DNA of 64,000 nucleotides from Candidatus Woesearchaeota archaeon (lineage in GTDB: Archaea; Nanobdellota; Nanobdellia; Woesearchaeales; JABGUJ01): the NCBI GenBank assembly GCA_018646625.1, contig JABGUJ010000001.1, positions 69,534 through 133,533 of the forward strand. Direction: 5' to 3'. Of this stretch, positions 1 through 64,000 are shown in pieces. The notes beneath the pieces are model-generated. The model was not told the DNA's origin. It searched no databases and saw only the letters and a program-made list of their open reading frames with translations. The position numbers and the translations under genes were made by a program. The stretch's first letter is position 1; each line of letters begins with the position of its first letter.

Positions 1-2308
1 CGGGTTCAGATTCCGAAGGTGTTTGAACATGCACAGTTGAAGGTTTAGCTACCCAAGAACCGCCACCAACACTATCGGCACCATTATTCTCATCCTTATC
101 GCCATCTTTATTTCCACCAGAAGATCCGCCTAAAGTATATACCTCAAAAGAATCGCTATGTGAATATGTTAGTTCATTCTCAGCACTAACTGAAGCAACA
201 ACATCATAGTCACCTACAGAAGTTGGAGCATTAAATGAATGAGTAAATTCTCCATCAACAAGATCAACAACCTCATCATCTCCCGGCAAAGTTAATTGCA
301 CAGAATCTTCAGGAACATCAGAGCCATTATCATAGTACACAGTACCAGTTAAAGAAACCGAAGCGCCTTTAGTTACATCATCATCTGCAAAACTAAAATC
401 AATATCGTAATTATAAGTTACCTCAAACAGTTCATCTTCTACTGCAGAATTACCTAAAGTATCATCAGCAGATAGTTCTAACACATACTCTCCGAGTAAC
501 ACAGCACTAGATAAAGTTAAAGTTCCAGTATAAACATCACCAGAATCATGAACAAAATCAACTAAGTATGAAGTATTATCTGCATCATAAACAATGCCTT
601 CTACCGAATCAGAGTCAACACCACTGATATCTGTAATAGTAGCTTCAAAATCAACATCTCCATCTCTAGTAACTAAATCTAAAGCAGTAATCACAATAGT
701 AGGACCAGATAAATCAACAGCCATTAAGCTAAAATCATCAGAATCATCAGAGTTACCCACATCATCTTCACAACGCAAGAACCAAGTCCTATTACCTAAA
801 TCTAAAGTTTCACTAAATTCGCTTAGCACACCACTAGCAAGAGAAATCTCCTTGACAGAAACGCCATCCACAAACAATTCACAATCCAACACAGAATCAT
901 AATTATCTGTAACATTAACCACAAATTGCACATGATGATCAGTCTCAACACCATCAGCAGGAGATACTATCTCCAAACTAGGCGCAGTTAAATCAATCAC
1001 ATAAACATAAACGTGAGATAAAGAATTACCGGCAGCATCAGATGCTACAACACCAAAAGAAAATGTTCCTTCACCTAATGAAGAAGTATCTAAAGCAAAA
1101 ACACCTTCACCAAGAGTATTTACAATCAAAGAACTATTCCCTTCTAATACAATACTAACATTCCTCAACTCATAATTATCAGTTACATTAACATAAATAA
1201 AATCTCCTTGTGCCAATATAGAAGCATTCGCAGGACTCAACCCACTAACTTCAGGCGCGGTCAGATCTAAAGTAACAGTCCTCTGTTCAGTACTGTTAAC
1301 AAAACCCACACCATCTTCACAAGAGATGCTCCATTGATGTTCTCCTTCACTCAAACCAACAGTACTAAAATTAGCAGCCACATCATTCTCAAAGTAACCT
1401 GCTGAAACCGACACATCGTCGACCAAAAGTTCACAGTAAAGAGTATCCGCTAAATTATCATGAGGAGTAAATATGAAAAAATGTTGTGCACCAAGCAAAG
1501 CATCATCTTCAGGAGAATGCAATTCAACCCAAGGAGCTAAACCATCAATCGTTATTCTTCCAGTATAAGTAACAGTCTCTAAAGCATTGTTACTAACTTC
1601 ATATTCAAAACAAATCTCATCAGAATCTTCAAAAGAAGATAAATCAATAACCGTTGTACAAGATTCTCCGACACAATCTAAATCTTTTTGAGAAACATTA
1701 CTAGTATCACATAAATAATAATCAAAAGTTGCAGATTTTATTCCCGTCTCAGGGTCTGTAACATTTATTCTAACTAATTGATCAGAAGTGCCTTCTCTAA
1801 CATAATCTCCAGAAGCAGGATACACTTCAGATATAACAGGAGCAGTATCATCGTTAAACACAGTAAAATTTATTTCAATCTGTGTTAAATCGCCATCATT
1901 ATCTAAAAGCTTAGCAACCCATACCAATTCTTCATCAGAATCTACTAATGCCGCCGTTGCATTAAATCTAAAATACTGAACAGCATCATCAACACCGCCC
2001 AACACAGCAGCCCATCTAAGATCCTTAGGAGAACCTAGCGCATCATTAACAAAAGAAGTAACATAATTGTCTGGCTCAGTAAGAGACCCAGTCAAAACCG
2101 AATAACTAACAGGAGAACCTGGAACAACTAAAGTAATATCACCAATAGCGTCACTATCAGAATTACTAACTGCAAATACAAATCTAGAATTAACAGACTC
2201 ATAATATGAATTAGCACTCAAAGAAACTCCACCATCATTTAATGCAAATACAGACAATGAAAACACAACTACAAAAAAAGCTATCAGTACACCTCTTCTA
2301 CAATACAC
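1..2308 (-). CDS. Secreted Ig-like repeat protein (C-terminus beyond window)
   Basis: The minus frame is open from a GTG at 2308 to the left edge, about 769 residues, with the C-terminus missing. The N-terminus (MYCRRGVLIAFFVVVFSLS...) reads as a signal peptide followed by a mature start near ALNDGG. The rest is a chain of beta-sandwich-like repeats of about 90-100 residues, joined by recurring DLTAP-type linkers followed by SP-D motifs, typical of Ig-like surface adhesins. Several repeats hold a pair of cysteines (for example ISCEDGVG and LRCEDDVG). Near the left edge lies a Gly/Asp/Lys-rich low-complexity linker (GGSSGGNKDGDKDENNG). The GTG start follows GAGGTG at a short spacing, and a TATA-like TATTTAAA lies at 2331-2338. 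It probably acts on the cell surface; the ligand is unknown. Confidence is high for a secreted repeat protein and low for any specific role. Confidence 0.82.
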   Translation of the reverse strand, partial: MYCRRGVLIAFFVVVFSLSVFALNDGGVSLSANSYYESVNSRFVFAVSNSDSDAIGDITLVVPGSPVSYSVLTGSLTEPDNYVTSFVNDALGSPKDLRWAAVLGGVDDAVQYFRFNATAALVDSDEELVWVAKLLDNDGDLTQIEINFTVFNDDTAPVISEVYPASGDYVREGTSDQLVRINVTDPETGIKSATFDYYLCDTSNVSQKDLDCVGESCTTVIDLSSFEDSDEICFEYEVSNNALETVTYTGRITIDGLAPWVELHSPEDDALLGAQHFFIFTPHDNLADTLYCELLVDDVSVSAGYFENDVAANFSTVGLSEGEHQWSISCEDGVGFVNSTEQRTVTLDLTAPEVSGLSPANASILAQGDFIYVNVTDNYELRNVSIVLEGNSSLIVNTLGEGVFALDTSSLGEGTFSFGVVASDAAGNSLSHVYVYVIDLTAPSLEIVSPADGVETDHHVQFVVNVTDNYDSVLDCELFVDGVSVKEISLASGVLSEFSETLDLGNRTWFLRCEDDVGNSDDSDDFSLMAVDLSGPTIVITALDLVTRDGDVDFEATITDISGVDSDSVEGIVYDADNTSYLVDFVHDSGDVYTGTLTLSSAVLLGEYVLELSADDTLGNSAVEDELFEVTYNYDIDFSFADDDVTKGASVSLTGTVYYDNGSDVPEDSVQLTLPGDDEVVDLVDGEFTHSFNAPTSVGDYDVVASVSAENELTYSHSDSFEVYTLGGSSGGNKDGDKDENNGADSVGGGSWVAKPSTVHVQTPSESEP

Positions 2309-2470
2309 AGTACACCTCTTCGTCCAAACCTATTTAAAGCACATAAATATGAAATAGGTATATAAATATTACGATTAAGTATACTAATTAACCAATCTAG
2401 CACCTCAACCAAGACTAAAAAAGAAAAATCAGTCCAAAAATATTTAAATTATGACACAAAGAACAAAGTC

Positions 2471-3100
2471 ATGACAAATATCAATCAAACGGTTTGGAGA
2501 CTTCTTGCACAAGATTTAAGCATACAAAAAAACCTAAAAAAGGGCCTAATCAACGTAAGAGGACTTGCAAAATACTTAATCGAAACATATAATCTACGAG
2601 CTTCGCTTGACGCAGTGATTAGCGCAATACGAAGATTCGAGAATTCAGAAACGTTCAAAGACGAAGAAGAATTATCAAAAAAAATATTCAAAGATTGTGT
2701 TTTCTTCACAAAAAATCACATGGCTTGCTTAACCATACGACTAGACTCTGAAATTGGAAAGTTAGAAGACGTATTCAGCAAAACCCGAAAAAACTTCAGA
2801 CTAATCAGAGCAAAAAAATATTCAAAGATAATTATTGATCAACCATACCTAGAACGATTAATAGAACTTTTCAAAAAAGAGGACATCATAGAAGTGCAAA
2901 GAGATCTCAGCGAGTTAAGAATTGTTCTTGAGAAAGAAAGCCCAGAAATGGTTGGCGTACTTTCAAAGATCACAAACGAGATTGCAATGCATAATGTGCC
3001 AATTGTAGAAATAATTTCTTGCTTACCTGATACTCTAGTATACGTAAGAGAGGACGATACTTTAAGAGCTCATCAAGCAATAATGGAATTAACAAAATAA
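2471..3100 (+). CDS. ACT-domain regulatory protein
   Basis: This 209-residue soluble protein has an N-terminal helical part (about residues 1-75) that looks like a small helix-turn-helix or helical bundle, and a C-terminal half with two ACT-like units. The segment from about 140 (LRIVLEKESPEMVGVLSKIT) through VPIVEIISCLPDTLVYVRED matches the pattern of ACT domains in aspartate kinases, which bind amino acids. No kinase domain is present, so it is a stand-alone sensor rather than an enzyme. A TATA-like TATTTAAAT at 2440-2448 is centred about 26 bp before the ATG, so the transcript is probably leaderless. The ligand and target are unknown. Confidence 0.72.
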   Translation: MTNINQTVWRLLAQDLSIQKNLKKGLINVRGLAKYLIETYNLRASLDAVISAIRRFENSETFKDEEELSKKIFKDCVFFTKNHMACLTIRLDSEIGKLEDVFSKTRKNFRLIRAKKYSKIIIDQPYLERLIELFKKEDIIEVQRDLSELRIVLEKESPEMVGVLSKITNEIAMHNVPIVEIISCLPDTLVYVREDDTLRAHQAIMELTK

Positions 3101-3105
3101 GAATT

Positions 3106-3234
3106 CTATCCAGCAACAAACTTGCCATCAAAAGAAGAATCTTCAGAAAAATCAGAATCTAAATCGTAAGGGCTAGAAAGCTGCTTCAATCCCATGCTCT
3201 TGATCGCAAGCGCCACAACCCTCGAATTTACCAT
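3106..3234 (-). CDS. Possible small protein, 42 aa
   Basis: A short minus ORF runs from the ATG at 3234 to a TAG at 3106-3108. It begins MVNSRVVALAIKSMGLKQLS and ends with an acidic, Ser/Asp-rich tail (DLDSDFSEDSSFDGKFVAG). A TATA-like AATATATAA at 3262-3270 would place transcription within a few bases of the ATG, as for many genes here, and GAG immediately precedes the ATG. I do not recognise the product. The amphipathic start and acidic tail look protein-like, but 42 codons could be open by chance. Confidence 0.4.
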   Translation of the reverse strand: MVNSRVVALAIKSMGLKQLSSPYDLDSDFSEDSSFDGKFVAG

Positions 3235-3307
3235 CTCAACCGTAAAATATAATAGATAACTAATATATAAGTCTAACTAAAATAGGAAAAAAGAGAGAAA
3301 AAGAAAA

Positions 3308-4246
3308 CTAACGTGCTTGAGTTCTCATAGCGTCAAACACTTCCCTATGTCTGGGAGACATTCCCGAGTCATACATCAAAGAAACTGTAAATTGAGTATC
3401 AGAACCATTTGATTGACAAATAGCTCTAACACCATCAAGGTCTCCACCTTTCTTACCTCTATCCTCAACTCTAACTACACCAAAAGTCTCAACGGCCTCA
3501 CGTGCAACAGTGCTATACGGCACATCCGTTCTTTCAGCAAGAAATCTTTCAAAAACATCAAGAGATAATCTCGCCTGATCTCCCAAACAATCTGTAACTG
3601 ACATCAAATCAATACCAGGTTTAGAACCAATTTTGTTATACAAACCATCATCAGGATCAGCTAAATAATCCATCGCCTTAGTTAAATCATCCGAGGTTAA
3701 TATATGTGGCAAAATACCATAAGCAAAAGGTGGTAACAAAGCATAACCGAATCCAGCATCATCAGGAGATGCTTGAACCCACCAACCATCAGTGTCGGTC
3801 ATTACTAATCCACGCACTCTTCTAACAAAATCTCTCTTCGCATCTAAACCTTCAACAAGATTCACTGCACCAACAACCTTCTCAAAAAGAACATCATAAG
3901 TAACATCAACAGTTTGCGCATCATCACCTTCACCACAAACTAACTTTGCATCATCTAATTCATATTGAATAATCATAGTAGCCGCCAAACCAATAAGGTC
4001 GTTAGCTAAATTCTTCAAGCCATCTTTATGAGCTTCTATTCTAGATCCAGGTAAATCAGAAACAGACGTTTCTAAAGCACCATAAATCGCAGTAACATAT
4101 GGCTCAGCATTAAGATCTCTTAATTCTAAATTTTCAACAAACGCAGGATTTCTTGAAACCCCTGGTCTGTGTTCATCACGAACCTTTTCACCAGTTCTTA
4201 CAATTATGTCCAAAGTTTTTCGTACATCTTCAGTATCAACTCTCAT
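3308..4246 (-). CDS. Hypothetical soluble protein, 312 aa
   Basis: I do not recognise this protein. It is acidic, soluble and largely helical in appearance, with no signal peptide or membrane span. The N-terminal part (RVDTEDVRKTLDIIVRTGEKVRDEH) is helical. The middle contains DTDGWWVQASPDDAGFGYALLPPFAYG, and the C-terminus ends RHREVFDAMRTQAR. The ATG at 4246 is preceded by GGGGAGTGAT about 6 bases upstream, a good ribosome-binding site. A TATA-like TTTATAAA lies at 4294-4301. It stands alone: the gene on one side is on the other strand or has its own promoter, and the EamA gene downstream ends the next unit. Confidence 0.75.
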   Translation of the reverse strand: MRVDTEDVRKTLDIIVRTGEKVRDEHRPGVSRNPAFVENLELRDLNAEPYVTAIYGALETSVSDLPGSRIEAHKDGLKNLANDLIGLAATMIIQYELDDAKLVCGEGDDAQTVDVTYDVLFEKVVGAVNLVEGLDAKRDFVRRVRGLVMTDTDGWWVQASPDDAGFGYALLPPFAYGILPHILTSDDLTKAMDYLADPDDGLYNKIGSKPGIDLMSVTDCLGDQARLSLDVFERFLAERTDVPYSTVAREAVETFGVVRVEDRGKKGGDLDGVRAICQSNGSDTQFTVSLMYDSGMSPRHREVFDAMRTQAR

Positions 4247-4326
4247 ATAATATCACTCCCCAATAGTCAATTCATAACGATGTTAATAGCTTATTTATAA
4301 AGCTTACGAAGTCTCAGAACTCTAAT

Positions 4327-5184
4327 TTAAAGCCAGACAAGAACTAAACCAAGAATAATCATAGCAACACCAATTGCTTGATTAGTCTCCATTTTTTCCT
4401 TCAAAACAAACCTACCCAGAATAACACTAAACAAAGCAGACGCCGACACAACAGGAATAACCACAGAAAACAAACCATAATGCAAAGCAAAGTAAAATGC
4501 AATCGCACCTACTGCAAACAACAAACCAGCATAGATGATATCGTATGTCTTAATTTCTTTAACTTTACTAATACTTTCTCCAAACAAGAAAAACAATAAT
4601 GCTATTACGACAAAAATTAAAATCTCCATATACAAATTAGCATAAAATGGACCAATATCCTTAACCGCAAAGTTTGTCATCATGTTCCACACAGCCCAAC
4701 CAATTGCAACAACAAGTGACAAAAAAGCGCCTTCAACAAAAAACTTTTCCTTTCGCCTTAGTTTAGAAAATCTAGTAGCAGAAAGCAAACCACCAACAAT
4801 AACCACGCCCACTGCAAAATATTGAAATATCGAAAGAGTTTCATTAAACAGATAATACCCTAACAACACAGACACAATAGCATGAGAATGCGCTAAAGGA
4901 ATATTCACAGAAATATTACCAATATGAATTGTTTTGTAATATAGTACCAAAGTGAGTGCTCCAACAATACCCCCAACAATTATATAGATTAAGCTCTGGG
5001 CTCCTGGTAACACAATCTTACTATTAAACATAAAGAACAGAAACAAGAAAAATACAAGTACTATATGAACTGCAAAAGTGGTCAACAACACACCAACTCG
5101 ATGAATAACCTTTTTCGTAAAGAAAGGATAAACACCATAACCAAAAGCACAAAGAAGTGCCAACCCAATGCTAAAAAGCTCCAT
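4327..5184 (-). CDS. EamA/DMT-family transporter
   Basis: This 285-residue integral membrane protein has about ten hydrophobic segments arranged as two five-helix halves, the usual layout and length of EamA (drug/metabolite transporter superfamily) permeases. The second half repeats the pattern of the first, with an ALFSVILGRFVLKEKM motif matching the end of an EamA domain (first-half counterpart SVLLGYYLFNETLS). Family members export or exchange small metabolites; the substrate cannot be told from sequence. The ATG at 5184 follows GAGGTAAT. It begins 13 bases after the stop of the HAD phosphatase gene and is probably the third gene of that operon. Confidence 0.85.
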   Translation of the reverse strand: MELFSIGLALLCAFGYGVYPFFTKKVIHRVGVLLTTFAVHIVLVFFLFLFFMFNSKIVLPGAQSLIYIIVGGIVGALTLVLYYKTIHIGNISVNIPLAHSHAIVSVLLGYYLFNETLSIFQYFAVGVVIVGGLLSATRFSKLRRKEKFFVEGAFLSLVVAIGWAVWNMMTNFAVKDIGPFYANLYMEILIFVVIALLFFLFGESISKVKEIKTYDIIYAGLLFAVGAIAFYFALHYGLFSVVIPVVSASALFSVILGRFVLKEKMETNQAIGVAMIILGLVLVWL

Positions 5185-5196
5185 ATTACCTCTTTT

Positions 5197-5826
5197 TTAC
5201 GACAAGTATGGCAGTATTTCTCTTAAATCTTTCTTTTTTATTTCAACATCGCACACAGATCGTAATTCATCAGAACCAGAATTAAAGGCAATTGAAAAAC
5301 CAACCAATTTAGCTTTCTCAACATCATTATCATTATCTCCTACAGAAACAACCTCAGAAAGCAACACATTCTCTTTATCACATACTTCTTTGAGAAACTT
5401 AGCTTTACTTCCAAATCCAATCGGCCAATCAAATTCACCTGTGATAATCCCATTAGAAACCATTAAATTATTACTAAAAACATAGTCCACTCCCAACTCA
5501 TCTCTTGCCCGCTCAACCAAATGTTTAGGACCTGAAGAAATAATCACAGTCTTGATACCGCGTTTCTTCAATTCAGAAAAAGTGTCCTTAACACCAAAAA
5601 TATACTCAGTACTTGCCACTAAATCAAAATAAGGATCTGCGTTCTTGCCTTTCCACAATCTACCCACAACTTCCTTAACTAACTTAGCATAATCTGTTTT
5701 CAAATATTTCTCAGTCAACTCTTTTCCTTCCTCATACGTCCCTAAAGCTTTATGCAACCTAAGCCAGAAATTATTACCTTCAAACAACACACCATCCATA
5801 TCAAAACAAACTAGTTTATACGTCAA
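5197..5826 (-). CDS. HAD-family phosphatase (SerB-like)
   Basis: This 209-residue protein has the full set of HAD motifs. The nucleophile loop FDMDGVLF is at about residues 8-15, a Ser motif (VIISSGP) at about 95-101, a Lys region (GFGSKAKFLKEV), and the acidic loop VSVGDNDNDVEKA near 160. The helical cap between motifs 1 and 2 and the DNDNDVE motif place it near phosphoserine phosphatase-like (HAD-IB) enzymes. It hydrolyses a phosphate ester, but the substrate is not defined by what I see. Its start overlaps the end of the upstream SLOG-like gene by 4 bases, implying translational coupling. Confidence 0.83.
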   Translation of the reverse strand: MTYKLVCFDMDGVLFEGNNFWLRLHKALGTYEEGKELTEKYLKTDYAKLVKEVVGRLWKGKNADPYFDLVASTEYIFGVKDTFSELKKRGIKTVIISSGPKHLVERARDELGVDYVFSNNLMVSNGIITGEFDWPIGFGSKAKFLKEVCDKENVLLSEVVSVGDNDNDVEKAKLVGFSIAFNSGSDELRSVCDVEIKKKDLREILPYLS

Positions 5827-6311
5827 CCCAGCATCAACTCATCAACAGAAATATATTCAATATCTAATTCCTCATCAATTTCTTTAGGAATTTTAGAAGA
5901 TATAAATTCATCAACTACAAAGATTTTTTTTACTTTGAACCATTTAGTAAAACACAACTCCGCCATAGAGCCACAACCTAAACCCATCACAACCAAAACA
6001 TCGCTAACATCTAACATAGCTTCAATTTGATTTCTCCAAGTTCCACAATCTAACACTTCAGTACAAACAGAAGAATTTAAAAAATCAATTCCAAACTCAG
6101 TATCGTTCTTAGGAACCACCCCAATCACCTTACCAGTATGCTTACAAGCAACATACTCAGACAAGGATCCTTTGTGTGGAACAATCACAATCTCCTTACC
6201 AGATAAAGCACTAATCACTTTATCAACATTAGAATAAAATTCAGATTCAGATATACCTAGAACCTCTACTCGTTTGCCAACATTAACCGGAGCAGAAATT
6301 GCGATCTTCAT
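5823..6311 (-). CDS. SLOG/LOG-like Rossmann protein
   Basis: This protein of about 162 residues starts MKIAISAPVNVGKRVEVLG and ends in DELMLG. It has a Rossmann-like pattern with VLVVMGLGCGSMAELCFTKW near residue 110, resembling the PGGxGTxxE region of LOG/SLOG nucleotide-binding proteins with the canonical motif altered. I place the ATG at 6311 rather than 6323, because a TATA-like CTTTAAAA at 6333-6340 is centred about 26 bp upstream of 6311. It is the first gene of a minus-strand run with the HAD phosphatase and the EamA transporter. A nucleotide or nucleotide-sugar ligand is plausible but is an inference. Confidence 0.65.
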   Translation of the reverse strand: MKIAISAPVNVGKRVEVLGISESEFYSNVDKVISALSGKEIVIVPHKGSLSEYVACKHTGKVIGVVPKNDTEFGIDFLNSSVCTEVLDCGTWRNQIEAMLDVSDVLVVMGLGCGSMAELCFTKWFKVKKIFVVDEFISSKIPKEIDEELDIEYISVDELMLG

Positions 6312-6346
6312 AACAATAAACATAACCTAGAACTTTAAAAAATTAA

Positions 6347-7495
6347 CTAATATCCATAATGTCCGTTTATAACCCTAACAGTCGGACCTTGGGTAACATG
6401 CAATTCCCTACTTTTGTTGAACTCTCCATCCAACTGCCAAACAGTCGGCTTAGGAAAAACAATACGAGTATCTTGCGTAAGACGGTTATCCAAAACATCG
6501 GGAGGAAAAGAAGCATCACTAAAAGGTTGCATAATCTCCTTACCTGCACGAATTCTAGGAATATTTGGCACCAAACTCGCAGGATTAAAATCCGCACCTG
6601 CAACACAAACATGAAATCCGCCACCTTGACCTGCATGATAAAGCGCATGAAAACCTAGACCCACATCACTAAACGCACCACACAAAACTCCAAGATAATC
6701 CTTCTCAACCGCCGGCTCACCATCTACACTAACAGAAGCACGAGTAGAGCTACGCAAAAACTTCAAGAACTTACCAGCTCGCCCAAAAGTCGCAGCATAA
6801 AGAATACTTGAACCAACTCCCCTCAAAACAAACAAAGCACCATACAAAGGAGAAGACTTCCCACTTTTCATCCATTCATCCGATGTAGGAATGCCGGCCT
6901 TACTATAATATGAAGCTAACAAATTAACAGGAAAACCAAAACCAACCAATCCACCATAACGCAACTTATCTCCATCATCAACACACAACAAATCTAAGTT
7001 AAAAGTTGAAACAGGCTTGGCACCACTAGCAACCTCACATAAAGCATCAAGGTTTGCAAAAGGATCCCTGCCCTTAATGCCACAATTTTTCTTAGTAGTA
7101 GTCATAGTACCACCACCTAAGAAAGTCACATAAGGAGTTTCATCTCCCCAAACATTAACAATCTCCGTATTTGTTAAAGTACTAACCCCATCTCCACCAA
7201 GCAGTGCAATGACTAAATCATCAACAGAACTAACATCATCACGTAAAACAGTTAATGCGCCGTTCAACTGATCAGTAGAACCAACTACAGATAAATTTGG
7301 ATTCTCATCCTCTAACATTCTTAAGACCTGAGAACACTCACCATTATCCCTCATCTTCACAGGATCATAGTGCAGAATAATTCCACCGCCAAGCTCTCCA
7401 ACTTGTTGAGCCAAAGACTCAACCCTCATCAAATTACCAAGTAGTTCTTTAACTAATCCATTCGAATGCAAACTTCCAACAACATACGGCCTCAT
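6347..7495 (-). CDS. Diacylglycerol kinase-like lipid kinase
   Basis: This 382-residue protein resembles the DAGK/YegS lipid-kinase fold. It has GGDGV at about residues 100-104 in place of the usual GGDGT, a glycine-rich GGGTMTTTKKNCGI loop at about 127-140 in the position of the PxGTxNDFAR motif, and a C-terminal LDGEF resembling the conserved DGE. Such enzymes phosphorylate lipids such as diacylglycerol or archaeal isoprenoid alcohols. The GGDGT threonine and the usual Asn-Asp pair are altered, so activity or substrate may be unusual. The promoter GAAAGCTTTATAA at about 7519-7531 (minus sense) places transcription at about the ATG, so the message is leaderless. Confidence 0.75.
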   Translation of the reverse strand: MRPYVVGSLHSNGLVKELLGNLMRVESLAQQVGELGGGIILHYDPVKMRDNGECSQVLRMLEDENPNLSVVGSTDQLNGALTVLRDDVSSVDDLVIALLGGDGVSTLTNTEIVNVWGDETPYVTFLGGGTMTTTKKNCGIKGRDPFANLDALCEVASGAKPVSTFNLDLLCVDDGDKLRYGGLVGFGFPVNLLASYYSKAGIPTSDEWMKSGKSSPLYGALFVLRGVGSSILYAATFGRAGKFLKFLRSSTRASVSVDGEPAVEKDYLGVLCGAFSDVGLGFHALYHAGQGGGFHVCVAGADFNPASLVPNIPRIRAGKEIMQPFSDASFPPDVLDNRLTQDTRIVFPKPTVWQLDGEFNKSRELHVTQGPTVRVINGHYGY

Positions 7496-7578
7496 ACCTC
7501 AACCAGAAAAAAAGCACATTATAAAGCTTTCGCAAGTATACATTTAGAAGTAGTTAAAAAGAAGAAAAAAGTAAAGGC

Positions 7579-9327
7579 TCAATCGCCTTTAAAGGTAGAA
7601 GCAATATGTAATTCCTTAAGTTGATCATCACCAACATCAGCAGGACTACCATCCATAGGACAATGCGCATTCTTGTTTTTAGGAAAAGCAATTACTTCTC
7701 TTATGTCTGTTAATCCACAAGCTAATGCTACAACCCTATCGAAGCCAATACCCATTCCACCGTGAGGAGGAGCGCCGTATCTAAATGCTTCCAACAAGAA
7801 TCCAAATTTGTTTTCCGCTTCATCCTCAGTTAGTCCAATAGTTTTCATTATTTTCTTCTGAAGATCAGGATCAGTAATTCTTAAAGAACCAGAAGCTAGT
7901 TCAACACCGTTAAGAACCATATCGTACTGAGTACAAAGAACCTTACCAGGATCTGAATCTAGCAACTCAATGCATTCTTCTTTAGGTTGACAAAACAAAT
8001 GATGACATGCATCCCACTTGTCAGAATCTTCATTCCATTCAAACAATGGAAAATCAGTAATCCAACAAAACTTAAACGTTTTTGGATCATACAAATTTAA
8101 TTCTGCACCCAGATGATTTCGCAATCTAGACAATGCATCATTAACAACAGTCCATTTATCAGCAACGAAAAACAAAGTACTTCCATTCTTAGCACCAGTT
8201 TTTTCAACAATTGCTTTTTTCTCATCATCAGATAAGAACTTTGCAAAACCGCCATCAAGACTACCTTCAACAACTTTCAAAGCAGCCAAACCTTTTGCAC
8301 CATGCCTTTTAGCAATAGCTTCTAAAGCTTCAACTTCCTTTCTCGAAAATTCTTTTTCAGGATTTATGCATTTAACAATTCCGTTTCCTGCAACAATCTT
8401 CTTAAACAAATCAAATCCACTCTCTTTAAACACATCAGACAAGTCATAAAGAAACAAGTCAAATCTAATATCAGGTTTATCAATACCATATTTACCCATT
8501 GATTCATAGTATGGAATTTTTAAGAACGGAGTTTCTAATTCATAATTCAAAGTTTCTTTAAAGATGCTTTTCATGATCCCCTCTCCAGTCTCAAACAAAT
8601 CATCTAAAGACGGAAAAGTCATTTCCAAATCTATTTGAGTATGCTCGGGCTGACGATCTGCTCTCAAGTCTTCATCCCTACAACAAATTGGAAATTGAAA
8701 ATACCTATCAAAACCACTAACCATCAATATTTGTTTATACAGTTGCGGTGATTGAGGTAAAGCATAAAACTTACTTGGATTAACTCTAGATGGAACAATA
8801 TAATCTCTCGCACCTTCAGGAGTTGCTCTAACCAAAACTGGCGTTTGTATTTCTAAAAATTGTTTAGAATTCAAAAACTGTCTTGCAGCAAACATTGCTT
8901 TACTTCTCAACGCAATTCTGCTTTGCATAATCGGCCTTCTCAAATCTAAAAATCTATACTTTAATCTAGTATCATCTGTTGCATTAGTTTCATCTTCAAC
9001 GGCCATTGGCAAAATTGCAGATTTATTAATAACAGCAAACTTAGAAACTTTAACTTCAATTGTACCTGTAGCTAAAACCGCATTAGGTTTATCTTTTTTT
9101 TCTACAACCCCACGCACTTCAACAACATCTTCTTTTCTTAAATCATTAGCAACATCAAAATCAGAATTATCAGGATTTACTATAACTTGAGTTACACCAT
9201 AGCGATCACGAATATCCACAAAAACTAATCCACCCAAATTTCTAGTATTATTTACCCAGCCCTGCAGACAAACTTCTTTGCCACAGTCATCTTCTCTTAA
9301 TTCCCCGCATGTATGTGTTCGTTTCAT
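7579..9327 (-). CDS. aspS: Aspartyl-tRNA synthetase, bacterial type
   Basis: This class II synthetase of about 582 residues attaches aspartate to tRNA. The N-terminal OB-fold (residues 1-100, GWVNNTRNLGGLVFVDIRD) precedes the catalytic domain with QSPQLYKQILM, motif 2 FPICCRDEDLRADRQPEHTQ and motif 3 GGMGIGFDRV. Between motifs 2 and 3 is an insertion of about 120 residues in the place of the bacterial GAD domain. Length, insertion and motif wording match bacterial AspRS; archaeal AspRS is about 430-440 residues and lacks the insertion. I start at the ATG at 9327. An upstream in-frame TTG at 9351 lies at the edge of the TATA box (9353-9360), and that box predicts transcription starting near 9330. 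Such enzymes can be discriminating or not; the sequence alone does not say. Confidence 0.95.
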   Translation of the reverse strand: MKRTHTCGELREDDCGKEVCLQGWVNNTRNLGGLVFVDIRDRYGVTQVIVNPDNSDFDVANDLRKEDVVEVRGVVEKKDKPNAVLATGTIEVKVSKFAVINKSAILPMAVEDETNATDDTRLKYRFLDLRRPIMQSRIALRSKAMFAARQFLNSKQFLEIQTPVLVRATPEGARDYIVPSRVNPSKFYALPQSPQLYKQILMVSGFDRYFQFPICCRDEDLRADRQPEHTQIDLEMTFPSLDDLFETGEGIMKSIFKETLNYELETPFLKIPYYESMGKYGIDKPDIRFDLFLYDLSDVFKESGFDLFKKIVAGNGIVKCINPEKEFSRKEVEALEAIAKRHGAKGLAALKVVEGSLDGGFAKFLSDDEKKAIVEKTGAKNGSTLFFVADKWTVVNDALSRLRNHLGAELNLYDPKTFKFCWITDFPLFEWNEDSDKWDACHHLFCQPKEECIELLDSDPGKVLCTQYDMVLNGVELASGSLRITDPDLQKKIMKTIGLTEDEAENKFGFLLEAFRYGAPPHGGMGIGFDRVVALACGLTDIREVIAFPKNKNAHCPMDGSPADVGDDQLKELHIASTFKGD

Positions 9328-9426
9328 AGTGAAGGCCGCTGAAGCTACCAAATTTATAAACCTTTTGAGATCCAGATCGGAGAAACCACTAAGTTATATA
9401 AATAGAAAAAAAGATACCCAACCACC

Positions 9427-10545
9427 ATGTTTAAGATAACCTCAGAAGACAACGAAACAGGTGCCAGAACAGGCCAATTACATACAGCTCACGGCATAGC
9501 TCAAACTCCATTTTTAATGCCAGTAGCTACGAAGATGACTGTGAAGTATCTGACTCAAACTGAACTTCTAAACATGGGTGTCGAATCAATAATTTCAAAC
9601 TCTATGATCCTAACCATGGCCCCAGGTGTTGAACACATCAAAGAAATGGGAGGCATACATAAATTCATGAACTTTAACAAATGTATATTCACAGATAGTG
9701 GGGGCTTTCAAATGCAAAGTCCAAAATTATTTTTATCAATAAGCGACAGAGGTGTTCACTTCAGAGATCCTTTCTCCGGAAAGAAAACATTTCTAACACC
9801 AGAAGCAGTCATGAAAAACGAAATAGAAATTGGAGCAGATGTTGCAATGTGTTTAGATCAAATGCCACACACCACTCAAGGTCAAGAAGACTGGATTCAA
9901 GCAACAAAAAGAACTCACGCATGGGCAGAAAGATGCAAAAGCGCGCATCGACTTCTCGAATACAACTACGGAGAAAAACAAATGCTTTTCGGCATTGCTC
10001 AAGGAGGATTAGATAAAAAATTAAGAATAAAATCCGCAGAGTTCATAGAAAAATTAAACTTTGATGGCGTCGCCATGGGAGGATTATGTTTAGGAGAATC
10101 AAAAGAAGCAATGTTCAAAGCCGTTGATTATCAAGTCCCAGTTTTTAATAAAGAAAAAGCAAGATACTTAATGGGTGTCGGAAGCCCAGAAGATATTTTA
10201 GAAGCAGTATCAAAAGGCGTAGATTGTTTTGATTCTATTTATCCAACACAAAACGCAAGACACTGTAATATTTTAACATCAAAAGGAACAATAAAAATTG
10301 ATAGAGGAAAATATGCAAAAGATACTAAACCTCTAGACGAAAATTGTGATTGTGAAGTTTGCAAAACATATTCAAGAGCATACTTGTATCATTTAATTAG
10401 AATGAAAGAAAAAAGCGTATTAAGACATCTTAGTTACCATAATGTCTACTTCACCCAGAAACTTTTACAAAAAATAAGAGTGGCAATTAAAGAAAATAGA
10501 TTCAAAGAGTACAAAGACGAATTCTTGTCTAGTCAGACACCATAA
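9427..10545 (+). CDS. tgt: tRNA-guanine transglycosylase, bacterial type
   Basis: This 372-residue enzyme exchanges guanine in tRNA for a 7-deazaguanine base. The active-site Asp is in FTDSGGFQ (D90) and the nucleophile is D269 in VDCFDSIYPTQNAR. The zinc site is C307-x-C309-xx-C312 and H338, the same spacing as in bacterial Tgt. There is no C-terminal PUA region, unlike the larger archaeal enzyme that inserts preQ0 at position 15. It therefore most likely acts on G34 of GUN anticodons. ALDQ-like MCLDQMPH replaces the usual bacterial FDE motif, so the preferred base (preQ1 or queuine) is open. A TTATATAAAT box at 9394-9403 places transcription at about the ATG. It diverges from aspS. Confidence 0.92.
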   Translation: MFKITSEDNETGARTGQLHTAHGIAQTPFLMPVATKMTVKYLTQTELLNMGVESIISNSMILTMAPGVEHIKEMGGIHKFMNFNKCIFTDSGGFQMQSPKLFLSISDRGVHFRDPFSGKKTFLTPEAVMKNEIEIGADVAMCLDQMPHTTQGQEDWIQATKRTHAWAERCKSAHRLLEYNYGEKQMLFGIAQGGLDKKLRIKSAEFIEKLNFDGVAMGGLCLGESKEAMFKAVDYQVPVFNKEKARYLMGVGSPEDILEAVSKGVDCFDSIYPTQNARHCNILTSKGTIKIDRGKYAKDTKPLDENCDCEVCKTYSRAYLYHLIRMKEKSVLRHLSYHNVYFTQKLLQKIRVAIKENRFKEYKDEFLSSQTP

Positions 10546-10673
10546 CACCAAAATGACCTGAGAGTACAGAATAAACGACTCTCGGAAAGTTGAATGAGAT
10601 AAAACACCACTCGCAAATAACAACAAAACAGAAAGCTTTATAAATGAAAAACTATTTTCCTGTACTCCAGAGC

Positions 10674-10691
10674 GTCTAGGAAGTCCTAGAC
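10674..10691 (+). repeat. Leader hairpin with 7-bp arms
   Basis: GTCTAGG at 10674-10680 and CCTAGAC at 10685-10691 form a perfect inverted repeat with an AAGT spacer. A TTTATAAA box at 10637-10644 predicts transcription from about 10667, so the hairpin would sit at the 5' end of the leader, ahead of an AAGGGGGG ribosome-binding site. It could stabilise the message or be a protein-binding site. Confidence 0.55.
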
Positions 10692-10722
10692 ACAACAACA
10701 GCAAAGGGGGGCACTTTGGTAA

Positions 10723-12630
10723 ATGGGAAGCAAAGGTAATCTAGCTGATAGAGTAAACGTTTTGATAGTGGAACACAGCAGATTAGCAAGAGCCGTTCTA
10801 GAAAAATCTATTCTTACAAATGGAGAATTAGCTAACAGATGTATCGTTGAATCAACCGGTTCATACGAAGCGGCCTCAACCGTTCTTTCTACAACTATGC
10901 CTGATGTCATCATTACAGATATTGCTTTAGGAGATGAAGCCGAAGAAGGTGTAAATCCACTACTAGATGAAATTCTAAGAATGTCAAACGCTACAGGATA
11001 TAACCCTCAAATAATTATTGCAACACCTAACAAAGATGCTACAGCAGTTACACGAGCAACAGACTTAGGATTAGATGTTCGCGGCTACGCATTCAGAACT
11101 AAATTAGATTCCAGAACTGCAGAAGATTTGGCTAAAAAAGTTGAAGGAACAAAAGACAGATCGTCACTTAAAGGATTTATAGAAGGAAGAAAGAATTTTC
11201 CCCCTCGCGAAGGTAGGAAAAAACCTGGTTTTTATGATACTAGTGTCGAAGCATTTGATGCAATCGTTCGCAGAGCAGTTCAAACTGCAAGCGACGATCG
11301 AATGACACGAAACATCTCAATCATCACTTCATCCAAACATCAAACAGAAAAAACTATAGGTCTGGCATATCCAGGAATGTTGGGACAATCAATAATCGAG
11401 AGAATACTAGCCGCTTCAGACCCCTCATTAAAACTTGTCGTATTACCACATTCACCAGAAGGCAGAGCAGAAATTGAATCTATAGTTGAAAGAGATCCAC
11501 GAGTATACATTTGTCAAGCAACAGATGTAAGAAGAGACGAAAGAAATAAACTAGAAAGAAGATTAAAAGACTCAAGAGGACCTCGTGCAAGAAGAGAGAC
11601 CGAAGCAACCCTTCTGAGAATTCAAAAGAGAGGAGAAAGCGCATTAGAAGAATATTTTGATCCTAGAAAGAGAGTTACAAGCGGCAGAATATTTGATGCA
11701 GATAGAATATTCTTACACATAATTGCAGCAGGTTCTGGTTTTAATCCCGCAACACTAGCAGCAGAAAAAGTGCATCTGGCATTATATGAAAAAGAGCTAC
11801 CAATATTTACCGACGTAGTAGAAAGATTTCTTCCTTGGTACAAAAGAGCACAAACCGAAAAATGGAAATCACAAGGAAAGGCCTTACCAGGAGATTTCGG
11901 ATACATGTTATGGCAAACCAACCCTATTGAATTTGCATTGGCTCATGCAATGAAAGCAGGTTTTAATCCATCACTTCTATATGGTCAGACTCTTGTTGAT
12001 ACAATGAGAGCGAAAAGAGTAATAAGAGACCAATACAATACAATGTTAACAAATCTAGAAAACAGAACTGTAAAAGGTAGAAAAAGAAAGACAAAATTAA
12101 ACCCGAAAGAAAAAGAAGCATTAGCAAGAGGACCTATCAATGAATATCAGGTAGTTCTCCCTTGCACCATCGGACCACACGGTGGACAAGATATGATGAT
12201 CCCATTCAAAAATGTATACATAACATTTGATGATAAATCCATTCCGTTCTATGATACACCATTATCAAGCAGAGTAGCGAAAGATGCCATTCATGAAGAT
12301 CTAAGAGTTAATTGGGTAAAAAATGTTCTTCAACAACATGGATATTCAACAAGCCTACCTGCACAAGGAACTCTTGAGACTGTTGCAGCAATATTATCAA
12401 ATTATTCATCCCGTGTTGCGATGATGGGTTACAGAACTGTAGAAGGACATAGCCTATTCACAAATGGATTATTCCAAACTAACGGGGATGCATTGATCAT
12501 GGCACCAGATGATAGCAGTATAGAATTAACACCTTCGGAGTTGAATGCTTATAAGAAATCATTACAAAAACACGAAAGATGGCAAAGAGACCCTCGAAGA
12601 TACATAAACGAAACACGAGGAAGAAGATAG
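10723..12630 (+). CDS. Receiver-like protein with large unknown C-terminal region
   Basis: The first 140 of 635 residues look like a two-component receiver: VNVLIVEHS with only one acidic residue (E17), a likely phosphoacceptor D66 in VIITDIAL, a T101 position in IIIATPNK and a K127 position in AFRTKLD. The remaining 490 residues do not match a family I recognise. They are rich in Arg/Lys, with a basic stretch at about 440-455 (RTVKGRKRKTKLNPKEKE) and a later segment YQVVLPCTIGPHGGQDMMIP. No membrane span is seen. The ATG directly follows an in-frame TAA and an AAGGGGGG site lies about 10 bases upstream. It is followed closely by a TrmB-type regulator with its own promoter. Confidence 0.75.
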   Translation: MGSKGNLADRVNVLIVEHSRLARAVLEKSILTNGELANRCIVESTGSYEAASTVLSTTMPDVIITDIALGDEAEEGVNPLLDEILRMSNATGYNPQIIIATPNKDATAVTRATDLGLDVRGYAFRTKLDSRTAEDLAKKVEGTKDRSSLKGFIEGRKNFPPREGRKKPGFYDTSVEAFDAIVRRAVQTASDDRMTRNISIITSSKHQTEKTIGLAYPGMLGQSIIERILAASDPSLKLVVLPHSPEGRAEIESIVERDPRVYICQATDVRRDERNKLERRLKDSRGPRARRETEATLLRIQKRGESALEEYFDPRKRVTSGRIFDADRIFLHIIAAGSGFNPATLAAEKVHLALYEKELPIFTDVVERFLPWYKRAQTEKWKSQGKALPGDFGYMLWQTNPIEFALAHAMKAGFNPSLLYGQTLVDTMRAKRVIRDQYNTMLTNLENRTVKGRKRKTKLNPKEKEALARGPINEYQVVLPCTIGPHGGQDMMIPFKNVYITFDDKSIPFYDTPLSSRVAKDAIHEDLRVNWVKNVLQQHGYSTSLPAQGTLETVAAILSNYSSRVAMMGYRTVEGHSLFTNGLFQTNGDALIMAPDDSSIELTPSELNAYKKSLQKHERWQRDPRRYINETRGRR

Positions 12631-12631
12631 C

Positions 12632-12641
12632 CACTCGAGTG
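12632..12641. promoter_or_regulatory. Palindrome before TrmB gene promoter
   Basis: CACTCGAGTG is a perfect 10-bp palindrome immediately after the upstream stop codon and immediately before the TTATAAAA box at about 12644-12651. The position fits an operator for autoregulation by the TrmB-type protein encoded next. A 10-bp palindrome alone is weak evidence. Confidence 0.4.
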
Positions 12642-12683
12642 TCGTTATAAAATTAGAAAAGCACAGAAAAAAGACAAAACAAA

Positions 12684-13409
12684 ATGGCCGAAAAAATCCT
12701 AGAAAACATCGGACTGAGCAAGAATGAGTCGAAGATATATCTCTCGTTACTTAAGACAGGCGCAGCTCCAGCTGGGAGAATATCGGAAACATCTGGCGTT
12801 CACAGAACCAACGTTTACGACGCCATGGAGAGATTAATCACTAAAGGTCTTGTTTCTTATGTTCTAAAAGATGACGTAAAAGTATTCTCCGCATCAGATC
12901 CAAAAAGTTTGTTAGGAATATTAAAAGAAAAAGAAGAAATGCTCCAAACCATTTTACCAAATCTGGCTCTGAATCACCAATTAGGACAGATGAAAACAAA
13001 AGTTCAAACTTTTGAAGGTATTAGCCCATTCAAAACATTATTTTACGATTTGCTTCGTTACAAAAAACCAATTTTTGTATACGGTATTCCGTCGTTCGTT
13101 CCAGATAAAGTAAAGAATTTTATTGCTCATTTCCATAAAGAAAGAGAAGAGAAAGGCATTCCTATGAAGCACATCTACAACTTCGGTGCTCAAGACAGAA
13201 TAAAATATCTAAATAGTCTTTCCAATACTGAAGCAAAATATCTACCTAAAGAATATGACAGCCCAGTATCCACATTTATTTGCGGTGACGAAGTACTTCT
13301 AACTATGTGGTCATTAGAACCAATCTTAGTAATCAGAGTATTAAACAAAAACCTAGCAGAGTCCTATAATAAGTACTTTGAGCTCCTTTGGCAGCTATCA
13401 AGCAAGTAA
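12684..13409 (+). CDS. TrmB-family transcriptional regulator
   Basis: This 241-residue protein has an N-terminal winged helix (residues 1-75: LENIGLSKNESKIYLSLLKTG, then SGVHRTNVYDAMERLITKGL) typical of TrmB regulators, a short coiled linker (KEKEEMLQTILPNLA) and a C-terminal effector-binding region. It closely resembles the protein encoded at 54761-55492 in length and motifs (VFSASDPKSLL against VFSASDPENLL), so the two are paralogues. TrmB proteins control sugar and central metabolism genes; no target is obvious next to this copy. A TATA box at 12644-12651 gives a leader of about 10 bases. Confidence 0.88.
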   Translation: MAEKILENIGLSKNESKIYLSLLKTGAAPAGRISETSGVHRTNVYDAMERLITKGLVSYVLKDDVKVFSASDPKSLLGILKEKEEMLQTILPNLALNHQLGQMKTKVQTFEGISPFKTLFYDLLRYKKPIFVYGIPSFVPDKVKNFIAHFHKEREEKGIPMKHIYNFGAQDRIKYLNSLSNTEAKYLPKEYDSPVSTFICGDEVLLTMWSLEPILVIRVLNKNLAESYNKYFELLWQLSSK

Positions 13410-13429
13410 ATCTAATTCTAAAACTAAAT

Positions 13430-13449
13430 GTTGTTCTATCATAGACAGC
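13430..13449. repeat. Hairpin sharing TCTA-YCA-TAGA core
   Basis: GTTG and CAGC arms (one G-T wobble) enclose TCTA-TCA-TAGA, itself able to pair. The sequence GTTGTTCTATCATAGAC closely matches GTTGCTCTACCATAGAC in the hairpin at 13915-13948. It lies 21 bases after the stop of the TrmB gene. Confidence 0.5.
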
Positions 13450-13495
13450 TACAAGTTAAATACTCAGAAAACATAATAGTAGTAAGGGGTGGAAA

Positions 13496-13627
13496 ATGAA
13501 AACAATAATTTTGAATAATCCCATAATCTGGAGCTTTAAGCCGCTCTCCAGCACAGAGATAATTGGCGAACGAAGTAAAACAAATAGACTGTTTGCCAGA
13601 CCAGAGAGTATATTTAGTAAAGAATGA
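13496..13627 (+). CDS. Possible small protein, 43 aa
   Basis: This ORF of 43 codons starts at ATG 13496 after a strong AGGGGTGG ribosome-binding site ending 3 bases upstream. The product begins MKTIILNNPIIWSFKPLSS and ends RLFARPESIFSKE. It is basic, with no membrane span and no recognised motif. A weak TATA-like GTTAAATA at 13455-13462 would start the message about 12 bases upstream. The good ribosome-binding site is the main support. Confidence 0.45.
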   Translation: MKTIILNNPIIWSFKPLSSTEIIGERSKTNRLFARPESIFSKE

Positions 13628-13839
13628 TAGAAAGTTTCAGAAAAAAGGAGTAAATGCACACCAAGAATTCTCTAGTTTTCACTATAAAACGCAAGTTAAA
13701 ACCGTTAATTGCGAAAAGAAGCCGTAATTGACCTTAGAATATGAAAAAAAAACAATAAGAAGCCCTAAAAAGGAAAATAAGGGTGTTGTTTTGATCTAGA
13801 CAACCAAGCTTTATATATCAACTAAAAACCAACTACATT
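13628..13839. other. Intergenic stretch without clear genes
   Basis: I see no convincing gene here. There is a short CCCT...AGGG inverted repeat at about 13765-13785, and a TTTATATA box at 13810-13817 that would start transcription near 13840 on the plus strand. Confidence 0.4.
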
Positions 13840-13950
13840 GTTGCAATTGAGCCAAACCGACAGAATTCACGAATTCTGTTGTTTACAACTCGGTTACAAC
13901 TCTATTTTCCCCAAAAAATGCGTTGCTCTACCATAGACAACGCATTTTAT
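13840..13950 (+). ncRNA. Candidate structured noncoding RNA
   Basis: A TTTATATA box at 13810-13817 predicts a start near 13840. The stretch that follows has two strong hairpins. The first has ACAGAATTC (13860-13868) and GAATTCTGT (13871-13879) arms, enclosed by AACCGA (13855-13860) and TCGGTT (13890-13895). The second has perfect 11-bp arms, AAAATGCGTTG (13915-13925) and CAACGCATTTT (13938-13948), with a smaller TCTA/TAGA pairing in its loop, and is followed by TATATTC. No ORF fits the stretch. I do not recognise the RNA family. It could also be an operator plus a terminator. Confidence 0.45.
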
Positions 13951-14002
13951 ATTCATTAAGTCAAGGGCGTGGTTAGCCTCAAAAAAAGCAGAAACTTACA
14001 AA

Positions 14003-14113
14003 ATGAAATCAATAAGAATTCAGAAAGAAGAGGCACTAGTAAATGTTGTTGAGGAAGAAATAAATCTACCTACAGAAATAACACTAGAGCCAAAAATAAA
14101 AAACAGAGATTAA
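14003..14113 (+). CDS. Possible small protein, 36 aa
   Basis: A 36-codon ORF encodes MKSIRIQKEEALVNVVEEEI and ends ITLEPKIKNRD, a Glu/Lys-rich mix that could form a helix. No good ribosome-binding site precedes the ATG, and a TTTATAT-like box at about 13945-13951 would leave a leader of about 25-30 bases. It may be chance coding. Confidence 0.3.
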   Translation: MKSIRIQKEEALVNVVEEEINLPTEITLEPKIKNRD

Positions 14114-14120
14114 AGAAAAT

Positions 14121-14780
14121 TTAGCTTTTTCTTTCCAATAGGGCAACCCTACGTCCAGAACATAACTTCTCAAATCTTAAAGCATCATTCTTAGTCCCAA
14201 CAATACTATCATAATGCATAGGCACCACAACTTTAGGATCGATTATTTCAACAGCCTCAGCAGCTTCTTCAGCAGTCATAACATATTTTCCAGAAACAGG
14301 CAATAGTGCAACGTCAACTTCACCTAATTTACCCATTTCAGGTATTAAATCCGTATCACCTGCATGATAAATTCTTCTACCTCCAATAGTTATAACATAA
14401 CCAACCCAATTTTTATTTTGCGTATGAAAATCTTTGTTTGTATTGTATGCAGACACGGCTTCAACATTAACACCTTCCACATCAATTGCATCTCCAACAG
14501 CCATCAACTGCAAGTCAACATCTTCATACTTTTCTAAGAAATCATTAAACTTATCCGCACAATCTTCAGGCGCAATAATCGTTGTTCCATTCTTCATAAC
14601 CTTGCGCATATCTTCAATACTAAGATGATCAAAATGTTCGTGAGTTACAAGAATTAAATCCGCACCCGCCAAGCCTTCAGAAATTTCAAAAGGATCAATA
14701 TAAACCACTATATTTTTATCAAGAATCTGAAAAGACGCATGTCCTAACCAACTAATTCCACTTAACAAATCATCAGCCAT
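14121..14780 (-). CDS. Metallo-beta-lactamase fold hydrolase (UPF0173-like)
   Basis: This 219-residue protein has the metal-binding motif THEHFDHLS (H47, H49, D51, H52), a later YHAGDTDLIPEMG motif and a C-terminal VVPMHYD motif. The length and the start (SGISWLGHASFQI) fit the UPF0173/UlaG-like branch of metallo-hydrolases, which bind two metal ions and include lactonases. The substrate is not known. A GGTGAT site precedes the ATG. It is the last gene of the translin-HD-hydrolase operon, starting 4 bases after the HD gene stop. Confidence 0.88.
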   Translation of the reverse strand: MADDLLSGISWLGHASFQILDKNIVVYIDPFEISEGLAGADLILVTHEHFDHLSIEDMRKVMKNGTTIIAPEDCADKFNDFLEKYEDVDLQLMAVGDAIDVEGVNVEAVSAYNTNKDFHTQNKNWVGYVITIGGRRIYHAGDTDLIPEMGKLGEVDVALLPVSGKYVMTAEEAAEAVEIIDPKVVVPMHYDSIVGTKNDALRFEKLCSGRRVALLERKS

Positions 14781-14784
14781 CTTA

Positions 14785-15360
14785 TCACCTGGTTATATTT
14801 TTTAACTCTCTCCACCAATCATTAGGATCAACTTCTTCAATCATCTTCAACAGCTTTTTACCATTCTCTGTTTTAATAACTTTCCAGATATTATCTATCC
14901 AATTTTGCGCATCCTCATGCCCAATCTTAATCAACTCTCTAGCACTTAACGCATTATCAAGAAGATCTGCATCCCTTGCAACATTAGCTTCTTTGGTTTC
15001 ACGAGCCATCAATTCATCCATAAACGCAGATAATTCAGAACCCATCTCGCCCAACGCACCAAATTGATCAGCATAAACTTTTTTTTCAGCGGCCTTAAAA
15101 TCAATATATTTCTGACCAACTTTGTGAAGATCATTCAATCTCGCCTCACAACTATCATGAAACAAAGACATCACCACAGATTTATAACAATCCGCATCCT
15201 CTAATTTCGCAAGAAAGTAAGCAATCATCGCCGATCGTTGACTGTGCTCCGCAACACTTTCAGGATCTTTAACATTGATAACCCAATAACCACTTCGTTT
15301 AACTCTTTGCAAATTACCAAGCTCGTACAAAAATTTAGTTAATTCTTTCACCTTAGTCAC
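14785..15360 (-). CDS. HD-domain protein, YfbR/HDDC2-like nucleotidase
   Basis: This 191-residue protein has an HD-domain pattern: SVAEHSQRSAM (H39), LFHDSCEARLND (H68, D69) and a later DADLLDN segment carrying the last metal-binding Asp. The order and length match 5'-deoxynucleotidases of the YfbR/HDDC2 group, which remove phosphate from deoxynucleoside monophosphates. The start is a GTG directly after the translin TAG stop; another GTG lies three codons further in. The operon position between translin and a metallo-hydrolase suggests a nucleic-acid or nucleotide turnover role, which is inferred. Confidence 0.85.
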   Translation of the reverse strand: MTKVKELTKFLYELGNLQRVKRSGYWVINVKDPESVAEHSQRSAMIAYFLAKLEDADCYKSVVMSLFHDSCEARLNDLHKVGQKYIDFKAAEKKVYADQFGALGEMGSELSAFMDELMARETKEANVARDADLLDNALSARELIKIGHEDAQNWIDNIWKVIKTENGKKLLKMIEEVDPNDWWRELKNITR

Positions 15361-15954
15361 CTAGATTTTATCCTTTAACTTCAACTCAAGAACCAAATCT
15401 TCTAATTTTTTAAGATCATACTTAATCGAATCAAATTTTCGTCTCAACTCACCATTACGAAAATCAAATTGCATAAGATTTTCATAGATCATAGCAACAA
15501 CATCTCTTATCTCAACTGATTCAGAATATTGTTCATTAATTGCTTTGTTAATAGCACGACGAACCAACTCGCCTGTTAAATCACACAAACCCAACAAATA
15601 ATTTTCCATGTAAACATTAGCATCCTTATACTCGAGTATTCGTTTATTCTTTACAAACTCAAGATAAGCTAATGCTTCAACATATTCTTGTTCCGCAACT
15701 TTTATAGAACCAGAATAGTACAGAGCCGGCCACCCTTTTGTAAATTCAACAACATCCGCCAACGCCTTCTTAATCTCATCTTTTAATTTTTCAGCTTTAT
15801 GAATTTCATCTCTATGTACAGAATTAATAAGTTGTTTAGATAACTTAACAACATCTCTAGACTTCTTAATCACATCATCTCTTTTTCTATCAAACTCATC
15901 CATATCTTTCTGAATTTGAGTAAAAGATTTTTCATCAAAAATTTTCGTAGTCAT
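15361..15954 (-). CDS. Translin-family protein
   Basis: This 197-residue, all-helical protein matches the translin/TRAX family. Key segments are YSGSIKVAEQEYVEALAYLEFV, with the glutamates that carry RNase activity in TRAX-type members, and YLLGLCDLTGELVRRAIN, a nearly family-standard motif. In eukaryotes translin and TRAX form the C3PO RNase; archaeal versions form an oligomeric cage from one subunit type. GGAGGT lies a few bases before the ATG, and a TATA box at about 15997-16004 gives a leader of about 20 bases. It is the first gene of a three-gene operon. Confidence 0.9.
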   Translation of the reverse strand: MTTKIFDEKSFTQIQKDMDEFDRKRDDVIKKSRDVVKLSKQLINSVHRDEIHKAEKLKDEIKKALADVVEFTKGWPALYYSGSIKVAEQEYVEALAYLEFVKNKRILEYKDANVYMENYLLGLCDLTGELVRRAINKAINEQYSESVEIRDVVAMIYENLMQFDFRNGELRRKFDSIKYDLKKLEDLVLELKLKDKI

Positions 15955-16071
15955 CTTTACCTCCGGGCAAAGCTACCTCAACACAATCACAGTCTGTTTA
16001 TATACGTTTTCATAAGATTAATCAAAGATAAACGAAAGGTTTATATACAGTTTAAAGCACTTTTAAACAAC

Positions 16072-16614
16072 ATGGTGAGCACATTTAGAGGGATCATTGA
16101 CTTCTTTGCGAGGTTAGGAATCTACGATGTCATTCTACCATTTCTACTTGTTTTCACAATTGTATTTGCAGCTCTAGAAAAAACAAAAGTATTCGGCATG
16201 GAAAAAATGCCTGATGGTAATGAGTACACCAAAAAGAATCTAAATTCAATGGTGGCTTTCGTTGTTGCATTTCTTGTAATTGCATCATCCAGAATTGTTG
16301 CAATAATTAATCAATCAATCGCACAAGTAGTTGTAATCTTAATCATAATGTTCTGCATCTTAATGGTATTAGGATTCTTCGCATATAGCGAAAAAGAAGA
16401 AGTTGTACTCTCGGGTACAATGAAAGGATTCTTTGTGATTGTTACAGTAGTTTCAATCGTCACAATATTTTTCAACGCAATAGGGTGGCTAGACCCCGTA
16501 TTGTTTTACGTAATGAACAACTTAACTGGAAACGTTATTGGTTCAATCATACTCATTGCTGTGGTCGTTGGTTTCATGTACTACATAACCAAAAGCCCTG
16601 ATAAATCAGAATAA
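16072..16614 (+). CDS. Membrane protein, paralogue 1 of three
   Basis: This 180-residue protein has about five membrane segments. Near the N-terminus it holds DVILPFLLVFTIVFAALEKT followed by KVFG, a motif shared with the next two genes. The ATG at 16072 fits a TTTATATA box at 16040-16047, so the transcript is leaderless; an upstream extension of the frame to 15916 would overlap the promoter and is not used. The C-terminus ends YYITKSPDKSE. Function is unknown. It starts the cluster that also encodes HerA-like and FlaI-like ATPases, so it may be a membrane part of that machine. Confidence 0.82.
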   Translation: MVSTFRGIIDFFARLGIYDVILPFLLVFTIVFAALEKTKVFGMEKMPDGNEYTKKNLNSMVAFVVAFLVIASSRIVAIINQSIAQVVVILIIMFCILMVLGFFAYSEKEEVVLSGTMKGFFVIVTVVSIVTIFFNAIGWLDPVLFYVMNNLTGNVIGSIILIAVVVGFMYYITKSPDKSE

Positions 16615-16648
16615 AAGGATAGCAAGAGAAACATTTAAATAGGGACTT

Positions 16649-16693
16649 GGTATAGCATTATACACACAGGAAGCTATACCATTAGAATCCTGT
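16649..16693. promoter_or_regulatory. Two overlapping inverted repeats at promoter/leader
   Basis: GGTATAGC (16649-16656) and GCTATACC (16673-16680) form a perfect 8-bp inverted repeat with a 16-bp spacer. ACAGGA (16666-16671) and TCCTGT (16688-16693) form a second, overlapping one, so both cannot form as hairpins together. The CATTTAAAT box at 16632-16640 predicts a start near 16662, so the first repeat spans the start site like an operator and the second lies in the leader before the AGGAGGT site. Confidence 0.55.
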
Positions 16694-16712
16694 ACAAAAG
16701 GAGGTTTTCAAT

Positions 16713-17297
16713 ATGGCTCTAAATTTCGTCGATCTGGTTCAGACACTAGAAAGCTACGGAGTTCTTGATGTTTTAATACCATTTTTACTAATATTCACAA
16801 TTGTCTTTGCAGTCTTGCAGAGAACACACATTCTCGGTAAGGCATCAGAAACTAAAAGATATAACGTGATCATTTCATTGGTTATGGCATTCGGTGTGGT
16901 TATTCCGCACGTAATCGGTGCATACCCTGCTGGATCTGATATCGTTGTAATAATCAACACAGCGCTTCCAAACGTTTCATTGGTAATAGTTGCTGCAATC
17001 ATGGTTCTTTTAATGATTGGTGTTTTCGGTGGAGAACTTGCAGGACCCGCAACAGGCGGTATCGCATTAGTTTCATTCTTAATCGTCGCATACATATTTG
17101 CGGTAGCAGCAGGATGGTTCCAAAATGTACCAAGCTGGCTAAAATGGGCGGTGAACCCGGACACTCAAGCATTACTCGTAATCTTAATCGTGTTTGGATT
17201 AATTGTATGGTTCATCACTAAAGACGAAGAAAAGAAAGACGAGGAAGGCATACTTGCGTCTGCTGGCGATATGTTCAGCAAACTGTTCAAGAAGTAA
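16713..17297 (+). CDS. Membrane protein, paralogue 2 of three
   Basis: This 194-residue protein has about five membrane spans. It carries the shared N-terminal motif, here VLIPFLLIFTIVFAVLQRTH followed by ILG, and a charged C-terminal tail (KDEEKKDEEGILASAGDMF) that should lie in the cytoplasm. The start is firm: AAAGGAGGT lies about 8 bases before the ATG, the strongest ribosome-binding site in the cluster, suggesting a highly made component. Its own promoter and inverted repeats precede it. Function is unknown. Confidence 0.83.
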   Translation: MALNFVDLVQTLESYGVLDVLIPFLLIFTIVFAVLQRTHILGKASETKRYNVIISLVMAFGVVIPHVIGAYPAGSDIVVIINTALPNVSLVIVAAIMVLLMIGVFGGELAGPATGGIALVSFLIVAYIFAVAAGWFQNVPSWLKWAVNPDTQALLVILIVFGLIVWFITKDEEKKDEEGILASAGDMFSKLFKK

Positions 17298-17321
17298 GCC
17301 TTTTTTATTTATTTTTTTACA

Positions 17322-17966
17322 ATGGCAACACCGTTAGATATGGGAATACTTCAACACGTGAAGATAGTGTTTCCCCTGCTAATGGTTTTTATTGTTGTTT
17401 TTGCAGGTTTAGAAAAAACTAAAGTTCTAGGTGAAGCTAACAGATCACTTAACGCAGTTCTATCTGTTTGTGTTTCAGCATTATTACTTTTATCTCCAAA
17501 CATGCTTAAGGTGTTAACAGTAGTCACTCCGTGGTTTGTTTTTGCAATCATTGCAATAACATTCTTCATAGTAATCTTCCTGTTCGCAGGTTATACCATG
17601 GATGAACTCACTGCCGACATGACAGGTGAATGGGGCTTTGCTCAATGGTTTCTACTCGTAGTTTTCATCATATTCATAATAGGAGGTTTGTCAACAGTAT
17701 ATGGACAAACTATGCTTCCATGGTCTGGAGATGAAAACGTCGCACCCGGTGGACAATACGGAGAATTTATTGACGAGAACGGAACAAGATCTATTGCTCC
17801 AATGGACAGAGTACGAGCAGACCAAGCTAAAGGAGACTACTCAACAAACACGGGAGACTTCCAATCTAATGTTGGTAAAATTGTATTCCACCCAAAGATC
17901 CTTGGCGCAGTTCTAATTTTAATTATATTCTCATTCGCAATAAGAATGCTAGCTTCTTCAGAATAA
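17322..17966 (+). CDS. Membrane protein, paralogue 3 of three
   Basis: This 214-residue protein begins MATPLDMGILQHVKIVFPLL and continues with the shared motif FAGLEKTKVLG. It differs from its two paralogues in having a polar loop of about 60 residues (roughly 130-190, with PWSGDENVAPGGQYGEFIDE) between the third and last membrane spans, probably an exposed domain. A T-rich run separates it from paralogue 2, and no ribosome-binding site is visible, so it may be read from a separate leaderless message or coupled. It converges with the minus-strand coiled-coil gene. Confidence 0.82.
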   Translation: MATPLDMGILQHVKIVFPLLMVFIVVFAGLEKTKVLGEANRSLNAVLSVCVSALLLLSPNMLKVLTVVTPWFVFAIIAITFFIVIFLFAGYTMDELTADMTGEWGFAQWFLLVVFIIFIIGGLSTVYGQTMLPWSGDENVAPGGQYGEFIDENGTRSIAPMDRVRADQAKGDYSTNTGDFQSNVGKIVFHPKILGAVLILIIFSFAIRMLASSE

Positions 17967-17999
17967 AACAAATAGAACAAGTAAAAAAGAAAATAATAA

Positions 18000-18722
18000 T
18001 TATGGTTTCTTAAGCGTAGCTTTCTGTCGAGCCAATCTAAGCTCTTTAGTGATATCAGAAAGTTCGTTAACGTTCTCAACAAAACCAGGCAACATCTTCG
18101 AAAAAACCTTTTCCATCGCCTTAACATCAGTACCTACTGTTTCGATAGTCTTGTTATACTCGCCAACTTTCTCAAGCAAAGCAGAATGTAATTTGTCAAA
18201 GTCTCCTTTCATAAGAGTAAACTTTTCTTCCAAAGCAATCATTCTTTGCTCAGTTTTTTCTTTCCAATCTACAATTCTTTTAACATTAGCTATAAGATCT
18301 TGCCATTTCTCATCAATAATCGACTCAGCCATCTCTTCCGTTCTAACATCTTGAGAATAAGGATCAGAAAACGCCGCAGTACCACCATACTGAGTACCAT
18401 ACGCATACCCTTGATCAGGATATTGTTGCTGTCCACCAGGCGGAGGAGGCGGAGGAACATTTGCTGGAGGAATTGGATTATCTACCATTTTATCACCTTT
18501 TTCTAGAGGAATCGGTTGAACCCCTCTTTTAACATCAACTTGATTCAAAGCATCATAAATTTCATGAACTTTAAATCCGTCTCTTTGCAAAGCTTGAACA
18601 ATTTGATTGTTCGAATAGCCTTGAGATCTGAAGTGCATTACTTGCGAAGTCGGAAGTCCTTGTGGTTCAACCGCTTTAGTTGCATCATCGGGCCTCTCAA
18701 AAGCATCTTTAACCACTACCAT
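18000..18722 (-). CDS. Coiled-coil protein with UBA-like helices and Pro-rich linker
   Basis: This protein of about 240 residues has three parts. Residues 27-65 form a short helical unit (HFRSQGYSNNQIVQALQRDG) like one seen at the C-terminus of the protein at 27019-28035. Then follows a Pro/Gly/Gln/Tyr-rich linker (VPPPPPPGGQQQYPDQ). The last 120 residues are a long heptad-rich helix (ENVNELSDITKELRLARQ at its end). I use the ATG at 18722; a TTG at 18764 in frame is less likely. It lacks membrane spans. Its place, flanked by the membrane paralogues and the HerA-like ATPase, suggests a scaffold or adaptor role. Confidence 0.75.
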   Translation of the reverse strand: MVVVKDAFERPDDATKAVEPQGLPTSQVMHFRSQGYSNNQIVQALQRDGFKVHEIYDALNQVDVKRGVQPIPLEKGDKMVDNPIPPANVPPPPPPGGQQQYPDQGYAYGTQYGGTAAFSDPYSQDVRTEEMAESIIDEKWQDLIANVKRIVDWKEKTEQRMIALEEKFTLMKGDFDKLHSALLEKVGEYNKTIETVGTDVKAMEKVFSKMLPGFVENVNELSDITKELRLARQKATLKKP

Positions 18723-18872
18723 CTTACTACCAAACTTAACACAATTTTTGAGCCAAGAGCTCAAAACCTATAATTCAAATAGCTACAGTGTTAATAAAGC
18801 TTTCTGATAAAAGAAGATTATCCGATAAGTATAAATATCATATAAACCGAATATAAACACAAAGAGAGGTGA

Positions 18873-20204
18873 ATGCGTTCTATGGTTTTGCCAGATAAGC
18901 AGAACATTGTAATTGGTAGAAGCAAAGAAGATACTGCCAAGTACGGAACTAAAGGCACCGTTCTTCTAGGTAAACACTATATCGAAATGGACGATAAGTA
19001 TGTCATACATGATGACGTATTTCTAGATGTTTCAGGAGCACACGTGGTATTTGTGTGCGGTAAAAGAGGTGGAGGTAAATCCTATACAATGGGAGTTATC
19101 GCTGAAGGATTCTCACTACTCGAACCAGAAATTAAAGACAATCTTGCAATTATCATGCTAGATACTATGGGCATTTATTGGTCTATGAGTCATCCAAATA
19201 AAAAAGAAAAAGATCTTCTCGAACCATACGGAATAGAGCCAAGAGGAATTAAAGTTCGAATATTCACACCCGAAAAATTCTACTACGAATACAAAAAGAA
19301 AGGAATACCCACAGACGACCCATTTACATTAGATCCTTCAACATTAAACGCAGATGATTGGTGCGCAGCATTCCACTTAGAAAAATACTCTCCAGAGGGG
19401 CTATTAATTTCAAAAATAACTACAGAGCTTCATGAAAAAGTAAAAAAATTCACTCTCGATGATTTAACAAAAGCAGTCAAAGAAGATAAAGAAACAGATA
19501 GAGAAACACAATCCGCAGTCGTTTCCATGTTTGAAACAGCAAAGGGGTGGGGAGTATTCTCTGATCACGCCACACCTTTAGAAGAACTTGCAAAAGGCGG
19601 ACAAATTACTGTACTAGATGTTAGTTGCTATGCCACCATGCCTGGAGGCTGGGACGTAAAAGCATTAGTTATTGGAATCGTCGCACAACATCTCTTCGTA
19701 CACAGAATGAAGATAAGAAAAGACGAAGAGTTCGACGACATTAAATATCGAGAACAATACTTTGCCAACGCAAGCGGCGTATCATTAAAGAAAAAAATGC
19801 CATTAGTTTGGTTAGTTATAGATGAAGCTCACGAATTTCTTCCAAAAGATGGAATTGTGGCATCCACTCAACCATTAGTAACAATAATGAGAGAAGGACG
19901 TCAACCAGGTATTTGTTTAATTATGGCAAGTCAACAGCCAGGAAAGATCCATACAGATGTTATGACTCAAAGCGACACAGTCATCGCGCACAGAATCACT
20001 GCAAGAATGGATGTTGAAGCTTTAAGTTTACTTGCACAAAGTTATATGAAAGAAGGATTATCAAGAGCAATGAATTTCTTACCAAGAGTTAAAGGCGCAG
20101 CAGTAGTTTTCGACGACGCTAATGAAAAGTTATATCAGATAAGAGTACGACCAAGATTCACATGGCACGGCGGAAGTTCACCTAGCGCATTAACTGATGA
20201 TTAA
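18873..20204 (+). CDS. HerA/VirB4-like P-loop ATPase
   Basis: This 443-residue ATPase has Walker A GKRGGGKS at residues 63-70 and Walker B LVWLVIDEAHEFLP (Asp-Glu near 317), followed by MREGRQPGICLIMASQQPGK, typical of HerA/DUF87 proteins that form hexamers and pump DNA or protein. No nuclease partner such as NurA lies nearby, so a role in the membrane machine is likelier than DNA-end resection, but that is inference. A GAGAGGTGA site lies just before the ATG at 18873; the ATG three codons on has better spacing and could be the true start. Confidence 0.87.
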   Translation: MRSMVLPDKQNIVIGRSKEDTAKYGTKGTVLLGKHYIEMDDKYVIHDDVFLDVSGAHVVFVCGKRGGGKSYTMGVIAEGFSLLEPEIKDNLAIIMLDTMGIYWSMSHPNKKEKDLLEPYGIEPRGIKVRIFTPEKFYYEYKKKGIPTDDPFTLDPSTLNADDWCAAFHLEKYSPEGLLISKITTELHEKVKKFTLDDLTKAVKEDKETDRETQSAVVSMFETAKGWGVFSDHATPLEELAKGGQITVLDVSCYATMPGGWDVKALVIGIVAQHLFVHRMKIRKDEEFDDIKYREQYFANASGVSLKKKMPLVWLVIDEAHEFLPKDGIVASTQPLVTIMREGRQPGICLIMASQQPGKIHTDVMTQSDTVIAHRITARMDVEALSLLAQSYMKEGLSRAMNFLPRVKGAAVVFDDANEKLYQIRVRPRFTWHGGSSPSALTDD

Positions 20205-20807
20205 TTAAGCATTACTAGAAGAACGTTCACGAAGAATTTTTCTAACAGTTCTCTCAACTTGTTCATCAATATATTTCTCTTCTTGAATCTTAAGATTTAA
20301 AGAAATCATTTGCTCTTCAACTTGCTGTTTAATCATTCTAGAAACTTCATCTCTGGAAACATACTTGATTGGCTCCCACATTTGAACATATCTTTCAAGA
20401 ACTTTAACATCTTGCGCCTTAGCACACGTTTGAAGATCTTTAATTATCAATTTAATATCAGATTTTATAGATTCAACTTCTTTCCAAACATCCTTAACTT
20501 GCTCTATAGAGGCCTTCATCTCATCACGAAGTTTCTTAGAAGAAGCAAGCATGTTACTATCAGTCACATTAAGCCGTTCACGAGCACTAACTTGCCGTTC
20601 CTCAATAATCCTAAGTCGACGACTCAAATTAGCAACATTTGTATTAATATCATTAAAATTTGGTTGAACAGCAGGAGTCGCGGGTTTATTTCCAAACAAA
20701 CCACCTCCCGCAGGTTTTGGTTTCTCTTCAGGTTTACCAGCTTTTCCACCGCCACCTAAGAAACCTAGAAATCCAGAATCTTTCTTCTCGTTAGGAGCAT
20801 CCGCCAT
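20205..20807 (-). CDS. Coiled-coil protein with Gly-rich N-terminus
   Basis: This protein of about 200 residues starts MADAPNEKKDSGFLGFLGGG. A Gly/Pro/Lys-rich stretch to about residue 50 is followed by a helix of about 150 residues with heptads (IRRLRI-type, then SIEQVKDVWKEVESIKSDIK). The ATG at 20807 is preceded by GGTGAT at good spacing; an upstream GTG at 20819 lies within that site. It resembles the coiled-coil gene at 18000-18722 in layout (flexible N-terminus, long C-terminal helix) and in position, convergent with the ATPase before it. Confidence 0.77.
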   Translation of the reverse strand: MADAPNEKKDSGFLGFLGGGGKAGKPEEKPKPAGGGLFGNKPATPAVQPNFNDINTNVANLSRRLRIIEERQVSARERLNVTDSNMLASSKKLRDEMKASIEQVKDVWKEVESIKSDIKLIIKDLQTCAKAQDVKVLERYVQMWEPIKYVSRDEVSRMIKQQVEEQMISLNLKIQEEKYIDEQVERTVRKILRERSSSNA

Positions 20808-20923
20808 GTTACTTATCACCTTAGACTAGCAAAAGACGCACTCTCGTGCAGATTTGCATGCCATTATTAGAGATACACATCAGTAAACTATATAAATACA
20901 GCTCATTTAATTTGGACTGAAAT

Positions 20924-20935
20924 AGTCCTAGGACT
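20924..20935. promoter_or_regulatory. Perfect 12-bp palindrome upstream of secretion ATPase
   Basis: AGTCCTAGGACT lies directly before an AATATAAAG TATA-like box at 20936-20944, a typical position for an archaeal activator or repressor. GGACT at 20914-20918 adds a third half-site. The hairpin GTCTAGG/CCTAGAC at 10674-10691 has a related core. Confidence 0.5.
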
Positions 20936-21025
20936 AATATAAAGGTTATGTTAGTATTTTTGAGTAAATAACAACAAAAATACAAACGACTAAAACAATA
21001 ATTACGTGAAAAAAGGGGTGTTTGC

Positions 21026-23335
21026 TTGCTCTTTGAAAAATCTAAAGAGGCTTTCAGTTACGAGTTAGTAAGAGAAGGCGATGATCGGATAGTAAAGATA
21101 AATTGCGATAGATATTCTAGAGCACCTAGTATCGAAGATGATTCTATCACCATGGCGAAAGCCGTAGAAATACTCACAGAAAATAAAGATGCAACTAAAG
21201 TAGTATTTCACCAAAAAAGAGATTATGAATACGATTACGATCAAACAGTTCTTCTAAAAGAGATTGGACAACTCAACAATCAGTTAGTAAAAGAAAAACA
21301 CAGATTCAGCTACAACGCATTACAATACCAAGGAGCATATGCAAAAAACGCGGAACAAAGATTCAATGAAATCCAAACAATTATTTACCATCTTTTGAAA
21401 AGCGATCCAGTTGGCGCATACGTCGAACTAAGAAGAATATTACGACACCAAAGACTTATTCTTATGAAAATTGCCGACACAAGGGCAATACCATATCAAG
21501 AAAACTTTGTGCAAATAGTTACAGAGCTAATAAAAAGATTAGAAGCCACAAAATTAATCATTCTTGCAAAACCAATGATCAGCGGCATGCGAATTGGTAA
21601 TCGAGATATATACAGAAATATCTTCAAACCAACAATAAAACCAGATTTTATGAACACAAAGTTAATGTCAACATACCCTGAAGATGGTGAAGAAATAGAA
21701 AGTTACAAAGTTGGAGAAACAGAAGTTACAGTATTCAAGCTTCCTTCAGATGTTAGAACTCTTTACCACATCAATCCCCCAGAGTTTAGACTTGACGAGG
21801 AGCAATACGAAATTCTGGATTTAGCTCGAAGAATTCTTGCAGAACACAAACCCACAAAAGAAGAATTTGTTAATCCTGAAAGAATGCGAAGAGTTTTCTT
21901 CAACGTAGGAAGAGATCTTTGCGAAGAACTTGCCAACTATAGAAATGTTAGAATGAGTGAAGAAGATTTAAATCTTATAACTAGAATTCTTATCAGATAC
22001 ACAATAGGATTTGGACTCATAGAAGTTTTGATGGAAGACGACGATATTCAAGACATATCTGTAAACAGCCCATATGGAACTACTCCAATATTCATAGTTC
22101 ATGGCAAACATGATGATTGTATCACAAATATCATTCCAACAAGAACTGAAGCGGAATCTTGGGCAACAAAGTTAAGAATGATCTCCGGAAGACCATTAGA
22201 TGAAGCAAACCCTATTCTCGACACAGAATTAGAACTTCCTGGCGCAAGCATAAGAACGTCCGTAATCACAGAACCTCTAGATCCAACAGGCTTAGCATTT
22301 TCATTCAGAAGACACAGAGCAAAACCATGGACTTTGCCTTTATTCATAAAAAACAAAATGATCTCACCTCTCGGTGCAGGTTTACTTAGTTTTCTAATCG
22401 ACGGTACAAGAACGTTTTTCGTATGCGGTACACGAAGTTCTGGTAAGTCCTCGTTTTTAGGAGGCATGTTAATAGAAATCATGAGAAGATACAGAATAAT
22501 CACTATTGAAGATACTATGGAACTTCCATTCACTCAAATGAAAGATTTAGGATTTAATATTGTAGCAATGAAAGTTGCATCTGCACTCTCAGAAGGTTCA
22601 GGAGAATTTACCGCCACTCAAGGTATTAGAAGTACATTAAGACTTGGAGACTCGTCATTGATTGTAGGCGAAGTACGGAGTAAAGAAGCAGTCGCATTAT
22701 TTGAAGGAATGAGAGTTAGTGCAGGCGCAAATGTTGCAGGTGGTACGTTTCACTCAGACTCACCCTACGGTGTGTTTGACAGAGTTGTAAATGCAATTGG
22801 AATCCCCGCAACCTCATTCAAAGCACTAGATTTAGTTATTATCGCAAATCCAATTAAATCCGCAGACGGTCTTCATAAATTCCGAAGAGTCACTCAAATA
22901 ACTGAAGTTAGAAAAGATTGGATAAAAGATCCTATGATGGAAGGCGGATTCCAAGATTTAATGAAGTATGATGCAAAAACCGATATGCTTCAACCAAGTG
23001 GTGCATTAATAGATGGCGATTCTGAAGTTATCAAAAGCATTGCAGCCAACATACCTGATTTTGTTGGGAACTGGGATGCCGTTTGGGAAAACATCGAATT
23101 AAGAGGAAAATTCAAACAAGCCATTGTAGAATATGCAGATAAAAGTGAAGATAAAGACGCACTAGAAGCACCATTTGTAATAAAATGTAACGATGCATTT
23201 CATTTAGCTACGGAAAAAGTTAAGAACAAAGTTGGAAAATTAGATTCTAAAGAAATATACAAAGAATGGGAAAGTTGGTTCACATTAGAAATAAAACGAA
23301 GACAAATGGAGATTCGCCAGAAGCTCGAAAAATAA
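21026..23335 (+). CDS. Type II/IV secretion ATPase (FlaI/TadA-like)
   Basis: This 769-residue protein has a C-terminal core of the PilT/VirB11/FlaI secretion ATPase family: Walker A GTRSSGKSS near residue 470, an Asp-box region ITIEDTMELPF, Walker B SLIVGEVRSKEAVALFEGMR and a His-box GGTFHSDSPYG. The first 240 residues are an extra N-terminal domain, making it longer than most FlaI proteins. A second extension of about 120 residues follows the core. Such ATPases power pilus, archaellum or secretion machines. The start is a TTG preceded by GGGGTG at 5 bases; no other start fits in frame. The next gene follows at 1 base. Confidence 0.88.
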   Translation: MLFEKSKEAFSYELVREGDDRIVKINCDRYSRAPSIEDDSITMAKAVEILTENKDATKVVFHQKRDYEYDYDQTVLLKEIGQLNNQLVKEKHRFSYNALQYQGAYAKNAEQRFNEIQTIIYHLLKSDPVGAYVELRRILRHQRLILMKIADTRAIPYQENFVQIVTELIKRLEATKLIILAKPMISGMRIGNRDIYRNIFKPTIKPDFMNTKLMSTYPEDGEEIESYKVGETEVTVFKLPSDVRTLYHINPPEFRLDEEQYEILDLARRILAEHKPTKEEFVNPERMRRVFFNVGRDLCEELANYRNVRMSEEDLNLITRILIRYTIGFGLIEVLMEDDDIQDISVNSPYGTTPIFIVHGKHDDCITNIIPTRTEAESWATKLRMISGRPLDEANPILDTELELPGASIRTSVITEPLDPTGLAFSFRRHRAKPWTLPLFIKNKMISPLGAGLLSFLIDGTRTFFVCGTRSSGKSSFLGGMLIEIMRRYRIITIEDTMELPFTQMKDLGFNIVAMKVASALSEGSGEFTATQGIRSTLRLGDSSLIVGEVRSKEAVALFEGMRVSAGANVAGGTFHSDSPYGVFDRVVNAIGIPATSFKALDLVIIANPIKSADGLHKFRRVTQITEVRKDWIKDPMMEGGFQDLMKYDAKTDMLQPSGALIDGDSEVIKSIAANIPDFVGNWDAVWENIELRGKFKQAIVEYADKSEDKDALEAPFVIKCNDAFHLATEKVKNKVGKLDSKEIYKEWESWFTLEIKRRQMEIRQKLEK

Positions 23336-23336
23336 A

Positions 23337-25556
23337 ATGGCCGGTATCGATGAAAATGAGCTCAAAAACCTTCTTGCTAAATATAAAAACGAAATAGAGA
23401 ATCAAACTCAGGAAGACGTTAAAGAAAACCCAGAAGTCAGAGAAGTATCCACAAGAGAATATACAGAGTTCAAGAATGAATACATTCCAAAGCATTTAAG
23501 CTGGTACGAGAAAGCATGTAACAAAACAGAAAAGATTATACAAATACATCCTGACGCTAAAAAACTTGCAAAACTTAAAATTTCTATTGAAGCATCTCAT
23601 CTAGACGTAACTCCAGTAGGGGTTGCAAGTTTTGGTTTAATGGCCCCACTAGCCGTCGCAGGTATTGGTGCAATAGTCAGTCTACTGCTATTAGATTCAT
23701 TATTCTTTGCAATGGTATTCTTAATACTGGGTGCCAGCCTTATAGGTCCACTTAACGGTGCACCGCACTTCATTGCCACTTCTTGGCGTATGAAAGCAAG
23801 TAACCAAATGGTTCTTTGCGTTTTTTACATTGTAACATTTATGCGTCACACATCTAACTTAGAAGGCGCAATAAGATTTGCATCAGATCACCTTAGTCCT
23901 CCATTATCTCTAGATCTTAGAAGAGTTATCTGGAATGTTGAAACAGAAAAATGTGAGTCCATAAAAGAATCTCTGGATGCATACTTAGAAAGTTGGAAAG
24001 ACTACAACATGGAATTTGTTGAAGCTTTACACTTAATAGAATCATCATTATTTGAAACATCAGAACAACGAAGAGTAGCATTACTAGAAAAATCACTCGA
24101 CGTCATTCTTTCTGAAACATATGAGAAAATGTTGCATTATGCTCACAGCCTAAAAGGACCTCTAACCATGCTTAACATGCTTGGTGTCGTTCTGCCAGTT
24201 ATGGGATTAGTAATCTTACCGCTTTTGGTAAGTTTTATGGAAGGAGTAGCCTGGTATCACATTGCAACACTTTATGATTTCTTCCTACCATTAGGTGTGT
24301 TCTATCTAGGTAGAAAAATTCTACAATCTAGACCATCAGGATACGGAGACACAGACATTTCCAACAACCCCGATGTTAAAAAATACAAAAACATTGTTAT
24401 GAAATTTGGAAAAACGGAGTACTTAGTACCTCCACTATATCTTTCAATATTCATTGGCGCAACTTTGATTTTTCTTGGCCTGACGCCATTAATAATTCAT
24501 GTACTAACTGCCACCGACACACCACCATTTGGATGGGATGTAGGCATAGGTAAAGAAAATGACGGAGATTATCCATTCTGGTTAATAGAATACAAAGAAA
24601 GCTTAAAACAAGTAGATGCTGACGGAAATCCTATAATCCACGGCCCTTTTGGAATTGGTGCCTCACTTATTAGTGTACTCATACCGTTAGGTTTGGGCAT
24701 TAGCATAGGATTCTATAATAAATTTCGAACTCAAAACATCATAAAAATACGAAGCGCCGCAAAACAGCTAGAAAGAGAATTCTCGGCAGCATTATTCCAA
24801 CTAGGAAACAGATTAGGTGACGGATTACCTGCAGAAATTGCCTTCCAAAGAGTAGCGGAAACCATGAAAGACAGCACATCAGGAAGATTCTTCAAACTAG
24901 TATCATCTAACATTGCAAGATTAGGAATGAGTGTTGAACAATCCATCTTTGATCCAGAACATGGCGCACTAATACACTTCCCTTCCAATATGATTGAGAG
25001 TTCTATGAAAGTATTAACCGAGTCTTCTAAGAAAGGACCATTAATTGCAGCTGAAGCGCTAATCAACGTTTCAAGATACATTAAAGAGATGCATAAAGTT
25101 GACGAAAGACTAAAAGACTTAATGGCAGACATTGTTGGAAGCATGAATTCTCAGATTAAGTTTTTGACTCCAGCAATTTCAGGAATTGTTATAGGAATTA
25201 CTGCCATGGTTACCACAATCATCGGTAAGTTAGGTAAAAATATTAAAGCAATCCAAGCCAAAACAATCGAAGCGGGATCTTCTGCCGCAGGTGCCGACGG
25301 CCTTGCAGGATTATTTGGAGACGGTATGCCAACATTCCACTTCCAAGTCATAGTAGGTTTATACGTTATATTGCTAGTACTTATTCTAACTACTATTGTT
25401 AACGGTATTGAGAATGGTTCTGATTCATTAAATGAAAAATATTTGATCGGAGTAAATCTAATCGGGGCCAGCATAAAATATTCTATAATATCCATATGTG
25501 TAATGGCGCTCTTCCAAATAATAGCTGGAGCAATACTACTAAAAACAACAATGTAA
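23337..25556 (+). CDS. Secretion-system F-type membrane protein, double length
   Basis: This 739-residue protein has about nine membrane spans and resembles the GspF/TadC/FlaJ platform proteins, which pair with the ATPase encoded just upstream. Two cytoplasmic regions with GspF-type helices are visible: one at about 150-270 (FVEALHLIESSLFETSEQRR) and one at about 470-600 (FSAALFQLGNRLGDGLPAEI). This arrangement, two F domains in one chain, is a known archaeal platform design (TadC-like/FlaJ). The frame starts one base after the ATPase stop, so the two genes are coupled. No prepilin or prepilin peptidase gene is visible nearby. Confidence 0.87.
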   Translation: MAGIDENELKNLLAKYKNEIENQTQEDVKENPEVREVSTREYTEFKNEYIPKHLSWYEKACNKTEKIIQIHPDAKKLAKLKISIEASHLDVTPVGVASFGLMAPLAVAGIGAIVSLLLLDSLFFAMVFLILGASLIGPLNGAPHFIATSWRMKASNQMVLCVFYIVTFMRHTSNLEGAIRFASDHLSPPLSLDLRRVIWNVETEKCESIKESLDAYLESWKDYNMEFVEALHLIESSLFETSEQRRVALLEKSLDVILSETYEKMLHYAHSLKGPLTMLNMLGVVLPVMGLVILPLLVSFMEGVAWYHIATLYDFFLPLGVFYLGRKILQSRPSGYGDTDISNNPDVKKYKNIVMKFGKTEYLVPPLYLSIFIGATLIFLGLTPLIIHVLTATDTPPFGWDVGIGKENDGDYPFWLIEYKESLKQVDADGNPIIHGPFGIGASLISVLIPLGLGISIGFYNKFRTQNIIKIRSAAKQLEREFSAALFQLGNRLGDGLPAEIAFQRVAETMKDSTSGRFFKLVSSNIARLGMSVEQSIFDPEHGALIHFPSNMIESSMKVLTESSKKGPLIAAEALINVSRYIKEMHKVDERLKDLMADIVGSMNSQIKFLTPAISGIVIGITAMVTTIIGKLGKNIKAIQAKTIEAGSSAAGADGLAGLFGDGMPTFHFQVIVGLYVILLVLILTTIVNGIENGSDSLNEKYLIGVNLIGASIKYSIISICVMALFQIIAGAILLKTTM

Positions 25557-25564
25557 GAATCTAA

Positions 25565-25954
25565 CTACATTTTACCATAACAACTCAAACAGATGTAAGA
25601 ATCGCCTTCCCACTTAACCCCATTTATCTTATTGGTAGTTGTATGACACTTTTCACATTCAAATAAATGAGGGTCTTTAGAAAATTTAAATTCCTTTACA
25701 GAAACAGTTTTCTCAGAAAAATCTCCCAATGTAGTTGGAGCAGAATCAACAGCATCTTTCCTTAAAAGATATTTACACAATTCACCTTTATGAGCAAAAT
25801 GCCATACCTTTTGTTCACCCATCTTAGGTGTAACTTCAGCATCACAATGCGGACAAAAGAATTTTGAGTTTCGAGCTTCAGTTTTATCCAACTTATCGAT
25901 GTTGTATCTCACACCTGCAGAATCCACTGCACAGAACAGCTCTCTTGTCTTCAT
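25565..25954 (-). CDS. CoiA-like zinc-finger protein
   Basis: This protein of about 129 residues (start MKTRELFCAVDSAG) has two zinc-binding parts. The first, FFCPHCDAEVTPKMGEQK then VWHFAHKGELC, resembles the N-terminal zinc module of CoiA competence-like nucleases. The second, a C-terminal CEKCHTTTN...YICLSCYGKM ribbon, has two CxxC pairs. No nuclease domain of CoiA follows, so nuclease function is not supported. I prefer the ATG at 25954, since a TTATATAG box at about 25977-25985 predicts a leaderless transcript starting there; the longer frame to 25999 runs through that box. Confidence 0.7.
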   Translation of the reverse strand: MKTRELFCAVDSAGVRYNIDKLDKTEARNSKFFCPHCDAEVTPKMGEQKVWHFAHKGELCKYLLRKDAVDSAPTTLGDFSEKTVSVKEFKFSKDPHLFECEKCHTTTNKINGVKWEGDSYICLSCYGKM

Positions 25955-26030
25955 AGATAGGAAACAACCATCTAGATTTATATAGTTTTCCAGCCTCATT
26001 AGCTACAAATCCAAAAAGGAGGGATGAAAT

Positions 26031-26399
26031 ATGACACCAATAGAAATTCTAGCATTAATTGTTGCCGTAATAACACTAATTAAAATGGTATTTTTCTTAA
26101 TAAAGCCTGACAGCTTGCTAAAAACTGCAGAGTCTATATTCAAATGCAAAGCGCTACCGTTTCTGTATCTAATTGCAGCAATAATCATAGGATACTTTGT
26201 ATTTATGGAACTAACAATCGTACAAGTATTTGCAGCAATGTTCTTTCTGATTCCATTAATAGGAATGGGACTTGCTTCATTCCCAAAACAAACTCTTGCG
26301 CTTAGCAAAGAAGTTGTAAAACATAGAGAAAAGATTTGGTACGCATTTATTATCTGGACAGGATTAGCAATCTGGACACTTGTAGTTCTATTCGCATAG
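26031..26399 (+). CDS. Small four-span membrane protein
   Basis: This 122-residue protein consists of about four hydrophobic helices, with a short cytoplasmic or external loop around residue 28 (KPDSLLKTAESIF) and another around 97 (KEVVKHREK). I do not recognise the family. AGGAGGGATG lies about 6 bases before the ATG, a very strong ribosome-binding site. It is followed by a T-rich terminator-like run. Confidence 0.75.
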   Translation: MTPIEILALIVAVITLIKMVFFLIKPDSLLKTAESIFKCKALPFLYLIAAIIIGYFVFMELTIVQVFAAMFFLIPLIGMGLASFPKQTLALSKEVVKHREKIWYAFIIWTGLAIWTLVVLFA

Positions 26400-26404
26400 A
26401 GCTA

Positions 26405-26429
26405 TCTTTTTCTTTTTTATTTTATTATT
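26405..26429 (+). terminator. T-rich terminator after membrane gene
   Basis: A run of thymines (CTTTTTCTTTTTTATTTTATT) follows the stop at 26399 by about six bases. Archaeal transcription often ends at such T-rich stretches. It lies between the plus-strand membrane gene and the minus-strand tRNA. Confidence 0.55.
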
Positions 26430-26440
26430 AAGAAAAAAAG

Positions 26441-26514
26441 TGGGACGAGGGGGATTTGAACCCCCAACACCTACGTCTTCAGCGTAGTGCTCTCCCAGAT
26501 TGAGCTATCGTCCC
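26441..26514 (-). tRNA. tRNA-Phe (GAA)
   Basis: Read on the minus strand, a 7-bp acceptor stem (GGGACGA with TCGTCCC), a D arm with GCTC/GAGC, an anticodon stem CTACG/CGTAG and a T arm GGGGG/CCCCC with loop TTCAAAT fold as a standard tRNA. The anticodon loop is CTGAAGA, anticodon GAA. The discriminator base is A, CCA is not encoded and no intron is seen. Confidence 0.97.
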
Positions 26515-26535
26515 AGGAAAATAAAAAAATGAAAA

Positions 26536-26928
26536 TTAATTAACTTCTTCTTCCTTCACTTCAGGAATCTCAAGTTCGTCTTCTTCCGTCTCATCATCAG
26601 CTTGAGGAGCAGGAGAACTTTCAGCAGCGGGTGCTTGTCCAGCAGATACTACTTCTAGCTCACCAAACTTTCCAGTTGATAACTGAAGTTCGCCTTGCCA
26701 TTCGCTAACGTAACCATTCTTAACTTGAACAGTACTTCCAACATTAACTTGGTCAACTTGTTCGTTCCATAAAGTCAAAGTGATTTGACCGGAAGCGTCT
26801 TTTGCTTTAGCATTGCAAACTCTGCCTGCTTTGCCAAACTTGTTGAATTCTCTAGGTTCAGACTTTTCGATAATCTCAACCACAAGATCAACCTTACCTT
26901 GTTTTGCTTGTAAATCTGAAATTGCCAT
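26536..26928 (-). CDS. OB-fold single-stranded DNA-binding protein
   Basis: This 130-residue protein has one OB fold (residues 10-92: GKVDLVVEIIEKSEPREF, ITLTLWNEQ, VQVKNGYVSEWQGELQLSTG) and an acidic, Pro-rich tail (DDETEEDELEIPEVKEEE). This layout is that of small archaeal SSB proteins (crenarchaeal type), in which the OB fold binds ssDNA and the tail recruits partners. The GAGAGGTT site lies about 7 bases before the ATG, and a TATA-like TTATATAAAG at about 26974-26983 gives a leader of about 24 bases. Confidence 0.9.
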   Translation of the reverse strand: MAISDLQAKQGKVDLVVEIIEKSEPREFNKFGKAGRVCNAKAKDASGQITLTLWNEQVDQVNVGSTVQVKNGYVSEWQGELQLSTGKFGELEVVSAGQAPAAESSPAPQADDETEEDELEIPEVKEEEVN

Positions 26929-27018
26929 TTTTAACCTCTCATATTATATTCAAACTCGAGAATCAAGATTTATTATATAAAGCTTTCTAAGCAAAAATAA
27001 TCCCAGAAACCTTAAATT

Positions 27019-28035
27019 TCATAGTTTAGAGCGCGGATTGTCAATATTCTTAATAGCTTTGTTGATGTCCTCGTCGGACCAACCTTCGCCACCCAACACG
27101 CCCCTAACTTGTTTCTCAGTATAACCATGATTTGCAGCTTCATGAATCCAAGTTTGAATCTTTTCAAATTTCCCATTATGCTCTACAGGATCAACTACAT
27201 GTTTTGAATGAAAGAAAATAACTAAACCAACTGCCGCCCCGGTTAAAATCACAGCAATAACAGCGATTAAAACCATAGGAGGTACCGCAGAAAACAAACC
27301 AGGAGTCTCAACTAGAGGCTCAATTTCTTCTTCAGCGCCTTCTTCAAGAATCTCATCTTCAAAACCCGCCGCATACTTCAAATTAAATATTTCTTTATCT
27401 TCATCATCTGATTTATAATTATCATTACTATAATGCTGTGCCAATAAGACTTTCTCATCTTCTTCCAAGGCGCCCTCCACACAACAAGTTAAATCACCTA
27501 AAATGGCATCACTCGTATCTATTTGACCCATAAACTTACCACAGTATTTATCTTTAAACTCATCTACACACAAAACATTCCCGCCAGCCTCAAGATATTT
27601 TGAAGGCAGAATATAATATTTATCTCCAGCCCTACCAGACATTAAGTTTTCAAAAGAATAATCTTCAACAAAATCACCCAAGGCATCAGAACTAACAAAT
27701 GAAACTATGAAGTCTTCTTCATCTTGCCCAGTACAAAAATAGGCGTCATACGTAGTCATAGATATGTCACTCCCGCTTTTACTAATACCATACGAATAAG
27801 ATATCTCATCATCAACTTTAACTATCACACACATACTCGCTCCATCTGCTAAAAAATTATACATAGCAGAGTTTCTCGCTAAGTACATCACAGAATCACC
27901 TAAAAACTCAGAACTTACTCCCTCATTAACGGCGTAACCAGTAATTCTGTTCATATCACCAAAAGAAACAAAAATCGAATAACCTAGTACAACTAGTACA
28001 CCCACTATTGCAAATAATTCTAACCTCTTTTTCAT
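27019..28035 (-). CDS. Membrane-anchored protein with UBA-like C-terminus
   Basis: This 338-residue protein has one N-terminal membrane span, then ITGYAVNEG, a mature exported part of about 200 residues with several Cys (for example DLTCCVEG near residue 180), a second span near 250-275 (VPPMVLIAVIAVILTGAAVG), and a cytoplasmic tail of about 60 residues. The tail contains a short two- or three-helix unit (HGYTEKQVRGVLGGEGWSDE) like that in the protein at 18000-18722. Its start overlaps the glyS stop by 4 bases. Function is unknown; the topology suggests a sensor or anchor with a cytoplasmic interaction module. Confidence 0.75.
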   Translation of the reverse strand: MKKRLELFAIVGVLVVLGYSIFVSFGDMNRITGYAVNEGVSSEFLGDSVMYLARNSAMYNFLADGASMCVIVKVDDEISYSYGISKSGSDISMTTYDAYFCTGQDEEDFIVSFVSSDALGDFVEDYSFENLMSGRAGDKYYILPSKYLEAGGNVLCVDEFKDKYCGKFMGQIDTSDAILGDLTCCVEGALEEDEKVLLAQHYSNDNYKSDDEDKEIFNLKYAAGFEDEILEEGAEEEIEPLVETPGLFSAVPPMVLIAVIAVILTGAAVGLVIFFHSKHVVDPVEHNGKFEKIQTWIHEAANHGYTEKQVRGVLGGEGWSDEDINKAIKNIDNPRSKL

Positions 28036-29540
28036 GGTAAGCTATTAAATTCAATCTCTTTGTTGAAAAGATCACGTAAATAACCTTTCAACTTGTCCAC
28101 AGGGACTCTTTTCTGTTCACCGCTATCCCTGTCACGAATAGTAACGTCTTTGTTTTCTAAGGAATCATAATCTACAGTCAAACAAAACGGAGTTCCAACC
28201 GAATTCTGACGTAAATATCGTCTTCCAATCGCTCCCGATTCATCATACTGAGCAATAAACTCAGAACTCAAATCTAAGTAGATATCTGACGCTATTTTAA
28301 TCAATTCTGGCTTCTTCATTAACGGAAAAACCGCAACATTAATTGGAGCCAAAGAATAAGGAATTTCAAAAGTTGTCTTACCTTCATCTTTTTCCTTTTT
28401 GCTATAAAAAATATCTAACAATGCAAAAGTTGGTCTATCGCTTCCAAAAGCAATCTCCAAAACATGAGGCACTTTCTTTTCATTATTCTCATCACGAGCC
28501 ATAAGCTCTTGACCAGAAAACTTTGCATGCTGAGTAAGGTCATAGTCAGTTCTATCATGCACACCACAACACTCAACCCACCCAAATGAATTCAAATTAA
28601 TCTCAACATCCCATGCATCATCAGCATAAAATGCCATTTCGTCAGGATGGTGTTGTCTCAACCGGATTCTTTCCTCAGGAATTCCCATTGCCACAAAAAG
28701 TTCATAAGCCAATGCTAAAGTCCAAGAATAAGCTTGATTTTTCAAAATCTTGTTCTGTATAGCATCCGCCAAAGAAAGTTTAGGAATTTTGTCTCCTTTT
28801 TCTTGAGACTTATGATCCCAGAGAGGAAGTTTCATTTCCTTAACCATCTCAAACTTTGGAAAATTATTTTTCTGATTATCAAATATAAACAACTGACCTT
28901 CGGCTTGTGTGAATTCCCTACCCCTCAACACATGTTGTCTTGGACTAATTTCATTTCTAAACGCTTTTCCAATCTGAAAAACACCAAAAGGAAACTTATC
29001 TCTAAAAAAATTACAATACCTAGGAAATGGAAGATAAGTTGTAGTCGCAGTCTCAGGTCGATTATACGCTTCAGTATCTACACCAATCGTAGTACGCATC
29101 ATCAAAGAATGATTCAATATTTCAGGAATCAATTTCTTACCGTTCGGCGCAAGTAATCCTTTTTCCCTAATTACGCCTAACAACTTTTCATCAGAAAAAC
29201 CTGCTATGTTAATACCAGGACAGTTTTCTTCAATCAAAGTATCAACTCTATACGCAGCACCATCTTCTGCTTTGATCAATGGATCAGTAAACCCACCTAA
29301 ATGTCCAGATGCTTCCCAAACCTTTGAAGGCATCACAACAGGACACTCTACCTCATAAAAAGAATATTTTCTAAACACAGATCTAATAGCATTCTCAACT
29401 CTATTTTTTAGAAGTTTACCCAAGGGGCCATAAGTATAAAATCCAGATATACCCCCGTAAATCTCGGGTTCGGGACCATAAATAAATCCTTTTTCCTGTA
29501 CAAACGATATAAGTTCCTTCAATTCTGCTTTCTCTGCCAT
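28032..29540 (-). CDS. glyS: Glycyl-tRNA synthetase, archaeal/eukaryotic type
   Basis: This class II synthetase of about 502 residues attaches glycine to tRNA as an alpha2 enzyme. Visible are the N-terminal GFIYGPEPEIYGGISGFYTY, motif 2 FRNEISPRQHVLRGREFTQA, motif 3 with EIAFGSDRPTFALL and the C-terminal anticodon-binding part starting YSLAPINVAVFPL. The architecture is that of archaeal and eukaryotic GlyRS rather than the bacterial alpha2beta2 form. I start at the ATG at 29540, with GGGTGTG about 6 bases upstream; a GTG at 29549 lies inside that site. The downstream gene starts within its last 4 bases. Confidence 0.95.
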   Translation of the reverse strand: MAEKAELKELISFVQEKGFIYGPEPEIYGGISGFYTYGPLGKLLKNRVENAIRSVFRKYSFYEVECPVVMPSKVWEASGHLGGFTDPLIKAEDGAAYRVDTLIEENCPGINIAGFSDEKLLGVIREKGLLAPNGKKLIPEILNHSLMMRTTIGVDTEAYNRPETATTTYLPFPRYCNFFRDKFPFGVFQIGKAFRNEISPRQHVLRGREFTQAEGQLFIFDNQKNNFPKFEMVKEMKLPLWDHKSQEKGDKIPKLSLADAIQNKILKNQAYSWTLALAYELFVAMGIPEERIRLRQHHPDEMAFYADDAWDVEINLNSFGWVECCGVHDRTDYDLTQHAKFSGQELMARDENNEKKVPHVLEIAFGSDRPTFALLDIFYSKKEKDEGKTTFEIPYSLAPINVAVFPLMKKPELIKIASDIYLDLSSEFIAQYDESGAIGRRYLRQNSVGTPFCLTVDYDSLENKDVTIRDRDSGEQKRVPVDKLKGYLRDLFNKEIEFNSLP

Positions 29541-29646
29541 AATACACACCCTTCACAAAGTTAATAATAAATCTCTAGCCATAAATACGGCACGAATAGT
29601 AGTTTTTTTAGTGTTTTGGTTATAAATGTTTTTCCTTTATACTGCA

Positions 29647-30561
29647 CTAATCCACCAGATTTCTAAGATAATCTTTCTTAAGCTTAAATCCTTTCTTTTT
29701 TGCAATACGAGCTATAGCTTTATCGAACTTGCTACCGTACTGAGCACCTTGCTTCTTACGCCAAGCAAACTCATGCGACAAACCTTCTAATTCGGCAATT
29801 TCTCTTAAAACTATTTTCTTAAATTTATCATTGATTTTATGATCAGATGATATTTTCATTGCAGATTTTATAACATCTTCATCCAAAAAAGGCAACCTAA
29901 AATCAATGTCAGCCGCATTTGCAATTGAAACATCACGAAGAATATCTCTTTGCCACATCATCTTCAACCCATTCCAACATTCATCATCTACATCATTAGC
30001 TTCAGAATGTCTTTGATAACCTGCAAAGATTTCTTCACTACCCAACCCAGAAAAGAACACAGAATCGTCTGCCAATTTCTTCGCCGCCAATATAACAGCT
30101 CCAACACCAACCTTCACAAAGAAGTCTATTCCAAATTCTTTTGGTTTTGGTAAAATTTTAACAACTTCTTCAATTATTTTTTCAGCTTCAGATTCGTTAT
30201 AGATCTTTTCAACATAATTTAAATCCAAATCTTTAGCAACTTTTCTTGAATAAATTATGTCCGGAGGAATCGCCATATTCTTATCAGAAAAACCAACAGT
30301 ATAACAAGTAAAATTTGCATTTTTATTTTTACACACTTGAGCAATAAAAGAAGAATCAACACCACCTGAAAAAAAGATACCGAAATGATGTTCAGGAATT
30401 CGTTTTTCTATTGCACTTACAAGTACTTTTCTTAATTCAACTTTAGCACCATCATAATCAACGAAACCTGCATGAGCTGCCTTGATGCCGCCTATATATT
30501 CAAACCACTTAGATTCATCACCTAAGGCACCTTTAACACTCAAATCAATGAATTTCGACAT
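29647..30561 (-). CDS. Asparagine-synthase-like PP-loop protein
   Basis: This protein of about 304 residues has the ATP-pyrophosphatase loop FFSGGVDSSF and a second motif FFSGLGSEEIFAGYQRH, both standard for the asparagine synthetase C-terminal domain. It lacks the N-terminal glutaminase domain, so it would need ammonia or a separate amidotransferase. It could also amidate another acid. The ATG at 30561 has GAGGG about 7 bases upstream and a TATA-like stretch near 30600; the longer frame to 30615 covers that promoter. Confidence 0.83.
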   Translation of the reverse strand: MSKFIDLSVKGALGDESKWFEYIGGIKAAHAGFVDYDGAKVELRKVLVSAIEKRIPEHHFGIFFSGGVDSSFIAQVCKNKNANFTCYTVGFSDKNMAIPPDIIYSRKVAKDLDLNYVEKIYNESEAEKIIEEVVKILPKPKEFGIDFFVKVGVGAVILAAKKLADDSVFFSGLGSEEIFAGYQRHSEANDVDDECWNGLKMMWQRDILRDVSIANAADIDFRLPFLDEDVIKSAMKISSDHKINDKFKKIVLREIAELEGLSHEFAWRKKQGAQYGSKFDKAIARIAKKKGFKLKKDYLRNLVD

Positions 30562-30686
30562 TATAGACCCTCTACTATCACTCAAACTATTAGTTAATAT
30601 AAAAAGCTTACCCAAAGAAAGACAAAGATTTAAATAAACAAATAACCATTATGATAATCAGAATTGTATAGTCCGGGGGGGTAAAA

Positions 30687-31112
30687 ATGCAAAGTATCAA
30701 AATAGAGAGAGGTAAGGCTAAAACCTCAAAAAAACCAAAAATTCTGGTGGTTGATGATGAACCACACATCGTAAATATGATCAAACTTGCAGTAGAAGAT
30801 AAGTTTGAAGTAATTGAAGCATATTCTGCACTAGAGGCAATAAAGAAAGCAAGAATAGAGAAACCAGATTTGATTACTGTAGATGTGATGATGCCAAACA
30901 CAGATGGACTAACTCTTTGCAAAAAGTTTAGAAAAATCCCCAGCACAAAAGATATACCAATTATGGTGATTTCTGCAAAAGATTCAATCCAAGATAAAAT
31001 TGCAGGAATTGACGCAGGCGCAATAGACTACTTAGAGAAACCATTCAAGATAGAAGAACTAAACTCTAAAATTGCCAACAACATTAATGCATACAAATGG
31101 TGGGAGAATTAA
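30687..31112 (+). CDS. Response regulator receiver protein, operon gene 1
   Basis: This 141-residue protein is a single receiver domain. The acidic pair D23-D24 (ILVVDDEPHI), phosphoacceptor D66 (TVDVMMPN), switch S96 (VISAKD) and K118 (LEKPFK) are all intact. About 18 basic residues precede the domain. A GGGGGGG ribosome-binding site lies just before the ATG, and an ATTTAAATA box at about 30629-30637 is the only clear promoter for the following operon. It lacks an output domain and may act as a phosphate shuttle. Confidence 0.92.
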   Translation: MQSIKIERGKAKTSKKPKILVVDDEPHIVNMIKLAVEDKFEVIEAYSALEAIKKARIEKPDLITVDVMMPNTDGLTLCKKFRKIPSTKDIPIMVISAKDSIQDKIAGIDAGAIDYLEKPFKIEELNSKIANNINAYKWWEN

Positions 31113-31571
31113 ATGGATGATCATAAACCCACCATATTGGTTGTTGATGACGACTTCGCTATAAGAACATTACTTGAATTTACTTTGAAAGGATACAACA
31201 CATTATTTGCAGAAGATGGAGATTCAGCAATAAAAACAATAAGACTAAATCTACCAGACTTAGTTATTTTAGATCTCATGATGCCAAGAGTAGACGGATT
31301 CGAAGTACTTAAAAAAATTAAAAGCGAATTGTTTACAAAAAACACTTACGTCATGATAGTTAGTGCAAAACATCACCCAAACGATCTTAAAAAGAGTATA
31401 ACTCTAGGAGTAGATGAATATCTCACCAAACCCTTTGAACCTGAAAAAGTAAGAAAACGAATCGACCAAATAATGCAAAACAAAGATCAAGGTTTACAGG
31501 AAAAAGGAATAAATAAAGAATACATGGGAACAATCCACTACATTAAAGGCAACAAAGCAATTGCAAGGTGA
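31113..31571 (+). CDS. Response regulator receiver protein, operon gene 2
   Basis: This 152-residue receiver has acids at D12-D13 (VVDDDFAI), D54 (ILDLMMPRV), S84 (IVSAKH) and K106 (LTKPFEP) intact. A C-terminal extension of about 30 residues (KGINKEYMGTIHYIKGNKAI) does not match a known output domain. The ATG follows the preceding TAA directly (TAAATG) with GGGAGA upstream, so translation is coupled. Confidence 0.92.
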   Translation: MDDHKPTILVVDDDFAIRTLLEFTLKGYNTLFAEDGDSAIKTIRLNLPDLVILDLMMPRVDGFEVLKKIKSELFTKNTYVMIVSAKHHPNDLKKSITLGVDEYLTKPFEPEKVRKRIDQIMQNKDQGLQEKGINKEYMGTIHYIKGNKAIAR

Positions 31572-31576
31572 CGACG

Positions 31577-32557
31577 ATGACAACATTAAACCCAGAGATA
31601 TCAAAGAAGATTATCAACTACTTAAAAACTAGATCCGACGGAGCCACCAGCTCAGAAATTTCAGAGAAAATTAATCATAACAGAATCACAGTAACAAAAT
31701 ATCTTCACGTTCTAGAAGCCAATCAAAAACTAACTAGTAAACGAATTGCCCAAGGAGTATTCTATAAGATCAACAAACCTGGAAGCAAAAAAAGAATACT
31801 TGTTGTTGACGACGAACCTCACATAGTTAATTTAATCAAGTTCAGCCTGCCTGATGAAATATACACAACCTATGAGGCATTCTCAGGTTTAGAAGCAATG
31901 GAAAAAGTCTTCACCGAAAATCCCGACTTGATCATTCTTGACTTAATGATGCCAGGCATTGATGGCTTCGAAGTGTGCAAAAGACTAAAGGAAAATCCAA
32001 ACACATGCGAAATCCCCATAGTTATCCTAAGTGCCAAAACTCAATTACAATCAAAAATCAAAGGAGTAAGTTTAGGTGCAGAAGATTATATAACTAAACC
32101 GTTTGATCCTGTAGAATTAGAAGCAAGAGTGAAAAGACTCTTACTAAACACGGAAGAAAACGGAAGACAAAAACTCATAGTGAACCAAGTATCACAAATC
32201 ATCGATACAAACAACATTACCCAAACCACTACATTAACTATTAAGAATATAGAAAAATACTCTAAGAAATATGGAACACGAAAAACTAACGCATTAACTA
32301 AGCTAATATATAGGCTAATCCTGCAACAAGCAGAAACTCAACGAGTCCCATTATTAAGATTAAGCAACAAAGAATTTATGTTATTCATCACCGAAGAAAA
32401 CAACTTATCTAAAGAAATTAAAGAAGAATTCAAGAAAATAATCCCATTTTTATACAATGGAGATAACACAAAAAAGATAAATTCATTAATAGAGCTAGAA
32501 ATCTCAAACATGAGCACAAAACAAGCTAAACAATTCATAGAAAAAAAGTACACCTAA
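31577..32557 (+). CDS. Winged-helix, receiver and GGDEF-like regulator
   Basis: This protein of about 326 residues has three parts. Residues 1-65 form a winged helix (SKKIINYLKTRSDGATSSEI; RITVTKYLHVLEANQKL). Residues 70-195 form a receiver with DDE acids, phosphoacceptor in ILDLMMPG, and KPFD. Residues 205-326 resemble a degenerate GGDEF fold: IKNIEKYSKKYG corresponds to the D-hFKxxND-YG start, and LSNKEFMLFI aligns with GGDEF, with the catalytic Gly-Gly-Asp lost. It should bind DNA and respond to phosphorylation. The start is the ATG at 31577, with GGTGA in position; a GTG at 31568 is less likely because it lies within that site. Confidence 0.85.
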   Translation: MTTLNPEISKKIINYLKTRSDGATSSEISEKINHNRITVTKYLHVLEANQKLTSKRIAQGVFYKINKPGSKKRILVVDDEPHIVNLIKFSLPDEIYTTYEAFSGLEAMEKVFTENPDLIILDLMMPGIDGFEVCKRLKENPNTCEIPIVILSAKTQLQSKIKGVSLGAEDYITKPFDPVELEARVKRLLLNTEENGRQKLIVNQVSQIIDTNNITQTTTLTIKNIEKYSKKYGTRKTNALTKLIYRLILQQAETQRVPLLRLSNKEFMLFITEENNLSKEIKEEFKKIIPFLYNGDNTKKINSLIELEISNMSTKQAKQFIEKKYT

Positions 32558-32558
32558 C

Positions 32559-32954
32559 ATGAAAGGAAAAATCCTAATTGCGGAAGACGAACCCCACATT
32601 TTAGAGTTAATTAAATTCACGTTATCCGATTCATTCGAAATACTAGAAGCGGAAGATGGAGAACAAGCCATGAAAATCATAGAAGATAACAAGGATAATT
32701 TACCAGATCTTGTGCTACTAGATGTTATGATGCCAAGAATGAATGGCTTCGAGGTGTGCGAAAAGCTAAAATCAAATACAGAAACAAAAGACATAATCAT
32801 TACAATGCTCTCTGCCAAAGGCCAAATACAAGAAAGAATGGAAGGAATGCGTAAAGGTGCAGACCACTACATAACAAAACCGTTTGACCCAATGGCATTG
32901 AAAGAACAACTTGAAATCATTGTAAACAACAAAAACAGGAGGGATAAAATATGA
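32559..32954 (+). CDS. Response regulator receiver protein, operon gene 4
   Basis: This 131-residue receiver has acids E9-D10 (ILIAEDEPHI), phosphoacceptor D55 (LLDVMMPRM), S85 (MLSAKG) and K107 (ITKPFDP). There is no output domain. It follows the previous gene by one base, and its stop overlaps the next start as ATGA. Confidence 0.92.
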   Translation: MKGKILIAEDEPHILELIKFTLSDSFEILEAEDGEQAMKIIEDNKDNLPDLVLLDVMMPRMNGFEVCEKLKSNTETKDIIITMLSAKGQIQERMEGMRKGADHYITKPFDPMALKEQLEIIVNNKNRRDKI

Positions 32955-33340
32955 GTAATAATGACAAAAAATGTGTCTTAATAATAGAAGACGACAAAAA
33001 TATAGCACAACTAGAAGGAATAGTTCTAAACCAAGACTATGAGGTATACTTCGCAAAAGATGGTGAAGAGGGACTAAAGCTAGCCAATGAATTCAAACCA
33101 GATCTAATTGTACTAGACATTATGATGCCAAAAATGGATGGCTATGAAGTGTGTAGACAAGTTAGAGAGAATCCAGAACTACAAAACACAAAGATAGTGA
33201 TGGTAAGTGCAAAATCAACAGAAATAGATCACGACAAAGGTATGTTAATCGGAGCAGATGATTACATCGCAAAACCATTCGAGATAGATGAACTAAAACA
33301 CGTCATTGAACAACAATTCCTAAAAGATGATAACAGCTAA
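32951..33340 (+). CDS. Response regulator receiver protein, operon gene 5
   Basis: This 129-residue receiver has acids E13, D14 and D15 (IIEDDKNI), phosphoacceptor D56 (VLDIMMPKM), a switch Ser (MVSAKS) and KPFE. Its ATG overlaps the preceding TGA by ATGA, and AGGAGGGATAAA upstream is a strong ribosome-binding site, suggesting an abundant product. The C-terminus overlaps the kinase gene frame by 14 bases. Confidence 0.92.
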   Translation: MSNNDKKCVLIIEDDKNIAQLEGIVLNQDYEVYFAKDGEEGLKLANEFKPDLIVLDIMMPKMDGYEVCRQVRENPELQNTKIVMVSAKSTEIDHDKGMLIGADDYIAKPFEIDELKHVIEQQFLKDDNS

Positions 33341-36086
33341 AGGCATGAAACTCAAAGGAAAGAAAGAATACCAGATTTTTCTAGATAATTCTAACGACCC
33401 AGTCGTCATATTAGATAAAGAAGGAAAAATCTTTGACACAAACACCAAAGGCGCAAAGATGCTCAAAACTCCTAAGAAAAATCTGATAGGAATGAGTATT
33501 TATGACATTGTAGACAACCCTGATGCCGCAAGAAGAAATGTTAGGAAAATAGTAAGAGGAATTACCACCGTAGCCTCAGAATACCAAGTAACAAAAAACG
33601 ACGAAAAATTTCATGTTGAAGTGAGCAGTTTCCCTGCAATCATAAACAAAAGATCATACGCTTTTTGTCAAATTCGAGACATTACAAAAAAAGTAAAACT
33701 AGAAGCAGATCTTAAAAAAAGATTAAGAGATCTGACAGTACTCTACAAAATCTCAAAAGAGACAACAAAAAATAAGAAAATCGAGAATGTACTTGATACA
33801 ACCATAAAAATTTTAAAAGAAGATTTGGGTTACGAAAAGAGTTTTATTGCAGTTCAAGACGATAATGAACTCAAAATGCGATCTACATTTGGATTAAAGA
33901 ACGTAGGTACAGATCTCAAAGAAGTTAAATGGAGAATACTAGCAGGAGAAGGAATAACCGGCCACGTAATGAAAACAGGAGAGCCATTATTATTAAAATC
34001 ACCCGAGAAACACCCAAAATACCTGGCCGCCCTGAAAAGAACAAAATGTGAACTCACAGTCCCAATCAAAATCCAAAAGAAAGTAATTGGTGTACTAGAT
34101 GTAGAAAGTAACAAAGATGATCGTTACAGCAAAGATGATTTAAATCTACTAACAAACATCGCTAACCACATAGCATTAGTTATTGAAAATCTACAACTTC
34201 AACACGAACAAGATAAAAAAATAGAAAGAATAAAAACAATATACAAACTTGCAAAAGCCCTATCATCCACATTCGAACAAGAGAAACTGTTTGACGAAGT
34301 TACAAGGCTTCTTTCCAGCATGAATCAAGCTAAAGCAGTTACAATGTACATTCTAGATGGCGCCAGTGAAGAATTATTTTCAGTATCTACCTTCAGATAT
34401 GGTAAAAAATGCAATAGAGAAGTTAGCCTACCATACAATAAATCATTCACAGGAAGTGCCATGCAAAAAGGAGAAGTTCTCCAGTGCATAGATCCTCTAA
34501 AACGGAAAGGATTTACTAAAGAAGGAAGAAAATTTATTGAAACCGAAAATGTTCGCTCATTCGTTACAGTACCCCTAAAAGTTGACAACACCACGATTGG
34601 TGCAATAAACATTTACAGCGAATCCCCCAAACCATTCTCAGAAAACCAGATGGTATTTGTAGAAAGTATCTCCGATCACGTTGCCATCATTATTAGAAAT
34701 GCTAGATTATACAACAGACTAAAAGATTTTAACGAAATACTACAAGAAGAAACATATTCAGCAACAAGAGAGATAAGAGAGAAAAACAAAGAGCTAAGAC
34801 GATTATCTAACGAATCTGTAGCCGAGAAAAACAAAATAGAAGCCATGATCGATAGTATCTCTGAAGGTATTATCGTAACCTACTTTGATTCACCAATTAT
34901 GTCATTTAATCCAGCTACAGAAAAGATTTTACAGTTCGACTCAGAAAAATTAGGCCCAAAAGCCACAACACAGCACTTAAGCAAGATAGGGTTAATCGAA
35001 GTATTAGAACTCGCAAGAAAAGTTGATCAACCTGTCTTCATAAAAGAGATGAAATTAGGTCAACCAGTAAATAAATACATAAGAGTTACAATCACCATGC
35101 TTAAAGATCAAGATCAAGAGGTCGGTCTCGTTACTGTTCTGAGAGACATCACTAAAATTAAAGAAATCGACAGAATGAAATCTGAATTCGTCAGTGTTGT
35201 ATCTCACGAACTAAGAACCCCATTAACCTCCATCAAAGGATATTCCTCATTGTTACTTAACGAAAAAGTTGGTAAAGTAAATGAACAACAAAAACAGTGC
35301 TTGGCCATACTTAACGAAGAAAGTGACAGGTTAGCTAATCTGATAAACGATGTTTTGGACTTATCAAAAATGGAATCAGGAAAAATGTCACTAAATCAAA
35401 AGATCGATTCCTTAGAGCCTATATTGCAAAACGTTGTAAAGAACTTCGAAGTAGCTGCTAAAGAAAAAGAAATCTCACTAACTTACAAAATTGCAAACAA
35501 AATCCCGGAAATCCCTATAGATAAAGATAAAATAAAACAAGTTCTAATCAACCTTGTAAGTAATGCAATTAAATTTACCAACAACAAAGGTAAAGTCGAG
35601 ATAACAGCAAGAGCAGGTCAAAACTACGTAAGAGTTTTTGTTAAAGACAACGGCCGCGGCATTAAGAAACAAGAATTACCAAGAATATTCAATAAATTCT
35701 ACCAAATAGATCCACACATGACCAGAGCACAAGGAGGCTCAGGGCTCGGTTTAGTGATTGCTAAAGAAATCATAGGACTACACCATGGTTTAATGGACGT
35801 AAAAAGTGAATACGGTGAAGGCAGCGAGTTTATCTTTTTACTCCCTCAAAGAAAAATGAAACCTGCTGAAAAACTTAAGAAGTGTTGGGAAGAGATAAAT
35901 TGTAGCAAGGTCACATGTCCCGCGTATGGTTCATCCGATAGACGATGTTGGCTCATCCCAGGCACAGAAGCATGTAGAATGGGAATGAAAGACAACATGA
36001 AAGATAAATTAAGTCACTGCAAATACTGTCCAATACATTTAGAAGCCTTTGGAAAAAAGACAAAAAAGAAAGTGAAAAAAACATGA
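33327..36086 (+). CDS. Sensor histidine kinase PAS-GAF-GAF-PAS, Cys-rich tail
   Basis: This 919-residue kinase is soluble, with no membrane span. In order: PAS (residues 15-120), GAF (about 135-295), GAF (about 300-465), a coil, PAS-like (about 503-612), HisKA with H627 in VVSHELRTP, and the ATPase with N746, DNGRGI (774-779) and GGSGLGLV (803-810). All catalytic boxes are intact. The tail, residues 850-905, has C853, C859, C864, C874, C883, C898 and C901 in the pattern CWE..NC....CPAYG...RCWLIPGT, like the two-CW module attached to some bacterial sensors, which may bind metal or an iron-sulfur cluster. An ATG at 33345 is an alternative start. It probably phosphorylates the receivers encoded upstream. 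Confidence 0.92.
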   Translation: MITAKGMKLKGKKEYQIFLDNSNDPVVILDKEGKIFDTNTKGAKMLKTPKKNLIGMSIYDIVDNPDAARRNVRKIVRGITTVASEYQVTKNDEKFHVEVSSFPAIINKRSYAFCQIRDITKKVKLEADLKKRLRDLTVLYKISKETTKNKKIENVLDTTIKILKEDLGYEKSFIAVQDDNELKMRSTFGLKNVGTDLKEVKWRILAGEGITGHVMKTGEPLLLKSPEKHPKYLAALKRTKCELTVPIKIQKKVIGVLDVESNKDDRYSKDDLNLLTNIANHIALVIENLQLQHEQDKKIERIKTIYKLAKALSSTFEQEKLFDEVTRLLSSMNQAKAVTMYILDGASEELFSVSTFRYGKKCNREVSLPYNKSFTGSAMQKGEVLQCIDPLKRKGFTKEGRKFIETENVRSFVTVPLKVDNTTIGAINIYSESPKPFSENQMVFVESISDHVAIIIRNARLYNRLKDFNEILQEETYSATREIREKNKELRRLSNESVAEKNKIEAMIDSISEGIIVTYFDSPIMSFNPATEKILQFDSEKLGPKATTQHLSKIGLIEVLELARKVDQPVFIKEMKLGQPVNKYIRVTITMLKDQDQEVGLVTVLRDITKIKEIDRMKSEFVSVVSHELRTPLTSIKGYSSLLLNEKVGKVNEQQKQCLAILNEESDRLANLINDVLDLSKMESGKMSLNQKIDSLEPILQNVVKNFEVAAKEKEISLTYKIANKIPEIPIDKDKIKQVLINLVSNAIKFTNNKGKVEITARAGQNYVRVFVKDNGRGIKKQELPRIFNKFYQIDPHMTRAQGGSGLGLVIAKEIIGLHHGLMDVKSEYGEGSEFIFLLPQRKMKPAEKLKKCWEEINCSKVTCPAYGSSDRRCWLIPGTEACRMGMKDNMKDKLSHCKYCPIHLEAFGKKTKKKVKKT

Positions 36087-36526
36087 ATAGCATCACATTC
36101 TCTGCAACAGGTCACGAAAATATTCTCGCAACACACGAGAGAAGCTTCGAATTTACAAAATCCAAAGAAATAAGTAAAGATGCAGATTGTATAATGGGCG
36201 TAAACTCAGACTACAAACTTGAAGAACTAGAATTTTTGAAAGATAAAGTTAAAGTTAAGATAACAATAGATGTTGAAAATTTAAAAGAAGAAATAATCGC
36301 ATACGGATCTCCTGAACTCACATTCTCAGATGAAGGATTCGTAGTAAGAATGACAAATGTCATCAACCCTAAAACAGGTGCAATATATGCAGATAAATCT
36401 TCCAAGACCATCAACAAAAAATTGATTGAAAAAATGAAACACAAAGAAACTAAAATGACAATCACAATTGAAGTAATAGAAAAATATGAGAAACTAGACT
36501 TTTACGAAGGATTAAGCATGTTCTAA
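36083..36526 (+). CDS. DUF371 family protein
   Basis: This 147-residue protein matches the archaeal DUF371 family: FSATGHENILATHERSFEFT then KEISKDADCIMGVN are close to family-standard. Its function is unknown. The ATG overlaps the kinase TGA by four bases, so it is read in the same message as the phosphorelay genes. Confidence 0.87.
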   Translation: MNSITFSATGHENILATHERSFEFTKSKEISKDADCIMGVNSDYKLEELEFLKDKVKVKITIDVENLKEEIIAYGSPELTFSDEGFVVRMTNVINPKTGAIYADKSSKTINKKLIEKMKHKETKMTITIEVIEKYEKLDFYEGLSMF

Positions 36527-36527
36527 G

Positions 36528-36998
36528 ATGGCAAGAAAACAAATAAGAAAAAAAGAAGTTAAAGAACTAAACGAAGAGTTAGAAAAAGAATATGATATAG
36601 AAGAAATAATAAACAAAAAAAGTAAAGTAGAACTTGAGAAAACAGACTCGGGAGAGTATATTATAGTTGAGAATGAAATAGATTTTTTCAAGATAAACAA
36701 CAAATGGATTCCAACATTAAGATTTACACTTAGAAAAAACATTCTAAAGAAAGTTACAGTTGACATGGGTGCAGTAAAATTTGTAACATCTGGTGCAGAT
36801 ATCATGCGGCCAGGAATAAAAGCTGTAGAAGAAGCAGAAAAAGAAGAAGCAGTAGTAATAATTGATGAAAAAAATCTAAAACCCCTGGCCATCGGCCAAC
36901 TATCATTTTCAAGCTCAGAACTTCTAAAAATGAACTCTGGAAAAGTCGTTAAAAATCTACATTTCGTAGGAGACAAGCTCTGGAACGGCCAAATATAA
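36528..36998 (+). CDS. PUA-domain protein, MCTS1-like
   Basis: This 156-residue protein has a pre-PUA N-terminal half and a C-terminal PUA domain with VTVDMGAVKFVTSGADIMRP followed by GI, nearly the family-standard RNA-binding motif. Eukaryotic relatives (MCTS1/Tma20, eIF2D) help recycle or start ribosomes; archaeal members are expected to bind tRNA or rRNA. It begins one base after the DUF371 stop. It sits at the end of the phosphorelay operon, so translation genes and signalling genes share a transcript. Confidence 0.85.
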   Translation: MARKQIRKKEVKELNEELEKEYDIEEIINKKSKVELEKTDSGEYIIVENEIDFFKINNKWIPTLRFTLRKNILKKVTVDMGAVKFVTSGADIMRPGIKAVEEAEKEEAVVIIDEKNLKPLAIGQLSFSSSELLKMNSGKVVKNLHFVGDKLWNGQI

Positions 36999-37060
36999 TC
37001 AGCACTCGAAAGTAGTGAAAACAGAAAGTATTATATAGTGTTAAGCTTCTGAAAAGAGGC

Positions 37061-38197
37061 ATGATGAGCCGTAGACACCTTCTAGATTCAGGTCTAAGAG
37101 ACAGACTAAGTGGAGAAGATAAACAACAAATTCTCGAAGCCAATGGTAATCCAAAATATTGGCTAGAATTCATAGTTCTATACCTAAAACAAAGTCCGAC
37201 AGACAAAGAAGTTGTAGACACCTATGGAAAAGAAAGCATCAAAGCATATAGACTCGCAGAAAAAACATTTGCAAACTGTCACAGAGGATGCGGTAACCCA
37301 ACCATCGCGCACACTCAAGATACCGCATACCGATTAAGATTATCCATCGGTCAAGATCAAAGATATATGCAAGCAGCATTATTGCATGATGTCGTTGAAG
37401 ATAAATCAAAAAGTTTTCAAGATCTTGAAAGAGGATTAGAATATATTGTTGAAGAGTTTGGAGAAGATACAGCAAGAGATGTTGATATGTTAACAAACAC
37501 ATTCTCGGTTCTTGCAAAAGGAATTGAAAAAAGAACAGATCTAGAACACGAAAGAAATGCTATGACCGTCAAAAGAGTTATTCACGATACTCTAGACAGA
37601 ATGGAAGAAGAAACAAAAGAACAAGGAATATACGGAAAGTATCAAAATTATTTTAATCAATTCCGACAAATGATTAGAGAAACAAAAGCCGAAGAATGGA
37701 CAATGCTAAAACAACGCTTCGAAACATTTACTCTCTACGACTTCTTGAAGTTCAGATCTTATGATCTATACTTAGAAGAAATAAAAAGAGAAACCATAGA
37801 AAGAGCAGAGAAAGGCGACGAATACTACGCAGTTCCACTTTTAGTAAAATTATCAGATAGTATTGATAATATCCGAACTACTTCACCTCTAGATCGAAGA
37901 AGAATGGATAAACTTATTGTAAAGACAGAATCAAGAATAAAATTAACAGGGGAAATTGTTGAAGAACTAAAATCTAAGGGTCATGAAAACACAGAATTAG
38001 AAAACAGATGCAAACAGTTAAAAGCAGAATACGTACATTTCTTAAAACAATCAATCAATGTCAGCTCAGCTCTTCCAGACAGTAGATGGCAAACACTAAG
38101 AACACACATCAAAAAACAGTACGGACACGCATTAAAAACATATTATCAAGGAAAACTCCCACCCATACCAGAAGAAGATCTTTCTGCAGGACTTTAA
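37061..38197 (+). CDS. HD-domain protein resembling RelA/SpoT hydrolase
   Basis: This 378-residue protein has the motifs of the (p)ppGpp hydrolase HD domain. H84 is in IAHTQDTAYRLR, ALLHDVVEDK contains H109, D110 and the ED pair typical of RelA/SpoT, and LVKLSDSIDNIRTT matches the KLADRLHNMRT signature. A long helical insert (about 115-265) separates them. In RelA/SpoT and MESH1 enzymes this domain removes pyrophosphate from ppGpp with Mn. Archaea generally lack ppGpp, so the natural substrate is open. A TATTATAT box at 37029-37036 gives a near-leaderless start. The partner gene follows 9 bases later. Confidence 0.83.
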   Translation: MMSRRHLLDSGLRDRLSGEDKQQILEANGNPKYWLEFIVLYLKQSPTDKEVVDTYGKESIKAYRLAEKTFANCHRGCGNPTIAHTQDTAYRLRLSIGQDQRYMQAALLHDVVEDKSKSFQDLERGLEYIVEEFGEDTARDVDMLTNTFSVLAKGIEKRTDLEHERNAMTVKRVIHDTLDRMEEETKEQGIYGKYQNYFNQFRQMIRETKAEEWTMLKQRFETFTLYDFLKFRSYDLYLEEIKRETIERAEKGDEYYAVPLLVKLSDSIDNIRTTSPLDRRRMDKLIVKTESRIKLTGEIVEELKSKGHENTELENRCKQLKAEYVHFLKQSINVSSALPDSRWQTLRTHIKKQYGHALKTYYQGKLPPIPEEDLSAGL

Positions 38198-38206
38198 TTA
38201 AAGAAA

Positions 38207-39976
38207 ATGAGCGGATTAGACGCATTAGTGGATACAGAACTTAAGCAGTTTGTAGAAAGCTGCGCAGTAGCATTAAGATACTTGGTAGAAGATTCTCCAG
38301 TCCCACAAAGAGTTGAAAATGTGATTAAGAAGAGATATCCTTTTGTTGGCGAGAAGATAGGACTAGAAGCAGAACACGGAGAATCAATAGTGCGCCAATT
38401 ATTTGACAATATTAGAATGATTTATGCGTTTGATAAAAGTCATACAATAGATGTACTAAATCACAGAACAGAAACTGAAACAAGAGTGTGGCAGTTCAGA
38501 GATAGAAGCAATATTTGGAGAGCATACTCAGGCCACAAGGCAGAGAAAAGTCTTTTAGAAAAGATTGCTAAATGGACACAAGGAAGAAATATCGAACATT
38601 CTAGAATGAGAATCATTATTAAGAACTCAGCAAGTCCTCCAACTCCGCCGGTAATAAAACTCCCTCACAAAGGTGGAGAACAGAGGAAAGGATCTCAAAA
38701 AACAAAAGAAGACAGCGCCTGGCGAACCTATAAAGCAGCATACGAACAAGCTAACATTGTGGAAGCCAGAAGATTAGCTGACTGGATCTCAAGCCCAGCA
38801 CGACCGTGGGAAGTCATCGCACCATTCCCTCAACACAGACTATGGATAGACTCAGATAGAACATACAGCGTAAAACATAGAAGTCAAATTATTAGTGATG
38901 GAGATCCAGAAAGTCTATACGAGCCAATAGATACATCGCTATATAGATTTGAAAAAGTTGAAGGCGCAATAGCATTCATGAACAACATTCGAAGAAAAGA
39001 AGATGACCGAATTACCGACGACATCAGAACCCAAGTAAGAAAAGCAATAAGTAAACAAAATCCATATGCAAGACTGGATGATTTAGTTATATACCAAGAT
39101 GGAGACAAATTCTGTGTTGCAGCAAGAAATCTAGACACCATAGTTGATATTGAAACAGAAGTTGACATAATGGAAGAAGAACTATTCTACTCAGAATATA
39201 AAACAGCAATCACCAATCTATTCGGAAGCATCGCATCTAAAAAGAAAAGTAGAGTTAGTGTGTGGGATGACAAAACCCAAGCCGTAAGATATTTTGAAGA
39301 ATTAGAATCAGAAATGAGAGAGAAAATAGAAAAATTGAATCAACCGGGAAGAACAGTTATAAGAGTTTACAAAGTTAAAATAGTTACAGCAGATGATGAT
39401 TGTTTTATAGTAAGATACAACGGAACAACAAAATTATATGCCAGAATTGGAAACACCATAATTGAAGACACAGCAACTTCTGAGCGAAGATTAGGAGAAA
39501 TAAAAACAAATATAAAAAAATTATATGCAAAAAAAACACCTAAAGCAAGAGAAAAGTTAACATACCAATTATTCGAAAGAGCACATCACCCTAACAGGGA
39601 TTATTTAGACGAAATCAAGTTAAGATTCGAAGATCTACCTCGCGGATGGGGAGTAATGGATAGAACAGTCGATCAAGAAGCACACAACAGATTCGACCTT
39701 ACAGTCGACGGAACAGCAGGCTCAGTAAGATATGAAGATATGAGCTTACATCCAAAGAAAAGAAAAAAAGGGTCACCATTTGACTCTCAAATCAATATTG
39801 ATGTAGTTTTCAGAGGAAAAAAAGTAGAAATACAACTTCGAACCCCTGAATGGCATTATCAGTGTGAAGATGGAAAATATGCACACAACGCATACAAAAC
39901 AGAGGGGCCATCACCAGAAAACACACGAGCAGAACTACTCCTAAATTATTTAGGACAATTACACTTAACTGATTAA
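38207..39976 (+). CDS. RelA/SpoT synthetase-like protein, partner of HD gene
   Basis: This 589-residue protein has, near its C-terminus (about 515-575), SLHPKKRKKG, VVFRGKKVEIQLRTPEWHY, and CEDGKYAHNAYK, matching the second half of the RelA/SpoT nucleotidyltransferase: YxSLH, VEIQIRT (with the catalytic Glu) and AAHWxYK. I cannot see the first-half ATP-binding motifs (RxKS, Dxx-GxRI) in the sequence upstream, so it may be divergent or inactive. Residues 1-450 are unfamiliar, soluble and charged. It directly follows the HD gene, echoing the HD-SYN order of a fused RSH. Function as a nucleotide alarmone enzyme is inferred. Confidence 0.7.
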   Translation: MSGLDALVDTELKQFVESCAVALRYLVEDSPVPQRVENVIKKRYPFVGEKIGLEAEHGESIVRQLFDNIRMIYAFDKSHTIDVLNHRTETETRVWQFRDRSNIWRAYSGHKAEKSLLEKIAKWTQGRNIEHSRMRIIIKNSASPPTPPVIKLPHKGGEQRKGSQKTKEDSAWRTYKAAYEQANIVEARRLADWISSPARPWEVIAPFPQHRLWIDSDRTYSVKHRSQIISDGDPESLYEPIDTSLYRFEKVEGAIAFMNNIRRKEDDRITDDIRTQVRKAISKQNPYARLDDLVIYQDGDKFCVAARNLDTIVDIETEVDIMEEELFYSEYKTAITNLFGSIASKKKSRVSVWDDKTQAVRYFEELESEMREKIEKLNQPGRTVIRVYKVKIVTADDDCFIVRYNGTTKLYARIGNTIIEDTATSERRLGEIKTNIKKLYAKKTPKAREKLTYQLFERAHHPNRDYLDEIKLRFEDLPRGWGVMDRTVDQEAHNRFDLTVDGTAGSVRYEDMSLHPKKRKKGSPFDSQINIDVVFRGKKVEIQLRTPEWHYQCEDGKYAHNAYKTEGPSPENTRAELLLNYLGQLHLTD

Positions 39977-40431
39977 TCAGCACAAAGAATTCTTCGAGTT
40001 TTAGGAACCTGATTTAACAAAACCCCTTTAGAATAAATAGCAGTACCGGCATAATCTCTTCCCGACTTCACAATCAGCGATCCAGAACCATCAACCCGTT
40101 CTTTAGGTAATTTAAGATCTTGACCTTTCAACCAATCCCTTAATTCTTCAAAACTTAACTCAACAATATTCTTCTTTGCCAAAGGACCAACTAACATACT
40201 ACCCTCCATGCTCAAAACAAAATCTTTGTCTAATAAAGTTCCAAAGAAAAGACCCATAGAATTAATTCTAAGATTTTCAAAATCAATCTTATCCAAATCC
40301 CTAGTGATCATATAAACTCTTTCTCCAGAAATCAAAAACGCGTTTTCAGTAGTATAATCACAACCCCACTTCCTATTTACAGAAGCCAAGATCTCTTTCT
40401 TTTTTTTATTGTTCAGTATCTTAAAATTCAT
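39973..40431 (-). CDS. Nip7-like PUA-domain protein
   Basis: This 152-residue protein resembles Nip7, a ribosome biogenesis factor. ERVYMITRDLDKI, SMGLFFGTLL and the PUA end LIVKSGRDYAGTAIYSKGVL follow the Nip7 order, and the C-terminus is KTRRI-like. Archaeal Nip7 binds RNA through its PUA domain. It converges with the RelA/SpoT-like gene, sharing the TTAA at 39973-39976 in their stop codons. Confidence 0.75.
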   Translation of the reverse strand: MNFKILNNKKKKEILASVNRKWGCDYTTENAFLISGERVYMITRDLDKIDFENLRINSMGLFFGTLLDKDFVLSMEGSMLVGPLAKKNIVELSFEELRDWLKGQDLKLPKERVDGSGSLIVKSGRDYAGTAIYSKGVLLNQVPKTRRILCAD

Positions 40432-40515
40432 CTATAACCACAATAACACCTCTCAATTATAAATATTATGATCTTAAAAGAAACGTTTTTAAAGGTCTTA
40501 AAAGACAGAATAACT

Positions 40516-41595
40516 ATGATTTTCGAATACGAGATCTACAAAAGTCCTTGGTTCTATTTCATACTCACTCTATTCATAGGCTTTATTGGCTGGCATTATC
40601 AAATTTCACTACTAGCACACCCATTCTGGTTTATTGCAGGAGTGATTATATTAGTAAAAACAGGAGATATTCTTATCGACGGTGCAACTAAACTAGCCAG
40701 ACATTACAGAGTTTCGCCTATGATTGTAGGATTAACAGTCGTAGCGTTCGGAACATCTTTACCTGAATTAATTGTCAGCTTTCTGGCAGCATTGAACGGT
40801 AACACAGGCATATCATTAGGTAACGTGATTGGAAGCAACGTTGCAAACATTGGATTAATCATAGGAATATCAGCATTGATCCTGCCACTAACTGTTAGCT
40901 TAACAACAATAAAGAAAGAAGCACCAATTCTAATCGCGGCCTGCTTTGCAGCATATTTTCTAGCATTTAATGTAATATTCGATCAATCTGGTGCAACCAA
41001 CGTCATTGGTAGAGTTGACGGAGTCATACTAATTGCAGGATTTATCGCATTCATGATCTACATAATCAGAACTGCACAAAAGCAAAGAACACAAAAAGCC
41101 GAAGCACAGTTTGAGAAAGAATTCAAAGGAGAAAGAGAGAAAACTTGGAAATTCTATGTATCAATACTCCTAGGACTTATTGGCTTAAGCATAGGAGCAA
41201 AATTAATTGTATTCTCAGGCAGCGAAATGGCAAGATCGCTAGGAGTTAGTGAAGTAGTAATAGGGATAACAATGATCGCTGTAGGAACATCATTACCAGA
41301 TCTAACTGCAGGAGTCATTGCTGCAAGAAAAAAAGAAGCAGACATTGCAATTGGAACCGTTGTCGGAAGCAATATTTTCTTGTTATTATGCGTACTAGGA
41401 ATGTCAGCTCTCGCCAAACCAATAGAAATTGCCACAAACATTCTAAGAATAGATTTCTTAGTCGTAATAGGATTTAGCGTATTCTTATATGTAATGATGA
41501 GCAACGATCATAAAATAGATAAAAAAGAAGGAATCATGTTGCTAGTTGCCTACGCCGCATACATAATCTACGTATTATTAACAACATTCATTTAA
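40516..41595 (+). CDS. CaCA-family sodium/calcium exchanger
   Basis: This membrane protein of about 359 residues has two inverted alpha repeats: FGTSLPELIVSF with GNVIGSNVAN, and VGTSLPDLTAGV with GTVVGSNIFL. These are the cation-binding motifs of the CaCA family, including YrbG and the archaeal NCX_Mj exchanger. About ten spans are present. It would expel Ca2+ in exchange for Na+ or H+. I use the ATG at 40516, since a TTTTTAAAG box at 40485-40493 is about 26 bp upstream; the frame extends to 40468, which would place the start upstream of that promoter. Confidence 0.9.
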   Translation: MIFEYEIYKSPWFYFILTLFIGFIGWHYQISLLAHPFWFIAGVIILVKTGDILIDGATKLARHYRVSPMIVGLTVVAFGTSLPELIVSFLAALNGNTGISLGNVIGSNVANIGLIIGISALILPLTVSLTTIKKEAPILIAACFAAYFLAFNVIFDQSGATNVIGRVDGVILIAGFIAFMIYIIRTAQKQRTQKAEAQFEKEFKGEREKTWKFYVSILLGLIGLSIGAKLIVFSGSEMARSLGVSEVVIGITMIAVGTSLPDLTAGVIAARKKEADIAIGTVVGSNIFLLLCVLGMSALAKPIEIATNILRIDFLVVIGFSVFLYVMMSNDHKIDKKEGIMLLVAYAAYIIYVLLTTFI

Positions 41596-42782
41596 GCAAA
41601 TTTACCAACTTTTTTGTTTCTATGTTTTCTTGCCTTAACAAAGATCGGAGTACCAACAACCAAAACAAGAACAATAGGTATGACAATCATCCAACCACCG
41701 TACAAACAAAATCTAAAAAATTTTGCAAACCAAGAGGCATTATGACCTAAAGCCATAGATGTGGATTCAATTGAGTTAATATCCTTAGATAAAACATACG
41801 CATAATCCTTTGTTTTACCAGAAGGCAAATTAGAAAAATCCCACATAACAACAGGATCGGCCTCTAGAATTTTTGGCCCCATAACAAAATAAACATCAGA
41901 ACTGTCTTCCGCCCAAGTTTTAGGTATAACCTCAACAACATTTAAGTTATTCATGCCGCCACGAGAGAACACACTAACCATTACCTTAGTTAGAATCATT
42001 TCTTTATTATTATCTGGATTTGTTATTCTGAATTTCTTATAAGATTTTTTAACAATTGGTTTATCAAACTTAGCATAATTTTTCTCAAGTTCTGGAATCA
42101 GACCACCTACCATATTAAATATGTCTGCAGCCTGGCTTGTACTTATCTCAAACTCTTCGGACTCTTTAACTCCAATTTCTTCAAGAACATAATTTTCGTT
42201 ATCAATATCATCATCCGTCAAACCAATAGACGCCAAGTCAATTCCTTTAAGATCACGAGGAATGATTTCCTTATTCAATCGCTTAATCTTTGGAGTCTGA
42301 AACTTATTTATTAGCTCATAAGTTAGTCCTTCAGACAACCAACTGGTTGCGATTCCAAAAAGTGAAGAAGAAAGACTATTACTCTTCACTTCAACAGCCA
42401 AATCATGAGTAAATTCTTTTTGTTCACCATCATTATCATACGTTACTGTAATCATAATATCATAATCCCCTGCAGGCATCGTATCATGAATATAGACATA
42501 CCTGTCATCAGAATGAGATGATTCATAAACAGTAGTTGAGTCAAACAAATGCAACTGATCCTTCATAAAAGCACAAATTGCCTCATTAGTACACTCTAAA
42601 TCAACATCAATCAACCTAACTCCCGCTTCAACAATATATGTGATTTTTATGTTCTTACCTGGATAAATATCCAAGTACTTACCAAGAGGTTTATCATCAA
42701 TCGTCATATCAAAATCTGCAGCATAAACCGCACTAACTAAAACCAACAACATCAGAACTAAACACACTAACCTCTTTTTCAT
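41592..42782 (-). CDS. Secreted/membrane protein, signal peptide and C-terminal span
   Basis: This 396-residue protein has a signal peptide (MKKRLVCLVLMLLVLVSAVY, mature near AADFDM), a large exported part with an Ig-like N-terminal half (YPGKNIKITYIVEAGV; DTMPAGDYDIMITVTYDNDG), a second part around 210-340 with VVEVIPKTWAEDSSD, and a C-terminal span with a short basic tail (KARKHRNKKVGKFA). I do not recognise a family. The GAGGTGATT site is good. It converges with the exchanger gene, sharing four bases of stop codons. Confidence 0.8.
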   Translation of the reverse strand: MKKRLVCLVLMLLVLVSAVYAADFDMTIDDKPLGKYLDIYPGKNIKITYIVEAGVRLIDVDLECTNEAICAFMKDQLHLFDSTTVYESSHSDDRYVYIHDTMPAGDYDIMITVTYDNDGEQKEFTHDLAVEVKSNSLSSSLFGIATSWLSEGLTYELINKFQTPKIKRLNKEIIPRDLKGIDLASIGLTDDDIDNENYVLEEIGVKESEEFEISTSQAADIFNMVGGLIPELEKNYAKFDKPIVKKSYKKFRITNPDNNKEMILTKVMVSVFSRGGMNNLNVVEVIPKTWAEDSSDVYFVMGPKILEADPVVMWDFSNLPSGKTKDYAYVLSKDINSIESTSMALGHNASWFAKFFRFCLYGGWMIVIPIVLVLVVGTPIFVKARKHRNKKVGKFA

Positions 42783-42805
42783 GTAATCACCTCAAAATTA
42801 ATTAA

Positions 42806-44590
42806 CTATACGCCCCAAACAGGGTATCGTTCTCTCATCATGCTAGCAACTTCTTTGATAGCCGACTTTTCATCAGGAGTAAGATAATCTTTCAACTCTT
42901 TTAATTTTCTAAAATCTTCTTCAGGAACGGCCGCATACAAAATATCGCCTTCATCAACTTGCCTACCTAAAGTTACACCTTCAATCGCAAATGCAGCCTG
43001 CTTCCCCTTTTCCACTGAAGAAACATTTTCTTTCTCTAGTTGTATACTTCTTAGTTTACCAACTTCAACACCATTTTTCATAACAGGAGATCCAGTTCTA
43101 GCAGTTCCAGCCAAAACTTCGCATCCAATCACTGCCGGATTACTTTGTCTAAAAACATAGCCCTCCATCAATTGGAACTTAAATGGCCTAATCAAAACAT
43201 CTAGTTTTTTACCTTCTTGTCTCTTCTTCTCTTCCGTTTGCCATTCCTTCAATTTATCAAGAAGTTCATAAATAATCATGCTAAAAATTGTCTTTACTTT
43301 ACCCGGCTCTACACCAGCATCCATACAAACATTAAATCCCAATATAACTGCACTAAAAGGATCTTTTTCATACACACTTTCCGCTTCAGAAATATCTTTT
43401 TTAGAAATATGACCAACACTGGCTTTTCGTATTTTATAACCTGCTTCTCTTAACAAAACAGTCAGCGCCTCTAAACTACCCAACGTGTCGGCTTTTATAA
43501 TTATACCATCATCATCTGTTTCAACAATAACTTCATCAACTTCTTTTTGAATTTCTTTTTTCAATGCAACGACTTCATCTTTAGAACAAGAACGCACAGG
43601 CATACCAGCCACAACACCATCTAAACCTGGCGCTGCAATCTTAACACCCATTGCCGCAACAATAGACTTTACCGATTTAAATTTGGCTTTCTTATCCCTC
43701 ATCTCCGCTAAAGGATCTGGTTCAAACAAAGCTCTAACTTTAGTGACTATTGGTTCATTCATTCCGCCAATCACAATAGTATCATTAACATTCAAAGTTC
43801 CATCATAAATAATAACATCTAAACTCGTACCTATTCCTCGTTCATCTTTAACTTCAAGAATAGTACCTTTAGCACACCCATCAGCATTCAGAGCAAGATT
43901 CTTTTCCAAGAATTTCTGAGCCAACCCTGTTAGCATAGTAAGCAACTCAGGAATCCCTTCACCTGTCTTTGCACTACAAGGAACAATCGCAACCTGCGTT
44001 GTAAAGTCATCAACCCTATCAAATCTTTCAGCATTCAAAGCAAACTTTTCATGCATAGTACCTACTAACTCATACATTTTAGTTTCAAACGCTGTTTGAA
44101 CTTCAGGTGTTTGCTTAGCAAAGTTTGCCAGAACCGATCCTTCATTTGATCTCCAATTACCAATAGTATCAATTTTATTTGCTGCAATTATAAACGGAGT
44201 TTTGTAAGTTTTTAGAATTTCAACAGCTTCAATTGTTTGAGGCATAAAACCTTCTGTAAGATCCACAACCAAAACAGCGATATCAGCCAAACTGCCTCCC
44301 CGTTTTCTTAAGTTAGTAAACGCAGCATGACCTGGAGTATCAATAAATAGCAAACCAGGAATTGTAAAGTTAATTTTCATCGCATCAAGCAACCTACCAC
44401 ATTTTTTCTTCACAACATCCAATGGAATAATAGATGCGCCAATAGATTGAGTTATTCCTCCAGCTTCTGAAGCAATTATTTTAGAATCTCTTATAGAATC
44501 AAGAACACTGGACTTACCATGATCTACGTGACCCACAACAGTACAAACAGGGCTTCTTACTGCTTGATTTACACCATCCTGCTTCGTCAT
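42806..44590 (-). CDS. infB: Translation initiation factor IF-2 (aIF5B)
   Basis: This 594-residue GTPase has G1 GHVDHGKSSVLD, the G3 motif DTPGHAAF and G4 NKID, with the domain order and length of archaeal aIF5B (about 600 residues). It lacks the long N-terminal extension of bacterial IF2. It promotes ribosomal subunit joining. GGTGAGTG precedes the ATG, and an ATTTAAATA box at about 44623-44631 predicts a start close to it. The secreted-protein gene at 41592-42782 follows 23 bases downstream. Confidence 0.95.
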   Translation of the reverse strand: MTKQDGVNQAVRSPVCTVVGHVDHGKSSVLDSIRDSKIIASEAGGITQSIGASIIPLDVVKKKCGRLLDAMKINFTIPGLLFIDTPGHAAFTNLRKRGGSLADIAVLVVDLTEGFMPQTIEAVEILKTYKTPFIIAANKIDTIGNWRSNEGSVLANFAKQTPEVQTAFETKMYELVGTMHEKFALNAERFDRVDDFTTQVAIVPCSAKTGEGIPELLTMLTGLAQKFLEKNLALNADGCAKGTILEVKDERGIGTSLDVIIYDGTLNVNDTIVIGGMNEPIVTKVRALFEPDPLAEMRDKKAKFKSVKSIVAAMGVKIAAPGLDGVVAGMPVRSCSKDEVVALKKEIQKEVDEVIVETDDDGIIIKADTLGSLEALTVLLREAGYKIRKASVGHISKKDISEAESVYEKDPFSAVILGFNVCMDAGVEPGKVKTIFSMIIYELLDKLKEWQTEEKKRQEGKKLDVLIRPFKFQLMEGYVFRQSNPAVIGCEVLAGTARTGSPVMKNGVEVGKLRSIQLEKENVSSVEKGKQAAFAIEGVTLGRQVDEGDILYAAVPEEDFRKLKELKDYLTPDEKSAIKEVASMMRERYPVWGV

Positions 44591-44696
44591 GTTGAATCAC
44601 TCACCATCTGAACTTTGTATCATTTAAATATGTTGGCATTGGCCTTCCCGGGTTATACCCCATAAATAAAGGCACCAGAGAGGTTGAAACAAGAAT

Positions 44697-44708
44697 TACT
44701 GCGCAGTA
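44697..44708. promoter_or_regulatory. TACTGCGCAGTA palindrome upstream of beta-helix gene
   Basis: A perfect 12-bp palindrome whose core ACTGCGCAGT also occurs at 55502-55511. In both copies it is followed by an A-rich stretch ending AGAAAG and then a TATA box, here TTTATATA at 44725-44732, with the box centre about 21 bp from the core. The shared sequence and spacing suggest a common transcription factor. Confidence 0.65.
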
Positions 44709-44786
44709 GTTATAAAAAGAAAGCTTTATATATGATATCTGGATAAAACACAATATCTCTCGAGGTGATTGATACGGGGGATACAA

Positions 44787-47369
44787 ATGAAAAAAGGTAG
44801 TAGTTCGATCACATTCTTTGCTTTAATAGTAGCCATATTACTAGTAGCATTAGCAGCCAACACTTTTGCAATCGAATGCGGAAGCGTTATTGTTGGAAAT
44901 ATAACTCTTAACGAAAGTTTAAACGGATGCTACAATCATGGATTAGTTGTTGAAGCAGATAACATAGTAATCGATTGTGACAACTACACAATACAAAGCG
45001 TTGATAATCAACCATTTGGTTTTGATCAAACCGCAGGTATCTTAATAAAAAATAGAGATAACATAGAAATAAGAAATTGTAATATTAATGATTTCCAAGA
45101 TGCAATCTTAATTGAGAACTCTAATAACAACCATATTCACAACAACCACTTCAACCTTAATGAAAGAAGTGGAATATTTCTAAACAGAGCTAAAGATAAT
45201 GAAAAACTCTCATACAGCCTGATCACAGAGAATTACTTTAACAACCAAGAAAAGTTCTCATCAGACATTATTATATACGACAATGAAAACCATAACACAT
45301 TCACTAATGCTAATGTAGTTAACAACACAATATTTTTTAACAATTTCTACGGAAATGGAATTATAGATATAACAGAACAGAATATATACTGCGTACCTAA
45401 TAATCAAGAAGGGAAAGGCAATTTCTTTAACTACACAGTTCCAATGGCCAGAAGAATAACAGGCCCTTGCGGTGCATTACCATTACCATTTGATTCTCCA
45501 CTACTTAATGGCACAGTAGATGATAATAACGATGATGATAATCAAACAGATGGCGACAATGAAACAGATGACGATTTCTCTAACGAAGATGATCTTCCTG
45601 AGACATCATTAAGCTGCGGAGCATTAGTAAGTGGAAGCATTGCTTTAGCAAACGACTTAGAAAACTGCTTTTCAACGGCAATAGAAATAACTGAAAACAA
45701 TGTTACATTAGACTGCCAAGGACATACAATATCAGGCACAAATACACTAGGCAGCATTGGAATACTAGTTAGTCAACAAGAAAACATCGTAATCAAGAAC
45801 TGCATAATCCAATATTTTGATGAAGGAATAAAAATAGTAGACAGTCTTAACGTATTAATTGAAAGCAACACAATAAGAGAAAACAGCTTAGGAGTTACCG
45901 ATTTAGGCTCTGAGGATATTCAAATTAAAGAAAACACATTCAAAGAAAATGAATACGCAGTAGAACTAGAAGAAAACCAGAACAGCGTTATCGCAGTTAA
46001 CAAGTTTAAAGAAAATACTTTGGTTGGAGTACATCTTACAAAATCAGAGAACATAGTAGTCGGAACAAACGAGTTCACAGAAAACAAAGAAGCAATTCTA
46101 CTCTCTGAAGAAACAGATTTAGTATCAATAAATTCCAATACTCTTCTAAACAACATCGAGTCAGGAATATTCTTAACAGGCATCTCAGAACACAACGAGA
46201 TCAAAAATAACAATATTCAAGGTAGTAACAAATGTATCGTACTTGACACTAGCAGTGAGAACTTAGTATCAGAGAATATCATAGAAGATTGTAACATAGG
46301 AATTTCTGTTGTAGGTTGTTATGATAACAACATAACTCTAAACTCAATCTCAGAAAGTGTAATGTCCGGATTAACATACTTAGAATCCCAAAATAACTGG
46401 GTAACTAAAAATAACTTTACTAACAGCCTAGTTGGCAGCTTAGATCTAACCAACCTTGGCTTCGCGTACAACAACGTTGTTGTAACAAATCACTTCTTAG
46501 GAAATGGTGTAGATGACAGCGCAATCGATAACATATACTGCTGGCCTAATAACGAAAACGGCGTTGGAAACTATTATGCATCAACTGTTGCAGATGAGTT
46601 CATTGTTACAGGACCGTGCGGCATGTGGGATAATAATCAAACAGATTCAGAAGATAATGAAACTGATGATGACGACACCGACGATGATAATGAAGATGAC
46701 GATACAGATGACAATGATGATGATAATAACCAAACAACATCAAGCAAACCGAATATTCACGATGTTGTAATAACCAAAATTGATGACACTAGCTTCAGAA
46801 TAACATTCAAGACCGATAAAGACACAGTTAGCATGATAAGCTACCGTCCAGACAACATGGAACGAGTACACATGTTCGATTATGAAGCAAAGAAAGATCA
46901 CGAATACATATTATACAATCTAAAACCATGTTCAGAGTATGCATTTTACTTAAGAGTAGAAGACAATATTGGAAATTACGCATACAGTCCAAATTACTAT
47001 TTCAAAACAGAAGGATACTGTCATCAAAGAAGTGATGGAGACAGTTTAACTAATAGCGAAGATGTACAAGTACTTTCAATTGCAATAGAAAATGAATATG
47101 TACAACCAGGAGATTTTGTACAAGCAGTTCTAAAAGTTAAAAACGTTGGCGAATTTGACAGAAGAAGAGTCAAAATCTCAGCGGTAATTCCAGACATGGG
47201 TATTGTTAAGTTCATAACAAATGAACATTTAGATGACAATGACAAGGAAACCTTCAAACTAAACATAGAAATTCCTTTTGACACTTTGCCTGGTGATTAC
47301 TGGATTAGATTCACAATAAGCAACGACGAGATAAAAAGAGTAAAGCACAGATTGATCACAGTTGTTTAA
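44787..47369 (+). CDS. Secreted beta-helix (NosD-like) protein
   Basis: This protein of about 860 residues has a signal peptide (MKKGSSSITFFALIVAILLV) and two right-handed beta-helix parts of the NosD/PbH1 type (residues 30-240 and 280-610), with repeats such as NIEIRNCNINDF and NIVIKNCIIQYF. Each is followed by an Asp/Asn-rich linker. Then come an Fn3-like domain (about 665-745) and a CARDB-like C-terminal domain (VQPGDFVQAVLKVKNVGEF). There are no membrane spans besides the signal. Beta-helices bind or cut polysaccharides; no catalytic residues are evident. The ATG at 44787 follows GGGGGAT; the longer frame from 44769 is not needed. Confidence 0.85.
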   Translation: MKKGSSSITFFALIVAILLVALAANTFAIECGSVIVGNITLNESLNGCYNHGLVVEADNIVIDCDNYTIQSVDNQPFGFDQTAGILIKNRDNIEIRNCNINDFQDAILIENSNNNHIHNNHFNLNERSGIFLNRAKDNEKLSYSLITENYFNNQEKFSSDIIIYDNENHNTFTNANVVNNTIFFNNFYGNGIIDITEQNIYCVPNNQEGKGNFFNYTVPMARRITGPCGALPLPFDSPLLNGTVDDNNDDDNQTDGDNETDDDFSNEDDLPETSLSCGALVSGSIALANDLENCFSTAIEITENNVTLDCQGHTISGTNTLGSIGILVSQQENIVIKNCIIQYFDEGIKIVDSLNVLIESNTIRENSLGVTDLGSEDIQIKENTFKENEYAVELEENQNSVIAVNKFKENTLVGVHLTKSENIVVGTNEFTENKEAILLSEETDLVSINSNTLLNNIESGIFLTGISEHNEIKNNNIQGSNKCIVLDTSSENLVSENIIEDCNIGISVVGCYDNNITLNSISESVMSGLTYLESQNNWVTKNNFTNSLVGSLDLTNLGFAYNNVVVTNHFLGNGVDDSAIDNIYCWPNNENGVGNYYASTVADEFIVTGPCGMWDNNQTDSEDNETDDDDTDDDNEDDDTDDNDDDNNQTTSSKPNIHDVVITKIDDTSFRITFKTDKDTVSMISYRPDNMERVHMFDYEAKKDHEYILYNLKPCSEYAFYLRVEDNIGNYAYSPNYYFKTEGYCHQRSDGDSLTNSEDVQVLSIAIENEYVQPGDFVQAVLKVKNVGEFDRRRVKISAVIPDMGIVKFITNEHLDDNDKETFKLNIEIPFDTLPGDYWIRFTISNDEIKRVKHRLITVV

Positions 47370-47479
47370 TTTCTAGCACCTTAAGGCCTAGAACGCCAGA
47401 ATCCTAAAGAAGAAACATTTATATAGTACTTCACTATTTTCCAATAGTATCAAATAGGCGCATTTAGGGGGTATTGATT

Positions 47480-47917
47480 ATGAATAAAAAGAGAACCGTG
47501 ATTGGTGTTATTCTTGTATTGGTTGCACTTCTAATGACTGTTCAAGCAGCGCTTGCAACAGGAAATTACTACAACATACCTACTGACTTTAATCTTAAAG
47601 AAAGAGGTAGCGATTTAGGTAACCTAAATCTTATGGGTTCCTTAGAAGATCCTTACTATGACACTTTCATGCACATTAACTTGAAGAACAAACACAACTT
47701 TCCATTGGATCACGTTAATCTTGTTGTATGGATTCCTGACTTAAATTTATACACAAGAACTGCATCATTTACAGTGTACGAAAATGATATGGACTTCGGA
47801 AAGTACATATGGTTAGACACACCTATGAAGGTAAGACCTGACACTTACCTAGCAAGAGTTCTTCTTGAATCTGAGTTTGGAAGAATTGTTTCTTGGCAAT
47901 ACGTGGATATCTATTGA
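47480..47917 (+). CDS. Small secreted Ig-like protein
   Basis: This protein of about 145 residues has a signal peptide (MNKKRTVIGVILVLVALLMT) and a single beta-sandwich-like domain (TFMHINLKNKHNFPLDHVNL to RVLLESEFGRIVSWQYVDIY). The domain resembles the C-terminal domain of the beta-helix protein encoded just upstream (LKVKNVGEF and MGIVKF parts), so the two may share ancestry or partners. AGGGGG lies about 8 bases before the ATG at 47480. A TTTATATAG box at about 47417-47425 is its own promoter. Confidence 0.82.
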   Translation: MNKKRTVIGVILVLVALLMTVQAALATGNYYNIPTDFNLKERGSDLGNLNLMGSLEDPYYDTFMHINLKNKHNFPLDHVNLVVWIPDLNLYTRTASFTVYENDMDFGKYIWLDTPMKVRPDTYLARVLLESEFGRIVSWQYVDIY

Positions 47918-47941
47918 TTTCCACTATTATTTTTTATTAAA

Positions 47942-48553
47942 ATGACTGTCGAACCTAAAGGAACTTTACCTTTAGATGTATTTCCAGAAGAAACAGGATT
48001 ACTTAGACTTCTACTAGGTGTAACACACCTCAAACACATATACCGAACTGGTTGGACAGATGAAGAATTAGGAAGAAACGTACCAAGACATCTTTGTGAA
48101 AGCGTCGCAGATCACTGTAACAACGTCACCGCATTTTCTTATATCATAGCTAAAAGCAGAAGACCAGATCTAGACATAACAAAAGTTATGGAGTATGCAA
48201 TTGTCCATGATTTGGCAGAATCTTTGTATGGAGACCACACACCCCACGAAGGTAAAAGTTATGCAACTAAGTTCGATGAAGAACTTGCATGCTTAGATGA
48301 ACTTCTAAAACAAACACCAGAAATGATGTTCATAAGAGACCGCTGGATAGAATATAGTACAGATCCTCCAACTAATCCCGAAGCATTATTCGTAAGGTCC
48401 ATTGACAAATTAGAGACAGCATTCCAAGCAGTCATTTATGAAACGGGAGGATACAAAGGATTAGACAAATTCTTTTCTTACTGCGAAGATAAAATAGATG
48501 ATCCACAAGTCAAAGAATTATTCTATGAAGTAATGGGTATGAGAAAAACTTAA
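47942..48553 (+). CDS. HD-domain protein
   Basis: This 203-residue protein has an HD-domain pattern. ESVADHCNNVTAFSYII holds the first His, AIVHDLAESLYGDHTPHEGK holds the HD pair, and RSIDKLETAFQAV holds the last Asp. It resembles the HDDC2/YfbR group in the order HIYRTGW...ESVADH and probably removes phosphate from nucleotides. No ribosome-binding site is visible and a T-rich stretch precedes the ATG; it follows the small secreted gene by 24 bases. Confidence 0.85.
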   Translation: MTVEPKGTLPLDVFPEETGLLRLLLGVTHLKHIYRTGWTDEELGRNVPRHLCESVADHCNNVTAFSYIIAKSRRPDLDITKVMEYAIVHDLAESLYGDHTPHEGKSYATKFDEELACLDELLKQTPEMMFIRDRWIEYSTDPPTNPEALFVRSIDKLETAFQAVIYETGGYKGLDKFFSYCEDKIDDPQVKELFYEVMGMRKT

Positions 48554-48555
48554 TT

Positions 48556-48825
48556 TTACAACAAATTTCTAACTCGATCCATACAGTCAGCTACTTGTTC
48601 TCCTTTCTTAGTCAAAGAAAGCAACTTCAATCTGCCTGTTTTGTTAAACTTGATTAATTCCGCTCTCTCGAGCTCTTGAAGAATTTTTACAACATGAGAA
48701 TAAGTGCAGTCGATCTGTTTAGCCAAAGACGAAGCATAGACCTCATTCTTTGCAGTATAGAGCTTAATCAGCATCATTGCTGGTTTTTCTCTAAAAAAAA
48801 TGTTGAATACTTTGCCATTAACCAA
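48556..48825 (-). CDS. Small winged-helix transcription factor
   Basis: This 89-residue protein is a winged helix of the MarR/PadR type. NEVYASSLAKQIDCTYSHVV is the recognition region, LQELERAELIKF the following helix, and TGRLKLLSLTKKGEQVADCM the wing and end. It is only the DNA-binding domain. A GGGGGCG site lies a few bases further upstream than usual. It converges with the HD gene. Confidence 0.8.
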   Translation of the reverse strand: MVNGKVFNIFFREKPAMMLIKLYTAKNEVYASSLAKQIDCTYSHVVKILQELERAELIKFNKTGRLKLLSLTKKGEQVADCMDRVRNLL

Positions 48826-48945
48826 ATTTACGCCCCCGCTATTAAGAACTATATACTATAACACAACCATTAGTTTATAAAGTTTTCGAAACAACTATTG
48901 AGAAGACAGCAAACTATATTAGAGTAAGCAAAAAACAGTGAATAA

Positions 48946-50841
48946 ATGGACAAACTTAACCCAAAAGAGGTATTCTTTCCACACGACGAGATGCGCGAGA
49001 TACAAGATGAGCTAGTTAGTGATGTAAAAGACGCCATAAATCGCGGAAAATCTCTACTGGTCCACGCACCAACCGGTTTAGGGAAGACAGCAGCCACATT
49101 AGCACCAGCAATCAAGGCAGCAGTTGACAAAAAACTCACTGTTTTTTTCCTAACATCCCGACACACTCAACATCTTATAGCAATTGATACAATAAAACAA
49201 ATAAAAGAGAAATATGGACTTAAAATCTCCGCTGTTGACATCATAGGAAAGAAATGGATGTGTTTACAACCAGGTACTAATGTATTATATGCAGGAGAGT
49301 TTTCAGAATACTGTAAAAAGTTAAGAGAAAACAATGAATGCGAATTCTATGAGAAAACTAAAGACTCATCAAACAAACTAACCGTAGAAGCAAAGAAAGT
49401 TTTTGCAGAGTTAAAAGACCTTAGCCCACTACACACCAATCATTTTATTGATTACTGTAATCATTCTTCGCTCTGCCCATATGAGATGGCAATCGCTCAA
49501 GCATCTAAAGCGGATGTAATCATCACAGACTACTTTTACTTATTTCATCCAAACATCGCAGGAACGTTCCTGGCTAAAACTCAAAAAGAATTACAAAATT
49601 CCGTGATTATAGTTGACGAAGGACACAACCTACCATATAGAGTTAGAGATTTAATGACGGTTAACATTTCTACATTCACAACCAACAGAGCACAAAACGA
49701 AGCAAAAAAATATGGCAATGAAGAAACATCTGCAAAAATACACATAATCAGAACAGCAATTGACAAAATGGTGGAAGGCCTTGGCTATAACGAGGAGAAA
49801 ATTGCAAAGAAAGAAGAATTTGTAAAGATGATAAAAGCGTCTTACAACTACGAAGAACTCATAGATGACTTTGAAGCAATGGGCGAATTAATCAGACAAG
49901 AACAAAAACAATCTAGTATTGGAATGCTTGGCACCTTTCTACGAGAGTGGCTAGGTCCAGATGATGGATTCACTAGAATAGCCACAATAAAAAGCTCAGC
50001 AAAAGGTCCAATCTCACACATATCATACCGTTGTTTAGATCCAGCATTAGTAACTCAACCAGTCATTGAACAATCACATTCTACAATACTCATGTCAGGT
50101 ACATTAAATCCAACCGTTATGTACAAAGATCTACTCGGATTCAGCGACAGTACTGAAGAAAAAGAATTTCCCTCGCCATTTCCAGAAAAGAACAAACTAA
50201 CAATGGTGATACCAGAAACCACCACAAAATATGCTTTAAGAAGTGAAGAACAATTTAGAAGAATCGGAGAAATCACAGCAGAAATAACAAACCTCATTCC
50301 AGGAAATAGTGCCATCTACTTTCCAAGTTATCATTTAAGAGATCAAGTTTACAAATCATTCTCCACATTATCTACTAAAACGGCATTATTAGAACAACCT
50401 CAACTAACAAAAGATGAGAAAATAGAAATGCTTGAGAAGTTTAAAGAATTCAAAGCATCCGGTGCAGTATTATTATGCGCATCATCCGGAAACTTTGCAG
50501 AAGGCGTCGATTTACCAGGAGATTTTCTAAAATGTGTTGTGGTTGTCGGTCTTCCATTAACACAACCAAATTTAGAAACAAAAGAGTTAATCAAATACTA
50601 TGACCACAAGTACAAAAAAGGCTGGGACTATGGATATATTATTCCCGCATTCTCAAAGACACTACAAAGCGCAGGAAGATGTATCAGATCAGAAAAAGAC
50701 AAAGGAGTTATTGTATTCTTAGATGAAAGATACGCTTGGTCAAATTATTTTAAATGCTTTCCAAAAGAATGGGACATCAAAGTTACTAAACTTTACAAAG
50801 ACAGAATAAAAGAATTCTTTGAAGCCAACGGAAACAGCTAA
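48946..50841 (+). CDS. XPD/Rad3-family DNA helicase
   Basis: This 631-residue SF2 helicase has motif I APTGLGKTAA, a four-Cys iron-sulfur region, the DEAH-box variant VDEGHN, and motif VI QSAGRCIRSEKDKG. The Cys are spread over KWMCLQPG, FSEYCKKLRENNECEFY and DYCNHSSLCPYE; the last CPYE is family-typical. Archaeal XPD unwinds DNA 5' to 3', in repair. A TATA-like ACTATATTA at about 48911-48919 is close to the ATG. It probably has its own promoter. Confidence 0.92.
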   Translation: MDKLNPKEVFFPHDEMREIQDELVSDVKDAINRGKSLLVHAPTGLGKTAATLAPAIKAAVDKKLTVFFLTSRHTQHLIAIDTIKQIKEKYGLKISAVDIIGKKWMCLQPGTNVLYAGEFSEYCKKLRENNECEFYEKTKDSSNKLTVEAKKVFAELKDLSPLHTNHFIDYCNHSSLCPYEMAIAQASKADVIITDYFYLFHPNIAGTFLAKTQKELQNSVIIVDEGHNLPYRVRDLMTVNISTFTTNRAQNEAKKYGNEETSAKIHIIRTAIDKMVEGLGYNEEKIAKKEEFVKMIKASYNYEELIDDFEAMGELIRQEQKQSSIGMLGTFLREWLGPDDGFTRIATIKSSAKGPISHISYRCLDPALVTQPVIEQSHSTILMSGTLNPTVMYKDLLGFSDSTEEKEFPSPFPEKNKLTMVIPETTTKYALRSEEQFRRIGEITAEITNLIPGNSAIYFPSYHLRDQVYKSFSTLSTKTALLEQPQLTKDEKIEMLEKFKEFKASGAVLLCASSGNFAEGVDLPGDFLKCVVVVGLPLTQPNLETKELIKYYDHKYKKGWDYGYIIPAFSKTLQSAGRCIRSEKDKGVIVFLDERYAWSNYFKCFPKEWDIKVTKLYKDRIKEFFEANGNS

Positions 50842-50892
50842 TTTACGTATATAGTTGATTTTATATATTACTTCTAAAAAATCGAATACAAG

Positions 50893-51216
50893 ATGAGTTA
50901 CGAACCAGGGGAAAATGGAGAAGATAACACTAGCCAAAGCGCTTATCAAAGATATGGAATTGCAGCAATACCTGGAGGTATGGGCTATCAACATTACCAA
51001 AACCAAAGAGCTAGAGGAAAAAGCGCAAGAAGAGCAGCAGCCGAAGCAACTGGCTTAGAAATTCTAAGAATTTTATCGCTAGCAATACCAACACCAGGAC
51101 CATGGCTCATTATAACTGGAGCAGTGGTGGCATTAGATAACGAACCTACAGAGCCTCTAGAGGAAATAACAGAAAGAGCAGAAAGAACATCGCCACCTCA
51201 AACGTTTAGAACTTAA
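50893..51216 (+). CDS. Small protein with one hydrophobic span
   Basis: This 107-residue protein begins MSYEPGENGEDNTSQSAYQR, has a hydrophobic stretch at about 55-85 (EILRILSLAIPTPGPWLIIT), and ends with an acidic and Pro/Thr-rich tail. I do not recognise it. A TTTATATAT box at about 50860-50868 gives a leaderless start at the ATG. Confidence 0.65.
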   Translation: MSYEPGENGEDNTSQSAYQRYGIAAIPGGMGYQHYQNQRARGKSARRAAAEATGLEILRILSLAIPTPGPWLIITGAVVALDNEPTEPLEEITERAERTSPPQTFRT

Positions 51217-51347
51217 ACCTAATTCTACAAGTACAACCCTCAAAAATAAAGAATACAATGCCCGACCAATATACATATTTCTATACTAGCATATTTATTA
51301 GAAACGTTTATATACTAGTTATGCCTTGTAGCTATTAGTGACTAAAA

Positions 51348-51749
51348 ATGGTAATATTATTCGATCAATTTCATCTACCAGAAGATGTGTATGAAGTCAT
51401 CTTCGCAACAGAGCAACAAGTAATAGTTGCCAAAATGTTGATCAAAGAGATGAAGGGTAACGATGGAGTTCTAGGAAAGGCAGGAATGTCACTTTTCGCA
51501 ACGAAGCTACACGAAGGATCTATTGTAGAATACGAGGAAGAAGTTGGACCGGTAAAAAGAAAGAAATCAATCAAAGTAAGTTACAACAAAAGACAATTTT
51601 ATGACAGAATATTAACCCCAATGAAAACTATGGGGATGATCGACTACGACATGTACAAAAAAGTATACATGATTTCAGACAAGTTCAGCAAATCATTAAA
51701 CAAAATTGGTTTAATGTGGATACAAGAGATAAAAAAAGCAGAATATTAA
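51348..51749 (+). CDS. Hypothetical protein, possibly winged-helix
   Basis: This 133-residue, basic and soluble protein begins MVILFDQFHLPEDVYEVIFA. It contains a region at 65-125 (RQFYDRILTPMKTMGMIDYD) that could be a winged helix, where YDMYKKVYMISDKFSKSL could be the wing. I do not recognise a family. A TTTATATA box at 51307-51314 predicts a start about 10 bases before the ATG. Confidence 0.6.
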   Translation: MVILFDQFHLPEDVYEVIFATEQQVIVAKMLIKEMKGNDGVLGKAGMSLFATKLHEGSIVEYEEEVGPVKRKKSIKVSYNKRQFYDRILTPMKTMGMIDYDMYKKVYMISDKFSKSLNKIGLMWIQEIKKAEY

Positions 51750-51768
51750 TTGCGATCACAAACAAAGA

Positions 51769-52112
51769 TCAAGGGCTTCCTCTGCTTTCTTAACCACCCC
51801 AAAGACGCTAAAACACCCCAAACCTACGGGAGGTCCTTGAGCTTTACCTTATACTCATAAACATCCTTTTGCTTCACAGCGCAAGAAGCAGATCTGCCAA
51901 GAAGCAAAAGCATCGAAAGGAGGCAAAGTAAGTCGATACTTTTCGGGCTATTTAAGTTGAGACTGAAAAAATTTTGGTGCTTATGGTTGAGCAGCGGATC
52001 TTGATGACGATGTTTAAGAGAAAGTAAATAGAGAATACGTAAGAAAAATAAGTAATAAGTTTGTAAGAAAAAAGTTACTTAACCAATCCCGCTGAGAAGG
52101 CTTCTTAGCGGG
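51769..52112 (+). ncRNA. Candidate structured RNA, chain of hairpins
   Basis: I see no ORF of note in this part. Four stem-loops are visible on the plus strand. A: TCAAGGGCTTCCT (51769-51781) pairs with GGGAGGTCCTTGA (51828-51840), 13 bp with three G-U pairs that are valid only in plus-strand RNA. B: CTTTTGCTTC (51866-51875) pairs perfectly with GAAGCAAAAG (51901-51910). C: CATCGA and a downstream TCGAT pair near 51911-51937. D: CCCGCTGAGAA (52088-52098) pairs with TTCTTAGCGGG (52102-52112) around a GGC loop, followed by CTTTAATTC, which looks like an end. I could not assign it to RNase P, SRP or 5S RNA. Confidence 0.5.
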
Positions 52113-52141
52113 CTTTAATTCATTCACAAATCACACTGAAG

Positions 52142-52184
52142 AGGCTCCCTTTGCTTTTTCTAACCCCCCCAAACAAGGGAGCCT
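52142..52184. repeat. Hairpin with loop like that of stem A
   Basis: AGGCTCCCTT (52142-52151) and AAGGGAGCCT (52175-52184) are a perfect 10-bp stem. The 23-base loop TGCTTTTTCTAACCCCCCC then AAAC matches the start of the loop in stem A (TGCTTTCTTAACCACCCC then AAAG at 51783-51804). It lies before the HD gene and inside an upstream extension of its frame that is not used. Confidence 0.6.
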
Positions 52185-52240
52185 TTACACCCCTCATCAA
52201 AACAAAAAAGTATTTTAACAAAACAAGAATACTTGTTACT

Positions 52241-52771
52241 ATGAACGAAGAAGACGCAATAAAGCTGTTGAAGAAGTACTCTAAAGACGTAGACAGTTTT
52301 GAAGCAGTACTCGCACACTCCAAAGCAGTACAAAAAAATGCTCTAGAGATTGCAGATAAAATTACAAAGATAACAATCAACAAAGAATTTATCAAAATCG
52401 CATCAATTCTACACGACATTGGAAGATTCAATCATCCGCCCTGGTCAGACACAGTAATTCAACATGGAGTAGAAGGCGAAGCCATAATGAGAAAAGAAGG
52501 CTTTCCAGAAATTGCTAGAGTCTGCGCAAGACACGCAGGTGGTGCAGGAATAAGCAAAGAAGAAATCATAAAAAACAAATTCTCAATGCCTGCAAAAGAT
52601 TACTTCCCTGAAACACCAGAAGAGAAAATCATAGCGCTTGCAGATGTTACAACAGCAAACACAGAGAAAACTACAATTAAGGTAGCAGTAGAAAGATACA
52701 AAAAAGAAGTTAGCGAAAAACTTGCGAAAAGAATACAAAAACTCTATGATGAAGTTGAGTCTTGGAAATAA
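52241..52771 (+). CDS. HD/HDIG-domain protein
   Basis: This protein of about 176 residues begins MNEEDAIKLLKKYSKDVDSF. The HD motif ASILHDIGRFNHPPW and a second region ALADVTTANTEKTT with the last Asp are visible, consistent with a phosphohydrolase. I use the ATG at 52241, because a TATTTTAA box at about 52211-52218 predicts a leaderless transcript; the longer frame from 52151 runs back into the hairpin. It has no fused sensor domain. Confidence 0.82.
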   Translation: MNEEDAIKLLKKYSKDVDSFEAVLAHSKAVQKNALEIADKITKITINKEFIKIASILHDIGRFNHPPWSDTVIQHGVEGEAIMRKEGFPEIARVCARHAGGAGISKEEIIKNKFSMPAKDYFPETPEEKIIALADVTTANTEKTTIKVAVERYKKEVSEKLAKRIQKLYDEVESWK

Positions 52772-52905
52772 AAATACATCTTCTTTAGAAATCCACAGCC
52801 ACGAAACGACTGAAGCACTCAACGATCTCAAAACCTTTATATATAACCTCTAAAGATAACAAAGCAAGGGTTTTCTAGGCATAATAATTAGATAGGTGAA
52901 TTAAC

Positions 52906-53313
52906 ATGAGAGATGATAGCACACTAGAAGATAGATTACCGGTATTAGTCGTAGATGATGAACCACTGGTAGCAAAAGCAACAATGAGAACCTTGATCCA
53001 TTGCGATCACACATTTGAAACCGCAAAGAACGGAGTAGAAGCAGTAGAAAAAGCACAGGCAACAAGATACGGACTTATTATAATGGACGTTAACATGCCA
53101 AACAAGAACGGATACGATGCCACCAAAGAAATAAGAGATTACGAAAAACAACATGGTCTCCCTCCAACACCAATACTTGGCGTAACCAGTACAGATGCAC
53201 AAGCATGTCTAGAAGCGGGTATGGATGATCATGTAGACAAACCATTCGATAGAGCAATATTATTAGAAAAAGTAGCGGCCTTATACCAGCCAGAAATTCC
53301 TAGAGCCGAATAA
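52906..53313 (+). CDS. Stand-alone response regulator receiver
   Basis: This 135-residue receiver has acids D17-D18 (VLVVDDEPLV), phosphoacceptor D61 (IIMDVNMPN), a Thr/Ser switch (GVTSTDA) and K112 (HVDKPFD). No output domain follows. No kinase gene lies beside it, unlike the operon at 30687-36086. A GGTGA site is present, and a TTTATATATA box at about 52833-52842 gives a leader of about 42 bases. Its 3' end overlaps the symporter gene on the other strand by 14 bases. Confidence 0.9.
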   Translation: MRDDSTLEDRLPVLVVDDEPLVAKATMRTLIHCDHTFETAKNGVEAVEKAQATRYGLIIMDVNMPNKNGYDATKEIRDYEKQHGLPPTPILGVTSTDAQACLEAGMDDHVDKPFDRAILLEKVAALYQPEIPRAE

Positions 53314-54655
53314 CTCTACGAGTAGAGACAAATGTAGAAATAATTGCACCTATCAGAAGACCTACCAACCCACCAAAAACACCCGCCACAATAATCACAG
53401 GAGTAATTCCTTTAACTAAGGTAAAAACAAAGGTAAAAACCAATCCAATAATCAAAGAGCAATTCAAGACAATTCTAGAAATATATCTTCTAATCCAAGT
53501 TGCCAACACAACAACAGAAAGAACCATAAATATCCCAGTCAGCAAAAAAGCAGCTTCTACGATACTCTCAAACAACCTCGCCACTAACATTCCAACGCCA
53601 ACAACACCGAATATAGCATATTTTAACACACCAGCCCAGTATTTGCTTCCTTTTTTTCTAAACACAATATCTTGAACTAGAACTGATGCAGTAATAAACG
53701 CAAAAGAATCCGCAGAACTCATGATCGCAGCAAACAATGCAACAACACCCAACCCAATAAAACCAGACGGTAACAAAACCATAAACCCCTCCACTAATGC
53801 CCGATCAGGATTTATACCTGGCAACTTTAATTTAATTATAATTGCAATAAAAGAAAGCAACACACCAAACGCCAAATACAAAATCATAGAATAAATGAAA
53901 CTTTTCTTCAAAGTTTTTACACTCTTAGCAGCATAAGATCTTTGCCACAAATCCGCAGCAGAAAAGGGAAACAACATACCAACAACAAGCAAAGGAATAA
54001 TCATTCCCGGACCAGCAGAAAAGAGTTGCCATTGTGAGGGTTCAAATGAAAAATTACTCACCAAGATAAAACCTAATGCACAAAACAAAACAATAATTGC
54101 AACAAACTGTATTAGATCTGTTTTAACGACTGCTTTAAAGCCACCAAGATAAAGATAAAATAAAATCACCAATCCAACAACCACAACACCTATGCTAAAA
54201 CTTAACCCAGTAAGAGATTGAATAATTTTAGAACCACCAATTAATTGTATAATAAAGTTCATAAAAATAGAAATAAGCAAGACAAAGGAAACAATCTTAC
54301 CAGTTCTTTCACCATATCTTCTATAAAAATAGTCAGACAAAGTATAATAATTATATTTGTCGCCTTCTTTCTTTATTTTTAGAGCAAAAAACAAGAAAAA
54401 CAAGTAACCAAACACCATACCAACATAAGCCCAAATTGCAGAAACACCATAAATATAAACTAAAGCAACATATGTAATAATCACACTAGCAGTAATCTTC
54501 GTTGCAGAAATCGTAGATACATTTGAAAACACACCTAAATTTTTCTTAGCAATTAAGAAATCTTCGCCAGATTCTTTTCTAGATGAAACATAACCAACAA
54601 GCGCCACAGACGCGAAATATAGCAAGATTAGAGCTAAATCTACATACGATATCAT
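53300..54655 (-). CDS. Sodium/solute symporter (SSS family)
   Basis: This protein of about 451 residues has about twelve to thirteen membrane spans and the SSS-family pattern (LeuT-like fold with an SLC5-type sequence): YTLSDYFYRRYG, LYLGGFKAVVKTDLIQ, and AAIMSSADSFAFITASVLVQ, which fits the sodium site region. It would import a sugar, amino acid or organic acid with sodium; the substrate is not defined. I start at the ATG at 54655, with GGTGG upstream and a GTTATATAC box at about 54695-54703. The frame is open back to 54766, but that would overlap the divergent gene and the operator. Confidence 0.88.
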   Translation of the reverse strand: MISYVDLALILLYFASVALVGYVSSRKESGEDFLIAKKNLGVFSNVSTISATKITASVIITYVALVYIYGVSAIWAYVGMVFGYLFFLFFALKIKKEGDKYNYYTLSDYFYRRYGERTGKIVSFVLLISIFMNFIIQLIGGSKIIQSLTGLSFSIGVVVVGLVILFYLYLGGFKAVVKTDLIQFVAIIVLFCALGFILVSNFSFEPSQWQLFSAGPGMIIPLLVVGMLFPFSAADLWQRSYAAKSVKTLKKSFIYSMILYLAFGVLLSFIAIIIKLKLPGINPDRALVEGFMVLLPSGFIGLGVVALFAAIMSSADSFAFITASVLVQDIVFRKKGSKYWAGVLKYAIFGVVGVGMLVARLFESIVEAAFLLTGIFMVLSVVVLATWIRRYISRIVLNCSLIIGLVFTFVFTLVKGITPVIIVAGVFGGLVGLLIGAIISTFVSTRRVIRL

Positions 54656-54707
54656 TCTCTTAACCACCAAACCTAAACACACAAAAGCAGAATAAGTATA
54701 TAACGAT

Positions 54708-54732
54708 ATGTTGTTAGTTAACATAACAACAT
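54708..54732. promoter_or_regulatory. Operator between symporter and TrmB gene
   Basis: ATGTTGTTA (54708-54716) and TAACAACAT (54724-54732) form a perfect 9-bp inverted repeat with the spacer GTTAACA. It lies between the two divergent promoters, overlapping the ATTTAAATA box of the TrmB gene (about 54731-54739) and lying close to the symporter box (54695-54703). It is a strong candidate for the binding site of the TrmB-type protein. Confidence 0.75.
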
Positions 54733-54760
54733 TTAAATAAATTCCAAATAATGAATAAAC

Positions 54761-55492
54761 ATGCAAAGCATGAAAGAGAAATTAGAGTACGCCGGTTTAA
54801 CAGGTAATGAATCAAAAGTTTATCTTGAACTTCTAAAGCATGCAGAACTAAATGGAAATGAAGTTGCAAAGAAAACTGGTCTAGATAGAAGTTTATGCTA
54901 CACAGTTCTCAACAATTTAATAGAAAAAGCACTAGTTAGTTATGTAATCAAAGAAAAGAAAAGAGTTTTTAGCGCATCAGATCCAGAAAATCTTTTAAAA
55001 CCAATAAAACAGAAAGAAGAAGTCATCACATCATTAATTCCCGAGTTGAAAGCCGTCGAGAAGATCGTCTCTGGCGATCACAAAGTCACAATATATGAAA
55101 GTAAAGAAGGACTAAAAGTATTACTAAATAGTATTGAGAAATCAAAGACTGCAACCTTTTTTGGCGGTACAGGAAAAAGCTACGATATTCTAAAGTGGGA
55201 AATGAAACTCATAGAAAAAAAAGTAGTCAAGCTCGGAATAATAGTTAGAGGCATTATGAATTCAAAATACAAAAGTCATCAAATGATGGAACAAGATTTT
55301 GTAGACATAAGATTTTTAGACAACGTTGAAAGTGATGTCACCACCACAATCGGAGATGATTTCATAGGAATTCATGTTCTAAAAGAGAAACCATTCATAA
55401 TCATAATCCACAGCAAAGATGTAGCAAAAGGATACAAAGCATACTTCGAATTCATGTGGAGAGCCGCCGAAATACAAGAATTCTCGAAATAA
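54761..55492 (+). CDS. TrmB-family regulator, likely of the symporter
   Basis: This 243-residue protein starts with a winged helix (LEYAGLTGNESKVYLELLKH, then AKKTGLDRSLCYTVLNNLIE) and continues with a C-terminal ligand-binding region. It is a paralogue of the regulator at 12684-13409. TrmB proteins bind sugars and inverted repeats near TATA boxes. The start coincides with the point about 26 bp downstream of its TATA box, so it is leaderless. Divergence from the symporter and the shared palindrome support local control, which is inferred. Confidence 0.87.
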   Translation: MQSMKEKLEYAGLTGNESKVYLELLKHAELNGNEVAKKTGLDRSLCYTVLNNLIEKALVSYVIKEKKRVFSASDPENLLKPIKQKEEVITSLIPELKAVEKIVSGDHKVTIYESKEGLKVLLNSIEKSKTATFFGGTGKSYDILKWEMKLIEKKVVKLGIIVRGIMNSKYKSHQMMEQDFVDIRFLDNVESDVTTTIGDDFIGIHVLKEKPFIIIIHSKDVAKGYKAYFEFMWRAAEIQEFSK

Positions 55493-55501
55493 TATATTGT
55501 C

Positions 55502-55511
55502 ACTGCGCAGT
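55502..55511. promoter_or_regulatory. ACTGCGCAGT palindrome upstream of kinase gene
   Basis: A 10-bp palindrome with the same core as the site at 44697-44708, followed by an A-rich stretch ending AGAAAG and a TTATAAAT box at 55530-55537. The distance from the core to the box centre is about 22 bp, as in the other copy. Confidence 0.65.
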
Positions 55512-55564
55512 AATTAAAAACAGAAAGACTTATAAATCCTTATTTCTTACAAGTCATAGCTCAA

Positions 55565-58345
55565 ATGACATTAGAAACTAGTAAACTAGATCAATCTAGA
55601 GGATTAGACGCACTAGTTCTATTAGCACTTTCAGGAAAAGCGGGACACGAAACAGCTAGTAGAGAATACGCTAGTGACATGAGCGCTTTTAGAAGATTAA
55701 ACACAGACGCAATAGAAGCATGCTCACACAGACAAGCATTAAAATTAAGATTAGGAAGAAGATACAACAAATTCTGGCAGAAACATATAATGGGTGAAAT
55801 TGAAGAACTTGTACTGGCAGATGAAGTAAGCGGATCCGCATTAAAAGCAGCCAGAGAAGATGCAATTAACCTACCTACATTCTCAAGATACTATCATGAC
55901 AGATTAACAAGCAAAACTCTAAGAAAAAAAGGATGGATTGCGGAAGTAGCAACCATTCTAGGAGAAAGTACAGTTCTAAGAACATTTGTTTCTGCATTTG
56001 ATGATAGAAAAAGATACAAAGCAGCATACAAAGGCAGCCAATTCGTTGCAAGAGTCGCAGATTCCAAAGACAAATATCAATCACCAGAATTAGATTCAAT
56101 TTTAGATACTGTCTCCGCAGTAAGGGTAAGACAAGCAAAAGGAAACGTACTTGCAACTTCCTTTGTTAACGCAAGAAACTTACATGAAACATTAACAACC
56201 ACTGATTCAGTAGAAGAAAGAGCACAATACCTTAGAGAAACAAGCGACATCTTAACCGCATTGAGTGTTGTAGGTCAAGCACAAAATGGAAAAAACAGAT
56301 GGATGGAAACTAAATCTCACACATCATTATTCTATGATAAATTCTACCCGCTAGTAGATGAGAGACTACAAGACGAAAAAAGCAGACCTAACAAAAAAAG
56401 AATCCCGAAATCATATACAGATATAACAAAATTCCATGAATTCTGGACAACACAAGTATGCCCTGAAGAAACTAACTACATGCCTACTCACGGAGATGCT
56501 TTACCTACTAATTTCATATTAACTCAAAAAGATGAACAAAGAAAATATTCTCCTATAGACTTAGAATACGCATGTAAAGATTTTATTCAAAATCAGTTTG
56601 TTCAACTTTATGCAAAGTCGGGAATACTCGACTGGAACGGACAATCATTTGAGCTAGGTGGCATGCCTGTTGAGGATAATCTTCTTGCAGGCAATTATGC
56701 CACCTTTATTTCATTAATGGAAGCTACAGGACAGAGCACAAACACAACACTGGATGAATTTAGAGACACATACCAAAGACTAAAAGTCGAAAACTATCTA
56801 ATTTGGGCAACAAGACATCTACAAATTCCTAAAGTAATAGATGTAGCCAACGAAGCTGAATCAAAAGAAACTGCAAGATACTACTATACTCTCGCAGTTG
56901 AAGAAATGAAGAAATTAGGAATAGAAGATACGAACAACGCATTAGAATATACTAACAAAATCTTCGGCACACCCTATAATCTAGAATCAGATCAAGCCAA
57001 AATGAGAGAGATTCATGGTAGAACTCATCACGTTCTAAGCTCATTCGAACCTGAAGATCCTTATGATCCTCATGAAGAAACTGCAAAGCTTGCAAGAAAG
57101 TTCAGAAGGTCAAACATCGCCTCTAGAGTTTTAGTAGCAGGAGGAGCACTAGCAGTGGTTGCAGGATTAGCGGCAGGCGTAATAGGATTCGATGCATGGT
57201 ACGACAAATATGAAGATAAATCTAACGCTGCGAAACTTGTGGCGCTTTACGCAGCAGAACCAACAGTTATGAGAGCCAGCATAGGTCCAGTACAAGATGA
57301 ACAGATATCAATAAAGGCACTTCAGCTTGCCGACTTCGCATGCAGTAATCCACAAGCATCAAGAAGCGCGGAAAGAAAAGTATACTTTGATGATTGCAAT
57401 CCAGAAGTTGATCGATGGACTATCTACTATGCAAGTCAAGATCCATTTAAAGGAAGAGATATTATGGAAATTGCAAAAAATCTTGCAGGCAGTCATGAAT
57501 TCAGAGATTACGCAATTTACTTACCACCATCACTAGTTAGAGCAGTACTATCAAAACGTTTTGGCGGAGATGTAAAAGACAGACCCATAGGCGAAGGAAT
57601 GTTTAGAGACATAAGATCCGAAGCCATGCTTGATCCAATCGCAAAGTCCATTTGGCTAAACGAAGAACTGTTCCAAGCCGATAGTCAAAGAATAAGATAT
57701 AGATTAGACTCAAACTACGGTGACGCACTAATTAGAAATTATCAACAACTTGCAACAGAGAGAAGTGGTTGGCTCCAAAACACAGAAGAATATGGTCCAG
57801 AGAATGCAGGAGAAATGCCAGGAGTCACCTTAAACGACCACTTAGACTATGCAACAGGAAAAGTATCCAGAGATCTAATCAAAGCAATTGCAGAAATTAA
57901 CAATCAACACAACCCATACTCAACATCATACAGAGGCGGAGAAATGCATGGCTACGAGGGATTAGTTCTAATTGATCCTCACGACACCACAATGAGTTTT
58001 CACCCACACAGCGGACATTTACCTAAACCAGATAGAATTGCAAGACCAATAGAAAAACTAATTGAAATACTAGATGAATACGACATAGATCCTAACAACC
58101 CCTTAGCAGATATAGATTACAAGCCGGGACCTGGTGCAGATGAGAACGCAACAAGACAAAACTTAAGATTACAAGGTGCACTTATAGAATATCTCACTTC
58201 AGGATTTGTTCATAGAGATTTAGAAGAAATAGCAAACACGTTTGGAGTGACACAAGAAAAAATCTTCAGAACAAGTATAGTACATCTAGCTGCAGAACAA
58301 ATAATTGGAAAAGCATACCTACAACAATACATGAGAGAAAACTAA
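55565..58345 (+). CDS. Membrane protein with APH-type kinase motif
   Basis: This 926-residue protein has three parts. The first 510 residues are cytoplasmic in appearance and hold THGDALPTNF (H309, D311, N316) and PIDLEYA (D332, E334), which match the catalytic HGDxxxxN and D-x-E motifs of aminoglycoside phosphotransferase-type kinases. A single span at about 518-542 (VLVAGGALAVVAGLAAGVIG) follows a basic stretch. The last 380 residues would be outside and do not match a family I know. The N-terminal 200 residues are unlike a normal APH N-lobe. It may phosphorylate a small molecule or protein in response to an outside signal; this is inferred. A near-leaderless start is predicted. Confidence 0.75.
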   Translation: MTLETSKLDQSRGLDALVLLALSGKAGHETASREYASDMSAFRRLNTDAIEACSHRQALKLRLGRRYNKFWQKHIMGEIEELVLADEVSGSALKAAREDAINLPTFSRYYHDRLTSKTLRKKGWIAEVATILGESTVLRTFVSAFDDRKRYKAAYKGSQFVARVADSKDKYQSPELDSILDTVSAVRVRQAKGNVLATSFVNARNLHETLTTTDSVEERAQYLRETSDILTALSVVGQAQNGKNRWMETKSHTSLFYDKFYPLVDERLQDEKSRPNKKRIPKSYTDITKFHEFWTTQVCPEETNYMPTHGDALPTNFILTQKDEQRKYSPIDLEYACKDFIQNQFVQLYAKSGILDWNGQSFELGGMPVEDNLLAGNYATFISLMEATGQSTNTTLDEFRDTYQRLKVENYLIWATRHLQIPKVIDVANEAESKETARYYYTLAVEEMKKLGIEDTNNALEYTNKIFGTPYNLESDQAKMREIHGRTHHVLSSFEPEDPYDPHEETAKLARKFRRSNIASRVLVAGGALAVVAGLAAGVIGFDAWYDKYEDKSNAAKLVALYAAEPTVMRASIGPVQDEQISIKALQLADFACSNPQASRSAERKVYFDDCNPEVDRWTIYYASQDPFKGRDIMEIAKNLAGSHEFRDYAIYLPPSLVRAVLSKRFGGDVKDRPIGEGMFRDIRSEAMLDPIAKSIWLNEELFQADSQRIRYRLDSNYGDALIRNYQQLATERSGWLQNTEEYGPENAGEMPGVTLNDHLDYATGKVSRDLIKAIAEINNQHNPYSTSYRGGEMHGYEGLVLIDPHDTTMSFHPHSGHLPKPDRIARPIEKLIEILDEYDIDPNNPLADIDYKPGPGADENATRQNLRLQGALIEYLTSGFVHRDLEEIANTFGVTQEKIFRTSIVHLAAEQIIGKAYLQQYMREN

Positions 58346-59253
58346 AGTTCAACTATTCTTTGATTTCTTAAAAGATCCGCAATTTGATTTACAATCGTAT
58401 GCATCGCCATAACACAACGTAACTGCTTTGCATCACTTGTTTTATCAATAAACTTTTCAAATCCTTCATCTATCTCTCTATATTTATTCTCCATATCAGA
58501 AGACATTTGCAAATCAAATTTATAGAATATCTTTTGATAAAGGTGCAACAACTCATTAATCATACCAAACAAATCAATAATTTTCTTATCAAAAACCACT
58601 TTGTGTTTAGTTATATAGTTACACAATCCATCAAGATTATCACCCAACTGCTCCAACACAAGAATATTGTGAAACAAAACCTTTGCCTTTCGTTCATCTC
58701 CAACTCCAATCTTATTCAAAATCCTCAAACAAAAGAACATAAATCTATTAACGCTCAGATCCATCTTTTCAATTCTAGATAAATCATATGACTTCTTTTT
58801 AATTTCATCATACGCTTCCTGAGACATCTGATTAATAATTAACATCGCTCTTCTAAACATTGTATTAAACTCATCACCAGCAATTATAGATACATCTTTA
58901 ATCATAACAGAATTCTTACCTTGCGAAACAATCTCATAACCAATTAATTGACTTACGATATAGTCAAGTTTTGATAGTTTTTTAGGATCTTCAGATCTAA
59001 TCTCAAGTTCATCCACTCCCTTAACATACAAAGCCAAAATAGAATAATTAAAGGTCTTAGTTCTAAGATTAGTTATGTTCAAAGAAGACTTTTGGGCTAA
59101 CTTTTTGTCCTGATCTAAATTAATAATTAACTTACCATCTTCTTGATCCAAATCAAGCTCTTGACCTTTTATTATACCAAATTGTTTAACCCATTTAGAA
59201 GGAAGACTAACCATAAGAGTCGCAGGACCTTGCTGTACAACCTTTCTCCTCAT
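58342..59253 (-). CDS. AbrB-PhoU phosphate-uptake-type regulator
   Basis: This 303-residue protein has an N-terminal SpoVT/AbrB-type DNA-binding domain (residues 1-48: VVQQGPATLMVSLPSKWVKQ followed by FGIIKGQELDL) and a C-terminal helical PhoU domain (about 100-303). This combination occurs in archaea as a putative phosphate-transport regulator. No phosphate transporter lies nearby. A TTAAATAAT box at about 59275-59283 fits a leaderless start at the ATG. It converges with the kinase gene, sharing four bases of stop codons. Confidence 0.87.
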   Translation of the reverse strand: MRRKVVQQGPATLMVSLPSKWVKQFGIIKGQELDLDQEDGKLIINLDQDKKLAQKSSLNITNLRTKTFNYSILALYVKGVDELEIRSEDPKKLSKLDYIVSQLIGYEIVSQGKNSVMIKDVSIIAGDEFNTMFRRAMLIINQMSQEAYDEIKKKSYDLSRIEKMDLSVNRFMFFCLRILNKIGVGDERKAKVLFHNILVLEQLGDNLDGLCNYITKHKVVFDKKIIDLFGMINELLHLYQKIFYKFDLQMSSDMENKYREIDEGFEKFIDKTSDAKQLRCVMAMHTIVNQIADLLRNQRIVEL

Positions 59254-59393
59254 AGAATTATATAGAAATCACAATTATTTAAGGCTTTCTAAAACATTCG
59301 AATATAATAATGCATTATTATTATATTAGGATTAAATATATATCTAATTTTTCCAACCTTGTCACTAAAAAGTTACTAAACGGAGGGTGGCAA

Positions 59394-61595
59394 ATGAGAA
59401 AACTCATAACCATAGCAATATTAGGGTTATTTATCTTAGGTATATTCGGCTGCGGAAATAACACAACAGGCGAAGTAATAAAATCACAAAAGGAACCAAT
59501 AGTGTTTGGAGGAATCCTAGCACTAACGGGTGGAGGATCAGAGTACGGCATCCCAGAACAAAAAGGCGCAATGCTCGCAGTTGAAGAAATAAACGCAGCA
59601 GGCGGAATCAATGGAAGACCATTAAAAATAGTTTGGGAAGATGGAAGATGTAACGCAAAAGATGCATCCACTGCAGCTCAAAAATTAATCAACTTTGATA
59701 AAGTCAGAATTATGTGGGGCGGAGCATGTTCAAGTGAAGTGCTTGGCGCAGCACCTGTCGCAGAATCAAACAAAGTAATTCTTATGACATCTTCAGGCGA
59801 AAGTTCCGAGATCAGCAACGCAGGTGATTACATATTTAGAAACATCGGACCACAATCACTGCAAGCAAACAGATTAGCAGAATTTACAATTGAAAACAAC
59901 TGGAAAAAGATTGGCACATTATCAGAAAACTCTGATTATGCAATTGACTTAAACAAAGGATTCGAGAAAAAAGTAGTAGAACTTGGTGGAGAAATTGTAT
60001 CATCACAAAAATACAATCCAGAAGCAAAAGACTATAGAACTGAACTAACTAAAATTCTAGAAAAAAATCCAGATGCAGTGTTTATCAACACACAAAGTGC
60101 AGCAAAAGGAGCATTAGCACTAAAACAACTTCAAGAATTAGGTTTCAAAGGACAGGTTTTAGGTAACACAGTAATGGCTAGTGACGACGTACTAACAAAG
60201 TACAAAGAATACACTGAAGAATTAATTCTCTTTGACGCAAAATACGACGAAGGAGAATCAAACGCTGCAAATTTCATGGAAGCATTCAAAGAAAAATACG
60301 ACGTAGACACGGTCCCATACCCATTCTTTAGTGCAGCATCATATGACGCCATACATATCCTGGCTGAAGCAGTAGAACAAGTTGGATACGATGCAGACAG
60401 AGTAAAACAACACCTCTACAGCATAAAGAACAGAAAAGGCGCAGCAAATGTATTAACATTTGATGAAAACGGAGACGGAACTACGAACTACGTTGCCAAA
60501 ATTTCCAAAAATGGAAAACTAACGGAAATAAAAGCACAAGCTCCAACCGGAAAACCAATCGTCATAGGATTCTTAGGACCAATGACCGGGGACAACGCAG
60601 AATTAGGAGAGAACGAACAACACGTCGTAGAAATAGCACTAGAAGAAATAAACAACGCAGGAGGAATAAATGGAAGACCTGTAAAAGTTATTTACGAAGA
60701 CTCAAGATGCAGTGCAAAAGATGCCACTAATGCAGCAAAGAAACTTACAGAAATGGATAAAGTAGAGATTATTCTTGGAGGAATTTGTTCAGGAGAAACT
60801 TTGGCTGCAGCACCAATTGCAGAACAAAACAAAGTGATACTATTTTCGGCATTCTCAAGTAACCCAGACATAAAAAATGCAGGAGACTATGTATTTAGAA
60901 ACTCTGTTGTAGACGACCAAGGTGCAGTTGTATTAGCAAAAGTTGTAGCCAAAGATCACAAAAAGGTAGCATTACTAACAGAAAACACAGCCTATCCCGT
61001 AGCCATGGCAAGGGAATTTAAGAAAGAATTTGCAAAACTAGGCGGAGAAGTAATTATTGAAGAAGTGCACGAAATAACCTCCAAAGATTACAGAGCACAG
61101 CTAACAAAGATTAAAGCAAAGAGTCCAGACGCAGTAATCTTCAACGCACAAGGAGGCACATCAGGTGGAACAGGAATTCTACAAGCACACGAACTTCAAG
61201 TTCCTGGAGAGTATATTGCCACATACTATGCAAGCGGAAACAGCTTTCTAACAAAAGTTGGAGACTTAGCAGAAGGCATAAAATTCATCGACTCAGAACC
61301 GCTTGATGAAAATAGTGCTAAAACCCAGAATTTAATGAAAAAATATCTTGCAAGAGCAGGTCACAAACCTTCAAATGTTTTTGAAGCTGGCGCAAGATAC
61401 GATTCAGTATACATTCTGAAAGAAGCAATAGAAGCTGTTGGATACGATGCAGAGAAAATAAAAGACTACCTCTACAACATAGAATTCAAAGGAACTCTAG
61501 GAGAATATCATTTTGATAGCTACGGAGAACCAGTTGGAATTGATTATGTTGGATTTGTAATAAAAAATGGCGAACCAGCACTTTTAGAAGAATAA
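59394..61595 (+). CDS. Lipoprotein with two tandem solute-binding domains
   Basis: This protein of about 733 residues has a lipoprotein signal peptide with the lipobox LGIFGC, a TTGEVIKSQK linker, and two copies of a Peripla_BP_6 (LivJ-like) ligand-binding domain. Copies start with PIVFGGILALTGGG...INAAGGINGRPLKIVWED and PIVIGFLGPMTGDN...INNAGGINGRPVKVIYED, and each ends with the typical VGYDA...KDYLYNI pattern. Single-copy relatives bind branched-chain amino acids or other small ligands for ABC importers. No ABC permease or ATPase gene is nearby, so it may be a sensor. GGAGGGTGG lies before the ATG at 59394. Confidence 0.9.
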   Translation: MRKLITIAILGLFILGIFGCGNNTTGEVIKSQKEPIVFGGILALTGGGSEYGIPEQKGAMLAVEEINAAGGINGRPLKIVWEDGRCNAKDASTAAQKLINFDKVRIMWGGACSSEVLGAAPVAESNKVILMTSSGESSEISNAGDYIFRNIGPQSLQANRLAEFTIENNWKKIGTLSENSDYAIDLNKGFEKKVVELGGEIVSSQKYNPEAKDYRTELTKILEKNPDAVFINTQSAAKGALALKQLQELGFKGQVLGNTVMASDDVLTKYKEYTEELILFDAKYDEGESNAANFMEAFKEKYDVDTVPYPFFSAASYDAIHILAEAVEQVGYDADRVKQHLYSIKNRKGAANVLTFDENGDGTTNYVAKISKNGKLTEIKAQAPTGKPIVIGFLGPMTGDNAELGENEQHVVEIALEEINNAGGINGRPVKVIYEDSRCSAKDATNAAKKLTEMDKVEIILGGICSGETLAAAPIAEQNKVILFSAFSSNPDIKNAGDYVFRNSVVDDQGAVVLAKVVAKDHKKVALLTENTAYPVAMAREFKKEFAKLGGEVIIEEVHEITSKDYRAQLTKIKAKSPDAVIFNAQGGTSGGTGILQAHELQVPGEYIATYYASGNSFLTKVGDLAEGIKFIDSEPLDENSAKTQNLMKKYLARAGHKPSNVFEAGARYDSVYILKEAIEAVGYDAEKIKDYLYNIEFKGTLGEYHFDSYGEPVGIDYVGFVIKNGEPALLEE

Positions 61596-61616
61596 TTTAT
61601 TTTTTTCTTTTTCTTT
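61596..61616 (+). terminator. T-rich terminator
   Basis: TTTATTTTTTTCTTTTTC then TTT directly follows the stop of the binding-protein gene. It also abuts the end of the minus-strand zinc gene. Confidence 0.55.
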
Positions 61617-61619
61617 AAA

Positions 61620-61775
61620 TTACAACAAATCTTTAATTCTTTTTCCGCCACGACACACAACACACACAGCACTTTCAGAATCAAAACAATTCTTACCAAC
61701 TAAAGCCCCACATTTCTTACAAGTACAACTAGCCACCTCAACCTTACACACCTGACATTGCTTTAACACATCCAT
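61620..61775 (-). CDS. Small zinc-ribbon protein, 51 aa
   Basis: This ORF from ATG 61775 to TAA 61620-61622 encodes a Cys-rich 51-residue protein. The Cys spacing includes CQVC, then CTCKKC, a lone C and CVVC, eight cysteines in all, enough for two zinc sites. A TATA-like GTTATATAG at about 61797-61805 is centred 26 bp before the ATG, so it is leaderless. The cysteine pairs and promoter together make a real gene likely. It could bind nucleic acid or protein; its target is unknown. Confidence 0.72.
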   Translation of the reverse strand: MDVLKQCQVCKVEVASCTCKKCGALVGKNCFDSESAVCVVCRGGKRIKDLL

Positions 61776-61859
61776 AAGAATAAGGGAGCCAGACAGCTAT
61801 ATAACACTTTCTTCCAAAGATACGTTAATTTTATAAATACAAACCAGACCAATCTCTCT

Positions 61860-64000
61860 ATGTTACCTGACAAAGAAATAAAGGCAAAATACAAGCCAAA
61901 ATTCTGGGCTGAACCCGATAAATATTATGCAACAGGCACTTTGAAAGAAGAAGGCTATGCAAGAAGTATCTGCAAATGTTGCAAGAAACCATTCTGGAGC
62001 ATGAACCCTGACAGAGATATCTGCGGCGACCCTTCTTGCGATCAAGAGATAGGGTTTGGATTTATAGGTAACACACCAGCAAAAAAGAAATTATCATACA
62101 TAGAAATCTGGCAAGAGTTTGCAAAAATGTTCAAGAACTCTGGCTACACACCAATAGAACGTTACCCCGTTGTTGCGAGATGGAACCCAACAATGGAATA
62201 TACTAATGCAAGTATTGCTGCATTTCAACCATTTGTTATCAGCGGAGAAGTTAAACCTCCAGCAAACCCTTTAGTCATCCCTCAATTTTGCATGAGATTT
62301 GGGGATATTGACAATGTCGGAATAACACAATCTCACAATACTGGCTTTGTAATGATTGGACAACACATGTTCGTCCCACCAGAAGACTGGAATCAAAACG
62401 AAGTATTCAAACACATCCACACATGGAACACAAAAGGATTAGGTCTACCTAACGAAGAAATAACATACCACGAAGACGCATGGGCTGGGGGAGGTAACCT
62501 CGGATGCTGTATGGAATTTTTCTCAAGAGGTTGCGAGTTAGGAAATCAAGTTTACATGTTATATGAACAAACACCTTCAGGAGTTAAAGATCTTAATCTA
62601 AAAGTTCTCGACATGGGAATGGGTATGGAAAGAAATGCTTGGTTTTCTCAAGGCTGCGCAACAATCTATGACGCAACTTTCCCAGATGTAATGAAAAAGA
62701 TGCTTAGTGCAACAGGCTATAAAGTTGATGAAGAATTAATGAAGAAATATACGCCAAATGCGGGACTGCTAAACATTGATGAAGTCGATGACATCAACAA
62801 AGCATGGAATACAGTTTCACAGAAAGTAGGCATAGAAACTAAAGAATTAAAGAAATTAATTTTACCATTATCTGGAGTATATTCCGTTGCAGAACATACG
62901 AGAGCACTCCTATTCGCACTAAATGATGGCGCCCTACCCTCCAACACAGGAGGCGGATACAACCTCAGAATACTCCTAAGAAGAGCACTAGGATTTATTG
63001 ACAAATATGGCTGGAATGTCGACTTACCAACTGTAGCTAAGTGGCACGCAGATTATCTTAAACCAATATTTCCTGAGTTAAGCAAAAATTTAGATAATGT
63101 TAACAAAATTCTCGATGTAGAAAAAGAAAAGTATGAGAACACTAAACAGAAATCAAGACACGTCGTTGCAAAAATAATTAAAGAAGATATTAACGAAGCA
63201 AAACTTGTAGAACTATACGACAGTCAAGGTATTGCGCCAGAACTTATTGCTGAAGAAGCAGAAAAACTGGGTAAGGAAGTTAACGTTCCTGAAGATTTCT
63301 ACATGAAAGTTGCAGAAAGACACGAAAAAGTTTCTCAAGTTCATGCTACAAAGAAAGAGACAGAATTAGAAATAAAAGAAATACCCGGAACTAAAGCCAA
63401 GTACTTCAATGACTATACACATACAGAATTCATGGCAAAAGTTCTAAGGATAATTGACAACAACATGATAATTCTTGATGAAACGCTTTTTTATCCAACC
63501 TCTGGTGGACAAATAACCGATCTTGGAACAATAAACAGCTCAAAAGTTGTAGATGTATTCAAACAAGGAGAATTCATTGTACACAAACTAGAATCTAAAG
63601 CAGACTTTAACGAAGGGGATGTTATCGAAGGTAAAGTTGACAAAGAACGAAGAAAACAACTAACTCAACATCATACCGCCACCCATGTTATCAACGCAGC
63701 CGCTAGAAAGATTCTTGGCCCTCATATTAATCAAGCAGGTGCAAAGAAAACTACAGAAAAAGCACACCTAGACATAACTCATTATTCTACTTTAACAGAA
63801 AAAGAACTTGAAGACATCGAAACAGAATCTAATAGAATCGTTCAAGAAGATGTTCCTGTTCACAAAATGTTCTTGCCAAGAGATGAAGCGGAACGAAAAT
63901 ACGGATTAGAAATATACCAAGGCGGAGCCGTTCCCGGTCAAGAAATAAGAATTGTTGAGATTCCAGAGATCGACGTTGAAGCATGCGGTGGAACGCACCT
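61860..64000 (+). CDS. alaS: Alanyl-tRNA synthetase, archaeal type (partial)
   Basis: This frame is open from ATG 61860 to the right edge (about 713 residues seen). It begins MLPDKEIKAKYKPKFWAEPD. A zinc-like CKCCKKPF...CGDPSC module near residue 40 is typical of archaeal AlaRS. The class II core follows with RWNPTMEYTNASIAAFQPFV, EFFSRGCELGNQVY and DMGMGMERNAWF. The editing domain HxxxH site is TQHHTATHVINAA, and the last residues visible, CGGTH, are the other zinc ligands of that domain. A TTTATAAAT box at about 61830-61838 predicts a leaderless start. The C-terminal domain lies outside. Confidence 0.95.
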   Translation, partial: MLPDKEIKAKYKPKFWAEPDKYYATGTLKEEGYARSICKCCKKPFWSMNPDRDICGDPSCDQEIGFGFIGNTPAKKKLSYIEIWQEFAKMFKNSGYTPIERYPVVARWNPTMEYTNASIAAFQPFVISGEVKPPANPLVIPQFCMRFGDIDNVGITQSHNTGFVMIGQHMFVPPEDWNQNEVFKHIHTWNTKGLGLPNEEITYHEDAWAGGGNLGCCMEFFSRGCELGNQVYMLYEQTPSGVKDLNLKVLDMGMGMERNAWFSQGCATIYDATFPDVMKKMLSATGYKVDEELMKKYTPNAGLLNIDEVDDINKAWNTVSQKVGIETKELKKLILPLSGVYSVAEHTRALLFALNDGALPSNTGGGYNLRILLRRALGFIDKYGWNVDLPTVAKWHADYLKPIFPELSKNLDNVNKILDVEKEKYENTKQKSRHVVAKIIKEDINEAKLVELYDSQGIAPELIAEEAEKLGKEVNVPEDFYMKVAERHEKVSQVHATKKETELEIKEIPGTKAKYFNDYTHTEFMAKVLRIIDNNMIILDETLFYPTSGGQITDLGTINSSKVVDVFKQGEFIVHKLESKADFNEGDVIEGKVDKERRKQLTQHHTATHVINAAARKILGPHINQAGAKKTTEKAHLDITHYSTLTEKELEDIETESNRIVQEDVPVHKMFLPRDEAERKYGLEIYQGGAVPGQEIRIVEIPEIDVEACGGTH

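Follow-up and report, generated by a model that had tools for sequence, protein, structure and literature searches.

A gene cluster present in almost all Nanobdellota and its probable role as the core, motor and platform, of a divergent type IV filament machine

This study examined a cluster of eight genes in the genome of a Candidatus Woesearchaeota archaeon, within a stretch of 64,000 nucleotides of contig JABGUJ010000001.1 that is referred to here as the window. We think it likely, with some reserve, that these genes form the core, motor and platform, of a divergent type IV filament machine present in nearly all genomes of the phylum Nanobdellota. This reading follows from the joint conservation of a FlaI-type ATPase, a T2SSF-type platform protein, a trio of membrane proteins (M1-M3) and two coiled-coil proteins (CC1 and CC2), together with the presence of pilin-like genes adjoining them in relatives. 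Points against it are that the platform protein, FlaJ, is highly diverged, that the role of M1-M3 is guessed, and that the filament itself is predicted from genes.

Gene content and organization

The host genome (1.57 Mb, 96% complete) is placed by GTDB in the Nanobdellota, with Woesearchaeota and other members of the phylum as its nearest named relatives. The original prediction, made from the DNA sequence, described three related membrane proteins, two coiled-coil proteins, HerA-like and FlaI-like ATPases and a platform protein between positions 16072 and 25556, acting as one membrane machine. Open frames and profile searches showed this inventory to be real. The prediction is also supported in that there is a single conserved machine, built on the FlaI/FlaJ pair, to which the membrane trio belongs. 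All eight genes are open frames, as follows.

15361..15954, minus strand: translin-family protein, context, outside the gene count of the machine
16072..16614, plus strand: M1, first of the trio, membrane protein with about five transmembrane helices, start codon ATG at 16072
16713..17297, plus strand: M2, second paralog of the trio
17322..17966, plus strand: M3, third paralog of the trio
18000..18764, minus strand: CC1, UBA-like helical N-terminus, disordered linker and conserved coiled coil
18873..20204, plus strand: HerA-like ATPase, Walker A motif GKRGGGKS intact
20205..20819, minus strand: CC2, disordered N-terminus, then coiled coil
21026..23335, plus strand: FlaI/VirB11-type ATPase, added domain at residues ~1-217
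23337..25556, plus strand: FlaJ/TadC-type platform, a highly diverged T2SSF protein

A TATA-like box (gtttatata, at about position 16039) lies upstream of M1. The translin-family gene is the divergent upstream neighbor of M1 in several relatives as well, with TATA-like boxes between both genes. The sole RNA gene detected in the window is a tRNA-Phe (GAA) at 26440-26514 on the minus strand.

Conservation across the phylum

Nanobdellota are tiny archaea, most of them symbiotic and dependent on a host. Among 371 genomes of the phylum, the FlaJ profile found a match in 362 and the M-family profile in 357, with three M copies in most. Both were absent from four genomes, which is above expectation (Fisher p=1.5e-4), although the incompleteness of draft genomes inflates this co-absence statistic; one of the four, G040 (97% complete), also has no full-length FlaI. 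At 33 FlaI loci, chosen without regard to M, at least two M genes were present in 25, three in 21, CC1 in 28, and CC2 in 31. The M genes shared the orientation of FlaI at 24 of the 25 loci, the CC genes lay on the opposite strand with few exceptions, and the order M1> M2> M3> <CC1 <CC2 FlaI> FlaJ> was repeated in most sampled families. Repetition of this gene set and its orientations across tens of families excludes chance.

Scattering of the genes in related genomes, which would have spoken against a single machine, was not observed for the core. Partial dispersal did occur in several Woesearchaeales, where FlaJ stands by itself or FlaI has no M gene nearby, and this would suit the view that M1-M3 and CC1/CC2 are housekeeping neighbors, functionally unconnected to the FlaI/FlaJ motor. 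Such a view is extremely improbable, however, since order and orientation are kept over many families, the copy number of M is mostly three, and absences coincide.

The machine is kept in genomes down to ~0.5 Mb. Near-universal retention, even at this size, means that its function is probably essential to these cells, with host contact the obvious candidate and a plausible role. The same near-universality, in a phylum of ectosymbionts, would fit a different, non-pilus structure for host contact, namely an attachment organelle like that of Nanobdella, with M1-M3 and CC1/CC2 as its membrane base and FlaI/FlaJ as its assembly motor; an elaborate attachment organelle is described for Nanobdella (PMC11104419), and a contact role has been proposed for related loci by Hamm et al. 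(PMC11291902). Images of such organelles exist for very few species, whereas the genes occur in almost all, and we consider this explanation quite unlikely.

The motor ATPase and the platform protein

FlaI of the window matched the NCBIfam models of archaellum FlaI (E=3.7e-36) and of the TadA family (E=5.8e-35), its core being equally near to TadA/CpaF and to archaellar FlaI, and its relatives are proteins of the GspE/CpaF/FlaI kind. The Walker motifs are intact, and a VirB11/GspE-family assembly ATPase of this kind is a hallmark of the type IV filament superfamily. Alignments to solved relatives begin no earlier than residue 218 (2oap, E=2e-32), while residues 1 to ~217 are conserved across 39 loci, in agreement with the extra N-terminal domain proposed for this secretion ATPase. 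The model of this domain is confident (pLDDT 90, pTM 0.81) and combines a beta-beta-alpha-beta-beta unit with a helical bundle. A Foldseek search of the PDB returned nothing below E=0.49. Residues 42-183 of the model resemble a Dicer insert domain in their helices (Z 10, rmsd 3.0 over 102 residues), a likeness that may be just a common helical arrangement. In two relatives (G064:C1:7024-12894 and G214:C11:1237-5040) the FlaI frames are 1966 and 1320 aa long with the ATPase in pieces, probably owing to inteins.

FlaJ of the window did not match Pfam T2SSF, and within its family weak matches were found in two of nine members (best E 0.008). Frames of relatives that lie within FlaJ genes, or are of FlaJ length, matched T2SSF at E values of ~1e-4 to 1e-3, one of them, in G023, coinciding with the FlaJ found by the platform profile. 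Alignment of the FlaJ profile with canonical T2SSF proteins by hhalign gave E=4.7e-5 and a probability of 68%. The F-type platform of the original prediction can thus be retained as a strongly diverged T2SSF relative (FlaJ/TadC/PilC), again a component of the type IV filament superfamily. In G004 (contig C9, L177:12555-14723) FlaI is immediately followed by a second, diverged FlaJ encoded on the other strand, and the usual FlaJ lies ~19 kb further on.

The membrane trio and the coiled-coil proteins

Alignment across loci showed M1, M2, and M3 to be one family with a common motif near the first membrane helix, as had been predicted, and hydropathy indicated about five transmembrane helices. In a tree of 72 M proteins (24 complete trios), the 24 M3 sequences formed a single clade (99/93), and most M1 and most M2 fell into clades of their own; a few rows on long branches were left unplaced. 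Label changes numbered four, against 34 in shuffles. Given this separation, the triplication is probably older than the radiation of the class.

No relatives of M1-M3 were detectable in Pfam or the PDB, none of the family was found in viral contigs, and a Foldseek search of the PDB with the AlphaFold model of M1 (pLDDT 78, pTM 0.45) gave no match. Derivation of the trio from a degenerate FlaJ was considered and rejected, as there is no similarity between them. With no relatives in these databases, any role for the trio is a guess. The trio nonetheless offers a handle on how the base of the filament departs from known pili.

Both CC1 and CC2 begin with a disordered P/Q/G-rich segment that is followed by a coiled coil, confirming the flexible N-termini proposed for them. 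The N-terminus of CC1 matched UBA_3 weakly (E=0.0035), and a search for this UBA-like segment in other proteins gave no significant match outside CC1. HMMER cross-hits between CC1 and CC2 raised the possibility that they are paralogs, which was rejected (hhalign E=0.041, probability 1.3%); the cross-hits are likely due to coiled-coil bias. Inspection by eye revealed neither a transmembrane helix nor a signal peptide in CC1 or CC2, so both are probably cytosolic, and such a role is likelier than one resembling that of viral attachment proteins.

Pilins and prepilin peptidase

The original prediction noted the absence of pilins and of a prepilin peptidase. This is correct for the window, where no prepilin peptidase was found and a simple scan yielded no convincing pilin, but it does not hold as a feature of the system. 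At four loci of other families (L136, L138, L143, and L149), a run of as many as ten pilin-like genes comes after FlaJ. Almost all of these genes encode a short basic N-terminus and a single transmembrane helix, and in L149, the single such locus, they are followed by a prepilin peptidase (Pfam A24). The host genome carries an island of more than 15 pilin-like genes (C2:247501-267500) ~150 kb from the cluster. Five island genes match five consecutive FlaJ-adjoining genes of locus L035 (best E=6.7e-237), and further ones match genes at most ~6 kb from FlaJ in about a dozen class-level loci. The FlaJ-side operons and the homologous island led us to reject a system devoid of pilins. Pilin-like subunits encoded with the motor, a further mark of the superfamily, are found beside FlaJ in relatives and, in the present genome, in a separate island linked by homology. 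Prepilin peptidase of the A24 family, likewise typical of the superfamily, was present in 39 of 40 relatives including the host genome, which has one (C1:258885-259220).

The window system is one of three in the host genome that pair a VirB11-type ATPase with T2SSF proteins. A canonical archaeal type IV pilus locus (G000:C2:435293-440407; L083:5293-10407) has a VirB11-type ATPase, two T2SSF proteins, and three pilins with class III signal peptides (RGQAAMEFLMTYGW). A third VirB11-type ATPase, of 402 aa, lies with a T2SSF-type partner on C1 (L084:9555-12017). The prepilin peptidase and other parts may be shared among the three, or the peptidase could belong to the two other systems instead, as in principle could the island. 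By association, the island pilins are the candidate cognate pilins of the window system.

Many of the pilin-like proteins have large, diverse exodomains. These would also suit secretion of the Tad/T2SS type, with a short pseudopilus pushing proteins out or into the host and M1-M3 as the translocation channel, which three polytopic paralogs could line; the nearness of the FlaI core to TadA/CpaF points the same way. No recognized secretion channel or substrate was seen, however, and short tandem pilins resembling major pilins (the A6 family) occur in 58 of 60 relatives, so that we regard secretion as unlikely.

The HerA-like ATPase

The predicted HerA-like ATPase is present in the window (Pfam DUF87, E=4.9e-11), but the proposed signature of two different ATPases did not survive comparison with other genomes. 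A HerA relative was found in 57 of 60 related genomes, usually as a stand-alone gene and mostly 50-58% identical to the window copy. HerA is missing from most sampled clusters, the exceptions being those of four sampled genomes. In the HerA tree the copies of the window and of loci L038, L046, L047, and L048 formed one clade (100/100); four of these five are inside the cluster, that of L048 being located elsewhere, and all five genomes also retain a stand-alone HerA. By tree and location, then, the cluster HerA is a lineage-specific duplicate of the near-universal stand-alone gene, recruited into the cluster as a late addition in one subclade. Gene neighborhoods and tree together rule it out as a core component. 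In several relatives (L078:8681-11284, L079:9146-11746, and L080:8967-11588) the stand-alone HerA has an in-frame insert of ~430 aa in Walker A, with boundaries GGGK^C...HN^S, and the insert bears the hallmarks of an intein.

These results bear on the proposal of a secretion, DNA-transfer or contact system. Contact and secretion are still plausible, but the idea of DNA transfer had rested on HerA, and loses its basis with HerA late and non-core. In that scheme, DNA uptake or transfer of a Ced- or conjugation-like kind, HerA would be the DNA pump; its place within the cluster and its weak match to NCBIfam CedD (E=4.1e-5) are in favor. Nearly all other loci lack HerA in the cluster, however, and a HerA/VirB4-type pump is accordingly not the conserved part of the locus that DNA import or conjugation systems (Ced, T4SS) have; nor was a CedA-like or relaxase gene recognized among the cluster proteins. 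This makes DNA transfer very improbable.

Proposed machine

In the type IV filament machine that we favor, a FlaI hexamer would turn FlaJ, and processed pilins would be drawn from the membrane into a filament that touches a host or partner cell. M1-M3 may surround FlaJ in the membrane as a hetero-oligomeric collar, serving as anchor, stator or gate, while CC1 and CC2 could make up a cytosolic collar joining the N-domain of FlaI to the membrane, as ArlC/D/E do in the archaellum. In the window lineage, the duplicated HerA might act as an accessory motor within the operon. A stronger version, in which the machine is a distinct, phylum-wide class of filament, with the M trio as an obligatory collar around the platform, and constitutes the conserved host-contact apparatus of Nanobdellota, is conceivable but rather doubtful.

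Comparison with known systems

The archaellum (ArlI/ArlJ with ArlC/D/E) resembles the cluster in its FlaI-type ATPase, FlaJ-type platform, and cytosolic coiled-coil accessories. It differs in that the cluster adds three unrelated membrane proteins, CC1 and CC2 of the window have no match to archaellar Pfam models, and ArlH, ArlF, and ArlG were not recognized among the cluster proteins, as the original prediction of no other known archaellum gene had it. Tad/CpaF and T2SS machines share the ATPase core and the T2SSF platform family, but no secretin, TadZ or Flp was recognized in the cluster, which has M1-M3 in addition.

Closer are two DPANN loci that Hamm et al. (2024, PMC11291902) described as conserved and as combining CpaF and TadC with coiled-coil proteins. 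Those authors suggested a role in cell-cell interaction and saw a likeness between the coiled-coil proteins and viral attachment proteins. Their locus 2, reported in Woese-, Pace-, Nano-, Nanohalo- and Aenigmarchaeota, combines a CpaF/FlaI ATPase and TadC/FlaJ with two coiled-coil proteins (NAR1_03220/NAR1_01690), and our cluster is most likely this locus, matched by gene content rather than by sequence. As described there, locus 2 comes without mention of the M trio, the HerA insertion, the FlaI N-domain or pilins. The combination of genes, thought at the outset to be unfamiliar, is thus familiar in its ATPase/TadC/coiled-coil core, whereas the M trio is undescribed in the accounts cited here. 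High non-synonymous variation has been reported in a nanoarchaeal FlaJ/TadC (Jarett et al. 2018, PMC6142677).

The clade 4F archaeal pili of Makarova et al. (2016, PMC4858521) are alike, by their description, in having a VirB11-type ATPase and TadC; a halobacterial 4F system includes a coiled-coil protein, and nanoarchaea are reported to have a 4F ATPase. A membrane trio is not part of that description, and the cognate pilins of nanoarchaea 'could not be identified'. The FlaJ-side pilins and the homologous island offer, by association, an answer to these missing nanoarchaeal pilins, and open the structure to direct testing in cultivated Nanobdellota. Set against the published descriptions, the M trio, the FlaI N-domain, the recruitment of HerA, and the pilin assignment appear to be new.

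Follow-up and report, generated by a model that had tools for sequence, protein, structure and literature searches.

The closest known arrangement to the gene pair described here is that of FaRel and ATfaRel. In this toxSAS system of Cellulomonas marina, the RelA-type synthetase FaRel is encoded beside the small alarmone hydrolase (SAH) antitoxin ATfaRel, a small HD enzyme that can neutralize the product of the synthetase, with a further, type II antitoxin in the operon (PMC11782079). CapRel, in which a toxSYNTH domain is fused to a pseudo-zinc-finger antitoxin, acts against phages by pyrophosphorylating tRNA (PMC9712102). RelA/SpoT-type (RSH) enzymes are also on record from archaea. Short archaeal RSHs have been known since 2011 (PMC3153485), and RelA/SpoT, with a predicted bacterial origin, was reported in 41.7% of Woesearchaeota (PMC8407392). 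Given that figure, the premise of the original prediction for this DNA, that alarmone signaling is rarely described in archaea, is not supported.

The window analyzed here is a stretch of 64,000 nucleotides from a Candidatus Woesearchaeota archaeon (the genome is referred to as G000). It contains two adjacent genes, P1 and P2, encoding an RSH-type HD hydrolase and a divergent RSH-type synthetase (SYNTH). By gene layout the pair is like FaRel and ATfaRel. However, the synthetases found at this locus are archaeal, 300-965 amino acids long and placed at one fixed chromosomal position, some of them with long insertions or CxxC regions. CapRel has a RelA-type synthetase domain in common with them, and several members of the locus contain zinc-finger-like CxxC pairs, but no C-terminal pseudo-zinc finger was recognized in them and there is a separate HD hydrolase gene instead. 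In long RSHs (Rel, RelA and SpoT) HD likewise precedes SYNTH and the metal-binding residues are the same, whereas here there are two genes, no TGS domain was seen, a long insertion appears to lie within SYNTH, and a canonical RSH is encoded separately. Separate SYNTH-only and HD-only genes are also found in rickRel/rickSpo and in the archaeal short RSHs divRel, pbcSpo and Mesh1-L, although the cited part of PMC3153485 does not describe them as hypervariable, as paired or as tied to one fixed locus.

We propose that this locus is an archaeal counterpart of the toxSAS and small-alarmone-hydrolase modules, held at a fixed chromosomal slot and used in conflict or antiviral defense. We give this reading a probability of roughly 0.6; the biochemistry and the immunity in it are predictions.

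Results

P1 is an RSH-type HD hydrolase

P1 and P2 are two intact, co-directional open reading frames on the plus strand, with 9 nt between them (Table 1).

Table 1. Coordinates of the pair, its motifs, its conserved borders and a further synthetase gene of the same genome (window positions unless a locus record is named)
Feature	Position	Strand	Description
DUF371 gene, conserved left border	36083..36526	+	Pfam PF04027, 8e-30; gene order shared by G065, G042 and many loci
DUF1947/PUA gene, conserved left border	36528..36998	+	Pfam PUA, 1.3e-18
P1	37061..38197	+	HD hydrolase of the RSH type (378 aa), upstream gene
P1 R75 to H84	37283..37312	+	Conserved Arg and first metal His region
P1 HDVVED motif (H109 D110 E113 D114)	37385..37402	+	H109, D110 and E113 invariant in 23/23
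P1 KLSDSIDN	37847..37870	+	D266, last metal ligand, plus N270
P2	38207..39976	+	Divergent RSH-type synthetase (589 aa) with a long insertion, downstream gene
P2 residues 109-139	38531..38623	+	Probable degenerate ATP-binding half (K111..K120..E130..R135); individually non-significant alignments, one register
P2 residues ~150-500	38654..39706	+	Insertion between the halves; no Pfam match over the cut-off
P2 residues 507-569	39725..39913	+	Guanosine/Mg half of RelA_SpoT: VEIQLRT, YAHNAYK; E541 is the Mg ligand equivalent
PUA-like gene, convergent, conserved right border	39973..40431	-	Overlaps the P2 stop by 4 nt
Third synthetase of G000	L151:6292-6996 (C2 ~378.3-379.0 kb)	-	Pfam RelA_SpoT, 2e-13

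P1 has the full metal site of RSH hydrolases (H...HD...D, plus the E after HD), with H84, H109-D110, E113-D114 and K263-L-S-D266-x-x-x-N270 all present. It matched Pfam HD_4 above the cut-off (2.5e-6), NCBIfam spoT_relA (1.5e-10), a profile built from the HD domains of 15 canonical Woesearchaeal RSHs (E=2e-12) and PDB structures of RelA HD domains (1.9e-5). The generic HD family (0.016) fitted less well than HD_4, and the earlier assignment of the first protein to the RSH-type hydrolases, rather than to another HD family, is thus upheld. Families f10, f82 and f37 contain the closest relatives of P1 (4.6e-32 to 5.2e-11). The G459 and G181 relatives occupy the same chromosomal slot beside partners whose motifs read as SYNTH, with profile support in G459 only, and the relative in G269 adjoins a DUF371 gene. 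AlphaFold2 models of P1 and P2, each from a three-row alignment, had pLDDT values of 36 and 39 and were discarded as uninformative.

The pair occupies a fixed slot across the order

Direct sequence searches with P2 found relatives in two genomes only, G065 and G042. In both, a DUF371 gene lies on one side and the convergent PUA-like gene on the other, as in the window, and G042 also has the DUF1947/PUA gene at the left border. By these searches the pair seemed nearly unique, a view that was overturned by searching through the conserved neighboring gene. Among 353 Woesearchaeales genomes, 315 carry the PUA-like border gene, and through it the relatives that the original prediction had suggested looking for were found, as same-slot pairs across the order.

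DNA beyond the PUA-like gene was taken from 80 genomes, and 71 of these loci were long enough to judge. Assigned by profile matches and motif inspection, 15 of the 71 have a SYNTH+HD pair, 12 have SYNTH only, 5 have HD only and 39 have neither, frequencies that are approximate because sampling favored the highest-scoring PUA-like genes and long contigs. A DUF1947/PUA or DUF371 gene comes soon after in 24 of the 39 loci without SYNTH or HD. On profile evidence alone, among 240 open reading frames of at least 250 amino acids, the confident SYNTH and HD matches sit in the slot beside the PUA-like gene. Every pair has the HD gene first and SYNTH second. The two genes overlap or are separated by a few to about 120 nt, and the bicistronic layout seen in the window recurs, as an overlap or a short gap, in most other pairs. 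The slot is kept in at least 20 families of a single DPANN order, and its contents make up a previously unrecognized, order-wide, hypervariable RSH-type module.

Several other features were noted around the slot. Positions 30687-36086 of the window hold five response-regulator genes in a row and then a 919-aa GAF/PAS histidine kinase (read from the translations). Two-component genes are seldom packed so densely in an archaeal genome of small size. In several genomes the neighborhood of the slot includes an asparagine-synthase-like PP-loop protein with the motif SGGVDS (window 29647-30615; L149:5982-6830; L161:3645-4547; L163:2565-3425). In G281 a DNA methylase gene (N6_N4_Mtase, 3e-63; L113:579-1400, minus strand) separates the PUA-like gene from the SYNTH/HD pair. 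Of five public records matched by the PUA-like alignment, two (L146 and L147), named 'Methanosarcinales archaeon' and 'Candidatus Aminicenantes bacterium', match Woesearchaeales contigs of G131 and G042 and are probably mislabelled bins.

Active-site residues are conserved in otherwise divergent proteins

The 23 HD proteins of the locus, aligned with MAFFT, have a mean column identity of 14%. Leaving the start aside, H84, H109, D110, E113 and D266 (P1 numbering) are invariant in all 23, although the conservation of H109 and D110 is partly selected because some members were chosen by an LxHD pattern; H84 and D266 were not so chosen. R75 (21/23), K263 (21/23) and N270 (19/23) are nearly invariant. 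We take the conserved residues to be the metal site and neighboring catalytic residues of RSH hydrolases, as known from Rel structures.

Motif residues are also kept in the 28 SYNTH proteins of the locus. In the R-x-K motif the R is present in 24 of 28 and the K in all, and the next conserved K is found in 26; the D that binds Mg is kept in 27 of 28, the E of ExQ in 19, the H in 24 and the Y in 22. The first-half motifs of RSH synthetases are present in most of the partners other than P2. Pfam RelA_SpoT detects 12 of the 28 synthetases (best 7e-16). When four locus synthetases other than P2 were compared with the PADLOC candidate family PDC-S33, three matched it (5.6e-7 to 5.6e-9). Zinc-finger-like CxxC pairs lie N-terminal to the synthetase domain at L074, L107, L093, L092, L083, L116, L117 and L071; P2 does not have them.

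Alleles at the slot are replaced

In G122 and G230, which belong to one genus, identity is 44-46% for SYNTH and the adjoining small gene, where dS is saturated (3.2-3.6), and 88-94% for the flanking genes, where dS is 0.37-0.66. Saturated dS in the cassette next to unsaturated flanks indicates allele replacement and not fast point mutation. Within genus g100, the flanks are 58-81% identical and SYNTH and HD are 24-40% identical or unalignable. One species of this genus has HD without SYNTH, and the SYNTH and HD of another cannot be aligned to those of its congeners. The alleles of the congeners G037 and G281 have been inherited vertically, with dS equal to that of the flanks and dN mildly raised, at about 1.4-1.9 times the flanks. 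At 0.35-0.39, the GC content of the pair is close to that of the neighboring DNA, and a horizontal origin judged by base composition was rejected.

A protein of about 175 amino acids with no Pfam match lies between the PUA-like and SYNTH genes in two records (L116:459-986 and L117:459-983, minus strand) and has been swapped along with SYNTH. It is possibly an alternative partner or antitoxin where HD is absent.

A hypervariable slot with allele exchange around a constant active site fits a conflict role better than housekeeping nutrient signaling. A housekeeping module would provide a basal alarmone level for the control of growth and translation, and its fast evolution would come from weak constraint outside the active site. 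The fixed locus does adjoin translation genes (DUF371, PUA proteins, IF5B), the G037/G281 alleles descended vertically with equal dS, and RelA/SpoT is common in DPANN genomes (PMC8407392). We nevertheless consider this explanation unlikely, since the module is missing from more than half of the 71 sampled loci, its alleles have been replaced between flanks that have not, and it has no fixed division of labor with the canonical RSH, which half of its carriers do not have.

P2 appears to be a synthetase interrupted by an insertion

The one recognizable part of P2, residues 507-569 at its C-terminus, matched the canonical RSH profile over the second half of the synthetase domain (hmmsearch, 3.9e-5; hhalign probability 93.5 with the single sequence). 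A three-row profile of the C-terminal part gave an hhalign E value of 8e-6, and BLASTP aligned this part to another SYNTH gene of G000 (1e-7). Pfam RelA_SpoT scored 0.011 on P2, under the cut-off. Three synthetase motifs had been named in this region. VEIQLRT and YAHNAYK proved to be genuine, and E541 is kept. In contrast, the SLH motif was a coincidence: 'DMSLHPKK' is out of register and precedes the real PK motif. In the hhalign alignment the equivalent of YQSLH is FDSQIN, downstream of PKK, and the Y and H of GYxSLH are replaced.

The ATP-binding half, which had been called missing, escaped detection by profile and by ungapped PSSM, and to this extent the claim stands; residues ~109-139, however, probably hold a degenerate version of it, split off by the insertion. 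This region is indicated by hhalign, a sub-threshold HMM segment, a weak BLASTP match to the third synthetase of the genome and a five-protein alignment, none of which is significant alone. E130 of P2 stands at the position of the D in G065 and G042, with R135 after it, and P2 is the exception at the D column among the locus synthetases; the R of RxK is replaced too (H/K).

The case for this first half is built on bridging homologues, whose N-termini stayed unaligned in two of three MAFFT modes. A chain of BLASTP matches (window to G065, 3.5e-15 over residues 11-552; G065 to G181, 8e-4; G181 to G498, 1.6e-9 and 3.4e-4) supports the collinearity of the long synthetases. The first-half acid lies at residue 130-157 in all five long synthetases, with the second-half acid 347-470 residues further on. 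The likeliest anatomy of P2, as far as it can be read from the sequence, is a synthetase domain broken by an insertion of ~350 residues, with a weakened ATP half. Since this half is degenerate and interrupted, P2 may be weakened or its reaction changed.

The window allele could also be a decaying remnant, with an active HD hydrolase and a dead P2 that only binds or regulates P1. The first half of P2 is below detection, and the substitutions at the R of RxK, the D and the H of SLH would suit such decay. However, the 589-aa reading frame is intact, EIQLRT and AHNAYK are retained, and the long insertion is common to P2, G065 and G042 and, by transitive BLASTP, to the long synthetases of G181 and G498, which makes five families with this type. 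We regard a dead P2 as quite unlikely.

The genome has a complete RSH elsewhere

G000 encodes a complete canonical RSH (a 659-aa frame) on contig C4 (~185490-186446, minus strand; L002). Its third RSH-type gene is a standalone 234-aa RelA_SpoT synthetase (Table 1) with no adjoining HD gene. A canonical RSH was found in 17 of 34 genomes with the module and in 7 of 28 without it, and the module is thus independent of the canonical enzyme. The idea that a fused RSH had been split into two genes fails on both counts: an intact RSH on C4 led us to reject P1 and P2 as the broken halves of the cell's own enzyme, and 17 of the 34 carriers have no canonical RSH. That some ancestral long RSH was truly split, with HD and SYNTH reassembled as one complex, is very improbable, for although both domains are RSH-type and their order in every pair is that of an RSH, a complete RSH is present in the same genome, no TGS or further RSH C-terminal domains were seen, the locus synthetases have their own N-terminal region of ~200 amino acids, often with CxxC pairs, SYNTH and HD each occur alone at some loci, and a comparable split reading of rickRel/rickSpo is rejected in PMC3153485.

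Discussion

On the reaction, substrate, trigger and role in defense, we infer the following from homology, layout and evolution. The fixed Woesearchaeales slot would hold a two-gene module of RSH-type synthetase and hydrolase, with P1 and P2 as one of its alleles. P2 would transfer pyrophosphate from ATP to a 3'-OH, either that of a nucleotide or the one at a tRNA CCA end, and P1, encoded directly upstream in the same apparent operon, would take the pyrophosphate off again. P1 would thereby keep the product of P2 harmless until a trigger unbalances the two enzymes. Alleles of the slot are exchanged between lineages, in keeping with a conflict or antiviral role. That an RSH-type hydrolase/synthetase pair is present in an archaeon, as the original prediction held, is supported by relatives named Candidatus Woesearchaeota that were found through the PUA-like gene, and a nucleotide-signaling or antiviral module is plausible.

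Strict toxin/antitoxin pairing is not universal at the slot, because 12 loci have SYNTH only and 5 have HD only. No relative was found in viral contigs searched with P2, the P2 alignment and P1, or in phages and plasmids searched with P2; phages searched with P1 gave only short HD-domain matches of 31-41% identity. No defense island was seen beside the pair, which sits among translation genes. A more specific version of the conflict reading can be held only tentatively: the locus may be a chromosomal immunity slot of the Woesearchaeales, in which fast-evolving synthetases that make alarmones or pyrophosphorylate tRNA are combined with an HD hydrolase that erases their product, for RSH-based abortive infection, and the insertion that splits the window's synthetase may be a sensor.

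Archaeal RSH enzymes are usually treated as scattered bacterial imports. A slot where the genes for both enzymes are exchanged and drift apart in sequence, with constant catalytic residues, would count as evidence that RSH chemistry serves archaea in conflict. Surveys based on profiles miss most of the synthetases in this slot. No canonical RSH is found in half of the genomes that carry the module, which may therefore be their only enzyme system of this kind. If it is the sole RSH-type system of half its carriers, alarmone function in DPANN archaea becomes testable.
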